45,866 bases of DNA from Verrucomicrobiota bacterium (GTDB taxonomy: Bacteria > Verrucomicrobiota > Verrucomicrobiia > Opitutales > Opitutaceae), in NCBI GenBank assembly GCA_016235555.1, contig JACRKC010000038.1:1-45866 (forward strand). The letters are read 5' to 3'. Position numbers and translations under genes: made by a program. This document shows, one piece after another, positions 1 through 45,866 of this stretch (its first letter is position 1; every line of letters starts with the position of its first letter). The notes beneath the pieces are model-generated. The model had not been told where the DNA came from. It saw only the letters and a program-made list of their open reading frames with translations, and did no database searches.

Positions 1-1
1 C

Positions 2-295
2 GCGGCGGTGTTTTTGGACAAGCTGTGGAGAAAGGTGACGCTCGTCGCGGTCTCGATGGTGTTCGTGTTTTTCGCGAACCTCGGCCGCAGCCTGTTTCTC
101 ACGGCGTGGGCCTACAGCCACGGCCCGCGCGCGATCGAAGGGGCGGTGCATGACATCGCCGGCTATTCGGTGCTCGGCCTGACGTTCGTCGGGCTGGCGG
201 GGTTGGTGTGGCTGTTCAACCTGAAACTGGGACCGGCCCCGGAAGGCGATTTGTCACAGGTCAAGGGGCTGTTGCCCAAATCGCAGCGATTTTGA
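2..295 (+). CDS. Exosortase/archaeosortase family protein, C-terminal part
   Basis: Only the 3' end of this gene is in the window; the frame is open to the left edge, so the true start lies outside. The visible ~97 residues contain two hydrophobic membrane segments, around an Arg-containing stretch (FFANLGRSLFLTAWAYSHG) and a later VHDIAGY motif. Spaced Arg and His-Asp-x-x-Gly positions of this kind are the second and third parts of the Cys-Arg-His catalytic set of exosortases, the inner-membrane transpeptidase-like enzymes that process PEP-CTERM-type sorting signals. The Cys part would be upstream. No PEP-CTERM substrate was recognised in the window. The family call rests on motif recognition in the C-terminal third only. 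Confidence 0.75.
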   Translation, partial: AAVFLDKLWRKVTLVAVSMVFVFFANLGRSLFLTAWAYSHGPRAIEGAVHDIAGYSVLGLTFVGLAGLVWLFNLKLGPAPEGDLSQVKGLLPKSQRF

Positions 296-329
296 ACATC
301 GCGGAGCGGCCGCGACCTCACGTCTCCAA

Positions 330-656
330 ATGATGGGCACACACCCCGCAGAAAGAACTGTTCAGTTACAGCGTCGACCTCGACCGCCGGGTGCACGCCG
401 GCCACCCGCTGCGCCGCGTCAACGCGATGGCCGACTTCGCGTTCGCGCGCGCCCCCCGTGGCGCACACCTGTGGCGCCAAGGGGAATGCGTCGGTCGATC
501 CGGCGGTGTTGGTGAAGCTGCTGTTCCCGCCCTTTCACGAGAACGTGCGCAGCGAACGCGAACTGCTGCGGCGGCTACCCGAGCGGCTCGACTGGCTGTG
601 GCTCTCCGGCTACGGTCTCGATGATGAGGTGCCCGACCACAGTGTGCTATCGAAGG
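330..656 (+). pseudogene. IS1182-like transposase, N-terminal remnant
   Basis: Three reading frames together give the N-terminus of an IS1182/IS5-type DDE transposase. It starts MMGTHP at 330, continues as KELFSYSVDLDRRVHAGHPL in a second frame from about 352, then as VAHTCGAKGNASVDPAVLVK in a third frame from about 455. One frame change falls in a run of six C (near 450), the other near 350. After HSVLSKAP (about 656) the homology stops abruptly and an unrelated minus-strand fragment begins. The catalytic domain is absent, so the gene is dead. No terminal inverted repeat was found for this fragment. Confidence 0.75.
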
Positions 657-1026
657 CGCCCACCGCGGCGGCGAGGCTCTGTGAGGCGAGGTTCGGGGCC
701 GCGCCCTTGGCGGTGAGCACCAGGAACCGGCGGTTTTGCACAATCAGTTTCACCCGCTCCACCCGCTGCGTGGCGGTCCAGCCCAGCCACTGGTCGCGGT
801 CCTTCAACGCATAACAGGCCGAGCCCCACGCGAGCAGGGCGGCCGGCTGGCCGCGCACCGTGACGCACTGGCGCAGGTAGTCGCCCACCGGCCGGCCTGC
901 CTTCAGATAGTGGTGCTGCGCCAGCTGCGCATCAAACCAGGTCACGCCGTCCGGCGCGACGACGGCGATTGCAACGGCTGGCGGCTTGGCGACCGCCGCA
1001 TGGCCTGATGGCTGGAGAGAGTTCAT
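656..1026 (-). pseudogene. DUF4338 (DruA-like) protein, truncated fragment
   Basis: The minus strand is open for about 120 codons with a pattern I recognise from DUF4338 proteins: HHYLKAGRPVGDYLRQ, then LLAWGSACYALKDRDQWLGW, then QNRRFLVLTAKG and PNLASQ. DUF4338 is the domain of DruA of the Druantia phage-defence system, but most copies, particularly in Verrucomicrobia, sit in transposon-like elements. Translation runs into unrelated sequence at about 656, exactly where the IS1182 fragment ends, so the C-terminal half is missing. The N-terminal boundary is uncertain; the open frame continues to 1089. This is a mobile-element relic, not a working defence gene. Confidence 0.6.
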
Positions 1027-1131
1027 CCAGTGCAACCAACTCCCGCGGGCCAATTTTGTTTGGATAAAAATCACGGCCCTCTCCGCCACGAACTTACGCG
1101 GTCAGAAAATTTGGCCATGGTCCGAGACCAC

Positions 1132-1990
1132 GGGTGTAACTCAAACTGATGTCAGCGCGAGGAAGGTGCGTGGTGCGAAGCCTGCTGCATGCCACCATGC
1201 CCAACCCGACCACCCCCACCACCCCCGCGACGCTGGCCGCCCGGCTGGCGCGACAGCCGCAGTGATGCGCGCAGGTCGAGCGCCTGCTCGACGAAGTCGA
1301 AAACTGCTCCGGCGAGTTGACCAACGCCGACGCCGCCGAGGACGGCCTCGTCGAGCGGGTGCGCACGCTGGGGCGCACCGCCCTCCAACAGTGGGCCGAG
1401 CACCAAGTGCAAGGCCTCAGCCGCCCGGCTGGCAGCCGCGCGGCGGGTGAAAAAAACTCCAGTGGCTGACCACCTTCGGCCAGGCCGCCGTGCTCGTGCC
1501 GCCATGGCGGCACGGCTCGCGGGTGCGCCGCCCCTTTTGTGCGGCGGCCGGCGTGTCGCCGCGCAGCGTGTCCCGCCGGGCGCAGCGCGCGCTCACCGAT
1601 TCCGGGGCGGATGCGCCGGCGCGCCGCGGCGAAGTTCACCGCGACCGCCTCTTGCGCGGCGAGCACGCCGCGCTCCAGGCCGAGTGGGCCGCGCGCGTGG
1701 AGCCGCCCGAAGTCCCCGACGAGGCGGCGCCGGCGCGCGGCCTGCACCGCTATCTGGCCAACCGGCCCGAGCAACTGGACTATCCGAGTGCCGTCGCGGC
1801 CGGCCTGCCCGTCGGTTCCGGCCTCATCGAAAGCGGCCACCGCCATGTGCTGCAAGCGCGGCTCAAACGCGCCGCCGCGTGGTGGACCGACGCCAACCGG
1901 CACGCGATGGTCCAACTGCGTGTCTGCCGCGCCAACGCCGCTTGGGCCGCCGCGTGGCCAAACTGACTGACATCAGTTCGAGTCCCGCCC
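1132..1990 (+). mobile_element. ISKra4-family insertion sequence remnant with both inverted repeats
   Basis: A 24-bp terminal repeat at 1132-1155 (core AACTCAAACTGATGTCAG) is matched in inverted orientation at 1967-1990, 20 of 24 positions identical. The right repeat starts immediately after the transposase stop codon. The enclosed 0.86 kb encodes a broken ISKra4-family transposase with its centre deleted. I could not find a clean target-site duplication (flanks CGAGACCAC and CGCGCACCA agree only with a gap). The same terminal repeat bounds three short elements elsewhere in this window (14590, 31001, 32658), so this remnant shows which transposase type mobilised them. Confidence 0.75.
1197..1966 (+). 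pseudogene. ISKra4-family transposase, internally deleted and frameshifted
   Basis: The frame from ATG 1197 meets a TGA at 1263-1265, but the following codons still read as the family's N-terminal helical region (VERLLDEVENCSGELTNAD, then a Leu/Gln-rich stretch). The second part lies in another frame from about 1447 (WLTTFGQAAVLVPP, then PFCAAAGVSPRSVS), and the C-terminus reads AAGLPVGSGLIESGHRHVLQ followed by RLKRAAAWWTDANRHAM, the typical end of ISKra4 transposases. Around 200 residues of the central catalytic region are missing between about 1610 and 1640. One nonsense codon, one frame change and one large deletion make it inactive. Confidence 0.75.
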
Positions 1991-2051
1991 CGCGCACCAC
2001 TCACGGTGCCTCGCTTGCTTTCGGCTCCGCCGATCGTCAACGTCCCGCCGC

Positions 2052-4478
2052 GTGTTTCCCGCCCCTCCCCTGACCAGATTTTTCCTGGCCTTGGTGCCGC
2101 TTTCGCTGGCCGCGCAGCCGGCCGTCGACTACCTGACCGAGGTCAAACCTCTCCTCGCGCAGCACTGTTGCCGTTGCCACGGCGCGGCGCAGCAGAAAGG
2201 CGGTCTGCGCGTCGACACCGTCGCGGCCATGCGCGAGGGCGGCGACAGCGGCACGCTCTTCGCCGCGGGCCCGGTTGACGGCAGCCTCCTGCTCAAAGTC
2301 ATCCTCGGCACGCACGACGAAGTCGCGCAGATGCCTTACAAAAAGCCGCCGCTCGCCGAAGCGCAGATCGCCACGATCCGGCGGTGGGTCATGCAGGGCG
2401 CGGCGGCGCCGGCCCACGAGGAACCGGAGAAAACCAGACACTGGGCCTTTGCCGCACCAGAGCGCCCGCTCGCACCCGAGGTGCTGGACACCGCGTGGCC
2501 GCGCAACCCGATCGACCGCTTTGTGCTCGCGCGACTCGAGGCCGGGAAGATCAAGCCCTCGCGCGAGGCCGATCCGGCCACGCTGCTGCGGCGCGTCACG
2601 CTCGACCTCACCGGCCTGCCGCCGACGCCGGCCGAGGTGGACCAGTTTCTCTCGGACAAATCCGCCGGCGCCTACGAGCGCGCCGTCGACCGCCTGCTGG
2701 CATCGCCGCGCCACGGCGAGCGCTGGGCCCGGCCGTGGCTCGATGTGGCGCGTTACGCCGACTCGAACGGCTACAGCGTCGACGCGCCCCGCCAGATCTG
2801 GAAATACCGCGACTGGGTCGTCGCCGCCCTCAACGCCGACCTGCCCTACGACCAGTTCGTGATCGAGCAGCTCGCGGGGGATCTCCTGCCGGAACCCACC
2901 GCCGGGCAACGCGTCGCCACCGGCTTCAACCGCAACACCCAGATCAACCAGGAGGGCGGCATCGATCCCGAACAGTTCCGCATCGAGGCGGTGATGGATC
3001 GCGTGGCGACGTTTGGCACCGCGTTTCTCGGCCTCACGGTCTCGTGCGCGCAGTGCCACGACCACAAATTCGATCCGATCTCGCAGCAGGACTACTACCG
3101 GCTGTTCGCGTTCTTCAACAACTCCGTCGACGACGGCCACGGGAAGACCGTGAGCGGCGGTCTCCTGGCGTTCCCGCGGGAGATCGAGGCGCCCGAGGGA
3201 CTCATGCGGGAACTCGAGGAGGCGCGTGCGGCGCTCGAGAGTTTTCTCAACACCCAGGGCGGGGCCGTCACCGCCTGGATCGCGACGCTGGATACGCCGG
3301 CCAGGGTGAAGTTCGGCGCGACGGCGCGCGAAGCGCTGAAGCTCCCGTGGGATCAGCTCACGCTGGCCCACAAGCGCGCCCTCTACGCCCTGATGCCCGA
3401 CGGCGCGCCGGAGTTTGCCGCCGCCAATCTCCGGCTCCAGCGGCTCGAACGCCGCGAGCCCCGGCCGATCACCACCCTCGTGATGCAGGAGCTGCCGCAA
3501 CCGCGCGAGACCGTCGTCTTCATCAAGGGTGATTTCACGCGCCCGGGGGAACGCGTCACGCCCGGCACGCCGGCGGCGTTGCCACCGCTGGCGGTCGCAA
3601 ACCCCAACCGCCTCGACCTCGCCCGCTGGCTCTTTGCCCCGGAGCATCCCCTCACGGCCCGCGTGATGGTCAACCGGCTCTGGCAGCAGTATTTTGGCCG
3701 CGGTCTCGTCGAGACGGAAAACGACTTTGGCACGCAGGGCACGCCGCCGTCGCATCCGGAATTGCTCGACTGGCTCGCCACGGAATTTCGCGAGCGCGGT
3801 TGGAGCCTGAAGGCGCTGCATCGCCTCATCGTGACGTCGGCCACCTACCGCCGGTCCTCGCACGCCCGCCCCGATCTCGCGACGAGCGATCCGCTCAACC
3901 GGCTCCTCGCGCGCCAGACGCGCCTCCGCCTCGACGCCGAGTCGATCCGCGACGTGGCCCTCGCGGCGAGCGGCCTGCTCTCGCCGAAAATCGGCGGCCC
4001 GCCCGTCTTCCCGCCGCAGCCCGACGGGGTGATGACCCTCGGCCAGGTGAAGCGCACCTGGACGCCGAGCACGGGCGAGGACCGCTACCGCCGCGCGCTC
4101 TACACGCATTGGTGGCGCGCGACGCCGCACCCGGCGCTGGCGGTGTTCGACGCCGCCGACGGCTTCACCACCTGCACCCGCCGCCTGCGATCCAACACGC
4201 CGCTCCAAGCCCTCACGCTGCTCAATGATCCACAGTTTCTCGAGCTGGCCGAGGCCCTCGGGAGGCGCGCCGAGTCGGCGCGCGGCTGGAGTGCGGCGGC
4301 GAAGCTCAGCCACGCGTTCCGCCTCTGCACCGCCCGCGAGCCAAGCGCCGGTGAGCGCGCCCGGCTCGTCGCCTTTTTCAAACAGCAAACTGCGCCCGGC
4401 GGCGGCGGAGTGCGCGCCGCATGGACCGCCGTCGGCCGCGTCCTGCTCAACCTCGACGAAACCATCACGCGCGAGTGA
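2052..4478 (+). CDS. Secreted cytochrome c/DUF1549/DUF1553 protein (PSD1 type)
   Basis: An 808-residue protein with a short hydrophobic leader (LTRFFLALVPLSLAA) starting at GTG 2052, only 61 bp after the ISKra4 inverted repeat. Residues 30-110 form a Planctomycete-type cytochrome C domain with a haem motif at C39-x-x-C42-H43 (CCRCH). DUF1549 follows (about 145-350, containing a second CAQCH haem motif near 335), and DUF1553 occupies the C-terminal half (about 510-780). Such proteins are exported, are abundant in Planctomycetes and Verrucomicrobia, and are almost always followed by a DUF1501 gene, as here. The molecular function is unproven; a redox role in polysaccharide degradation is a common suggestion. 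The start could be a few codons further in; no strong ribosome site is visible. Confidence 0.9.
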   Translation: MFPAPPLTRFFLALVPLSLAAQPAVDYLTEVKPLLAQHCCRCHGAAQQKGGLRVDTVAAMREGGDSGTLFAAGPVDGSLLLKVILGTHDEVAQMPYKKPPLAEAQIATIRRWVMQGAAAPAHEEPEKTRHWAFAAPERPLAPEVLDTAWPRNPIDRFVLARLEAGKIKPSREADPATLLRRVTLDLTGLPPTPAEVDQFLSDKSAGAYERAVDRLLASPRHGERWARPWLDVARYADSNGYSVDAPRQIWKYRDWVVAALNADLPYDQFVIEQLAGDLLPEPTAGQRVATGFNRNTQINQEGGIDPEQFRIEAVMDRVATFGTAFLGLTVSCAQCHDHKFDPISQQDYYRLFAFFNNSVDDGHGKTVSGGLLAFPREIEAPEGLMRELEEARAALESFLNTQGGAVTAWIATLDTPARVKFGATAREALKLPWDQLTLAHKRALYALMPDGAPEFAAANLRLQRLERREPRPITTLVMQELPQPRETVVFIKGDFTRPGERVTPGTPAALPPLAVANPNRLDLARWLFAPEHPLTARVMVNRLWQQYFGRGLVETENDFGTQGTPPSHPELLDWLATEFRERGWSLKALHRLIVTSATYRRSSHARPDLATSDPLNRLLARQTRLRLDAESIRDVALAASGLLSPKIGGPPVFPPQPDGVMTLGQVKRTWTPSTGEDRYRRALYTHWWRATPHPALAVFDAADGFTTCTRRLRSNTPLQALTLLNDPQFLELAEALGRRAESARGWSAAAKLSHAFRLCTAREPSAGERARLVAFFKQQTAPGGGGVRAAWTAVGRVLLNLDETITRE

Positions 4479-4504
4479 ATCCCCTCAACCTCCATCGCAA
4501 AGAG

Positions 4505-4624
4505 GTAGGAGCCTGCTTGCAGGCGATTCCGTTCGTGGCACGGGTCTCCCGACCCGTGATGCTCCGAACACGGGTCAGGAGACCCGTGCCACACCCAAAC
4601 CATCGCCTGCAAGCAGGCTCCTAC
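4505..4624. repeat. GTAG-footed palindromic repeat pair (BIME-like)
   Basis: Two nested hairpins in mirror arrangement: GTAGGAGCCTGCTTGCAGGC at the left and its near-exact complement ending GCAGGCTCCTAC at the right, with an inner pair built on GGCACGGGTCTCC and GGAGACCCGTGCC. It fills the gap between the DUF1549/DUF1553 and DUF1501 genes and must be transcribed with them. Relatives occur at 14731, 16216 and (inside a gene) 23582. Confidence 0.9.
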
Positions 4625-4650
4625 GTGCCGGCCTCGCGCGCCAAGGAAGC

Positions 4651-6104
<1,454 letters not shown>

Positions 6105-6108
<4 letters not shown>

Positions 6109-6128
6109 CCCTGCTCGGGAGAGCAGGG
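6105..6128 (+). repeat. GTAG-footed hairpin overlapping the DUF1501 stop codon
   Basis: GTAG followed by CCCTGCTC, a four-base loop GGGA, and GAGCAGGG. The stem is perfect over 8 bp. The TAG of the foot is the stop codon of the DUF1501 gene. There is no T-run, so it is not a classical terminator. Confidence 0.7.
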
Positions 6129-6143
6129 AGGGGCTGCCCTCGA

Positions 6144-6270
6144 GAGGGTTTTCAAACCTTGTGGGAGGGGCTTTATGCCCCGACGGGCTGCGGTGTGCGC
6201 CGGGCGTCGGGCATAAAGCCCCTCCCACAATTCTTTTTCGCGCAATTGCATGAGTTTGAAAACACTCCCT
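6144..6270. repeat. Palindrome pair inside an outer inverted repeat
   Basis: The inner pair is TTGTGGGAGGGGCTTTATGCC against GGCATAAAGCCCCTCCCACAA (6160-6230). It is enclosed by an outer inverted repeat, AGAGGGTTTTCAAACC at 6144-6159 and GTTTGAAAACACTCCCT at 6254-6270. It lies between the convergent DUF1501 and LacI genes. The inner module recurs at 27353 and 45785. No duplicated target site was seen. Confidence 0.75.
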
Positions 6271-6298
6271 AGCGAAAAAAGAATCCCGCCTCTCACGA

Positions 6299-6434
6299 GA
6301 CTGTGTGAAAACCCGGCGGCATTCGTTCAGCCGCGCGAAGCGTAGCGGAAACCGTGAGGTCTTCGTGGGATTCGGCCCGCGTTCGGGCGAAAAGCTCACG
6401 CTTTCCGCTACAACCGCCACGTTCTCACACCGTC
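6299..6434. mobile_element. MITE-like element with GTAG...CTAC core and 8-bp direct repeat
   Basis: A second composite in the same gap. The outer inverted repeats are GACTGTGTGAAAAC (6299-6312) and its partner at 6421-6434, 12 of 14 identical. The inner palindrome runs from GTAGCGGAAA at 6342 to TTTCCGCTAC at 6411. The flanks carry TCTCACGA (6291-6298) and TGTCACGA (6435-6442), 7 of 8 identical, as expected for a target duplication. The ends are unrelated to the ISKra4-type ends of the other elements. Confidence 0.55.
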
Positions 6435-6481
6435 TGTCACGAGGCGGGCGACGATCGGACTGCACGCCTGTCGGGTCCCGT

Positions 6482-7513
6482 CTACGGCGGCGCGCTGCGC
6501 AGCGTCGGGCCGTCGACCCAGTGCGCGGGAATCGTCGTCGTCGAGGGCCACTCCGGGATGCCCGCCTCGTTGCGTTGCAACTGGGCGATCAACAACTCCG
6601 CCCCCCGGGCACCGAGCTGGCGCGGCTGCAGATCGAGCCCCGCGCACGGCCGGGTGCGTCGCAGGACGTTGAGGCACACGAAGCCGGTCGTCGCCGGCAC
6701 CTCGACGCCGCACGCCTCCATCCACTCGATGGCCTGGGTGTCGTGGCCCAGCACCACATCCGGCTTGTGCTTGCGAAACCACGCCTGGAACAGCTCCGGT
6801 CCGATGCGGTCGGCCACCAGCGCGGGCACCGGCCGGGTGGTCGGGTGTGTTTCCTGAAACGTGCGGAAGGCCGCGCCCCAGCGGTGCTGGAGGCGTTCGT
6901 CCTGGTGTTTTTGCAGGAAGAGACCGGGGCGCTTGTAGCCGAGTCCGGCGAGGCGCTGCAGCGCGGCGAGCAGCGAGCGGTAGTGGTCGGAACACACCGA
7001 GTGCAACGCGGGGCGTTCGATGATGTAGTCCGTGTAGACGCCGGCGTAGTGCGACCAATCCAGGTTGCTCAGGTCGGGCTCATCCCACGCGGGCAGGAGG
7101 AGAATCCCGTGGATGCCGCGCGAGAGCAGGATCGAATCGAGGCGCTGCACGGTGATGCCGGTGCGGCCGACGACGAAGCGCTCGAGCTTGAAACCAAGCT
7201 CCGTCGCGCGGGCCTGCGCGCCGGTGACGAGCTCGGCGTGGAATTTCGCCGCGTAATCGGGACGATCGGGCTCGAGAAAATCGACGGCGGCGAGCACGCC
7301 GCGGAAGGCCGTGCCGCGCGACCGGCGGAGTTCCGACATGAGCGCGCCGGCGAGCGGATTGCGCCGGTAGCCGGCTTCGCGCGCGGCGCGCTTCACCCGC
7401 GCCGCGGTGTTCGGATCGACGCGCGGCGACCCGCGCAGCGCGTCGGACACCGTGGTGCGCGAGAGGCCGAGGGTGCGGGCGAGCGAGCGGAGCGTCGGGG
7501 CGGGGTCGGGCAT
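6482..7513 (-). CDS. LacI-family transcriptional regulator
   Basis: 343 residues. The N-terminal helix-turn-helix reads TLRSLARTLGLSRTTVSDAL with the hinge region near residue 45-55, followed by a periplasmic-binding-protein-like sensor domain (60-335) that ends with HWVDGPTLR. The length is normal for the family. It is divergent from the SSS symporter gene with a 188-bp gap, so a sugar or other carbon source imported by that symporter is the obvious inducer candidate; this is inference from position. A palindromic AAACGGTTT lies about 40 bp upstream of its start. Confidence 0.9.
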   Translation of the reverse strand: MPDPAPTLRSLARTLGLSRTTVSDALRGSPRVDPNTAARVKRAAREAGYRRNPLAGALMSELRRSRGTAFRGVLAAVDFLEPDRPDYAAKFHAELVTGAQARATELGFKLERFVVGRTGITVQRLDSILLSRGIHGILLLPAWDEPDLSNLDWSHYAGVYTDYIIERPALHSVCSDHYRSLLAALQRLAGLGYKRPGLFLQKHQDERLQHRWGAAFRTFQETHPTTRPVPALVADRIGPELFQAWFRKHKPDVVLGHDTQAIEWMEACGVEVPATTGFVCLNVLRRTRPCAGLDLQPRQLGARGAELLIAQLQRNEAGIPEWPSTTTIPAHWVDGPTLRSAPP

Positions 7514-7554
7514 ACGGCGGACTGTCCGACTTTCGGCCGGCCGGCGGCGAAAGC

Positions 7555-7563
7555 AAACGGTTT
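7555..7563. promoter_or_regulatory. Possible LacI-family operator
   Basis: AAACGGTTT, a perfect odd-centred palindrome in the context GCAAACGGTTTTCC, lies in the divergent gap between the LacI gene and the symporter. LacI-family sites often have this AAAC-GTTT form. It is a single short site, supported only by its position. Confidence 0.3.
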
Positions 7564-7701
7564 TCCGCCGGGATTACGGAGATTTTTCCCGCAACGCCTG
7601 CCCCCGGAGCTGCGTCATTCAACGCCTTGCCGGACGGTCAGCGATGGAGTTGTCTCGCCGCCCGGGCGCCCCCGCCCGCAACCTCGTCTGAAACCCCCGC
7701 C

Positions 7702-9735
7702 ATGATCTTCGGCAGCCTCCACGTCCTCGATCTCGCCATCATCGTCGCCTATCTCGCCACGGTCATCATCATCGGCAAAGCCGCCGCGAAAGGCACGAGC
7801 AGCGAAGAGGGCTTCTTCCTCGCCGGTCGCAAGCTCGGCAAGCTCTACCAGTTTTTTCTGAACTTCGGCAACGCCACCGAGCCGCAGGGCGCCGTGAGCA
7901 CCGCGAGTTTCGTCTACCAGCAGGGCGCGCCGGGCTCCTGGCTCTCGTTCCAGACCGTGTTCATGAATCCATATTTCTGGTTCATGAACGTCTGGTTCCG
8001 CCGCGTGCGGCTCACGACGCTCTCCGATCTGTTCGAGGACCGCTACGCGAGCAAGTCGCTCAGCCTGTTCTACGCGATCTTCCAGATCCTCGTGGCCTGC
8101 GTGTTTCTCGGCTTCGGCAACGTGACCGCCTACAAGATCGCGTCATCGCTGGTCGTGAAACAGGAGGCGCAATGGACGGCCGCCGAGCGGGCGTCGGTCG
8201 AGGGTTACCGCGAGTTGAAGGTGCTCGAGAAACAGGCCGCGGGCGGCGCGCTCGCCGCCCAGGCCAGGGTGCGGCTCGACACCTTGCGCGACCGCAACGC
8301 CCGCGGTGAGCTGCGCAGCTACGTGACCGTGCTCAACGACCTCGTGTTCTACGCCGTCTTCACCGTGGTGGTCGGCACCTACATCGTGCTCGGCGGCATG
8401 GCCGCGGCGGCGATCAACGAGGGCTTGCAGAGCGTGCTCATCATCGTGTTTTCGCTGCTGCTGATCCCGACCGGCCTGCACGCGATCGGCGGCTGGGGCG
8501 CGCTCGCGCAGAAGGTGCCGAAGCAGATGTTCGACCTGTTCGGCTCGGGCAACGCGGAGCAGTTTTCGGTGATCAGCCTGTGCGGCATTTTGCTCGTGAG
8601 CATCGTGCAAAACGGCGGGCTCAGCCACAACATGGGCATCTGCGGCTCGGCGAAGAATGAGTTCGCCGCGCGCTCCGGCGTGTCGGGCACCTACCTGAAA
8701 CGCCTCATGATCATCATGTGGGCGTTCGCGGGCCTGATCGCCGTCGCGATGTTTGGCGCCGGCGGCCTCTCCGATCCCGATGCGACGTGGGGCGCGATGT
8801 CCAACAAGCTGCTCGGCCCCGGCCTCATCGGTCTGATGCTGGCGGGTGTGCTGGCCGGCACGATGTCGACGCTCGCCGCCAAGGCCCTCGCGATCTCGTC
8901 GCTCTTCGTGCGCAACGTCTACCGCCAGATCTGGCCGGACATCACGCAACAGCAGGGCGTGTTCTACGCGCGCTGCACGATCGTCGCGGTGCTCATCCTC
9001 GGCACGGTGGCCGCGACGCTGATGGGCAGCTTCTACGACATCGTGAACATCGTGCTCACGGTGAACATCCCCTTCGGCGCCGCGGTCCTCCTCACCTATT
9101 GGTGGCGGCGCGTGACCGCGCCCGCCGTGTGGACCTGCGTCGTGTTGTCCACGCTCACGATCCTCGTCATCCCGTGGACCGCCTCGAAATTCCCCGCATT
9201 GGCAAACAGCCCGGCGCTCGCGCAGCCGAGCACGAAGCCCGGCACCGGCGTGTATTTCTCCAAGGTCGTCCACGCCGACGCCAACGACCTCCAGAGTCCC
9301 TACATCGCCGCAAAGACCCGCACCAACCGCTTCAACTTCGAGGCGTGGATCGTCAGCCAGGCGGGCGTCGACGTCGGGTCGATGACGCCCACACAACGCT
9401 TCACGCTGCAGTTCTTCTTCGACGGCCTGTTTCCCTTCGTCGTGCTGATCGCGGTCAGCCTGCTGACGCGGCCGACGGATCCGGCGCGCGTGGATTTGTT
9501 CTACGGCAAGATGAAGACGCCGGTAGGCGACACGCCGGAACTCGAAACCGCCGCGATGGAGGAAACGCGCAAGAACCCCACGCGCTTCGAACACACCAAG
9601 CTCTTCGGTGCGAACTCGTGGTGGGAATTCTGCAAGTGGGATCGCGTCGACACCATCGGCTTCCTGATCTGCAGCGCGCTGTCCGGCGCGATCGTGATGC
9701 TGTTCATCGGACTCCTGCGGTGGGCGGCGCCGTGA
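7702..9735 (+). CDS. Sodium:solute symporter (SSS) family transporter
   Basis: 677 residues from ATG 7702, with a first membrane helix immediately after the start (LHVLDLAIIVAYLATVIIIG) and the family pattern FFLAGRKLGKLYQFFLNFGN. There are about 13 hydrophobic helices. A long hydrophilic insert of roughly 50-60 residues (around residue 155-210) and another near 510-560 make it longer than the usual ~500-residue SSS protein. An upstream in-frame start at 7627 would add a non-hydrophobic tail and is rejected. It is divergent from a LacI-type regulator that probably controls it. The substrate cannot be read from sequence; sugars or sugar acids are likely given the surrounding rhamnose and esterase genes. 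Confidence 0.9.
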   Translation: MIFGSLHVLDLAIIVAYLATVIIIGKAAAKGTSSEEGFFLAGRKLGKLYQFFLNFGNATEPQGAVSTASFVYQQGAPGSWLSFQTVFMNPYFWFMNVWFRRVRLTTLSDLFEDRYASKSLSLFYAIFQILVACVFLGFGNVTAYKIASSLVVKQEAQWTAAERASVEGYRELKVLEKQAAGGALAAQARVRLDTLRDRNARGELRSYVTVLNDLVFYAVFTVVVGTYIVLGGMAAAAINEGLQSVLIIVFSLLLIPTGLHAIGGWGALAQKVPKQMFDLFGSGNAEQFSVISLCGILLVSIVQNGGLSHNMGICGSAKNEFAARSGVSGTYLKRLMIIMWAFAGLIAVAMFGAGGLSDPDATWGAMSNKLLGPGLIGLMLAGVLAGTMSTLAAKALAISSLFVRNVYRQIWPDITQQQGVFYARCTIVAVLILGTVAATLMGSFYDIVNIVLTVNIPFGAAVLLTYWWRRVTAPAVWTCVVLSTLTILVIPWTASKFPALANSPALAQPSTKPGTGVYFSKVVHADANDLQSPYIAAKTRTNRFNFEAWIVSQAGVDVGSMTPTQRFTLQFFFDGLFPFVVLIAVSLLTRPTDPARVDLFYGKMKTPVGDTPELETAAMEETRKNPTRFEHTKLFGANSWWEFCKWDRVDTIGFLICSALSGAIVMLFIGLLRWAAP

Positions 9736-9746
9736 GGTGGGCGGGC

Positions 9747-9811
9747 GTAGAGGGGCGCCGCTTGTCGGCGCCCGCGCCACGAAAACGGGCGTCGGCAAGC
9801 GACGCCCCTAC
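9747..9811. repeat. GTAG...CTAC palindrome pair
   Basis: GTAGAGGGGCGCC with a downstream hairpin partner, mirrored by GACGCCCCTAC at the end. It begins 11 bp after the symporter stop codon. Confidence 0.85.
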
Positions 9812-9834
9812 ATCGCGCTTTCGAGAGTAGATCG

Positions 9835-10016
9835 GAGCCCCAACGGGGCGATCAATCAACAGCCCAGGGCGCAGCCCTGGGTTTTCTGGTGTGTAGAAAC
9901 GTGAGCCCTGAAGGGGCGAAATATCGCGCCCTTTCAGGGCTTGAGAATCAAAGGTGGAGGATCCCCGGGGCGGTGCCCCGGGCTATCGTATCGCGCCCCG
10001 TTGGGGCTCAATACAA
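9835..10016. repeat. Multi-hairpin palindromic cluster
   Basis: Four nested or adjacent inverted repeats: AGCCCCAACGGGGC at the left against GCCCCGTTGGGGCT at the right, CCCAGGGC/GCCCTGGG, AGCCCTGAAGGGGCG against CGCCCTTTCAGGGCT, and CCCGGGGC/GCCCCGGG. It lies between the convergent symporter and hydrolase genes. It may form an extended cruciform or double terminator, although no T-run is present. Confidence 0.8.
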
Positions 10017-10021
10017 CTGAC

Positions 10022-12154
10022 CTACTGCAACAGCCACGCCAACGCACTCGCGTCGATCTCGCCGGGCTGTCCGCTCTCGCCCGCCAGCCAGGTCGCATGC
10101 GGCGCACCGAGCGCGAGCAGGCCGGGCAGATCGAGAAACTTCGCGCCACCGGGCAGGAACATCGGGTCGCGGTAATCGAGCAACTGGCCGAAGCGGAATC
10201 CGCCCGTGTCGATCGCGGCGCGATCGATCGCGCCGCCGGCGAGCGCGCGCGCCGCGGCCACGATCGGGCCGGTGCGGCCGAAACCGGCCACCGCCACCGC
10301 CACCGACGTCGGGCTCGGGTGGTTGTCGCTCTTCGCGTGGCGGAGGAAACTCACGAGCGTGAGCACGTCGTGCGTGCGTTGCGCGAAGAGCGTCGGGTTG
10401 TAGCCGAAGGTGTAGCCGGCGAACTCGCGCGGGTTCTTGACGGTGCGGGTCTGCTTCGGCGCAACGCCGTCGGCGGTGAATTCGCCTTGGAAAAGCAAAT
10501 CCGCGCCGAGCACGGTCGTGCCCGCGGCGACGAGCCGCAGCACCTCGGCTTTGACGGCGCCCGTGGCGTAGAAGAGCGACGACTTGCCCGCGTCGTCGAG
10601 CCACACGACGGCGCGGCCGTTGCCCTGCTTCGGAAACAACCACGTGACCGGCAGCTCCTCGCGGTGCGTCGTGTTGCGCAGCAAGCCGGTCATCAACACA
10701 TAGGTCCCGCGGTCGTCCTTGTTGGTGAGCCGCCATTCGACCTCGCCCGCGCCGGCCCACGTGCGGCCGATCATCACCTCGACGGCGGGCGTAGCGATTT
10801 CCCGGAAGCGTGCGGGGTTCTGGGCCGCGGCGCGGAGCTGTTGCTCGGCGTCCTGCGTAAACCACGCGAGGAGTTTTCGCTCAAACTCGGGGCCGGCACC
10901 CTTGGGTGCCGGGTGCGCGGCGTCCCACACCGTGAGCTGCTCGCGCGTGAGCGGCTCGTAGTCGCGCTCGATCACGGGCTCGGTCTGGCCGAGTTTGAAG
11001 TGCTTGTTGATCCACGTGAAGAAGGCGGAGCGCGACACGGCGTTGTAGTTGTGCGGGAAGTGTTCGCCGCGGTGGAGCATCACGTGGTTCGGCGCGCCGA
11101 GCATCGCGTAGTGCTGCTTCAGTTCGGGAAAGCCGTTCGTCGCCATTTCCTTGGTCCAGTCGTTGGCCGTGGTCATGCCCTGGGGCTTCGGCGCGAAGAG
11201 CGCGGCGAACTCGACGTTGCCCGTGCCGAGACGGAGCAGCGAGGCGTTCTCGCACGTGCAGCCGCCCTGCATCGCCGTGCTCACCATCACGGCGGGAAAC
11301 GACAGCGTGATACGCGGGTCGATGGCCGCGAGGAGCATCGTCTGCGTGCCGCCGCCGCTCGCGCCGGTGATCGCGACGCGCGCGGGATCGATCTCGGGCA
11401 GCGTGAGCAGGAAATCGAGCGAACGGACGGCGTTCCACGTTTGCAGGCCCATCACACTTTGCAGGTGCGCCTCGGCCTGCGGGCTGAAGAGGCCCCAGTC
11501 CTTCGTCGTGTTCATCTCCGGGCGCTGCTTCGCGAAGCGATGGATCAGCTCCGGCCCGAACTGCTGCGAGTCCGAGTCGCTGAGCATGTCCCACTGCCAG
11601 ACCACGCAGCCCATGCGGGCGAGCTGCACGCACATCGCCTGGAACCGGCTGCGCCCGCCGATCTCGAAGCGCTCCTGCCCGGTGGCGATTTCCTGGCGGA
11701 GCTTGGCGGGAGTCTCCTCGGACAGGCGCGCATCCTTCCAGTGCCCGTGGGCAAACAGCACGCCGGGCACTTTGCCCTGGATGTTCTTCGGCCGATAGAG
11801 ACTGCCGGTCACGAAGAAGCCGGGCGCGCTCTCAAAGTAAACGCGGTCGATCGTGTAGTCGGGCCGCTCAACGCGACCGTGGATCACTGCGTTGAGCGGC
11901 GTCTTGGTCGGCATCGGCCAGAGACCCTCCGCCACGAGGATTTGCCGCCGCACCTGCGCGGCGCGTCCTTCCCACGCGACTTTGGAGGCCGACGGCTTGA
12001 ACGGAAAATACCCGTCGAGGTCTTTCGGCGGTTGCAGCCGCCCATCGTCGGGCAGCGTGCCGGCAGGCAACGCGCGTGGCGCGGCGGCCCGGGCGAATGA
12101 AGCGGCGGCCAGTGCGACGAGGGTCAGGCGAACGAGGGAGCGAAGGATTTTCAT
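10022..12154 (-). CDS. Secreted alpha/beta hydrolase, acetyl-xylan-esterase-like
   Basis: 710 residues from ATG 12154, giving a clear signal peptide (MKILRSLVRLTLVALAAASF ending ARA-AAP). The first ~400 residues form an alpha/beta-hydrolase fold: a GHWKDAR stretch near 170, the nucleophile elbow GASGGG near 295, and an H-containing GEHFPHNYN stretch near 400. The C-terminal ~250 residues form a second domain with weaker hydrolase resemblance. This fits two-domain esterases of the acetyl-xylan-esterase (AXE1/Abhydrolase_7) group that remove acetyl groups from plant polysaccharides. Substrate assignment is inference. A longer open frame to 12268 lacks a plausible N-terminus. Confidence 0.8.
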   Translation of the reverse strand: MKILRSLVRLTLVALAAASFARAAAPRALPAGTLPDDGRLQPPKDLDGYFPFKPSASKVAWEGRAAQVRRQILVAEGLWPMPTKTPLNAVIHGRVERPDYTIDRVYFESAPGFFVTGSLYRPKNIQGKVPGVLFAHGHWKDARLSEETPAKLRQEIATGQERFEIGGRSRFQAMCVQLARMGCVVWQWDMLSDSDSQQFGPELIHRFAKQRPEMNTTKDWGLFSPQAEAHLQSVMGLQTWNAVRSLDFLLTLPEIDPARVAITGASGGGTQTMLLAAIDPRITLSFPAVMVSTAMQGGCTCENASLLRLGTGNVEFAALFAPKPQGMTTANDWTKEMATNGFPELKQHYAMLGAPNHVMLHRGEHFPHNYNAVSRSAFFTWINKHFKLGQTEPVIERDYEPLTREQLTVWDAAHPAPKGAGPEFERKLLAWFTQDAEQQLRAAAQNPARFREIATPAVEVMIGRTWAGAGEVEWRLTNKDDRGTYVLMTGLLRNTTHREELPVTWLFPKQGNGRAVVWLDDAGKSSLFYATGAVKAEVLRLVAAGTTVLGADLLFQGEFTADGVAPKQTRTVKNPREFAGYTFGYNPTLFAQRTHDVLTLVSFLRHAKSDNHPSPTSVAVAVAGFGRTGPIVAAARALAGGAIDRAAIDTGGFRFGQLLDYRDPMFLPGGAKFLDLPGLLALGAPHATWLAGESGQPGEIDASALAWLLQ

Positions 12155-12470
12155 GGGGGAAGGTGGCGGCCGGCGCGGCCGAACAAGCGGTGCCGGAAAG
12201 CCGGGGCCCGGCGATGCTTGCGGATTCGGCGGGCAGGTCAACGCGGGGCGTAGCGCAGTTTTCTGCAACGGACCCGCACCGCAGGGGTGGGCCGGGTGCT
12301 CCGCGCCCGGCCAGCACGCGACGATTCCCGCTCGCTCCTGACCGCCCGCGGAGCGGCCGGCCCACCTTTCGGCTTACGGCAAGAAAGTGAGATGCGCCCG
12401 CCACCGCGTCGCTCGCCGCTCCGGGATTGCGTGTCACCCGCGGGCCCCGCCATCGTCGCATACCCTGCCT
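12155..12470. other. Divergent intergenic region
   Basis: 316 bp between two divergent genes must hold both promoters, but I see no clear -35/-10 or operator. The only structure is a hairpin around 12292-12314 (GGCCGGGTGC, loop, GCGCCCGGCC). Confidence 0.5.
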
Positions 12471-14198
12471 ATGCGCCGCTTCGTCTCCTCCGCCGCGATC
12501 TTCGCCGTTCTCTCGCTTCTCGCCGCCGGTCGCGCGGCCGATTCCGCGCCGATCGCTCCCGGCGTCGTCGAGCTGCCAAAGTTCGAAGTGACCGACAGCC
12601 GCATCCTGCCGCAACCGGAGAGCTGGCGCTACGCGTCGATTCCCGGCTTCGAGGTGATTTCGAAGGTCTCCGAGCGGGAGACGAAGCGTTTCATGAACGA
12701 TTTCCTGCTGCTACAGGAAGCCGTCGAGGTGCTGATGCCCGGCCTCGGCAAGCCCAACATCTTCGTGCCGACGAGCCTCATCCTCTGCGGACGCGGCGAC
12801 TCGTTCAACCGCTTCATCCCTTCCGATCGCGGCGACGACCGCTACCGCACCAACAGCCTGTTCTTCGACGACCCGGAGCGCGGCGCGATCGTGGTGGATT
12901 TCGCGCTGAGCGAACTCCAGTTGAACGACAACTCCACCATCGAGGCGGATCCTTACCGCGGTTTCTACAAGGAGTATTTCCGCCATCTCATCCGCCACCA
13001 GATGATGGGGAGCAAACCGCCCGCGTGGTTCGAGGAGGGCCTCGCGGAAATGTTTTCTGCGATCGATTTCAGCAAGAAATGGGTGACCTTCGGCCAGATC
13101 GGCGACGGGTTCGGCGGGGGCAAGGACAACGATTTCAACCAGATGCTCTCGCAGCGGGCGCTCATGCCGCTGGGCGAGATGTTCGCGCGCGAAACGATCA
13201 CCACCGACCGCTTCTGGTCGGCGCAGTGCTATGCGTTTGTCCACATGTGCCTCTATGGCCGGGGCATGAAATACCAGAAGGGATTCCTGAAGTTCCTCAC
13301 GCGCCTCGGCCAGGAGCTGCCCAGCGAGACGCTGTTCCAGGAATGTTTCGGGATGTCGATGAAAGACATGGCGCTCGAGCTGCGCGGCTATCTCGGTTTC
13401 ACCGATCACAAATACATGCAGTTCACGGCGAAAAAAGGCCAGGAGCTGCCCAGCCCGCCGCCCTTCGCATTGCGGGAAGCCACCGAAGCCGAAGCCGGCC
13501 GGATCGTGGGCGGTGCGCTGCGACTCGCGGGCCACGGCGAAGCGGCGCATCTCGCCTTGATCGCGCCCTACATCCGCGGCTCCCGCGAACCGGAACTGCT
13601 CGCCGCCCTCGGGCTCGACGAACGCCTCGCCGGCAACACCGATCGGGCGAAAAAATTTCTCGAGGCCGCGATGAAAGCCAAGGCCCCGCGCCCCAAGGCC
13701 TACCTCGAACTCGCCCGCATCCGCTACGCCGCCGTCAACCAGGCGCTGGCCAGCCGGGAGGACAAACGCCTCGGCGAGGCGCAGGCGGCCGACGTGCTTG
13801 AGCCGCTCGCGGCGGCGCGCAGCGTGCCGCCGCCGATGGCGGAAATCTACGAACTCGCCGCCGAGGTGCTCGGCCGCAGCACGAAGAAACCGAGCAAGGA
13901 GGACCTGCGGTTCATCAATGAGGGCGTGTCCAAGTTCTCCCGCCGGCCGGTTTTGCTCGTGCGCTCGGCCGACCTGAACCTGCGTCATGGCAACCCCGAG
14001 GATGCCCGTAACATCATCACCTTTGGCCTGAAAGTCCTCCCCAACTCGCCCGCCCGCCTCGCCCTCGAAACGCTCAGTCGCGAACTCCCGCCGGAACCCG
14101 TGGTGCCGCTCTCGGCCGCGCCGGCCGCCACCGCGCCGGCCAAGGCGGTGACGCCTGCCGCCGGCACGGCGAAAAAAGCTTCGACGAAAAAGAAATAA
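12471..14198 (+). CDS. Secreted peptidase-MA/TPR-like protein with degenerate zinc motif
   Basis: 575 residues from ATG 12471, beginning with a signal peptide ([17 protein letters not shown]). Residues 85-330 resemble the gluzincin 'peptidase MA' fold: H172-L-I-R-H176 is followed 12 residues later by [10 protein letters not shown] (E188-E189-G190). In active members the first motif is HExxH; here the Glu is replaced by Leu, so hydrolysis is doubtful. Residues 380-545 are helical and TPR-like. The tail is Ala/Pro/Lys-rich (ending KKASTKKK). It lies 13 bp upstream of the L-rhamnose mutarotase gene, probably in one transcript. Function unknown. Confidence 0.75.
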
Positions 14199-14211
14199 CC
14201 CCGCCGCCACG

Positions 14212-14526
14212 ATGATCCGCAAAGCCTTCGTCATGTCCGTGCATCCCGGCCACGAGGTCGAATACGAGCGCCGCCACCGCCCGATCTGGCCGGAACTCGA
14301 GGCCGTGTTGAAGGCGCACGGCGTGCATAACTACTCGATCTTCCTGCACCCCGAAACGCGTCAGCTCTTCGCCTACGCGGAGATCGAGGACGAAGCCCGC
14401 TGGGCCGCGATCGCCCAGACCGAGGTGTGTCAGCGCTGGTGGAAACACATGGACCCGCTCATGCCGGGCAACCCCGACCACAGCCCGATCGCCCGCGATC
14501 TGCGCGAGGTGTTTCACATCGATTGA
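14212..14526 (+). CDS. rhaM: L-rhamnose mutarotase
   Basis: 104 residues, the usual length. It interconverts the alpha and beta anomers of L-rhamnose ahead of isomerisation. Family signatures are visible: the [12 protein letters not shown] stretch near 18-29 with the active-site His, HNYSIFL near 42, and [12 protein letters not shown] near 75-87. It is a stand-alone cytoplasmic enzyme here; no rhaA, rhaB or rhaD is adjacent, so it may serve a dispersed rhamnose pathway. Coding follows the peptidase-MA-like gene by 13 bp. Confidence 0.92.
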
Positions 14527-14589
14527 GCGGGCGCCGCGGCGTGATGGCGCCGGTGCGGGCAAAGGGATCGAGGCGTGAAGGGAGGCGCC

Positions 14590-14730
14590 GGGTGCGACAG
14601 GAAGTGAGGTCAGCCAGCTGTAGCGGCGGTCTGCGACCGCCGGCGATGCGCCAAGGGTTCGCGTTCGGCGGTCGCTGACCGCCGCTACAACCAAGGCCTC
14701 GGTTTACTGACCTCATTTCCTGTTACACCC
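14590..14730. mobile_element. ISKra4-type MITE with REP-pair core, copy A
   Basis: 141 bp bounded by 24-bp inverted repeats (inner end AGGTCAG, outer end GGGTG; about 21 of 24 identical). They match the ends of the ISKra4 remnant at 1132. The core at 14620-14688 is a GTAGCGGCGGTC...CCGCTAC palindrome pair. It is flanked on both sides by the identical 9-bp sequence GGAGGCGCC (14581-14589 and 14731-14739), a perfect target-site duplication. It has no coding capacity. Confidence 0.85.
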
Positions 14731-14847
14731 GGAGGCGCCTGCGGGCGGGCGATCTTGTGGCACGGGTCTCCCGACCCGTGAGTTCCGACCATCACAGGTC
14801 AGGAGACCCGTGCCACGCCAAGCCATCGCCTGCAAGCAGGCTCCTAC
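14731..14847. repeat. Palindrome pair (4505 family) interrupted by MITE copy A
   Basis: It ends with CAAGCAGGCTCCTAC and contains the CACGGGTCTCC/GGAGACCCGTG inner pair, so it belongs to the family at 4505. Its left hairpin begins with the target duplication of MITE copy A, showing that the MITE inserted at the edge of this older repeat. Confidence 0.8.
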
Positions 14848-15388
14848 CTCCTCGCTGATGCGGGCGCACCCGCGGTTTTCGTCTGGCTACGCGCCGGCCC
14901 GAATCACAGGGTGGCGGCGGTCCATGCCGGAAGTTCCTCCTGCCCCGCCCTTCTCGTCGCGCGCCGTTTTTCTGAGCTATGCGCATGACGATGCGTCCGC
15001 CGCGCGCAGCATCGCCGACGCCCTGCGCGGTGCCGGGGTCGAAGTCTGGTTCGACGAAAGCGAACTGCGCGGCGGCGACGCCTGGGATGCGAAGATCAAG
15101 CAGCAGATTCGTGACTGCGCGTTGTTCCTGCCGGTGATTTCCCAAAGCACGCAGCGGCGGCGCGAAGGCTATTTCCGCCTCGAATGGCTGCTCGCTGAGG
15201 AACGCTCCCGGCTGATTGCGAAGGGCACGCCGTTTCTCGTGCCGGTGGCCATCGACGACACGGCCGAACGCGCGGCCTTGGTGCCGGAGGCGTTTCTGGC
15301 GGTGCAGTGGACCCGGCTGCCCGAGGGCACGCCCACGCCGCAGTTTATCGAGCGAGTGAAAAGCCTGCTCGATGGCAGCCCGAGTGAT

Positions 15389-15452
15389 GTAGGGCGGGAT
15401 CGCCGAACCCCGCCATCGTCCGAACCGGCGGTATTCGGCGATGCCGCCCTAC
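15389..15452. repeat. GTAG...CTAC palindrome pair inside the TIR reading frame
   Basis: Begins GTAGGGCGGGATCGCC and ends GGCGATGCCGCCCTAC. It is 64 bp long and is translated through without a stop as a linker between the TIR domain and the membrane helix (residues ~156-177). Confidence 0.85.
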
Positions 15453-15530
15453 AACCGAAGGTGGGCCGTCGCGTCCCGGCGGCGGCATGGGTGGGCGCAA
15501 TCGCGGTCATCGCCATCGCCGCGAGTCTGT

Positions 15531-15592
15531 GGCTGAGGCGTCCCGCCTCAGAAAACCCCCAGCCCCCGGACCTGAGGCGGGACGCCTCAGCC
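15531..15592. repeat. Palindrome inside the TIR reading frame
   Basis: GGCTGAGGCGTCCCGCCTCAG is mirrored by CTGAGGCGGGACGCCTCAGCC. The left foot lacks GTAG. It is translated directly after the membrane helix as a Pro/Arg-rich stretch (LRRPASENPQPP). Confidence 0.85.
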
Positions 15593-15781
15593 ACGACTAT
15601 CGCCTCGACGGACAAATCCATCGCCGTGCTCCCGTTCACGAATCTCAGCGACGACAAGGAGAACACCGCCTTCTTCTCCGACGGGATGCACGAGGACATT
15701 CTCACCACCCTCGCCAACATCCCGGAGCTGCGCGTGATCTCGCGCACCTCGGTGATGAGGCTCGCATGATTGAGTAACACG

Positions 15782-15900
15782 CGGTGGTTCGAGGAGCGCC
15801 CGCGTCCCGCGGGCTGTCCTCGGCGTCTCGCCGAGGACTTCGGAGGGGCCGGCGAGACGCCGGCCCCAGCACCCGAGACGGGTGCGCTCCCCGAACCACC
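15782..15900. repeat. Large palindrome at the break point of the TIR gene
   Basis: The outer arms are CGGTGGTTCGAGGAGCGC and GCGCTCCCCGAACCACC, with inner hairpins CCGCGTCCCGCGG, CCTCGGCGTCTCGCCGAGG and GGCCGGCGAGACGCCGGCC. It sits exactly between the 5' and 3' relics of the gene. Confidence 0.8.
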
Positions 15901-16215
15901 GAACTCTTTGTCACCCTATTTCGCGAGACTCAGTAATGCCGGAGAGCCTCGATGCCAACGCCGGGCCGCGCCGGAGCTGCGCACTGGCCGCGGTCTATGC
16001 ATGGACGGGGGACAAGGTTCACGCTCTGGCCGGGCTAGCGCGTCTGCTCCGCATCCCTACGGCTACTATGGCAGCGTCCACGACCTGCGGGTCGATCCCG
16101 CGTTCGCCCCGCTGCGCGTCGATCCGCGCGGTTCGAGGCGCTGCTCAAGGATCCGAAGAATCACGCGCCGTTGTTTTGAGGGCGCTCGCCGCCGAAACGG
16201 TCGGAGCGTAAACGC

Positions 16216-16367
16216 AGGCGCCTGCTTGCAGGCGATTTTGTGGCACGGGGCTCCTGACCCGTGATGACCGGACACGGGTCGGGAGCCCCGTGCCACTTCA
16301 AGGCATCGCCTGCCCGTTCGGCGGGCTCAGGGCCCCGAGCCTGTCGAGGGGCGAGCAGGCTCCTACC
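16216..16367. repeat. Palindrome pair (4505 family) supplying a stop codon
   Basis: The left arm GGCGCCTGCTTGCAGGCGA and right arm GAGCAGGCTCCTACC enclose a GGCACGGGGCTCC/GGAGCCCCGTGCC pair. An extra hairpin element (GGCGGGCTCAGGGCCCCGAG) is inserted near the right arm. On the minus strand the terminal GGTAG provides the TAG stop of the downstream 696-residue protein. Confidence 0.8.
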
Positions 16368-18453
16368 TATTCGCCGGCACGGGCTCGATGCGGAGGGCGC
16401 ATTCGACCGCGGGCGGTAGCGCGAGCGCGACCGTGCGAGTCGTGGAGGAGATCGTGAGCGCGGTGGCGCTGAGTTCTTTCTTTGTGCGGGCGTCGGTAAG
16501 GGTGACGCGGTAGTCGCCGGGTCTCAGGAGGTGCAGCTCGGCGTCGAGTTTTCGCTCCGCCGGGCCGAAGTGATAGAGCCGCGCGGCGAAGCGATCGGTG
16601 GCGGACACGGTGACGAGCGCGGCGAAGGCGCGCGGGGGCGTGCGCCAGCGGACGGCGTTGAGCGGGAAGTAGAGCGGGTCGCCGGGATCGCCGGTGGCGG
16701 TCTGGTAGAGGAGGTTGAGGCGGTTGAGACCCATCGCCATCACGCCGGCCTCGACGATCGTGGCGGGCGCGCCTTTTTCCAGCATCCAGCCGGGCTGGTA
16801 GAGCACGGGGAAGCGCATCACGCGATCGGTGTAGCGGACTTCCTGGGTGTAGGCGGGGAAGTTGACGCGCAGCACCGCGGCGAGGCCGTCGAGCGCGCGC
16901 GCTAGGCCGGGTTCGTCACCGGCGAGGCGAAAGTTGACGTAGGGCACGTCGCGCTCCTCACGCAGCAGCGCGTCGAACGCGGTGTCGCCGGTGACGGCGC
17001 GGTATTTCGCGACGGCGCCGCCGAGCGCGTCGAGTCGCGCGGCGCACCAGAGGCGCGTGCCGGCGGGCGCATCGGGGCGGCCGGCCTTGAGCCAGTCGAG
17101 GCGCGCGGTGGCCATCGTGCGGAGCGGGGCGAGGAAAGTGTTGTCGCCCGTCATGTGCGCGGTGAGCACGAGCGTGTTGAGCATGAGCGCCATCGCGCTC
17201 GGGAAATCGTAGAGCGGCGACGTGTAGTTCTCGGGCAGCCACCATTTTTCGCCGACGCCGCCGACCCGCCCGTCGGGCCAATGGATCGCAGTGGGGAGGA
17301 TGCCGGCGGGCTTGCCCCGCTCCTCGCGCGCGGCGGCGTCGACCCAGGTGCGCATCCAGTCGGCGACGAGGCGGCCGATGCGCGCGTCGCCGGTGCGTTG
17401 CCAGTAGAGGAGCGCAGGCAGGATCGCGCGCGGGTGGTAGACGGTGTCGCACGCGCGCGCGGGCGTCGGGTCGACCTGCTCCGAGGTGAAATAGGTGCTC
17501 TTGAATTGGAGGAAGCCGCGCTCGTTGCGGCCGGTCCAGAGGCGCTCCATGAGATCGACGAGGCGGTTGGCGCGCTGAGCCCACTCGGGATTGCCGGGTG
17601 CGAGAAACATCATCGGCGAGAGCGCGTCGGAGACGTCCTCCGCGGTGTGCTCCACGTCCATGAGGCGGTTGTGGTAACCGCCGGCGAGGTGCGGTTGCGC
17701 GAGCAGCCGCGACGAGTGAAACCCCTGCGCCCAGTTCGCCCGCGGGTGCTCGAAACCGTAGAGCAGCGTGACCCAGTGGCGCCACATCTCGCAGTCGTCG
17801 CCCCAGCCGCCGCCGTATTCGCCATTCGGCCGCAAGCGATGATCGATCCACCACTCGATGATGTCGGTGAGGCGTTCGAGCCCCTCGCGCTGCGCCACGG
17901 CCCACGCCGGCGCACCGGCGGGCACGGCGAACGTCGCCACGGGCGGGATGGGTTCGCCGAGATACATGCGGGCGATGCGGTTGTCGGGAAACGCTTTCGC
18001 CGCCGACTCGAAGTGGCGGCGCGCGCGGCCGAGGAACTCGGCGCGTTTGTCGGGGAACGGGTAGATCTCCGAATACTCGAGGCAGATCCACACGAGGCAG
18101 CGCGCGGCGTAAAAATCCGCGATGGGCTGGAGCGGCGAGTCGGCGCCGAGGCCGAAGTCGAGGCCCATCGCGCGGCGCACCTCGCCGTTGAAGAAATCGA
18201 GCCGGCTCGCGGGCGCGTCCCAGCGCTCGACGAACGCGATGAGTTTGTCGAGGCCCGGCAGCGTGACGCCGTCGACGGTGCATTGGTGCGCGAGTTTTTT
18301 CAGGTGCGCGAGGCGCACGGGATCGGTCTCGGCGTTGCCAGCGGCGAGGATGAAGTCGCGGTAGCGGGTGGCGGGCGAAGGCGGCGAGGACGGTTCGGCG
18401 GCGAACGCGGTGCCAAACGTCGCGAGCAACACAAACAACAAGCGCGAAAACAT
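16363..18453 (-). CDS. Large secreted protein of unknown function, probable alpha-toroid
   Basis: 696 residues from ATG 18453, with a signal peptide (MFSRLLFVLLATFGTAFA, cleavage before AEP). The body is rich in Trp, Tyr and helical segments, and has conserved-looking acidic/aromatic stretches such as NGEYGGGWGDDCEMWRHW near 230 and GGYHNRLMDVEHTAEDVSDA near 275. The last ~90 residues look like a beta domain. This layout (helical toroid plus beta C-terminus) recalls polysaccharide lyases and unsaturated-uronyl hydrolases, but I cannot assign a family. Its last residues, VPANR, are followed by a TAG that belongs to a palindromic repeat, so the 3' end may have been reshaped by that insertion. 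Confidence 0.7.
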   Translation of the reverse strand: MFSRLLFVLLATFGTAFAAEPSSPPSPATRYRDFILAAGNAETDPVRLAHLKKLAHQCTVDGVTLPGLDKLIAFVERWDAPASRLDFFNGEVRRAMGLDFGLGADSPLQPIADFYAARCLVWICLEYSEIYPFPDKRAEFLGRARRHFESAAKAFPDNRIARMYLGEPIPPVATFAVPAGAPAWAVAQREGLERLTDIIEWWIDHRLRPNGEYGGGWGDDCEMWRHWVTLLYGFEHPRANWAQGFHSSRLLAQPHLAGGYHNRLMDVEHTAEDVSDALSPMMFLAPGNPEWAQRANRLVDLMERLWTGRNERGFLQFKSTYFTSEQVDPTPARACDTVYHPRAILPALLYWQRTGDARIGRLVADWMRTWVDAAAREERGKPAGILPTAIHWPDGRVGGVGEKWWLPENYTSPLYDFPSAMALMLNTLVLTAHMTGDNTFLAPLRTMATARLDWLKAGRPDAPAGTRLWCAARLDALGGAVAKYRAVTGDTAFDALLREERDVPYVNFRLAGDEPGLARALDGLAAVLRVNFPAYTQEVRYTDRVMRFPVLYQPGWMLEKGAPATIVEAGVMAMGLNRLNLLYQTATGDPGDPLYFPLNAVRWRTPPRAFAALVTVSATDRFAARLYHFGPAERKLDAELHLLRPGDYRVTLTDARTKKELSATALTISSTTRTVALALPPAVECALRIEPVPANR

Positions 18454-18585
18454 GCGGGGGGGGTTGGGCCGAAGCGTGTCCGCCGCGTGCCCGGCGGCAA
18501 CGCGCAAGCAAGTCGGACAGTTGGTGGTAGCGTGAGGAATCAGCGCGGCCTTGGAAAACGAAACCGCCGCTCCCACCCCGGCGGG

Positions 18586-19188
18586 CTACTTTTCTGACTT
18601 CTCCGCCTGCTTCGGTCGCTTCTCAAACCGGAAGCCATCTGTTTCCGGTTTGGGTGGCAGGGCATACTTCCCCGGCTGGTTTGGTCGCGTTTCATATTTG
18701 AAACGATCCGATTCCGGTTTGGGTGTTTGGCCGGACTGCGTTTGGGGCTGAACTTTCCGGAGTTCGTAGCGTGTGCCAGCGGCCTCAAAGCTCTTCGGCT
18801 TCTCCTCGGGATCGTCTCCCATCGTGGCCACGGTCAGGGTGTCGTCTTCAATCTTGAAGAAGGCGCGGACCACGCGGCCGGGGTCCACGGGCTGTGAGGG
18901 TGAACGACCCGTGATGGTGGCATGCAACTGCCTTGGGTCTTTGTCGGCCGGCAGAATCACGGTCGTCTCAAACCAAAAATTCCTGTCCCGATGAAAGCGG
19001 AGGGAATTGCCGGCGATCGTGACGGTGACCTTTTTTTGCAACAGATCGCCCACGAGGACTCCCTCCCATGTTCCCTGGAGCAGTGGGAGTGCCGCGCATT
19101 GGGCGTTGGCGGAGAGTGGCTCGGCGGCGTGAGCGATGAAAGCGGCGACGAGGCAAACAACGGTGACGATCGGTCGAAATAGTTTCAT
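18586..19188 (-). CDS. Secreted TIGR03067-like protein with repeated charged tail
   Basis: 200 residues from ATG 19188. The signal peptide is LFRPIVTVVCLVAAFIAHA. Residues 34-140 fit the TIGR03067 lipocalin-like family known from Planctomycetes and relatives (LLQGTWEGVLVG at the start, FFKIEDDTLTVATMGDDPEE later). The C-terminal ~45 residues hold two imperfect copies of an 18-residue unit, KPESDRFKYETRPNQPGK and KPETDGFRFEKRPKQAEK, which point to a recent tandem duplication. Function unknown. The large open frame that continues upstream to 20445 overlaps the next gene antisense-wise and is not used. Confidence 0.7.
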   Translation of the reverse strand: MKLFRPIVTVVCLVAAFIAHAAEPLSANAQCAALPLLQGTWEGVLVGDLLQKKVTVTIAGNSLRFHRDRNFWFETTVILPADKDPRQLHATITGRSPSQPVDPGRVVRAFFKIEDDTLTVATMGDDPEEKPKSFEAAGTRYELRKVQPQTQSGQTPKPESDRFKYETRPNQPGKYALPPKPETDGFRFEKRPKQAEKSEK

Positions 19189-19410
19189 GCTTTGAAAGTC
19201 AGGCGGCGGGCGGCGGAGCGGGTTGGAACAGAATGAGAGCCACAGAAGGGATGGCCACAAAAAGCTCAAAAGGCGCAAAAAAAGAACCTCAGCGGCATGA
19301 CAGGGTAAGCAAAGTAACCGCCTGGGCCCGACGGTGGGGCGGCTTCTCCGAACCCGCCTGAGTTGAAGGGTGATTCCGGAAATGGAGTCGAGAAGCGGTT
19401 GCTGGAACTC

Positions 19411-19437
19411 AGGCCGGCTCGGAGAGCCGGCCCTACC
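19411..19437 (-). repeat. Single REP-like hairpin related to the RAYT-flanking repeats
   Basis: GGCCGGCTCGGAGAGCCGGCC followed by CTACC. The core GGCTCGGAGAGCC and the CTAC foot are the same as in the right half of the repeats around the RAYT gene (44205 and 44775). Confidence 0.75.
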
Positions 19438-19460
19438 CGCACACACTCTCTCCACTCGCA

Positions 19461-21290
19461 CTATGGCAGCTCGTAGATTTCGACCAGCGCCTCGCCGGTG
19501 GCGGCGCCGGCGCCGGAGACTTGGGCGGTGTAGGTGCCGGCGGGGACGGTCACGACGAGCGCAGCGTCCTTGCTGGCGGCGTCGGGGAGATTGAAGGCGG
19601 CGACCGCGGAGAAGGCGGCGCGGACGGACGCGGCGCCGGTCTCGGCCCAACTGTCGTTCGAGGCGAAGAGTGTGCTTTTGCCGCCTTCGCTGAGGAAGAG
19701 TTCCACGCGCGGGTCGGCGAGCGCGCCGGTGACGCCGAACGCAGCGAGACTCGGGCCGATGCCGCGGATGAGGAGACGTTTCGGGACGTTGCCACTCACG
19801 ACGAAGCCGGCGATGAGCGCGGCGTCGCCGGTGCCGGCAAAGTTGCGGGCGGAGAGGTTGGCGAGGCGGCCGCCGGTGGTCGGATCGGTGTCGTAGACTT
19901 CGACGAGCGCGACGCCGGTGCGGCCCGCAGTGTCGGCGACGTGGATGGTGCGCGAGGTGTCGATCGTGGTGAGGAGCGCGGCGTCGAGGCTCGCCGTGTT
20001 GGCGAGATCGAAGGCGCCGGTGGCCGTGAACGCGGCGCGGAGCGCGGCGGCGCCACCGGTGGCCCAGTCGTTGTTGGAGGTGACGATGGTGTCGACGCCG
20101 GCGACGGTCGCGTGCACATCGACGCGCGGGTCGGGGAGCGGGCCGGCGACGCCGAACGCGGCGAGCGTCGGGCCGATGCCGCGCACGAGGATCGATTTGC
20201 TGCCGCCGGTCGTGGCGGCGCCGACGATGAGCGGCACGCCGGGTCGCGTGGCGGCGCGCACGGAGAGGTTGACGAGCTGGCCGGAGCGCGGCGTCTCGAC
20301 CACGAGGCGTGCCATCTGGCTCGTAAGCGTGGCGTTGGCGTCGGAGACGGTGACGGTGTAGTCGCCGGCATTGGCGGCGGCTGTGCTCGCGATGGAGAGT
20401 GCCGCGTTGGTGGCGCCGACGATCGCCGTGCCGTTGCGCTGCCATTGGTAGCTCACGGTGCCGGAGCCGGTGGCCTGCACGCTGAAGCTGGCCGCGGCGC
20501 CGGGCGCGACGGTCTGGCTCGCGGGGTGCGCGGCGATGTCGGGCACTTCGAGCGCGAGGCCTTCGGTGGGCGTGGTGAGCATCGTGCGGATGCGGCCGTT
20601 GAGCAGGGAGACGAAGGTGTTGCCATCGGCGAGCGTGCCCTCGCCGCGCGCGTAATGATACGGGATCGCGAGGCGCGCGCGCACATCGAGCGCGGCGTCG
20701 GCGGCGTCCTGCACACTGACCATCGTGAAGGTCTGGCCGAGCGGCAGCAGCGCGATGTCGGTGGTGAACGTCTTCATCTCGGGCACGCGCTCGGTGTCGC
20801 CCGCCGCGTAAATGCGCACGCCGCCGACATTGAGCACGTAGCCCACGTAGTTCATCACGCGCAGATGGCCGGTCTTGACGATGTTATACATCGGGACGGT
20901 TTCGACCTCGACGCCGCCGAGGTTGAGTTTCTGGCCGGGTGTAACGGCGTTGATCGCGACGCCGGTGTTGGCGAGGCCGTTGGTCAGCGCCGGCACGCCG
21001 GGCGTCGACGAGTAGATCACGGTGCCGGCCTTGCGAATGCGGTTGATGGAATTGAGTTCCTGATGGTCGCCGTGGTTGTGCGTGATGAGGATGAAGTCCG
21101 CATCGGCGGGTGTGGTGGCCGGGAGCACGGCGGGATCGACGTAGATGACCGGACCGCCGGCCACTTCGATTTTGGCGGTGGCGTTGGTGGCGGGACCGTT
21201 GACGTAGAGGCGGCCGACGACGCGGGCGGTGGCGGACGGGAGCAGCGCCGCGGCGGAAATGAACAACAGGGTGACAAGTTTCGTCTTCAT
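19461..21290 (-). CDS. Secreted metallo-beta-lactamase-fold protein with Ig-like and C-terminal repeat domains
   Basis: 609 residues from ATG 21290. The signal peptide is LVTLLFISAAALLPSATA. Residues 25-245 form an UlaG-like metallo-beta-lactamase fold (zinc motif THNHGDHQEL near 75, AAGDTERVP near 160, IPYHYARGEGTL near 210). Residues 250-335 are an Ig-like domain (PASQTVAPGAAASFSVQATG). Two ~130-residue copies of an unnamed repeat follow, each with an RGIGP(S/T)LAAFGV signature, and the protein ends ALVEIYELP. The same repeat occurs in the protease at 27497 and in the protein at 36681. It is likely exported or surface-bound; the substrate is unknown. Confidence 0.85.
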   Translation of the reverse strand: MKTKLVTLLFISAAALLPSATARVVGRLYVNGPATNATAKIEVAGGPVIYVDPAVLPATTPADADFILITHNHGDHQELNSINRIRKAGTVIYSSTPGVPALTNGLANTGVAINAVTPGQKLNLGGVEVETVPMYNIVKTGHLRVMNYVGYVLNVGGVRIYAAGDTERVPEMKTFTTDIALLPLGQTFTMVSVQDAADAALDVRARLAIPYHYARGEGTLADGNTFVSLLNGRIRTMLTTPTEGLALEVPDIAAHPASQTVAPGAAASFSVQATGSGTVSYQWQRNGTAIVGATNAALSIASTAAANAGDYTVTVSDANATLTSQMARLVVETPRSGQLVNLSVRAATRPGVPLIVGAATTGGSKSILVRGIGPTLAAFGVAGPLPDPRVDVHATVAGVDTIVTSNNDWATGGAAALRAAFTATGAFDLANTASLDAALLTTIDTSRTIHVADTAGRTGVALVEVYDTDPTTGGRLANLSARNFAGTGDAALIAGFVVSGNVPKRLLIRGIGPSLAAFGVTGALADPRVELFLSEGGKSTLFASNDSWAETGAASVRAAFSAVAAFNLPDAASKDAALVVTVPAGTYTAQVSGAGAATGEALVEIYELP

Positions 21291-21413
21291 GGGGCGGGGG
21301 GGCGCCGCCAAACTGCATCAGACCCCGCCGGAGGCAAATCCAGTGGCACAAATCACGAAGGGCGCGACCCCACGCCGTGAAGATTCGACCGGCGCAACGA
21401 ACGGAAGCCCGAG

Positions 21414-21483
21414 GTAGGGGCAGGTCTGTGACCTGCCCCATGATACGCTGAGTGTTCGGAGGGCAGGTTACAGACCCGCCCTA
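21414..21483. repeat. GTAG-footed palindrome pair
   Basis: GTAGGGGCAGGTCTGTGACCTGCCC, then a mirrored GGGCAGGTTACAGACCCGCCCTA. It lies between the Crp/Fnr gene and the metallo-beta-lactamase-fold gene. Confidence 0.85.
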
Positions 21484-21520
21484 TTCCCAGCAGTCGTCGC
21501 GTGCCTTGCCCAAGACAGCC

Positions 21521-22237
21521 CTAACCCTCGCCGAGCAGCTTGCGGAACCGAGCGTGCAGTGCCCCGACGTCATCCACCCGCACGGTGGCGCCGGTCACGC
21601 CGAGGAGTTTTTCGTCGCGCAGCTTCGCGAAGGTGCGCGAGAGCGTCTCGCTGCTCGTGGCGAGTTCGGCGGCGAGCACGCGTTTCGTGGAGCCGAGTTT
21701 GATCGTCGCGGGCCCGGGCGTGCCGGCGGGGAAACGTTTCACGAGCCAGTTGAGCAGGCGCGTCTCGACATCCTTCAGCGTGAGATCTTCGACCAAGCCG
21801 ACGAGCACGCGCAGGTGCTGGCTCATCGAGCCGAGCATGCGCAGCGCCAGTTCGGGCCGGTGGGCCAGCAACGCGAGGAACGGCCCTTTCGGCACCACGA
21901 TCACACTCGACGGCTCGATCGCCCGCGCGCTGGCGGGGTAGCCGCTGCCGGCGAGGGACGCCTCCGCGAGCGATTCCCCGGGGCGAAACACGTAGATGAT
22001 CTGTTCCTTGCCGGCGGCGCTCACGCGGTGGACGTTGAGCGCACCGCGCTGCACCACGTAAAATCCCTCCGCCGGGTCGCCCTCGTGGAAGAGATATTCA
22101 TCCTTCGCCAGCGTGCGCACCGTGGCGAAACCGGCGATGGCCTCGACCTCGTCTCCGGGCAGTCCGCTGAAAAGCTGGCAGGAACGAAATGACGCCGCGA
22201 TCGCGGCATTGCGCAGCTGGGAAACGTCGGGGGGCAC
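21521..22237 (-). CDS. Crp/Fnr-family regulator, Dnr/NnrR-like
   Basis: About 238 residues from GTG 22237; an upstream GTG at 22306 would add a tail without family resemblance. The N-terminal cyclic-nucleotide-binding-like domain is followed by a helix-turn-helix whose recognition helix contains SETLSR. An E-x-x-S-R pattern is what Fnr-type proteins use to read TTGAT half-sites. Only one Cys is present near the N-terminus, so an Fnr-style 4Fe-4S cluster is not possible; a haem/NO-sensing Dnr or NnrR role fits better. It is the last gene of the nirK operon, whose promoter carries a perfect TTGAT-N4-ATCAA box, suggesting autoregulation. The sensing mode is inference. Confidence 0.88.
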   Translation of the reverse strand: MPPDVSQLRNAAIAASFRSCQLFSGLPGDEVEAIAGFATVRTLAKDEYLFHEGDPAEGFYVVQRGALNVHRVSAAGKEQIIYVFRPGESLAEASLAGSGYPASARAIEPSSVIVVPKGPFLALLAHRPELALRMLGSMSQHLRVLVGLVEDLTLKDVETRLLNWLVKRFPAGTPGPATIKLGSTKRVLAAELATSSETLSRTFAKLRDEKLLGVTGATVRVDDVGALHARFRKLLGEG

Positions 22238-22318
22238 GGCGCCACACAAACCGTCCGGCCTCACCACGTCGCGCAAAAAGTGAGGCAAATTACAGAGTCG
22301 GCCCACGCTCCGGTCCGA

Positions 22319-22666
22319 CTACGCGCTCCGCACCGGCGTGAGCGTGAGCAGCATCGTCATCGCCTCGGCCGCCACCACGGCATGAGGCGCGTTGGGCGGA
22401 AAATGGAGGAGATCGCCGGTGCGCAGCGTGTGGACCTTGCCCTCGACCGTGAACTCGCACGCGCCACCGAGCACCTGGACCAGCGCCCGCGCCGGGTTGG
22501 TGTGCTCGGTGAGCGACTGGCCCGCGGCGAAGCTGAACCAGACCACACGCATCTCCGGCGTCGCGAGCACGGTGCGGCTGACGATGCCGTGGCCGACGGT
22601 CTGGGCCATGTCGGGCAGTGAAAGCGTGGCCGCGGAGGCGGCCGGCAAAAGGGACGATGAACTCAT
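22319..22666 (-). CDS. Small cupin-domain protein
   Basis: 115 residues forming a single cupin barrel: EHTNPARALVQVLGG near 54-68 and GDLLHFPPNAPHAVVA near 84-99 contain the expected metal-ligand positions. Cupins of this type are common in denitrification clusters with unknown roles. It lies 16 bp after the DUF2249 gene and 81 bp before the regulator gene. Confidence 0.8.
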   Translation of the reverse strand: MSSSSLLPAASAATLSLPDMAQTVGHGIVSRTVLATPEMRVVWFSFAAGQSLTEHTNPARALVQVLGGACEFTVEGKVHTLRTGDLLHFPPNAPHAVVAAEAMTMLLTLTPVRSA

Positions 22667-22682
22667 GGAGGTCGGTGGTGGG

Positions 22683-22925
22683 TCATTCGCGCCAGAAGCG
22701 CGTCACCCACGAGCCGTCGAGCCGGCGCTCGGGATGGACGGTAAAACCATCCGTCTGCAACCGCTCGATGAGCGGCGCCGGCAGGAAGGGTGAGATCACT
22801 TCGAGTCCGTCGCGCGCCCCGAGCTCCGCCACCATGGCCATGATCCGGTCGCGCGGCTCCTCGCCGCCGGCCATCAGGAGACGAACGTCGATGCTGGTGA
22901 ACCTGCGAATACCTTTCGCTTTCAT
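22683..22925 (-). CDS. DUF2249-domain protein
   Basis: 80 residues from ATG 22925. The pattern (IDVRLLMAGGEEPRDRIM, then LEVISPFLPAPLIERL and WVTRFW at the end) fits DUF2249, a small TusA-like fold frequently found beside nitrite and nitric oxide reductase genes. Its activity is unknown. A longer open frame to 23000 is possible, but the ATG at 22925 gives the normal domain length. Confidence 0.8.
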   Translation of the reverse strand: MKAKGIRRFTSIDVRLLMAGGEEPRDRIMAMVAELGARDGLEVISPFLPAPLIERLQTDGFTVHPERRLDGSWVTRFWRE

Positions 22926-22986
22926 GGGAAAAAGCACATGGGTCTCAACGCGCTGCGGGCGGACGGGACTCGCCGACGTGCCGGCG

Positions 22987-23688
22987 TCAACGCGCACCAC
23001 CGGGCGCCGCCAGTGCGACGGCTTTCGCCGCCTCGGACACGTCGCCCATCAGGCCCGCGCGCTGGTGCACGATCTCGCCCTCGGGGTTCAGCACGGTGAT
23101 GAGGTTGGAATGCGAGAACTGGCCGCGGGCGTCCTGCTTGAATTTCACACCCAGCAGCATCGCCAGCTCCTGCACGGCCGGCGCCTCGCCCCGCGCGAGG
23201 GTCCAGGCGTCGTCGAGGTTCATCCGGGCGCGGAACGCCTTGAGCGCCGGGGGCGTGTCCCGCGCCACGTCGAAACTCACCAGCATCACGCGCGCCTGGG
23301 CGCGCACCGCCGCGGGCAGCTCGGCGCGCAGGCGCCGGATATCGTCGACGATGACCGGGCAGGCGTATTCGCAGCTCGCGAAGAACATCGCGACGATCAC
23401 CGGCCGGCCCCGCAGCGACGCGAGCGCGACCGGGCGGCCGTCATCGTCCGTGAACCGGGCGTCGAGTTGATAAATCGAACGGGCGCTGAGCGGCGCGGCC
23501 GGCGTCAGCTCCGTGCAGCACGGCGCCGCCGCGGGCTTCGGTGCCTCGACGGCGCAACAAGCGCATTTTTCTTCGCCGGCAGGTAGGAGCGTGCTTGCAC
23601 GCGATTTTTCGGGACTATCGCCTGCAAGCAGGCTCCTACCTGTTGTGAAAGTGAGCGCGACGAGGAAGATCGTAAGTTTGGTTTTCAT
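22987..23688 (-). CDS. SCO1/SenC-like copper chaperone with repeat-encoded insert
   Basis: 233 residues from ATG 23688. After a hydrophobic leader (KLTIFLVALTFTTG), residues 17-36 are encoded by a palindromic repeat (23582-23640). A Cys-rich linker follows (C42, C44, C45, C57, C58), then a thioredoxin-like SCO domain with the copper-binding pair C106-x-x-x-C110 (CEYAC) and H193. SCO proteins deliver Cu to oxidases, and in nir clusters probably to copper enzymes such as NirK. It is third in the operon, 13 bp after nirV. The repeat insertion lengthens the leader-to-domain linker without breaking the frame. Confidence 0.88.
   Translation of the reverse strand: MKTKLTIFLVALTFTTGRSLLAGDSPEKSRASTLLPAGEEKCACCAVEAPKPAAAPCCTELTPAAPLSARSIYQLDARFTDDDGRPVALASLRGRPVIVAMFFASCEYACPVIVDDIRRLRAELPAAVRAQARVMLVSFDVARDTPPALKAFRARMNLDDAWTLARGEAPAVQELAMLLGVKFKQDARGQFSHSNLITVLNPEGEIVHQRAGLMGDVSEAAKAVALAAPGGAR
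23582..23640. repeat. GTAG...CTAC palindrome pair inside the SCO-like gene
   Basis: GGTAGGAGCGTGCTTGCACGC is mirrored by GCAAGCAGGCTCCTACC. It is a shortened member of the 4505 family (59 bp) and encodes residues 17-36 of the SCO-like protein. Confidence 0.9.
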
Positions 23689-23701
23689 GACGGAAGTTAA
23701 T

Positions 23702-24514
23702 CTACTTGGCGCAGCGGAAGCCGAGGTTGGGCACGGCGTAGTTGGCGCGCAGGGAGCTGCGGAACCCGACGCGCATGAAGGCGGGATAATTGGTGAGATC
23801 GCGGGCGTTCGCCGCCCCGGCGCCGCAAAACAGCGTGCGATCGAGACCGGTATCGCCGCGCGACTCGCCGGTGACCATCGCCGTGTTGAAATCGTCGACC
23901 CACTCCCACACCAAGCCGTGCAGATCGTGGGCGCCGAAAAAGTTGGCCCGGCCGCTGCCGGCCGCGGGCAGCGTTTCCGGTGATGGTTTCGTATACCACG
24001 CCAGCACCGTCGCCGAGAACCCGCTTTCGGTCGCACCGTCGGCCGACGTGAAACCGGCGGCGGCCGCGCGCTCCCACTCCGCGGTGGTCGGCAGGCGCTT
24101 GCCCTGCGCGGCGGCGAAGGCGCGCGCCGCGAACCACGACACACGCACGACCGGAGCGTCGGCCGGCGCCCGCGGGCCGAGTTCGAGATCGCCCGTCCAG
24201 TCGCCGAGATATCCCGTGTCGGCGAACAACGGGCTCACCCGCGAGCGCTGCCATTTCGGGTGGGCGCGCACAAACGCCAGAAACTCCGCGTTGGTCACCG
24301 GCCGCGCATCGAGCAGGAACGCCGCGACCGGCACGCGCTCCGGCTCGTCGGCGCCGCGCAGGATCGGAGCATACGTGCCGGCGGGAATCCGCACCATGCG
24401 CGCCGGCGGAAGCTCGTAGTTTGCCGCCCCGCCTTCAGGCGGAATCAGACCGTTCGTTCCGGCCAAAACCGGGGCGACGAACAAAGCGACGAGCACTGTC
24501 AGTCGTTTGGACAC
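23702..24514 (-). CDS. nirV: NirV-like formylglycine-generating-enzyme fold protein
   Basis: 270 residues with a signal peptide (LTVLVALFVAPVLAG). The rest is an FGE-sulfatase/SUMF1-type domain: MVRIPAGTYAP at its start, RPVTNAEFLAFV near 71, GKRLPTTAEWERAA near 138 and WEWVDDF near 201, ending LGFRCAK. NirV proteins with this fold sit directly downstream of nirK in several denitrifiers. The role is not established; maturation or accessory function is assumed. It lies 13 bp after nirK. The symbol rests on fold plus position. Confidence 0.85.
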   Translation of the reverse strand: MSKRLTVLVALFVAPVLAGTNGLIPPEGGAANYELPPARMVRIPAGTYAPILRGADEPERVPVAAFLLDARPVTNAEFLAFVRAHPKWQRSRVSPLFADTGYLGDWTGDLELGPRAPADAPVVRVSWFAARAFAAAQGKRLPTTAEWERAAAAGFTSADGATESGFSATVLAWYTKPSPETLPAAGSGRANFFGAHDLHGLVWEWVDDFNTAMVTGESRGDTGLDRTLFCGAGAANARDLTNYPAFMRVGFRSSLRANYAVPNLGFRCAK

Positions 24515-24527
24515 GTTGAAGCGTGGA

Positions 24528-26051
24528 TCAGTTCTGGCTGTGCACGCGTTTCACGTCGGCCAGCGAGACCGTGCCGAAATCGTTGCCCCAGGTGTTCATC
24601 ACATAGGTGAGCACATCGGCGATCTGGTCCTCGGTGAACTGCTGCGGCGGCATCACGTTGTTGTAGGGTTTGCCGTTGACGGTGATCGGGCCGCTGAGGC
24701 CCTTCGTGACGATGCGGATCGCCCGGTCCTTGTCAGCCTTCAGGAAGTCCGAACCGGCGAGCGGCGGGAACACGTTGGGCAGACCCTTGCCATCGGCCAT
24801 GTGGCACGCGAAGCACGAGGTGAGGAACACCTTCTTGCCGCGTTCGAGCTGGATTTCCTTGGTGATGTTCGCGATTTCGGGATTGGCGGCGATCGCCGCG
24901 GCCTTCTTTGCGACGAGTTCGGCCTCCCGGGCGCTCGCCTTGGCGCCGGCGTCCGACGCCTGGCCGAGGTAAACTTCATCGACCTCCTTGCCGGAGTAAA
25001 TCACCGGCGTCTCGGGACCGGTGACTTTCAGCATCCCGATCGCGCCCTTGTTGAATGCGCGGGTGAGCGAGTGGTCGACGAGGATGAACGTGCCGGGCAC
25101 GTCGACCTTGAAGTCCACGATCGTCGAGCCGCCCGAGGGCACCATCGTGGTCTGCACGTTTTCCTGGGCGAAGCGCGTGCCGCCCTCGGCGTAGACCTTG
25201 TCGAAGATCTCGCCGATCACGTGGAACGACGACGTGATGTTCGGACCGCCCACGCCGAAATAGAGGCGCACCGTTTCGCCGACTTTGGCCTGGAGCGCCT
25301 TGTCGCCCGTGAGCGAACCGACGGCGCCGTTGAACACGATGTAGGTCGGGCGTTCGTCGACGGCCTTGGTGTTGTCGAAATACTGGAGCCCCTGATCCCC
25401 GTTGGCGCCCTGCGTGTAGATGTCGCCCTGCATCACGTAGTATTCGCGGTCGACGGGCGGCAGGCCGTCCTTCGGCTCGACGAGGATGAGGCCATACATG
25501 CCGTTGGAGATGTGCATCGGCACCGGCGCGGTCGCGCAGTGATAGACATAGAGACCGGCGTTGAGCGCGGTAAACGTGAACTGCGACGAGTGGCCCGGCG
25601 CCGTGAACGTGCTCGCCGCGCCGCCGCCCGGCCCGGTCACGGCGTGCAGATCGATGTTGTGCGGGAGCTTCGAGCTCGGGTGGTTGTTGAGGTGAAACTC
25701 GACCACGTCGCCCTCGCGCACGCGGATGAATTTTCCGGGGACCTCGCCGCCGTAGGTCCAGAAGGTATACTCGACACCGTCGGCGAGCCGCTTGGTGACT
25801 TCCTTGACCTCGAGATCGACGACGACCTTGGCCGGGTGCTTGCGCCCGATCGGCGGCGGGACCATCGGCGGCTGCGTGAGGTGCGCGATCTCGACCGGCA
25901 GATCGGCGGCGAGTTTCTTGCCGTTGGGTTTGGCGGCGACGGCGGCCTCTTCGGCGGACAACGCGGGCACCCACGCGCCGACGCCGAGGGCGACGAGGAG
26001 CGCAGCGGGGAAACGCGGGAGTGAGCGGGACGTTTTTTTCATGGCGGGCAT
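24528..26051 (-). CDS. nirK: Copper nitrite reductase with C-terminal cytochrome c domain
   Basis: 507 residues with a signal peptide. It reduces nitrite to nitric oxide in the periplasm. All copper ligands are visible: type-1 H131, C172, H180, M185; type-2 H136, H171, H327; and the catalytic pair D134 and H277. After the two cupredoxin domains (to ~345) and an Ala-rich helical linker, residues ~400-490 form a class-I cytochrome c with C413-x-x-C416-H417 and a probable axial Met in NNVMPP (M467). This three-domain form resembles the tethered Ralstonia-type NirK, in which the haem feeds the type-1 copper. ATG 26042 is an alternative start. It is the first gene of the six-gene operon and is preceded by a perfect Fnr/Dnr box. 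Confidence 0.96.
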
Positions 26052-26098
26052 GGGTTGCGTGTGCGGGTGAAGTCTACCTTGGAGCGTGCGCCCCGTCC

Positions 26099-26112
26099 TT
26101 GATTCGGATCAA
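26099..26112. promoter_or_regulatory. Fnr/Dnr box upstream of nirK
   Basis: TTGATTCGGATCAA is a perfect TTGAT-N4-ATCAA palindrome, 48 bp upstream of the nirK start. This is the consensus for Fnr, Anr, Dnr and NnrR regulators. One such regulator is encoded at the end of the same operon. Confidence 0.85.
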
Positions 26113-26397
26113 GCAATCAGGGGAAACGCGGCGACGGCCGCGCACCGGTGGGCACGAAAACTTGGGTTTCATGATGGGAACGAACCTTGAGTGTCGCACG
26201 TCGACCGGCCCCGGGCCTATGCACGCGATAACAAAAGCTGTGCAGAATCTGCGATCGGCCGCGGCCGGATCGCAGCGAAACGATGCAGGCGAAACCCGCG
26301 CAGCGAGGAAGCAGCCGAGGTCACGAGGCTGGCCGCGGTCGTTCACTCATCGCCCGCCTCCTCACGTCGGCGGCTACGGCCGACGGCAGGGTTACGC
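26113..26397. other. Intergenic region upstream of the nirK promoter
   Basis: 285 bp between the Fnr/Dnr box and the 3' end of the YwiC-like gene. The upstream part of the nirK promoter should lie here. I see no convincing gene; a 90-codon minus-strand frame across it overlaps the box and lacks any family resemblance. Confidence 0.5.
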
Positions 26398-27201
26398 TCA
26401 GTTCGGCCGCCACGCCAGCGCCACGGCCGTGATGAACGCCACGCCGAGCACGGCTTCAATCGTCCCCAACGTGCGCGCACGCCACGGCGGCGCGGGCCAG
26501 ACGAGCAGGGCAAACGAGCGGACGCCCAGCACGGCCAGCGCAGCCACTGCGATCGCGGGCGCGACGCCCGCCCGCCGGCAAACAACACTCCCCGCCAGGG
26601 CCAGCGCGGCCGCACCGAGGGCCGGCCCGTTGCGCCGGGCACCGGTCCTGGCCGCCCGCAGCGCAGCGCGCACCGTCAGCACCGTCGGCACCGCGCGGCC
26701 CAGCATCATGAACGCCAGCGCGAAGGACGCCGCGGGACTCCACCCGGCGAGCGCCGCCAGAGCCGCGGGCAAACATCCGAACGCCGCCGCGCCGGCGACT
26801 TCCGCGGCTTCCGCCCGGCCTTCGAACCGCAGGTCGAAATGCAGAAACGCCGCCCCCGCCACCAACGTCGGCGCAAGCCAGACCAGCCAGCCGGTTCCGC
26901 CGAATGCGACCGCACCGGCGAAGCCCGCCGCCGCCACCGCCCCGAGCACCACCAACGGCGCCACGGCCTCCGCGCGCCGTTCGGTGAGCGCGTCGCCCAG
27001 CGCCGTGCGCAGCGGGCGCCGCGCGAAAAACCCCGCCACCGCGGCCGCCGCGAGGCAGGCGCCCGCCGCCGACGGCGCAGCGAGCAGCCCGAATGCGAGC
27101 GGCTCCAGCGCCAGCGACCAGCTCCCGTGTTCGCGCGGCCACACGAGCTCGTGCCAGCGGGCGAGAGTGCGGTTGGTGTTCACGGCGGCGACAGTGGGCA
27201 T
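26398..27201 (-). CDS. YwiC-like membrane protein
   Basis: 267 residues with about eight to nine Ala/Leu/Val-rich membrane helices. The N-terminal WPREHGSWSLALEPLAFG motif is the signature of the YwiC-like family. YwiC of Bacillus lies beside the fnr and narK genes, and relatives often accompany denitrification genes; the function is unknown. Here a near-perfect Fnr/Dnr box lies 35 bp upstream of the start and the gene precedes the nirK promoter on the same strand, which supports an anaerobic nitrogen-oxide link. Confidence 0.82.
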   Translation of the reverse strand: MPTVAAVNTNRTLARWHELVWPREHGSWSLALEPLAFGLLAAPSAAGACLAAAAVAGFFARRPLRTALGDALTERRAEAVAPLVVLGAVAAAGFAGAVAFGGTGWLVWLAPTLVAGAAFLHFDLRFEGRAEAAEVAGAAAFGCLPAALAALAGWSPAASFALAFMMLGRAVPTVLTVRAALRAARTGARRNGPALGAAALALAGSVVCRRAGVAPAIAVAALAVLGVRSFALLVWPAPPWRARTLGTIEAVLGVAFITAVALAWRPN

Positions 27202-27235
27202 GGCGTGATGCTACGACAAGGGTCCGGTGCGCGCC

Positions 27236-27249
27236 TTGATGCGCGTCAA
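27236..27249. promoter_or_regulatory. Fnr/Dnr-like box upstream of the YwiC-like gene
   Basis: TTGATGCGCGTCAA has one perfect half-site (TTGAT) and one with a single change (GTCAA), spaced by four bases, 35 bp from the start codon. Confidence 0.75.
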
Positions 27250-27254
27250 GCGAA

Positions 27255-27487
27255 GGTGGAGCGCGTGGCCCTCCGGGCGGGTGGTGTGGCCCCGGGCCGC
27301 GGCCAGCCGGACTCGTGCGTGAAGGTGGAGCGCGTTGACCCCAACGCGCTTTTTTTGTGGGAGGGGCTTTACGCCCCGACGAGTCGCGAGGTAAACCCGC
27401 TCCCACCTTCAATCCAAGCGGCTTGGGGGCAGGCCGCTCCACCTCCGGCCGGCAAAAGCGGGCGCGTGGAAGGCGACGCGCTCCACC
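27255..27487. repeat. Composite palindromic repeat
   Basis: Outer arms GGTGGAGCGCGT and GACGCGCTCCACC. Inside lie GGTGGAGCGCGTTGACCC with CAACGCGCT, then GTGGGAGGGGCTTTACGCC with its partner around 27400 (AACCCGCTCCCACC), then a GGCAGGCCGCTCCACC arm. The same modules, in the opposite orientation, make up the right edge of the window (45753 onward). Confidence 0.8.
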
Positions 27488-27496
27488 GTCCAACGC

Positions 27497-29950
27497 CTAC
27501 CGATCGATCTCGTAAACTTCGATCAACCCCACGCCGGGCACGGCGGGCTGGTCGATCTCCGGATCAGCGTCGCGCCGCTCAAATGGTTTCACCGTCACCG
27601 TGTAACTGCCCGGCGGCAGCTCGAGCAGCAGGCACGGTTCGCGCCGGTTGCCGGGGGCGAGGCCGGTCGCGGCGATCTGCTGCTCGTTGTAGAATTTAAC
27701 CAGCGGGATGAAGTCGTTGGCCTCGCGCTGCGCCACCGTAAACGTGGTGCCGGGCGCCGCCGCCGACGTCGGCACGGTGCCGCTGCTCCAATCGTCGTTC
27801 TGGTGCACGAGTTCGCCGGCGGCGTTGCGGATCTCCATGCACGGGTCGTGGAGCACACCCGTGAGGCCGAACGGCGCACGTTCCAGCGTCGGGCCGAGCA
27901 CGCGCACGAGGATGCGCTTGGTCGCGCCCGGCGCGGCGGCGACGTGAAAGCTGCCGATCATCGGCCGGCCCGCGTTGTCGGCGTAGCCGCGCGTCGCCAG
28001 ATTGGCGAAGCGGCCGGTGCCGCCGCCGACCTCGTAGGCCTCGATCATCGCGGTGCCGCTCGCGGCGCCCGCTCCCGCCACCGCGGGCAAGCCGCGCACC
28101 ATGGCGGTGTAGGCGCCGGGCGCGAGCGTCACGAGCAGCGCGGCATCAGCCGAGCCCGGAGCGAACGCAAACGCGCCGGCCTGCGTCGCCGAGGTGACGA
28201 GTGCCGCGGCATCGGTCGATGCGCTCCAACCGGCGTTCGTGGCGATCCGCGTCGCGCCCGCATAGAGCTCGAGCACGGGCGCGGCGAGCACGTCGCCGAT
28301 GCCGAAGCCCCGCAACGACGGCCCGACGCCGCGCAGCAGGAGTGTCTTGGCGCCGGCACCACGCACCACGAAGCCCGCGATCAGCACCTGGTTGCCGCCA
28401 CCGACGAAGGCCCGCGTGGCGAGATTGACGAGCGTGCCCGGGTTGGCCGCGGCCTGCGCCTGCAGCCGGTAGTTGGCCACCTCGAACGCGTTTTGCTCGA
28501 TCGTGAGCGCGGTGTTCGATTCGCCGGGCTGCCCGATCGCCACGCCGCCGGGCGAACTCGTGGGAGCCGGCGCGGGCGCATCGATCGCGGGATTGGAGAA
28601 ATACGGCAGCGTCACCCCGGGCGGATAGGCCATGATGTCGTGATACTCGCGGCCATCCGAACCCGTGAAGCGATACCCATAGCTGTAGGTGTAGGCCCCG
28701 CGGCTGATCGTGTTGCGCCGGTCATGCGCACAACCGAAATTGTGGCCGAGCTCGTGCGGCGCGACGGTCGTGCCGGCGAGGACTCCATACTCCACGACGG
28801 AAAACGCATAACGATGGTTCGCGTTGTCGCCCGGAGTGTCCATGACGTAACCGAGCCCGCGGCTTAGCGCGTCGGGGCGGTTGAGCGCGAGGCACACGAG
28901 GTCGGCCCCCGTCCGATCACGCAGCGCATGCAGCTCCGCGAGCCGGCCCGGATCGGCGGCCGTGAGCGCGGAGAGCGCGTCGTTCTGCACGGCCGTGGCC
29001 AGGCTCGCCTCTTCGTTGTAAGGCACCTCGGTGAGGCCGACGAGTTTCACGCGGGCGGACACGAGGCTCGCCGCAAACGCGGCATTGACCTTCGCGATCT
29101 CCGCATCGAACGCGCTCTGCAACGCCGCCGTGCGCGCCTCACCCGCCAGCGTCGACAGCACGGCGGGAGTGTAGGCCATCAGGACGTGCACCTCGACCCG
29201 CTGGGGACTATCCGCGGGCGCCACGGAGGGCGGCGTGATTCCATCCATCGGATCACCGACGCCCCCGGCCGTCGGCCGCGGAGCTTCCGCCGGACGCAGC
29301 GCCTTCTCGATCGAGACCAGGCGCTCACCGCCGCAGGGCGGCACGAGAGCCGGATCGACCTGGTAGAACTGCGAGAGCTCACCAGTCGCCGTCCGCAACG
29401 CGAAGCTGCCGAGTTCGGGATCGAACACCGTCGCGTGCAGATAACCGCGATTCCAGGCAAACACCGCCGAGCTGCGCGGCCGGCCCGCCAGGCGGCCCGT
29501 GCTCGTCCAACGGTCTGCGCCCAGCATCCCGCTCGCCTCGATCACCACCGTGAGCGCCTCGCCGTCGGGCCGCGGCAGCACGACCTGGCCGACCCCCGGC
29601 GCCTGCCAGAACGGCGATTGTTTGCCGGTGATGAGCGCGCGATTGAGTCGCACATAGCTGACGCGCCGGGCCGGTGCGGGCAGCAAAGCGTCGAGCGTCG
29701 ACCTGACGGCTTGCGCCGGCGTCGCGAAGGAAAACACCGCCCCAAGGAGGGGAGACACCGCGTCAGCCGGTTCGCGGATGGACGATGACCGCGCCGTGGT
29801 CTCCGCGGCGGCCGCGGGAGCCGCACCTCCTGGCTCGCGGCGTTCGCTCCCGTGCGTCGCGGCTTTCCACCGGATCGTCAGAAAACCCGCAACCGCCACA
29901 AGGGCGGCGACAAGCAAAGTCCAGACGGGACGGCTGCGGGGGACGGACAT
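27497..29950 (-). CDS. Secreted metzincin (reprolysin-like) metalloprotease with C-terminal repeats
   Basis: 817 residues from ATG 29950. A single membrane helix near the start (VWTLLVAALVAVAGFLTI) serves as signal or anchor. Residues ~240-500 form a zinc protease: H399-ELGHNFGCAHD is the extended HExxHxxGxxH metzincin motif, and the Met-turn is visible in YHDIMAYPPG about 40 residues later. A long N-terminal region (60-230) looks like a pro-domain. The C-terminus carries two copies of the same ~130-residue repeat found in the proteins at 19461 and 36681 (LLRGVGPSLRGFGI; ILVRVLGPTLE) and ends LIEVYEIDR. It is an exported protease; the target is unknown. TTG 29968 is an alternative start. Confidence 0.88.
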   Translation of the reverse strand: MSVPRSRPVWTLLVAALVAVAGFLTIRWKAATHGSERREPGGAAPAAAAETTARSSSIREPADAVSPLLGAVFSFATPAQAVRSTLDALLPAPARRVSYVRLNRALITGKQSPFWQAPGVGQVVLPRPDGEALTVVIEASGMLGADRWTSTGRLAGRPRSSAVFAWNRGYLHATVFDPELGSFALRTATGELSQFYQVDPALVPPCGGERLVSIEKALRPAEAPRPTAGGVGDPMDGITPPSVAPADSPQRVEVHVLMAYTPAVLSTLAGEARTAALQSAFDAEIAKVNAAFAASLVSARVKLVGLTEVPYNEEASLATAVQNDALSALTAADPGRLAELHALRDRTGADLVCLALNRPDALSRGLGYVMDTPGDNANHRYAFSVVEYGVLAGTTVAPHELGHNFGCAHDRRNTISRGAYTYSYGYRFTGSDGREYHDIMAYPPGVTLPYFSNPAIDAPAPAPTSSPGGVAIGQPGESNTALTIEQNAFEVANYRLQAQAAANPGTLVNLATRAFVGGGNQVLIAGFVVRGAGAKTLLLRGVGPSLRGFGIGDVLAAPVLELYAGATRIATNAGWSASTDAAALVTSATQAGAFAFAPGSADAALLVTLAPGAYTAMVRGLPAVAGAGAASGTAMIEAYEVGGGTGRFANLATRGYADNAGRPMIGSFHVAAAPGATKRILVRVLGPTLERAPFGLTGVLHDPCMEIRNAAGELVHQNDDWSSGTVPTSAAAPGTTFTVAQREANDFIPLVKFYNEQQIAATGLAPGNRREPCLLLELPPGSYTVTVKPFERRDADPEIDQPAVPGVGLIEVYEIDR

Positions 29951-30105
29951 GCGGCTGAGTGAGCGCAAAGTCCCGCCCTCGGCAAACCCTGTTACGAGAA
30001 TATTCCCCCCAGCGACGCCTCGCCGGACGGTCCGCCCCCGCCGAGCGTGACAAACTCAATTACGGGCTTTGACGTGTCGAAGAAAACCCTTCAACGTCGC
30101 CGCGA

Positions 30106-30567
30106 ATGAAATCGGTCAAGGTCCCCGCCCTGGAGCTTTTCCTCCACGAAATGATCCCCCTCGCCAAGGCGATGGGTGTCGGCGTGGAAGTGAGCGACGA
30201 GCGGGCGCTGGTCCTGACCGCACCGAAGGAGCAGAACAAGAATTCGCTCAACACCGCCTTCGGCGGCAGCCTCGTTTCCATCGCCACACTCGCCGGCTAC
30301 GGCGTCGTGTGGGAGCTGATGAAAAACGAAAAGACCGCCGACAAAACCGAGTGGCGGATCGTGGTGAAGGAAAGCCGCGCCGCGTATCGTCGCCCCGTGA
30401 TCGGCGACTTGCGCGCGATCTGCGAGCGCCCGGCGCAGGCGGCCATCGCCGAGTTCAAGGAAGCCCTCTCCCGCTACGGCAAGGCCAAGCTCAAACTGCG
30501 CGCCCGCGTGGTCGAGGAAGGCCAGACCGCGGTCGACGTGACGGCGGCGTTCGTGGTGTCGCGGTAG
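30106..30567 (+). CDS. YiiD_C-type hot-dog thioesterase
   Basis: 153 residues, a single hot-dog domain. The motif NSLNTAFGGSLVSIATLAGY (about 46-65) matches the YiiD C-terminal thioesterase family, which probably hydrolyses acyl-CoA or acyl-ACP. It is stand-alone here and lacks the acetyltransferase half seen in E. coli YiiD. It is convergent with the dUTPase gene, and both genes end in one shared palindrome. Confidence 0.82.
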   Translation: MKSVKVPALELFLHEMIPLAKAMGVGVEVSDERALVLTAPKEQNKNSLNTAFGGSLVSIATLAGYGVVWELMKNEKTADKTEWRIVVKESRAAYRRPVIGDLRAICERPAQAAIAEFKEALSRYGKAKLKLRARVVEEGQTAVDVTAAFVVSR

Positions 30568-30592
30568 GTTTTCGCCCCGGGCGAAAACCTAG
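30564..30592. terminator. Bidirectional hairpin providing both stop codons
   Basis: The palindrome TAGGTTTTCGCCC, one base, GGGCGAAAACCTA (13-bp arms) lies between two convergent genes. Its left TAG (30565-30567) is the thioesterase stop and its right CTA (30589-30591) is the dUTPase stop on the minus strand. It has the T- and A-rich sides of a two-way terminator. Confidence 0.8.
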
Positions 30593-30960
30593 ATGTGCTT
30601 CGAGTCCGCCTCGTCCTTCTTTGTGTAGCCGCTGTCCTGGCGCTGGAAGTTCACCGCGTTTTTCTTGAGATACGCCTGGTAGACGTCGTCGGCCGTCATG
30701 CCGAGCGTCTGGGCGAGCGACACGAGAAAGTGAAACAGGTCCACGACTTCGACCTTGGCGTTCTGCTCGTCGAACTTCTGGTATTTCGCCCACCACTTCC
30801 ACGGCACGCTGTCGATCAACTCGGCGGTTTCCTGCTGCATCGCGCGCGTGTAGTTGAGGATCCATCTGGCCTTCTCCTCGTCGGTGGGCGGCGGGAGATT
30901 GACGCCGATGCGCCGGTTGAGCGCGTCCTGCATGCGGAAAATTTCCTCGAGTTTGTCCAT
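30589..30960 (-). CDS. All-alpha dUTP diphosphatase (dUTPase_2 type)
   Basis: 123 residues from ATG 30960. It hydrolyses dUTP (and probably dUDP) to dUMP, keeping uracil out of DNA. The family signatures are ETAELIDSVPWKWWAKYQKF near 43-62 (acidic metal ligands plus the WKWW patch) and EVVDLFHFLVSLAQ near 70-83 (E and D metal ligands). This is the dimeric MazG-like form rather than the trimeric beta form. An upstream ATG at 30996 is possible, but the shorter form matches the family's N-terminus. Confidence 0.88.
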   Translation of the reverse strand: MDKLEEIFRMQDALNRRIGVNLPPPTDEEKARWILNYTRAMQQETAELIDSVPWKWWAKYQKFDEQNAKVEVVDLFHFLVSLAQTLGMTADDVYQAYLKKNAVNFQRQDSGYTKKDEADSKHI

Positions 30961-31000
30961 GCGCGCGACGCTGCGAAAGCGCCCCGGCGCTGGCAAGCCC

Positions 31001-31141
31001 GGGTGTGATTCAAACAGAGGTCAGCGATTTGTAGCGGCGGTCTATGACCGCCGAACGAATCCCCTTGGGGCCACGCCGGCGGTCATAGACCGCCGCTACA
31101 GCCGGGCCATTCGGAAACTGACCTCAGGATGAATTTCACCC
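31001..31141. mobile_element. ISKra4-type MITE with REP-pair core, copy B
   Basis: 141 bp with 24-bp inverted ends (GGGTGTGATTC...AGGTCAG and the mirrored CTGACCTC...TTCACCC; 19 of 24 identical). The core is GTAGCGGCGGTCTATGACC and its mirror GGTCATAGACCGCCGCTAC. The flanks GGCAAGCCC (30992-31000) and GGCAAACCC (31142-31150) match at 8 of 9 bases, an aged target duplication. Confidence 0.85.
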
Positions 31142-31218
31142 GGCAAACCCCGCGTCGCGACGCGCGCCATTGACCGGCCGGCGCCGGCGTGTTGCGCTGC
31201 GGTCACCCCTCCCCCGCC

Positions 31219-32586
31219 ATGCGCTTGCTCCGCCATCTCGCCGCCCTCGCCCCCGCCGTCCTCATTTTTACTGTCGCGCCCACGCGCGCCGCGTCCGCCG
31301 AACCAAGGCCCAACGTCGTCCTCATCCTTGCCGACGATCTCGGCTATGAGACGCTCGCCGCCAACGGCGGCACGTCGTATCGCACGCCGGCGCTCGACCG
31401 GCTCGCCGCGGGCGGTGTGCGCTTCACGCAATGTTACGCCCAGCCGCTCTGCACCCCCACCCGCGTGCAGTTGATGACCGGCCAGTCGAATGTCCGGAAC
31501 TACATCAATTTCGGGACGATGGACCCGGCGCTCACGACGTTCGGCCACCATTTCCAGCGCGCCGGCTATCGCACCGGCATCGCGGGCAAATGGCAGCTCG
31601 GTCAGGACAAGAAACTCCCGCAGACGCTCGGCTTTCACGAGTCCTACCTCTGGCAACACACGCGCCGCCCGCCGCGCTACGCCAACGCCGGACTCGAACA
31701 CAACGGCGAGCCGCTCGATTTTTCCCACGGCGAATACGGCCCCGACCTCGTGCACGGCTTTGTGCACGACTTCATCACGCGTCACCGCGACGAACCCTTC
31801 CTGCTCTACTACCCGATGATGCTCACGCACGCGCCCTACCAGCCCACACCGGACAGCAAGGACTGGGATCCGAAAGCCATCGGCGAGCAGGTCAACCAGG
31901 CCGAAGCCCACTTCGGCGACATGGTCGAGTATATGGACAGGCTCGTCGGCAAACTCGTCGCGCACCTCGAGTCGCTCAAGCTCCGCGAGCGCACGCTCAT
32001 CGTGTTTCTCGGCGACAACGGCACCGGCCGCGGCACGCGCTCGATGTTCCAAGGCCGCGAGTTCATCGGCGGCAAGGGCACCACCACCGACGCCGGCATG
32101 CATGTGCCGCTCGTGGTAAACTGGCCCGGCCGCGTCACCGCCGGCCGCGTCTGCGGCGATCTCGTCGACACCACGGACTTCCTCCCGACGATCTGCGAGG
32201 CCGCCGGGTTGAGCGTCGCCGCGACGCCGGTCATCGACGGACGCAGCTTCTGGCCGCAACTCCGCGGCGAAAAAGGCCGGCCGCACGACTGGCTCTACGC
32301 GTGGTATTCGCCGCGCCAGAATAACGACTTGTCGGCGCGCGAGTTCGCGTTCACCGCCCGCCACAAGCTCTACCGCAGCGGCGAATTCTTCGATCTCGCG
32401 GCCGATCCCGGTGAAAAAACGCCGCTCGCCCTCGCCTCGCTGACCGGTGAGTCCGCCGCCGCCGCGAAGACCCTCCGCACCGCGCTCGGGCAGTTTGCCG
32501 ATGTCCGTCCCGCCCATCTCGACGCCCTCGCCGCCCAGAATACCGAGGGCAAAGCCGCGAAGAAGAAGGCCAGGAAGGACAAGTAA
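31219..32586 (+). CDS. Secreted Cys-type sulfatase
   Basis: 455 residues from ATG 31219. The signal peptide is [22 protein letters not shown]. The sulfatase signature has metal ligands D39 and D40 (LADDLGYE) and the formylglycine site C78-T-P-T-R82 in [12 protein letters not shown], with H and K positions further along ([10 protein letters not shown] near 122). C78 must be oxidised by a formylglycine-generating enzyme; the only FGE-fold gene in the window is nirV, an unlikely candidate. Such enzymes desulfate polysaccharides or other esters; the substrate is unknown. A short C-terminal Lys-rich tail is present. Confidence 0.9.
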
Positions 32587-32657
32587 CGCCCACTCGGGCC
32601 CGCCGCGCCGCGTCGCACGGGGCTTGACCACCGCGCGGAGCGCGACCCGGCGCCAGT

Positions 32658-32798
32658 AGGTGTAACTCAAAGTGAGGTCAGTTTTCGCATGCCTCGGCTG
32701 TAGTGGCGGTCTATGACCGCCGGCGTTGCGCCAAGAGCGTTCGTTCGGCGGTCATAGACCGCCGCTACAAATCACTGACCTCAGTTTGAGTCACACCC
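32658..32798. mobile_element. ISKra4-type MITE with REP-pair core, copy C
   Basis: 141 bp. The left end is GGTGTAACTCAAAGTGAGG and the right end CAGTTTGAGTCACACC, 21 of 24 identical as inverted repeats. The left end is nearly the same as that of the ISKra4 remnant at 1132. The core is GTAGTGGCGGTCTATGACC with its mirror ending CCGCTAC. No clear target duplication (flanks GGCGCCAGT and CGGACCGGT). It lies upstream of the Arg/Gly-rich protein gene. Confidence 0.85.
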
Positions 32799-32964
32799 CG
32801 GACCGGTTGCCCTTGGAATTTACAGTTGCCCCGCGCTGCCGGGCCGGCGACTGTTCCGTCTTCATGCCCGCGTCGAGCGCTTTCCTGCGCTCCGTTGGGC
32901 GACACAAAACCCGGCTGCCTCCCGCCCCCGCGGGCTCGGCGCCATCTCCACAAACAACACCCAC

Positions 32965-34053
32965 ATGTCAGAAACAGATCCGTCCGGCACGCCTGCGCCG
33001 GCTCCCGCCCCGGCCCCCGTGCCGGTCAGCTCCGAGCCCGCAGCCCCGGCCGCTCCGGCCGCCGCCCCGGCGTCCGGTTCGTTCGGCGCCACGCGCGGCT
33101 CCGGCCTCGCCCGCGGCAAACGCCCGGCCGCCGCCTCCGCCAGCGCCGCCTCCCCCGGCCCCGCCGGCTACACACCCACCGCCCTCGAGGTCATCACCCC
33201 GCAGCGCGAATACAAAAACCCGTTCACGGGCGAAACCGTCGTGAACTCACCCGTCCGCCCTGAGCCGGTCGAACGGGTCGTCAACGAGCCCGCTCCCGCT
33301 CCGGCCACTCCGCCTGCCGAAGCCCCGCCGGCCGCCACCGTCACCGCAGCCTCTGCTCCCGCCGCGCCCGCCGCGGCGCCGGCGGAAAAAGCCGAGCTCA
33401 ACATTCTCCCGCCCGAAGAGCCCCGGCGCCCCGTCGTCGGCTGGGAGGCGCCCAAACCTTCCGCTCCTGCGGGCGGCGACCAACCGCGTCGCGAAGACCG
33501 TGGCGGTTTCCGCGGTGATCGCCGCGGCGACCGTCGTGATGATCGTCGCGGTGACGATCGCCGCGATGCTGGTCCGCTCGAGCAACGCGAGCCCCGCGAG
33601 CCGCGCCGCTACGAGCCGCGCGAACAAAAGCCCTGGCAACCCGCCGCCGAAAAACCCGAGGAGAAAAAATCGGGCGGCATCGTCGGCTGGTTCAAAGGCC
33701 TCTTCGGCGGCAAAAAATCCGAGACGCCCGCCGCTCCCGCCGAAGGCGAACGCCGCGACGACCGTCGCGACGACGGCCGCGGCGGCGATCAAGGCGGCCA
33801 TCGCCGCCACCGCGGCGGACGCGGACGCGGCGGGTATCGCGGCGACGACCGTGGCCCGCGCGATGGCCAGCCCCGCTCCGACGGCGGCCAGCCGCACGAA
33901 GGCGGCGGCGAGCACCATCACGGTGAAGGCCGGGGCGATGGCGGCGGATTCCGCCGGCGGCGTCGCGGTGGCCGTGGTCGCTTCCGCGGCGACGGCGATC
34001 GCGGTGGACGCGACCCGCGCCCCGAAGGCCAGCAAGGCGGCGGCGCGATCTGA
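32965..34053 (+). CDS. Low-complexity Arg/Gly-rich protein, possible RNA-binding
   Basis: 362 residues with strongly biased composition. Residues 1-200 are Ala/Pro-rich, with a more ordered patch (EVITPQREYKNPFTGETVV, near 75-92). From 160 onward the protein is dominated by Arg, Gly and Asp (RGDRRDDRRGDDRR), with a short hydrophobic island GGIVGWFKGLFGGKK near 235-250. It ends in RGG-like repeats (FRRRRRGGRGRFRGDGDRGG). RGG-type tails commonly bind RNA. I do not recognise a named family. It has a strong terminator about 90 bp downstream and sits before murA and ruvB. The coding frame is favoured by its ATG, terminator and charge pattern, but the DNA is repetitive. Confidence 0.65.
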   Translation: MSETDPSGTPAPAPAPAPVPVSSEPAAPAAPAAAPASGSFGATRGSGLARGKRPAAASASAASPGPAGYTPTALEVITPQREYKNPFTGETVVNSPVRPEPVERVVNEPAPAPATPPAEAPPAATVTAASAPAAPAAAPAEKAELNILPPEEPRRPVVGWEAPKPSAPAGGDQPRREDRGGFRGDRRGDRRDDRRGDDRRDAGPLEQREPREPRRYEPREQKPWQPAAEKPEEKKSGGIVGWFKGLFGGKKSETPAAPAEGERRDDRRDDGRGGDQGGHRRHRGGRGRGGYRGDDRGPRDGQPRSDGGQPHEGGGEHHHGEGRGDGGGFRRRRRGGRGRFRGDGDRGGRDPRPEGQQGGGAI

Positions 34054-34140
34054 AGTGGCACGGGCTTTCCAGCCCGTGAACATTGACGCCATCCTGACGC
34101 GAAAAAAATTGCCAACGCGCGCCGCACCGCGCGCAGTTCA

Positions 34141-34170
34141 AAGGCGTCCGCTCCCGCGGACGCCTTTTTC
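34141..34170 (+). terminator. Rho-independent terminator
   Basis: AAGGCGTCCGC, loop TCCC, GCGGACGCC followed by TTTTTCTTTCC. A 9-bp GC-rich stem with a T-run, downstream of the Arg/Gly-rich protein gene and ahead of murA. Confidence 0.9.
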
Positions 34171-34263
34171 TTTCCTGTCCTTGCGAGGAGCGGAGCGACG
34201 AAGCAATTCATCTGGATCCGCCCTGTCTCTCAACTCCCAGCCCTCAACTCTCAACCTGGTTCG

Positions 34264-35553
34264 ATGTCCGATCTCATCGTCAACGGCGGCAAGCCCCTCT
34301 CCGGCACCATCACGCCCTCCGGCAACAAAAACTCCGTGCTGCCGATCTTCTGCGCCACCCTGCTGACCGACGAGCCCGTCACACTCACCAACGTCCCCGA
34401 CATCACCGACCTCAACAAGCTCGTCGCCTTCTTCCGCGAGCAGGGCTCGCGCGTGGACTGGGACCGCACCCGCGGCGAGATGCGCGTCGACCACTCCACG
34501 TTTCGCGCCGAGCTCGCCCACGGCGAGCTGCCGCAGGACATGCGTTCCACGGTGCTGCTCTACCCCGCCCTGCTGCACCGCCTGAAAAAAATCTCCATCC
34601 GCTCCAACACCAAGGGCTGCACCCTCGGCGTCCGCGAACTCGACCCGCACCTCGACGTCCTCGCCAGACTCGGCGCCACGATCACGCACAACGGCGAGCT
34701 CGCCATGGCGCTCCCCGCCGGCTTCCGCGGCGCGCGCCACTGGCTCGACTACATGTCCGTGACGGTCACGGAAAATTTCGCGATGGCCGCCGCCCTCGCC
34801 ACCGGCCGCTCCACGCTCATCAACGCCGCCAGCGAGCCCCATGTGCAGGACCTCTGCGCTGCGCTCGTCGCGATGGGCGCCCGCATCGAGGGCATCGGCA
34901 CCAGCCGTCTCGAAATCGCCGGCGTCGAAAAACTCTCCGGCGCCACCATCGCGATCAACACCGACTACCACGAAGTCGTCACCTTCCTCGCCCTCGGCGC
35001 CATCACCGGCGGCGAGGTGCGCGTCGAAAAATCCCTCCCGCATCACTTCGATCTCATCACGCGCGCCTTCGCCAAGCTCGGCGTCGTCGTCGAGCACGAG
35101 GGCGACACCGCCATCGTCCGGCGCGGCCAGCAGCTTCGCATCGAGGAGCCTTTCACGAGCAACCTCCTCGCCAAGATCGAAGCCGCCCCCTGGCCCTACT
35201 TCTCCGTCGATCTCCTCCCGCTCATGATCGCGCTCAGCACGCGCGCCGAAGGCACGATCCATTTCTGGAACAAGGTTTACGAAAACGGCTTCTCCTGGAT
35301 GCCCGAGCTCGCGAAATTCGGCGCCCACGTCGTGATGAGCGACCCCCACCGCGTGATCGTCTTCGGCCACCGCCCGCTGCACCCCGCGACCGTCGATTCG
35401 CCCTACATCATCCGCGCCGCCGTCGCCCTCACGATGGTCGCCGCCTCGATCCCCGGCCGCTCGGTCGTGCGCAATGCCGAGATCGTGAAACGCGCCCACC
35501 CGCGTTTCGTGGAAAATCTCCGTTCGCTCGGTGCGGAGCTGGAGTGGAAATAA
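34264..35553 (+). CDS. murA: UDP-N-acetylglucosamine 1-carboxyvinyltransferase
   Basis: 429 residues, normal for the family. MurA transfers enolpyruvate from PEP to UDP-GlcNAc, the first committed step of peptidoglycan synthesis, in the cytoplasm. The substrate-binding Lys-Asn is in [10 protein letters not shown] (residues ~19-28), and the fosfomycin-target Cys is in [12 protein letters not shown] (near 117-128). The sequence departs from the typical enzyme in the loop before that Cys, being shorter there. ruvB starts 3 bp after its stop codon, so the two are co-transcribed. Confidence 0.93.
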
Positions 35554-35555
35554 TC

Positions 35556-36599
<1,044 letters not shown>

Positions 36600-36680
36600 G
36601 TTGGAGTGAATGGCGGATTCCGCCCGCTCGCTTGTCATTGGTTACGCTGGAAGGCGTTTTACCCGCTTCCAAAGCACTTC

Positions 36681-37538
36681 ATGAAAATCTGCCGTTTCCT
36701 CTCAATTCAGCTTTTGACCATCGCCTGTGGCTTCGGTGCCGCGCCCGACGGAATCGACGGAAAAATCTACTACGAAGACAGCTCTACTCGTGGTGTCGGG
36801 CAGGCGTTCGGCAGCGACGCCATCGCGCTCGTCTTGAAGTCCGATGGGACATTCACCGGTCTGGTCAGGGTTTCGAGCGTCTCATCCCCGCAGCTGTTTC
36901 CCCGCGGGTTAGCCAACGGCACCTATTCCTACAAAAAGATCGACAGTCAAACCGCTCAGCTAACGCTTTCCGGCATCCCGCTCGCAGGGTCGACCTCCGT
37001 GCTGCGCGTGCTGAAGTTCACTTCCGACGACGCCGGCACAATCCTGAGAGACGACAACTTCTTCTTCGGTTCGATACCCAATTTCAGGATCGCCGCCCCG
37101 AGTTCTCCGCCGGCACTCGTGAACTGCTCCAACCGTTCGTTCGTCCGCGCCGGTGGAACGGCGTTCACTGGTTTTGTCATCGCACCCGGACCACAACGCA
37201 TGGTGCTGGTGCGTGCAATCGGCCCCAGCCTAGCCGCTTTTGGCATCACCGACACTTTGGGCGATCCGCGCCTCACGGTGGTCAGGGCGACGAACAACAC
37301 TCAGGTCGCCAACAACGATGATTGGAATTCAGACCTGGACACACCTTTTGGATCGGTCGGGCGTGCCGATGTAGTGACACGCACCAGCGTGCTGGTCGGT
37401 GCGTTTCCCCTCGTGGAGAACTCCAAAGATGCCGTCGTCATCCTCTCGCTCACCCCAGGGGCCTACATTGCTCAGGTTTCTTCCGCCAACGCGAATGATT
37501 CAGGGCAAGCGTTGATTGAGGTCTACATACTCCCCTAG
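36681..37538 (+). CDS. Small secreted protein with one C-terminal repeat domain
   Basis: 285 residues from ATG 36681, with a signal peptide (ICRFLSIQLLTIACGFG). Residues 20-140 are a beta-rich domain of unknown kind. Residues ~145-285 are one copy of the repeat seen in the proteins at 19461 and 27497: the signature VRAIGPSLAAFGIT, then NNDDWNSD, then VVILSLTPGAYIAQV, ending ALIEVYILP. Codon use looks less GC-biased than in ruvB just upstream. It is convergent with the SDR gene, with 2 bp between stop codons. Function unknown. Confidence 0.78.
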   Translation: MKICRFLSIQLLTIACGFGAAPDGIDGKIYYEDSSTRGVGQAFGSDAIALVLKSDGTFTGLVRVSSVSSPQLFPRGLANGTYSYKKIDSQTAQLTLSGIPLAGSTSVLRVLKFTSDDAGTILRDDNFFFGSIPNFRIAAPSSPPALVNCSNRSFVRAGGTAFTGFVIAPGPQRMVLVRAIGPSLAAFGITDTLGDPRLTVVRATNNTQVANNDDWNSDLDTPFGSVGRADVVTRTSVLVGAFPLVENSKDAVVILSLTPGAYIAQVSSANANDSGQALIEVYILP

Positions 37539-37540
37539 GG

Positions 37541-38251
37541 CTACAGATCCCCTTGCTCCGGCCGCAGCACGATTTCCTCGACGACGGTCCGCCGGCCCAG
37601 CCGCCATACGTCGTAGAAGGCCCGGGCCACGTCCTCGGCGGGCATGATGCGTTCGGGTTTCACGCCGCTCGCGCTCCACGAGGGCGACCAGGTCGCACCG
37701 GGGTGCACGCAGCACACGCGCACACCTGTGCCCTTCGTCTCCGCGCGTAGCACCTTCGCGAGGCCGGTCACGCCGAACTTCGCCGCGCAATACGCCGCCG
37801 CGTTCGGATAGGCGCCGAGCCCCGCGATCGAGCTCATGAAGAAAATGTCGCCGCGCCGACGTTTGAGCATCGCCGGCAAAAATGCCCGCGTGACCAGAAA
37901 GGCGCTGCGCAGGTTCACCGCGATCATCCGGTCAAAGTCAGTCACGCTCGTCTCGGCAAAGCGCGCCTGCGCGAACGCGCCCGCGTTGTTGATGAGCACG
38001 TCGACGCCGCCAAAACGTTTCGCCACCGCGGCGGTCATCGCCGTCACGCCGGCTGCGTCAGCCACGTCGCAGCTGAAGATTTCCACGACCGCCCCCGCCT
38101 TCGCACACGCCCGCGCCACCGCGGCGAGGTTCTTCGCGTTGCGCGCCACGAGCGCGAGCCGCACACCGCGGACTTCCCGCGCGAAGACCCTCGCAATCGC
38201 CGCGCCGATGCCCTGCGAGGCGCCGGTGATGAGGACGACGGGTTTGCTCAT
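37541..38251 (-). CDS. SDR-family oxidoreductase, sepiapterin-reductase-like
   Basis: 236 residues, classical short-chain dehydrogenase. The NAD(P) motif TGASQGIG is at 10-17, NNAG near 90, the catalytic Ser in FMSSIAG near 143, and Y-x-x-x-K in YCAAK near 158. The C-terminus RTVVEEIVLRPEQGDL resembles the bacterial sepiapterin reductase of Chlorobaculum, as I remember it, more than general SDRs. The gene lies downstream of folE2 and a PTPS gene on the same strand, so a role as the last step of tetrahydrobiopterin synthesis is reasonable. A substrate call from sequence alone is not safe. Confidence 0.75.
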   Translation of the reverse strand: MSKPVVLITGASQGIGAAIARVFAREVRGVRLALVARNAKNLAAVARACAKAGAVVEIFSCDVADAAGVTAMTAAVAKRFGGVDVLINNAGAFAQARFAETSVTDFDRMIAVNLRSAFLVTRAFLPAMLKRRRGDIFFMSSIAGLGAYPNAAAYCAAKFGVTGLAKVLRAETKGTGVRVCCVHPGATWSPSWSASGVKPERIMPAEDVARAFYDVWRLGRRTVVEEIVLRPEQGDL

Positions 38252-38259
38252 GATGGATA

Positions 38260-38343
38260 AACCACGAAACACACGAATCACACGAAAGCGTTTCAGACCC
38301 GAGGCAGTTTTTCCTTTCGTGTGATTCGTGTGTTTTGTGGTTC
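38260..38343. repeat. CACGAA-type intergenic palindrome
   Basis: AACCACGAAACACACGAATC is mirrored by GATTCGTGTGTTTTGTGGTT. It is A/T-richer than the surroundings and different from the GTAG families. A second member lies at 40751. It separates folE2 from the SDR gene. Confidence 0.85.
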
Positions 38344-38349
38344 CTCTCT

Positions 38350-39321
38350 TCAGCACAGCAGCGACCCGAAATCCATGAAGTCGGCGTTGAAGCCGCCCTT
38401 CACACCTTTGCAGATCACGCTCACCGCGTCGTGCGAGTGCAGCGATTCGAGGTGCGAGCACGCGATGCGGAAATCCACGATCCGCTTGTCGCGGTCGAAT
38501 TCCTTGTAGAGCAGCCGCGCGGCGTCCTCGACGAACTTGAGGTAGGCGCCGTTGAGTTCGGCGAAGGCCTGCTCGTCCTCGCGCTTCACCATGACCTGCG
38601 TCTCCGTCTGGAGCGCGTTGAGGCAGTGCGCGTGCACATCTTCGATCCAGATTTTCTTTCCCTCGGCCTCCTCGACCGTGATCCGCGCTTTGCTGCGTTG
38701 GGAGTGCGGCACGCTGTAGGCGCCGCGCGTGTCGCGGGCGTGCTCGGCCAGTTCGGCGCTGCACGGGCACGCCGACGAGTAGACGAAATCGAAATGGATG
38801 AAGCGGCGGTAACGCCCGGCGTGCGTCATCACGCCCTCGAACGCCACGTCGTAATACTGCCAGCCCTTCAGGCCGCTGCGCAGGCTCGGGCGCTCCATCG
38901 GGTAGGCAAACTTCACCATCAGGCGCGCATCCTTCGTGTCCACGTTGCGCAGGTAGGCTTTCAGGATCCTGCCCATCCACTCGCCGGTCACGACACCGTT
39001 CTTGTGCTCGTAAAACGAGCGCATGATCCGGCTCATGTTGATGCCCTTCAACTCGGCTTCGAGCGACACCGTGCCGGTCACGCTCGCTGCGAGCGTCAGC
39101 GTCTTGCCCGCCTTGGTGCGAATCTTGAGTGGCAGCCGGAAATTGTGGATGCCCACCTGCTGGATCGGGACGTTGGCGCCCTGGATGGCGTCATGCGCCG
39201 CCTGCATCATGTCGGGCAGCGAGGCGCGATGCGCCGGCGTCGAGCGGAAACGCCGGTCGTAACCGCGCTTGATTTTCGCCGGCTGGCCGCAACTCGAATT
39301 GTGGAGATACATCGGCTTCAT
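38350..39321 (-). CDS. folE2: GTP cyclohydrolase FolE2 (type IB)
   Basis: 323 residues from ATG 39321. It converts GTP to 7,8-dihydroneopterin triphosphate, the entry to folate and biopterin synthesis, using a metal other than obligate zinc. The active-site Cys is in the [13 protein letters not shown] stretch (near 188-200). A second conserved block is [18 protein letters not shown] near 233-250. The start codon overlaps the PTPS stop (ATGA), so translation is coupled. No FolE1 is present in the window. The CACGAA palindrome follows the stop codon. Confidence 0.94.
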
Positions 39322-39800
39322 GCGGAATCGGGGCCGAAGAACTCGGCGAAATTTCGCGGCGTCTCGTAAAGCCGCACGCAATGCAACGCCGCCGCAGGCG
39401 GGAGATGGGGTGCGATCTCGTGCCAGAATGCGATCACCAGGTTCTCCGTCGTCGGGATGATCCCACGGAGGAACGGCACATCGGTGTTGAGATTGCGATG
39501 ATCGCACACGTCGACGACGGCCCGCTGCAGGAGCTTCTTCAATTCGCCCAAATCCATGATGTAGCCGGTATCGGGGTGCGGCTCGCCGCGCACCGTCACC
39601 TCCAGCACGTAATTGTGCCCGTGCCAGTGCGGGTTGGTGCAGAGGCCGTATTGCTTCACGTTCCACGCCTGGCTCTTCGCCGGATTGTGCAGCCGGTGCG
39701 CCGAGTTGAAATGCACCTGCCGCGTGATGAACACGGTGCCGCGCAACACGCGGGGCGCGCGGGCGGCGGCGGCTTTTCGGCGGCTGGGTTTGGCGGGCAT
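39318..39800 (-). CDS. 6-pyruvoyl-tetrahydropterin synthase (PTPS) family protein
   Basis: 160 residues with a basic ~20-residue extension before the domain. Zinc ligands are in FNSAHRLH (His35) and the H-x-H of WHGHNY near 61; the catalytic Cys is in [14 protein letters not shown] (near C54). [17 protein letters not shown] and [11 protein letters not shown] complete the family pattern. The spacing C-x-x-x-x-x-H-x-H and the PTTEN block look closer to biopterin-type PTPS than to short QueD enzymes. Overlap with folE2 and the nearby SDR gene support biopterin synthesis. QueD or a folate-type PTPS-III role cannot be excluded. Confidence 0.85.
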
Positions 39801-39907
39801 GGAGGGTCAGAGGTAGCGAAAAAGACCGCTCGGTCAACCGCCGCGGCAGTCTTTCAGGTTGAAGCCGCCTGCCGCCGCCGGCTGAATCGCGGCACTCACG
39901 CACCGCC

Positions 39908-40750
39908 ATGCCCATCCGCAAAGCGCTCGTCACCGCCGCCAACCCCCGCCAGCGCACCCTGCCGCTCCAGACGCTCATCGACCAGCAGGGCGAAACCAAA
40001 TCCGCCCTCCGCATCATCCTCGACGAAGCCGCCGGCGCCGGCATCGAGGAATTCTGCGTCGTCGTATGCCCCGGCGACGAGACCGCCTACGCCGAGGCGT
40101 GCGGCCCGCTGCGCTCGCGCGTGCGGTTTGTGCCGCAAGCCAACGCCCGCGGCTACGGCCACGCCGTGCTCCTCGGCCGCGAGTTTGTCGGCGACCAGCC
40201 GTTTCTCCATCTGGTCGGCGATCACTTGCACGTGGCTCACGGCACGACGAGCTGCGCCCGCCAGCTCATCGATGTCGCCGTCGCGGAAAACGCCTCCGTG
40301 TCCGCCGTGCAACCCACGCGCGAGAGCCAGCTCACCTCCTACGGCGCCGTCGGCGGCCGGCTCGTCGGTGGCGACCGCCCCGTCTATCAAATCGACACCG
40401 TGCTCGAAAAACCCACGCCCACCGTGGCCGAGCAGCAACTGATCGTGCCGGGCCTGCGCGCCGGTTTTTATCTCTGTTTCTTCGGCATGCATGTGCTCGG
40501 GCCCGAGCTGTTCGCGCTGCTCGATGCGCAGCAAGCCGCCGCCCCCGACCGCCCGCTCGGACTCTCACCCGCCCTGCACACCCTCGCGTCGCGCCAGCGC
40601 TATCTCGCCTTCTCGATCGGCGGCCGCCGCTACGACATCGGCGCGCCCTACGGTCTGCTCCACGCCCAGCTCGCCCTTTCCCTCTCCGGCCGCGACCGCG
40701 ACAAGGTGCTCACCCAACTCGTCGAACTGCTCGCCGTTCGGAATGAGTGA
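39908..40750 (+). CDS. GalU-like sugar nucleotidyltransferase with degenerate signature
   Basis: 280 residues with the overall plan of bacterial UTP-glucose-1-phosphate uridylyltransferase: KALVTAANP at the start, [20 protein letters not shown] near 75-94, LVGDHLHV near 105, and C-terminal [18 protein letters not shown]. The usual nucleotide-binding G-x-G-T-R-x-x-P-x-T-K is replaced by [13 protein letters not shown], so the Gly-rich loop is altered and catalysis is uncertain. It is divergent from the PTPS gene and 117 bp ahead of the large kinase fusion, from which a CACGAA palindrome separates it. Confidence 0.75.
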
Positions 40751-40857
40751 AACCACGAAACACACGAAATACACGAAAGCGGAATTTGTCTCACTCTCTA
40801 TGAATCTTGGCTGTCGGCCTCCGGAGTTTTTCGTGTATTTCGTGTCTTTCGTGGTGC
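40751..40857. repeat. CACGAA-type intergenic palindrome
   Basis: AACCACGAAACACACGAAAT is mirrored by TTTCGTGTATTTCGTGTC and TTTCGTGGT. It is the second member of the 38260 family. It begins immediately at the stop of the GalU-like gene. Confidence 0.85.
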
Positions 40858-40867
40858 CTCAATCGCC

Positions 40868-43800
40868 ATGACCCTCCGCGTCACCGACCTGATCGAGTCC
40901 GCCGACGCCGCGACTCGCGACCAAGCCATCGACCAGTGGTGCCGCGGACGCACCGTCACCGAGTTGCTCGACGCGTGCGCCGAACTCGACGCCTACCGCC
41001 GCCGCGAGTCGAACCTCTACAAGCGCGTGCGCGCGCTCTTCTTCCTCACCGCGATCCACCGCTACCACCTGCCGGCGTGCGCCGATCTCCCGCGCCTCGG
41101 CCGGGTGCCCTACGACGGCTTCCGCCACCTGCTCGAACGCCGCTTCGAGGAGGCGATCGCCGTCTTCGCCGCCGCCCAACAGACCGCCGGCCCGAGCGAA
41201 ACCCTCTCCAGCGCCCTCGCCGCCGCCCACCACGCGCTCGCGTTTCAAACGCTCGCCGATCAGGTGCGCCGGACCGTGCGCTCGACGCGCGGCAACGCCT
41301 GGATGTTCCGCCTCGGCCACCCGGGCGATCAGCCCCTGCGCGCACGCCCGGAGCTGCTCGCCCGCGACCACGCGACCGGCGCCTACCCGCTTCTGCGCGA
41401 ACGCACCCCCGTCCGCATGGACCTCACGCACTGCGGCTGGAGCGACATCTTTTTCCTCGGGATGGATTTTCCCGAGGGCGCCCGCGTGCTCAATATTTCG
41501 ATCGACCTCGGTGTGCACGGGCGCGATGCCGAGCCGCGTCCGCCCGTCGAGGCGTTTTTTCGCGTGATCGACGAGCCGGTCATCCGGCTCGCCAGCGTCG
41601 ACCTCGGCGCGACGGCCTGCGTCTCGTCCCTCGATGAAGTCTTCGATTTCGCCCGCGACTACCTCGGCCTGCTCAAAGCTGCGGTCATCGCCGCCGGCGT
41701 CGTGCCACCGGGCATCGAGCGTTCCGGCGCCAGTCTCGCGGATCTGCTCGGCGCGATCTTCGGCCCGGGCCGCGGCTTCGAACTCGTCAGCAACGTCAAC
41801 CGCATCCCGAAGGGCTCGCGGCTCGCCGTCTCCACCAATCTCCTCGGCGCCCTCATCGGCGCGCTCATGCGCGCGACCGGTCAGATTCGCACGCTCGCCG
41901 GCCCGATGGAGGAAGGCGAGCGCCGCATGGTCGCGGCCCGCGCCATCCTCGGCGAATGGCTCGGCGGTTCGGGCGGTGGTTGGCAGGACTCCGGCGGACT
42001 CTGGCCCGGCATCAAGTTGATCGAAGGCGCGCTCGCTCAACCGGGCGATCCCGAGCACGGCGTGAGCCGCGGTCGTTTGCTTCCGCGCCACACCCTCTTC
42101 GGCGTCGATCGCATTTCCACCGCAGCCCGGAAGAAACTTCAGGATTCGCTCGTGCTCGTGCACGGCGGCATGGCGCAGAACGTCGGCCCCATCCTCGAGA
42201 TGGTCACCGAAAAATATCTGCTGCGCGGCGAGTCCGAATGGGCCGCCCGCCGGCAGGCCGTCGCCACGCTCGACCGCATCCTCGCGCTCCTCGCCGCCGG
42301 CGACATCCGCGCGCTCGGCCGCGAACTCACGCAGAATTTCTTCGGCCCGCTCCAGACCATCATCCCGTGGGTCAGCAACCGCTACACCGAGCTGCTCATC
42401 GAACGCACGCGCGCGGCGTTCGGCGAAGACTTCTGGGGGTTCTGGATGCTCGGCGGCATGTCGGGCGGCGGCATGGGTTTCATCTTCGCGCCGCACCGCC
42501 GCGCCGAGGGCCAGACGAAGCTCGCCGGGATCATGCTCACGACCAAACGCGAGTTGGAGACGTCGCTCCCCTTCGCGATGGATCCGGTGGTCTACGATTT
42601 CGCGATCAACGAGCACGGTTCCGTTTCCGCGCTGCTCGCCGGGGCCGAAGCGCTGCTGCCCGTCGAATACTACCAGCACACCGTGCCGGGCTTTCTGCGG
42701 CGCGAAGCCCGCGACCTCACACCGCGCGAGCGCGCGGATTTGCAGCAATTCACCCGCGCCGCCCGCGGCACTCCGGCGTTTGCCGCCGCACTGCCCACCC
42801 TGCTCGATCATCTGCTCCCGTCCGACGGCGCGTCGGATCGCGCCGGCCGCCGCCTCGACGAGTTGCTCGCGGAAAACGGCTTCGACCGCACCCAACACGA
42901 ACAAATCCGCACCGATCTGCGGGCCGGCCGCATCGGCCTCGCCATGAACCGGCTTCCGGCCACCGCGAAAATCGAGGACGTGCCGGCGAGCGAGCTGTTC
43001 AACGGCAGGTCGGGCTTTACGCCCGACACGTCGGGGATAAACCCCGACCTACAAAAGGCCGGCGAGGCCGCCTTGCGCCGCGGCGAGGTCGCCGTCGTCA
43101 GCTACGCGGCCGGCGTCGGCAGCCGCTGGACGCAGGGCGCCGGCGTCGTGAAGGCGCTGCACCCGTTCGCCAAATTCGCCGGCGCGCATCGCAGTTTCGC
43201 CGACGTGCATCTCGCCAAATCGCGCCGCACCGCCGCCGCGTTCGGCGCCCCCGTGCCGCACATGTTCACCACGAGTTATCTCACGCACGCGCCGATCGAG
43301 CGCCATCTGCGCGCCCACCACGGCGCGGCCGTCGATCGCGACGTGTTCCTCTCGCCCGGCCGCTCGATCGGCCTGCGGCTCGTGCCGACGGTGCGCGACC
43401 TGCATTTCGCGTGGGAGGAGACCGCGCAGCAGCGGCTCGACGAACAGAAGGAAAAAATGCGCGACAGTCTCCGCGCCGCGCTCACCAACTGGGCGCGCAC
43501 TGCCGGCGAAGGCGCCGACTACACCGACAATCTTCCCGGCCAGTGCCTGCATCCCGTCGGCCACTGGTTCGAAGTGCCGAACCTCCTCAAGAACGGCACC
43601 CTCGCCCGCCTCCTCGCCGCGCAGCCGCAGCTCCGCACGCTGATGGTCCACAATATCGACACCCTCGGCGCCACGCTCGATCCGACGCTGGTCGGCTGGT
43701 TCCAGCAAAGCGGTGCCGCGCTGGGCTGGGAAGTGATCCCACGTCGCATCGAGGACCACGGCGGCGGCCTCGCCCGCATCGACGGCCGCCTCCGCCTCGT

Positions 43801-44209
43801 CGAGGGGCTCGCCCTCCCGCGCGAGGAAGACGAATTCAACCTCACCTTCTACTCGACCAACACCTGTTGGATCGACGTCGACCGGCTGCTCACGCTCTTC
43901 GGCCTCACCCGCGCCGATCTCGGCGACGCCGACCGCACCGCCGCCGCCGTGCGTGCGATGGCCGCCCGCATGCCGACCTACGTCACGCTCAAGGACGTGA
44001 AGAAGCGCTGGGGCCACGGCCAGGAGGACGTGTTCCCCGTGGCGCAATTCGAAAAACTCTGGGGCGACATGACCGGCCTCGCCGAGGCCCGCAACGTCTT
44101 CGCCGCCGTGCCCCGCGCCCGCGGCCAGCAACTGAAGGATCAGGCGCAGCTCGACGGCTGGGCCCGCGACGGCTCGGCGGCCTACATCGATTCGATTTGC
44201 CAGTGGTAG
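40868..44209 (+). CDS. GHMP-kinase/UDPGP-type nucleotidyltransferase fusion
   Basis: 1113 residues. Residues 1-170 are helical and unassigned. Residues ~180-600 resemble the fucokinase branch of GHMP kinases: RMDLTHCGWSDIFFLG (about 184), NRIPKGSRLAVSTNLLGALI (~312, ATP-loop position) and GGSGGGWQDSGGLWPGIK (~365). Residues ~735-1113 resemble eukaryote-type UDP-sugar pyrophosphorylases (VVSYAAGVGSRWTQGAGVVK near 741, VHNIDTLGATLDP near 930). The combination suggests phosphorylation and nucleotidylation of a free sugar, as in FKP, but FKP has the pyrophosphorylase first; here the order is reversed. A palindromic repeat encodes residues ~713-729 between the domains. The TAG stop belongs to a repeat. 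The substrate is unknown; the assignment rests on motifs. Confidence 0.75.
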   Translation: MTLRVTDLIESADAATRDQAIDQWCRGRTVTELLDACAELDAYRRRESNLYKRVRALFFLTAIHRYHLPACADLPRLGRVPYDGFRHLLERRFEEAIAVFAAAQQTAGPSETLSSALAAAHHALAFQTLADQVRRTVRSTRGNAWMFRLGHPGDQPLRARPELLARDHATGAYPLLRERTPVRMDLTHCGWSDIFFLGMDFPEGARVLNISIDLGVHGRDAEPRPPVEAFFRVIDEPVIRLASVDLGATACVSSLDEVFDFARDYLGLLKAAVIAAGVVPPGIERSGASLADLLGAIFGPGRGFELVSNVNRIPKGSRLAVSTNLLGALIGALMRATGQIRTLAGPMEEGERRMVAARAILGEWLGGSGGGWQDSGGLWPGIKLIEGALAQPGDPEHGVSRGRLLPRHTLFGVDRISTAARKKLQDSLVLVHGGMAQNVGPILEMVTEKYLLRGESEWAARRQAVATLDRILALLAAGDIRALGRELTQNFFGPLQTIIPWVSNRYTELLIERTRAAFGEDFWGFWMLGGMSGGGMGFIFAPHRRAEGQTKLAGIMLTTKRELETSLPFAMDPVVYDFAINEHGSVSALLAGAEALLPVEYYQHTVPGFLRREARDLTPRERADLQQFTRAARGTPAFAAALPTLLDHLLPSDGASDRAGRRLDELLAENGFDRTQHEQIRTDLRAGRIGLAMNRLPATAKIEDVPASELFNGRSGFTPDTSGINPDLQKAGEAALRRGEVAVVSYAAGVGSRWTQGAGVVKALHPFAKFAGAHRSFADVHLAKSRRTAAAFGAPVPHMFTTSYLTHAPIERHLRAHHGAAVDRDVFLSPGRSIGLRLVPTVRDLHFAWEETAQQRLDEQKEKMRDSLRAALTNWARTAGEGADYTDNLPGQCLHPVGHWFEVPNLLKNGTLARLLAAQPQLRTLMVHNIDTLGATLDPTLVGWFQQSGAALGWEVIPRRIEDHGGGLARIDGRLRLVEGLALPREEDEFNLTFYSTNTCWIDVDRLLTLFGLTRADLGDADRTAAAVRAMAARMPTYVTLKDVKKRWGHGQEDVFPVAQFEKLWGDMTGLAEARNVFAAVPRARGQQLKDQAQLDGWARDGSAAYIDSICQW
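43007..43052. repeat. Palindrome pair inside the kinase-fusion gene
   Basis: AGGTCGGGCTTTACGCCCGAC followed by GTCGGGGATAAACCCCGACCTAC. It is translated as an interdomain stretch containing GRSGFTPDTSGINPDLQ. Confidence 0.85.
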
Positions 44210-44315
44210 GGACGCCTCTCCGAGGCGTCCGCCCCTCGACATTCCATTCGGAACACTTTTCCTCTTCCCTTTTCCTCTTCCCAACCACGGACGGCTCGGA
44301 GAGCCGTCCCTGCCG
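44205..44315. repeat. REP pair left of the RAYT gene
   Basis: GGTAGGGACGCCTC, TCC, GAGGCGTCC forms the first hairpin; GGACGGCTCGGAGAGCCGTCC followed by CTGCCG is the second, with a CTTTTCC-type spacer between. Its TAG (44207-44209) is the stop codon of the kinase fusion. Confidence 0.9.
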
Positions 44316-44327
44316 ACTCGCTCTCAC

Positions 44328-44765
44328 ATGGTGCTTCCGCAACGTCGCTGGCTTTTCCATTCGGCTCCCAGCTGGGTGCATAGCGCCACGTATTTCATCA
44401 CCATTTGCTGCCAGATTCGTGGCACTGACCAGCTCTGCGCACCAGCCACCTCATCAAAACTCCTGGCTGCTATGTCCCACTACCAAACCGCGCAACGCTG
44501 GCACGTGTTTGTCTGGGTGCTGATGCCGGATCACCTTCACGCCATCGTCTCTCTTCCGACCGAGGAAAGTCTCACGAAAACTGTCGCCGCTTGGAAGCGC
44601 TTTACGGCCCGCGAAGCCGGCATCGCCTGGCAACGCGGTTTCTTCGATCATCGCCTTCGTAGCGACGAGAGCCTTGAGGAAAAGGCCCACTACATCCGGA
44701 TGAATCCCGTTCGCAACGGCCTTGTTGCCCACCCCGCCGACTGGCCGCACATCTGGCCCTGTTAG
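44328..44765 (+). CDS. REP-associated tyrosine transposase (RAYT, Y1_Tnp)
   Basis: 145 residues, typical length. It belongs to the IS200/IS605-type HUH transposases: ATYFITICCQ near the start, the HUH motif H69-L-H71 in MPDHLHAIV, and the catalytic Tyr122 in HYIRMNPVRNGLV. RAYTs bind and cut REP hairpins with a GTAG foot as single strands. The complete set of key residues suggests that it is or recently was active. It is flanked by two copies of a GTAG-footed repeat. ATG 44328 is preceded directly by the left repeat; the promoter is probably inside or before it. Confidence 0.92.
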   Translation: MVLPQRRWLFHSAPSWVHSATYFITICCQIRGTDQLCAPATSSKLLAAMSHYQTAQRWHVFVWVLMPDHLHAIVSLPTEESLTKTVAAWKRFTAREAGIAWQRGFFDHRLRSDESLEEKAHYIRMNPVRNGLVAHPADWPHIWPC

Positions 44766-44774
44766 CAATCCGTC

Positions 44775-44872
44775 GGTAGGGACGCCTCTCCGAGGCGTCC
44801 GCCCCTCGACATTCCATTCGGAACACCTTTCCTCTTCCCAACCACGGACGGCTCGGAGAGCCGTCCCTACCG
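44775..44872. repeat. REP pair right of the RAYT gene
   Basis: Same sequence as the left copy over GGTAGGGACGCCTC...GGAGAGCCGTCCC, ending CTACCG with a perfect CTAC foot. It starts about 10 bp after the RAYT stop. Confidence 0.9.
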
Positions 44873-44930
44873 CATTTTTTGCCGTTTTTAGCTTGGCCAT
44901 CTGGCGTCAGCAGCCTTCAAACCCAAATCC

Positions 44931-45734
44931 ATGGCGATGCGGTTCAGCATTCTCGGGAGCGGCAGCGCGGGCAACGCGGCGTTGCTCGTGACCGAGGGCG
45001 CACGCGTGCTCGTCGACGCCGGTTTCTCCGCCAAAAAACTCGGCCAGCTCCTCGAGCCGCTCGGCGAATCGCTCGAGAAAATCGACGCGATCTTCCTCAC
45101 CCACGAGCATGGCGATCACGCCGCGGGCATCGACGGCCTGAAGAAATTCCCGCACATCCGCGTCTTCGCCAACTCCGCCACGGCCCGCGCCGTCCAATCC
45201 GGCCTCTCGTGGCGCGCCGACTGGCAGTGCTTCGAGACCGGCGCGCGCTTCCGCTACCGCGATCTCGAAGTGGAGAGTTTTTCCGTGCCGCACGACGCGC
45301 AGGAGCCGGTGGGTTTCCGTTTCACCAGCGGCCACGAGGGCGACCTGTTCGCCCCGCGGCGCTCCCTCGCTTATCTCACCGACCTCGGCCACGCGCCGCT
45401 CAACATCCGCGAGCGCATCCGCGAGTGCGAGGTCGTTGTGATCGAGGCCAACCACTGTCCCGAGCTGCTCAAGGCCGACACGAAGCGCCCGTGGTCGACC
45501 AAGCAGCGCATCGGCGGCCGGCACGGCCATCTCTCGAACCACGCGGCGAGCGAATTGCTCGCCGAGGTCGCGAGCCCGCGCTGGCGGCGTATCTACCTCA
45601 CCCATCTCTCGCGCGACTGCAATTCCCCCGCCGCCGTCGACCGTGCGTTTGCCGCCGTGCGCGCGACGCTCGCCGCCTGCGAAATCTCCGTCGTCCTCCC
45701 CGGCGAAGGCACGCCCTTCTACGAACTGGCCTGA
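44931..45734 (+). CDS. YycJ/WalJ-like metallo-beta-lactamase-fold hydrolase
   Basis: 267 residues, cytoplasmic (no signal peptide). The start is MRFSILGSGSAGNAALLV (ATG 44931 or 44937), and the zinc motif is THEHGDHAAGI near 57-67. SVPHDAQEPVGF near 117, YLTDLGHAP near 144, EANHCPELL near 171, and HLSNHAASELL near 198 all fit the YycJ branch. Family members are phosphodiesterase-like nucleases linked to the WalKR system in Firmicutes; elsewhere the role is open. It is downstream of the RAYT unit but probably has its own promoter. Confidence 0.88.
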   Translation: MAMRFSILGSGSAGNAALLVTEGARVLVDAGFSAKKLGQLLEPLGESLEKIDAIFLTHEHGDHAAGIDGLKKFPHIRVFANSATARAVQSGLSWRADWQCFETGARFRYRDLEVESFSVPHDAQEPVGFRFTSGHEGDLFAPRRSLAYLTDLGHAPLNIRERIRECEVVVIEANHCPELLKADTKRPWSTKQRIGGRHGHLSNHAASELLAEVASPRWRRIYLTHLSRDCNSPAAVDRAFAAVRATLAACEISVVLPGEGTPFYELA

Positions 45735-45752
45735 GCAGAACGTTGCCGTCGA

Positions 45753-45866
45753 GGTGGAGCGCGTTGCCCTCAACGCGCTGGTTTGGAGGTGGGAGCGGGT
45801 TTACCCCGCGACTCGTCGGGGCATAAAGCCCCTCCCACAAAAAGCGCGTTGAGGGCAACGCGCTCC
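45753..45866. repeat. Composite palindromic repeat running off the window
   Basis: GGTGGAGCGCGTTGCCCTCAACGCGCT, then GTGGGAGCGGGTTTACCCC with GGGGCATAAAGCCCCTCCCAC, then AGCGCGTTGAGGGCAACGCGCTCC at the right edge. The modules match 27255-27487 in inverted order. Confidence 0.85.

Follow-up and report, generated by a model that had tools for sequence, protein, structure and literature searches.

The 141-bp unit at 14590-14730 of the window (the whole stretch of DNA analysed, 45,866 nucleotides) is very probably a non-autonomous transposon, a MITE, with the ends of ISKra4-group insertion sequences (ISs), a captured REPIN inside and an ISKra4 transposase as its mover. On this proposal the MITE would be bounded by inverted repeats of an ISKra4-group IS, whose DDE transposase is of the Mutator superfamily, and its interior would be a captured REPIN, i.e. 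a pair of REP hairpins of the GTAG type that is tied to RAYT (HUH) transposases. The 24-bp ends would be recognised by the ISKra4 transposase, and insertion with a 9-bp target duplication would follow, often at a fixed 9 + 18 bp from a TTG resembling a -35 promoter element of the sigma-70 type. In this way the REPIN would be carried as cargo by a transposase from a different class. Shared ends, target duplications, paralogous empty sites, a TTG at fixed distance, REP pairs lacking IS ends and the ends of ISKra4 sequences in a sister genus are the evidence at sequence level; from these we infer mobility, the moving enzyme and the direction of capture, and likewise any present-day movement and the TTG belonging to a working promoter.

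Each part is already known; what is new is the combination, with most sampled REP copies being inside the ends of a DDE transposon. In the open-access literature, represented mostly by titles and the openings of abstracts, no report of REP pairs inside ISKra4-type ends was found. The spread of REPs is described as poorly understood in the accessible part of PMC8266576. A RAYT is the usual proposal for it; here a transposase of a different class seems to have multiplied a REP pair, leaving clear target duplications behind.

The three copies and the source of their ends

The window is contig C139 of a draft genome (G000; 8.03 Mb, 140 contigs, 98.6% complete), and the features pertinent to the element and its ends are as follows.

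14590..14730, no strand: MITE copy 1 (141 bp, CAGGAAG-end subfamily, REP-pair core)
14581..14589, no strand: left 9-bp target duplication GGAGGCGCC of copy 1
14731..14739, no strand: right 9-bp target duplication GGAGGCGCC of copy 1
14590..14613, + strand: left terminal inverted repeat of copy 1, 24 bp (end pattern match)
14707..14730, - strand: right terminal inverted repeat of copy 1, 24 bp (end pattern match)
14620..14642, + strand: REP 1 of copy 1, GTAG + 8-bp stem + 3-nt loop
14666..14688, - strand: REP 2 of copy 1, inverted, with ...CTAC at its end on the + strand
31001..31141, no strand: MITE copy 2 (141 bp), flanking 9-mers 8/9
32658..32798, no strand: MITE copy 3 (141 bp), flanking 9-mers 5/9
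1132..1990, + strand: ISKra4-type element of 859 bp with an internal deletion and ends like those of the MITE
1490..1966, + strand: C-terminal part of an ISKra4 transposase within that remnant

What had been predicted from the window alone holds, with one qualification: the two flanks of copy 1 carry GGAGGCGCC with 9/9 identity, the copies at 14590, 31001 and 32658 are each exactly 141 bp, and the centre is a GTAG...CTAC REP pair in which GTAGCGGCGGTC-NNN-GACCGCCG is opposite its own reverse complement. The qualification concerns the match to the remnant at 1132: measured against the left end of the remnant, the two ends of copy 1 have 7 and 5 mismatches in 24 bases, those of the copy at 31001 have 4 and 5, and those of the copy at 32658 have 3 and 2. 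Copy 1 belongs to a separate subfamily, its ends having CAGGAAG where the remnant reads CTCAAAC. The end pattern (24 bases, at most 3 mismatches) has seven matches in the window, namely both ends of 14590, of 32658 and of the remnant and the left end only of 31001, and none in each of 100 shuffles. Copy 2 and reversed copy 3 are identical at 122 of 141 bases; copy 1 is more distant, with 90/141 and 96/141 identities to the other two. Each copy is predicted to form a single long hairpin (DNA z-scores -11.5, -9.7 and -13.1), and the elements are short, with terminal inverted repeats and no room for a transposase gene, as befits a MITE. To the left of copy 1 is an L-rhamnose mutarotase gene (PF05336, 14212-14523) and to its right a gene for a TIR-domain protein (PF13676, 14810-15766).

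Between its two ends, which mismatch each other at 4 of 24 bases, the remnant has a part that aligns with the C-terminal quarter of the ISKra4 transposase (model NF033572, positions 318-422; E = 2e-21; 76.6 bits, below the curated cut-off of 205). A search of the source genome for the ISKra4 family yielded this remnant and two full-length elements, on contigs C44 and C1. Both full-length elements have ends of the form GGGCGCA..., unlike those of the MITE, and 9-bp duplications of 9/9 (C44) and 8/9 (C1); an intact ISKra4 element with MITE-type ends was not found in the 98.6% complete draft. Two more decayed ISKra4-like fragments (L146 and L148, on contig C19) have end-like sequences 6 mismatches off the MITE end.

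Matches to the end pattern occur in four of 56 relatives from the same family and order: eight in G005, seven in G027, and one each in G002 and G024. Six of those in G027, which is of a sister genus, were inspected and are five copies of one left end plus one right end, all cut by contig ends, with left and right never on one contig. Beside the right end is a transposase C-terminus with 58% identity to that of the remnant (106 aa, E = 6e-39). The longest left end continues into a match to the left part of the remnant (65% over 34 aa, E = 5e-12), but its coding sequence was not matched by any full-length ISKra4 protein of the source genome. The original prediction called for an ISKra4 element with these ends; the sister genus provides one, but the source genome itself has only the deleted remnant, its full-length copies ending differently. 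The MITE thus has its ends in common with ISKra4 sequences in both the window remnant and G027. Confidence in the overall reading remains high and is slightly reduced by the G027 left end being tied to the transposase solely via the remnant. REP-free elements with such ends are also present in relatives, one of 143 bp in G005 with a perfect 9-bp duplication and one of 162 bp in G024 with a duplication of 7/9.

Elements of the p-MULT group are described with inverted repeats of 18-39 bp and duplications of 8-9 bp (Guerillot et al. 2014, PMC3942029, in the sections available). Inverted repeats and 8-9 bp duplications are common to the ISKra4 group of p-MULT 4, as presented in those sections, and the MITE; the latter differs in being 141 bp, in lacking a transposase gene and in its REP-pair interior. 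The word MITE does not occur in the PMC3942029 text.

Spread, target duplications and target choice

The whole source genome has 383 matches to the exact REP hairpin pattern (reversed control, 0) and 323 to the end pattern at up to 2 mismatches (control, 0). The 320 kb of its DNA that was fetched holds 111 end-to-end elements, each end being at most 8 mismatches from one of two consensus ends; as those 320 kb are regions picked by whole-element, REP and end searches, the 111 are not a random sample. Among them are 70 of 141 bp and 14 of 140 bp with two type-A REPs. The number of complete elements in the genome is estimated at ~180, i.e. 383 exact REP matches times 48 complete elements per 100 matches listed, on the assumption that the first 100 listed (contigs C1-C34) are representative; copies without an exact REP are not counted in it. 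From these counts the element appears to have spread to more than 100 genomic places. Pattern scans of a genome-contig collection with end plus REP, and with end alone, gave no matches, the source genome and very near records possibly being absent from that collection. The MITEs Nezha, RUP and NEMIS, as reviewed in the relevant part of Di Nocera et al. 2013 (PMC3733652), are also short and non-coding with inverted ends; a REP pair is not part of their description there.

Duplication of 8-9 bp of target is expected of a MITE of the ISKra4 group. Among the 110 elements with both flanks, the flanking 9-mers are perfect in 38, agree at 8/9 in 24 and at 7/9 or fewer in 48, so that 62 of the 110 have a duplication of at least 8/9, as against 0.09% with swapped flanks (0.01% perfect, 0.08% 8/9). 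A length of nine stands out, any other length from 4 to 13 giving at most 5 perfect cases in 110. The 9-mers match at six positions or fewer in 45 of the 110. For empty sites, the joined flanks of 57 well-duplicated copies were compared with the 320 kb, within which most had no paralogous partner. The joined C19:14247 site aligns to 45751-45866 of the window (90.5%) and to 27323-27445 (86%), both partners being uninterrupted with one 9-mer. Similar uninterrupted paralogous alignments with a single 9-mer were obtained for C125:24737, C54:41125 and C2:17302, and the insertion reading of the original prediction came through the empty-site comparison at all of these. Such paralogous sites support insertion. 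For copy 1 itself the partner is the following.

16206..16296, no strand: paralogous repeat that looks like an unoccupied target of copy 1 (weak, with a short left side)

The alignment of its joined site there, at 78.7%, is weaker since only ~17 bases are left of the junction. Separately, in four elements (C60:3114, C35:71106, C34:39549 and C25:46960) one flank, on the CACCGTAAC side, is common over 30 bases and the other is not, and with this one-sided sharing they may sit in, or belong to, a larger repeat.

Three copies are hybrids of the two end subfamilies (C25:11121, C26:117004 and C46:93506), and in these the flanking 9-mers have no more than 1, 3 and 5 of 9 bases in common, which fits exchange between copies via the shared REP core; recombination is likely for these three. 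It is, however, highly improbable that the family as a whole spread through recombination between repeats rather than by transposition, given the duplications in 62 of 110 copies and the empty paralogous sites of several.

A TTG is found at nearly the same outward distance from each of the three window copies.

14560..14562, - strand: -35-like TTG target motif, outward offset 27 relative to the left end of copy 1
31170..31172, + strand: TTG ahead of a sulfatase gene (PF00884), outward offset 28 relative to copy 2
32826..32828, + strand: TTG, outward offset 27 relative to copy 3

Among the sampled elements, 46 of 198 non-redundant flanks have TTG at offset 27 (the 9-bp duplication plus 18), the mean for other offsets being 2.37. 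A motif near GGCGCATCTCACTTTCTTGCA recurs just past the duplication (at C41:68698, C38:175879, C125:24737, C53:64315, C12:15101 and others); it has a TTG of its own and is possibly part of another repeat family used as target. The 18 flanks with this motif hold 5 of the 46 cases, and the TTG peak is not due only to the neighbouring repeat, since 41 of 180 motif-free flanks keep TTG at 27 (mean elsewhere, 2.17). At offsets 26-29 the two sides of the element are used about equally (long-arm 32 and short-arm 36 of 71 flanks, 3 being unassigned). TTG is at exactly 27 in 3 of 15 flanks in relatives (G005 L151, G027 L203 and G024 L194); none of the six flanks belonging to the remnant and both full-length ISKra4 copies has it there.

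In the portions of PMC3942029 available, several members of the ISKra4 group insert upstream of sigma-A promoters, on both sides if their ends are nearly identical, at a published distance of 13-17 bp, compared with 18 bp past the duplication (27 from the end) for the MITE. By this analogy the target choice seems akin to that published for the group, and the family is a large natural insertion set for the promoter-targeting rule of ISKra4-type elements. For the targeting step only, the chance that the TTG is the transposase's own target recognition, with no promoter link, is appreciable, though below even. In its favour is the weakness of the -10 signal (TAnnnT at a spacing of 16-18 in 2 of 46 TTG flanks), together with the lack of any identified gene reading leftwards beside the TTG of copy 1. 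An ORF reads away from the element in 27 of 34 TTG flanks versus 53 of 85 others (Fisher P = 0.086), which as a sign of promoters is only suggestive, and ORF length beside the TTG shows no clear difference (19/34 versus 37/70). Set against this is the upstream-of-promoter insertion published for the group. The motif is accordingly termed -35-like here, and a promoter is not claimed.

The REP pair as cargo

If the REP pair was captured, REP pairs free of the ends are of obvious relevance. The first 100 REP matches listed for the source genome form 65 clusters, and the 63 that could be judged comprise 48 complete elements, 6 that are one-ended and 9 without ends, the last being 7 REP pairs and 2 single REPs. 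(The script gave 4 one-ended and 11 end-free; C1:80054 and C11:40743 were moved to one-ended on reading the sequences.) One relative, G028, has 14 exact REP matches, with variable spacers in the pairs, and no match to the end pattern; the exact REP pattern was not found in the other 55 relatives. REPs and ends occur together in 1 of the 57 genomes searched, G000, and on that distribution the pair and the ends were probably joined in the lineage of this genome. Capture, as originally predicted, is favoured by the end-free pairs in G000 and G028 and by the elements of G005 and G024 that have such ends but no REP.

The interior has two inverted GTAG-tagged hairpins, GTAG being kept in 158 of 170 REPs, and is dispersed without IS ends in 9 of the 63 clusters as well as in G028. 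It shares with the REPINs of RAYT systems, as set out in the accessible part of Bertels and Rainey 2011 (PMC3116915), the arrangement of two REP hairpins, inverted and a short spacer apart. Unlike those REPINs, most sampled copies are within IS ends and have 9-bp duplications, and a cognate RAYT was not found. The source genome has ten matches to the Y1 transposase family (PF01797), and GTAG-tagged hairpins of other families are present at 7 of these 10 RAYT-type loci, as inverted pairs at five (L066, L068, L070, L071 and L073). The element's own REP, the GGCGGTC hairpin, is at none of the 25 RAYT-type loci inspected, which are all 10 in the source genome and 15 of 17 in G028, G005 and G027, and membership in a complete REP/RAYT system is thus not claimed. 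One Y1 family member is in the window, a gene for a REP-associated tyrosine transposase (NF047646) at 44328-44765, and the arrangement over 44205-44872, with this gene between REP hairpins of another family (GTAGGGACGCC...), is REPtron-like.

The lack of a cognate RAYT at the loci inspected would sit well with palindromes unrelated to REPs, i.e. an ordinary MITE hairpin that starts with GTAG by chance. Yet GTAG hairpin pairs with variable spacers are found free of the ends in G000 and G028, and similarly built GTAG hairpins flank RAYT-type genes of G000, so that a chance resemblance is improbable. Slightly less improbable, but still unlikely, is that a RAYT inserted REP pairs repeatedly into MITEs that already existed, the union arising many times and not once per core. 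Apart from the end-free pairs in G000, what could suggest this is a second REP family within the same ends: elements of 189-195 bp have the different pair GTAGCGGCGGGC-N6-GCCCGCCG, with perfect duplications at C34:55906, C8:26351, C47:49316 and C69:6965. (Exact matches to this second REP number 47 in G000 and 0 in 56 relatives.) However, in the 85 copies with the A core the pair is at one position, every copy having a 23-base spacer and arms of 17-18 and 5-7 bases, a uniformity that is partly given by the 140-142 bp length filter, sizes which account for 85 of the 111 elements. Nor was a RAYT-type gene seen beside the REP at the 25 loci. A captured REPIN moved as part of the MITE is the reading retained.

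The nearest precedent found is that of GTAG-15 dimers in the long palindromes of Anabaena variabilis (PMC3733652), where REP dimers are likewise regularly placed within a larger inverted repeat and where palindromes free of REPs were not found. Those palindromes are treated as targets, and the section concerned (section 7) names no IS ends, duplications or transposase.

Stem conservation and rearranged forms

Conservation of the REP stems exceeds that of the element's ends about fivefold. For 21 copies with CAGGAAG ends (19 obtained via whole-element similarity and two via the REP pattern), minor bases make up on average 0.7% of the stems, 7.2% of the ends, 9.0% of the left arm and 11.9% of the loops. 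A bias from searching was controlled for with elements found through an exact end, for which 60 of the 100 matches listed (of 152; contigs C1-C50) were used; 56 of these 60 fall in 47 elements, 29 of them 141 bp. In those 29 the stems are off consensus at 14 of 928 positions (1.5%), whereas the second end deviates at 7.9% and the outermost 9 bases of the two ends at 8.0%. An artefact of REP-pattern searching is thereby rejected, the conservation persisting in the end-found copies.

Change in the stems is also slower than in the duplicated target DNA, at 1.5% in the end-found copies and 1.0% (27 of 2720) in the 85 copies, which are partly REP-chosen, versus 2.6% per site and copy in the duplications (30 mismatches in 65 elements). 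Among 1360 stem pairs there are no compensatory double changes, which points to the sequence, and not pairing alone, being conserved, and makes hairpin-guided repair unlikely as the only cause. TnpA-REP enzymes use the GTAG tag and the hairpin, according to the available part of PMC8266576. Since the stems are better conserved than ends that the transposase should need, another factor may act on them, and the many duplicated copies make the question of such a factor testable. Tentatively, and with odds somewhat against it, the REP pair may have moved to a new carrier: lacking a recognisable RAYT, it would have become cargo of an unrelated DDE transposase, a sequence-specific factor, either a host protein or a trans-acting RAYT, would still keep its stems intact, and this two-part element would set its RAYT-type hairpins at a fixed distance from promoters.

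Loss and reversal of parts of the core are evident too. Two elements of 99 bp have a single hairpin and perfect duplications, and would fit a 42-bp deletion between the hairpins; single-hairpin deletion forms of REPINs are mentioned in the accessible part of PMC3116915. In the 85 A-core copies (140-142 bp) the 23-base spacer has one direction in 45 with CTCAAAC ends and the opposite one in 11 with such ends, while all 27 with CAGGAAG ends have the opposite direction; the remaining two are hybrids. Seven of the 85 spacers fit neither direction well, and without them the counts are 41, 11 and 25, with one hybrid. The distribution suggests more than one inversion of the segment between the hairpins.
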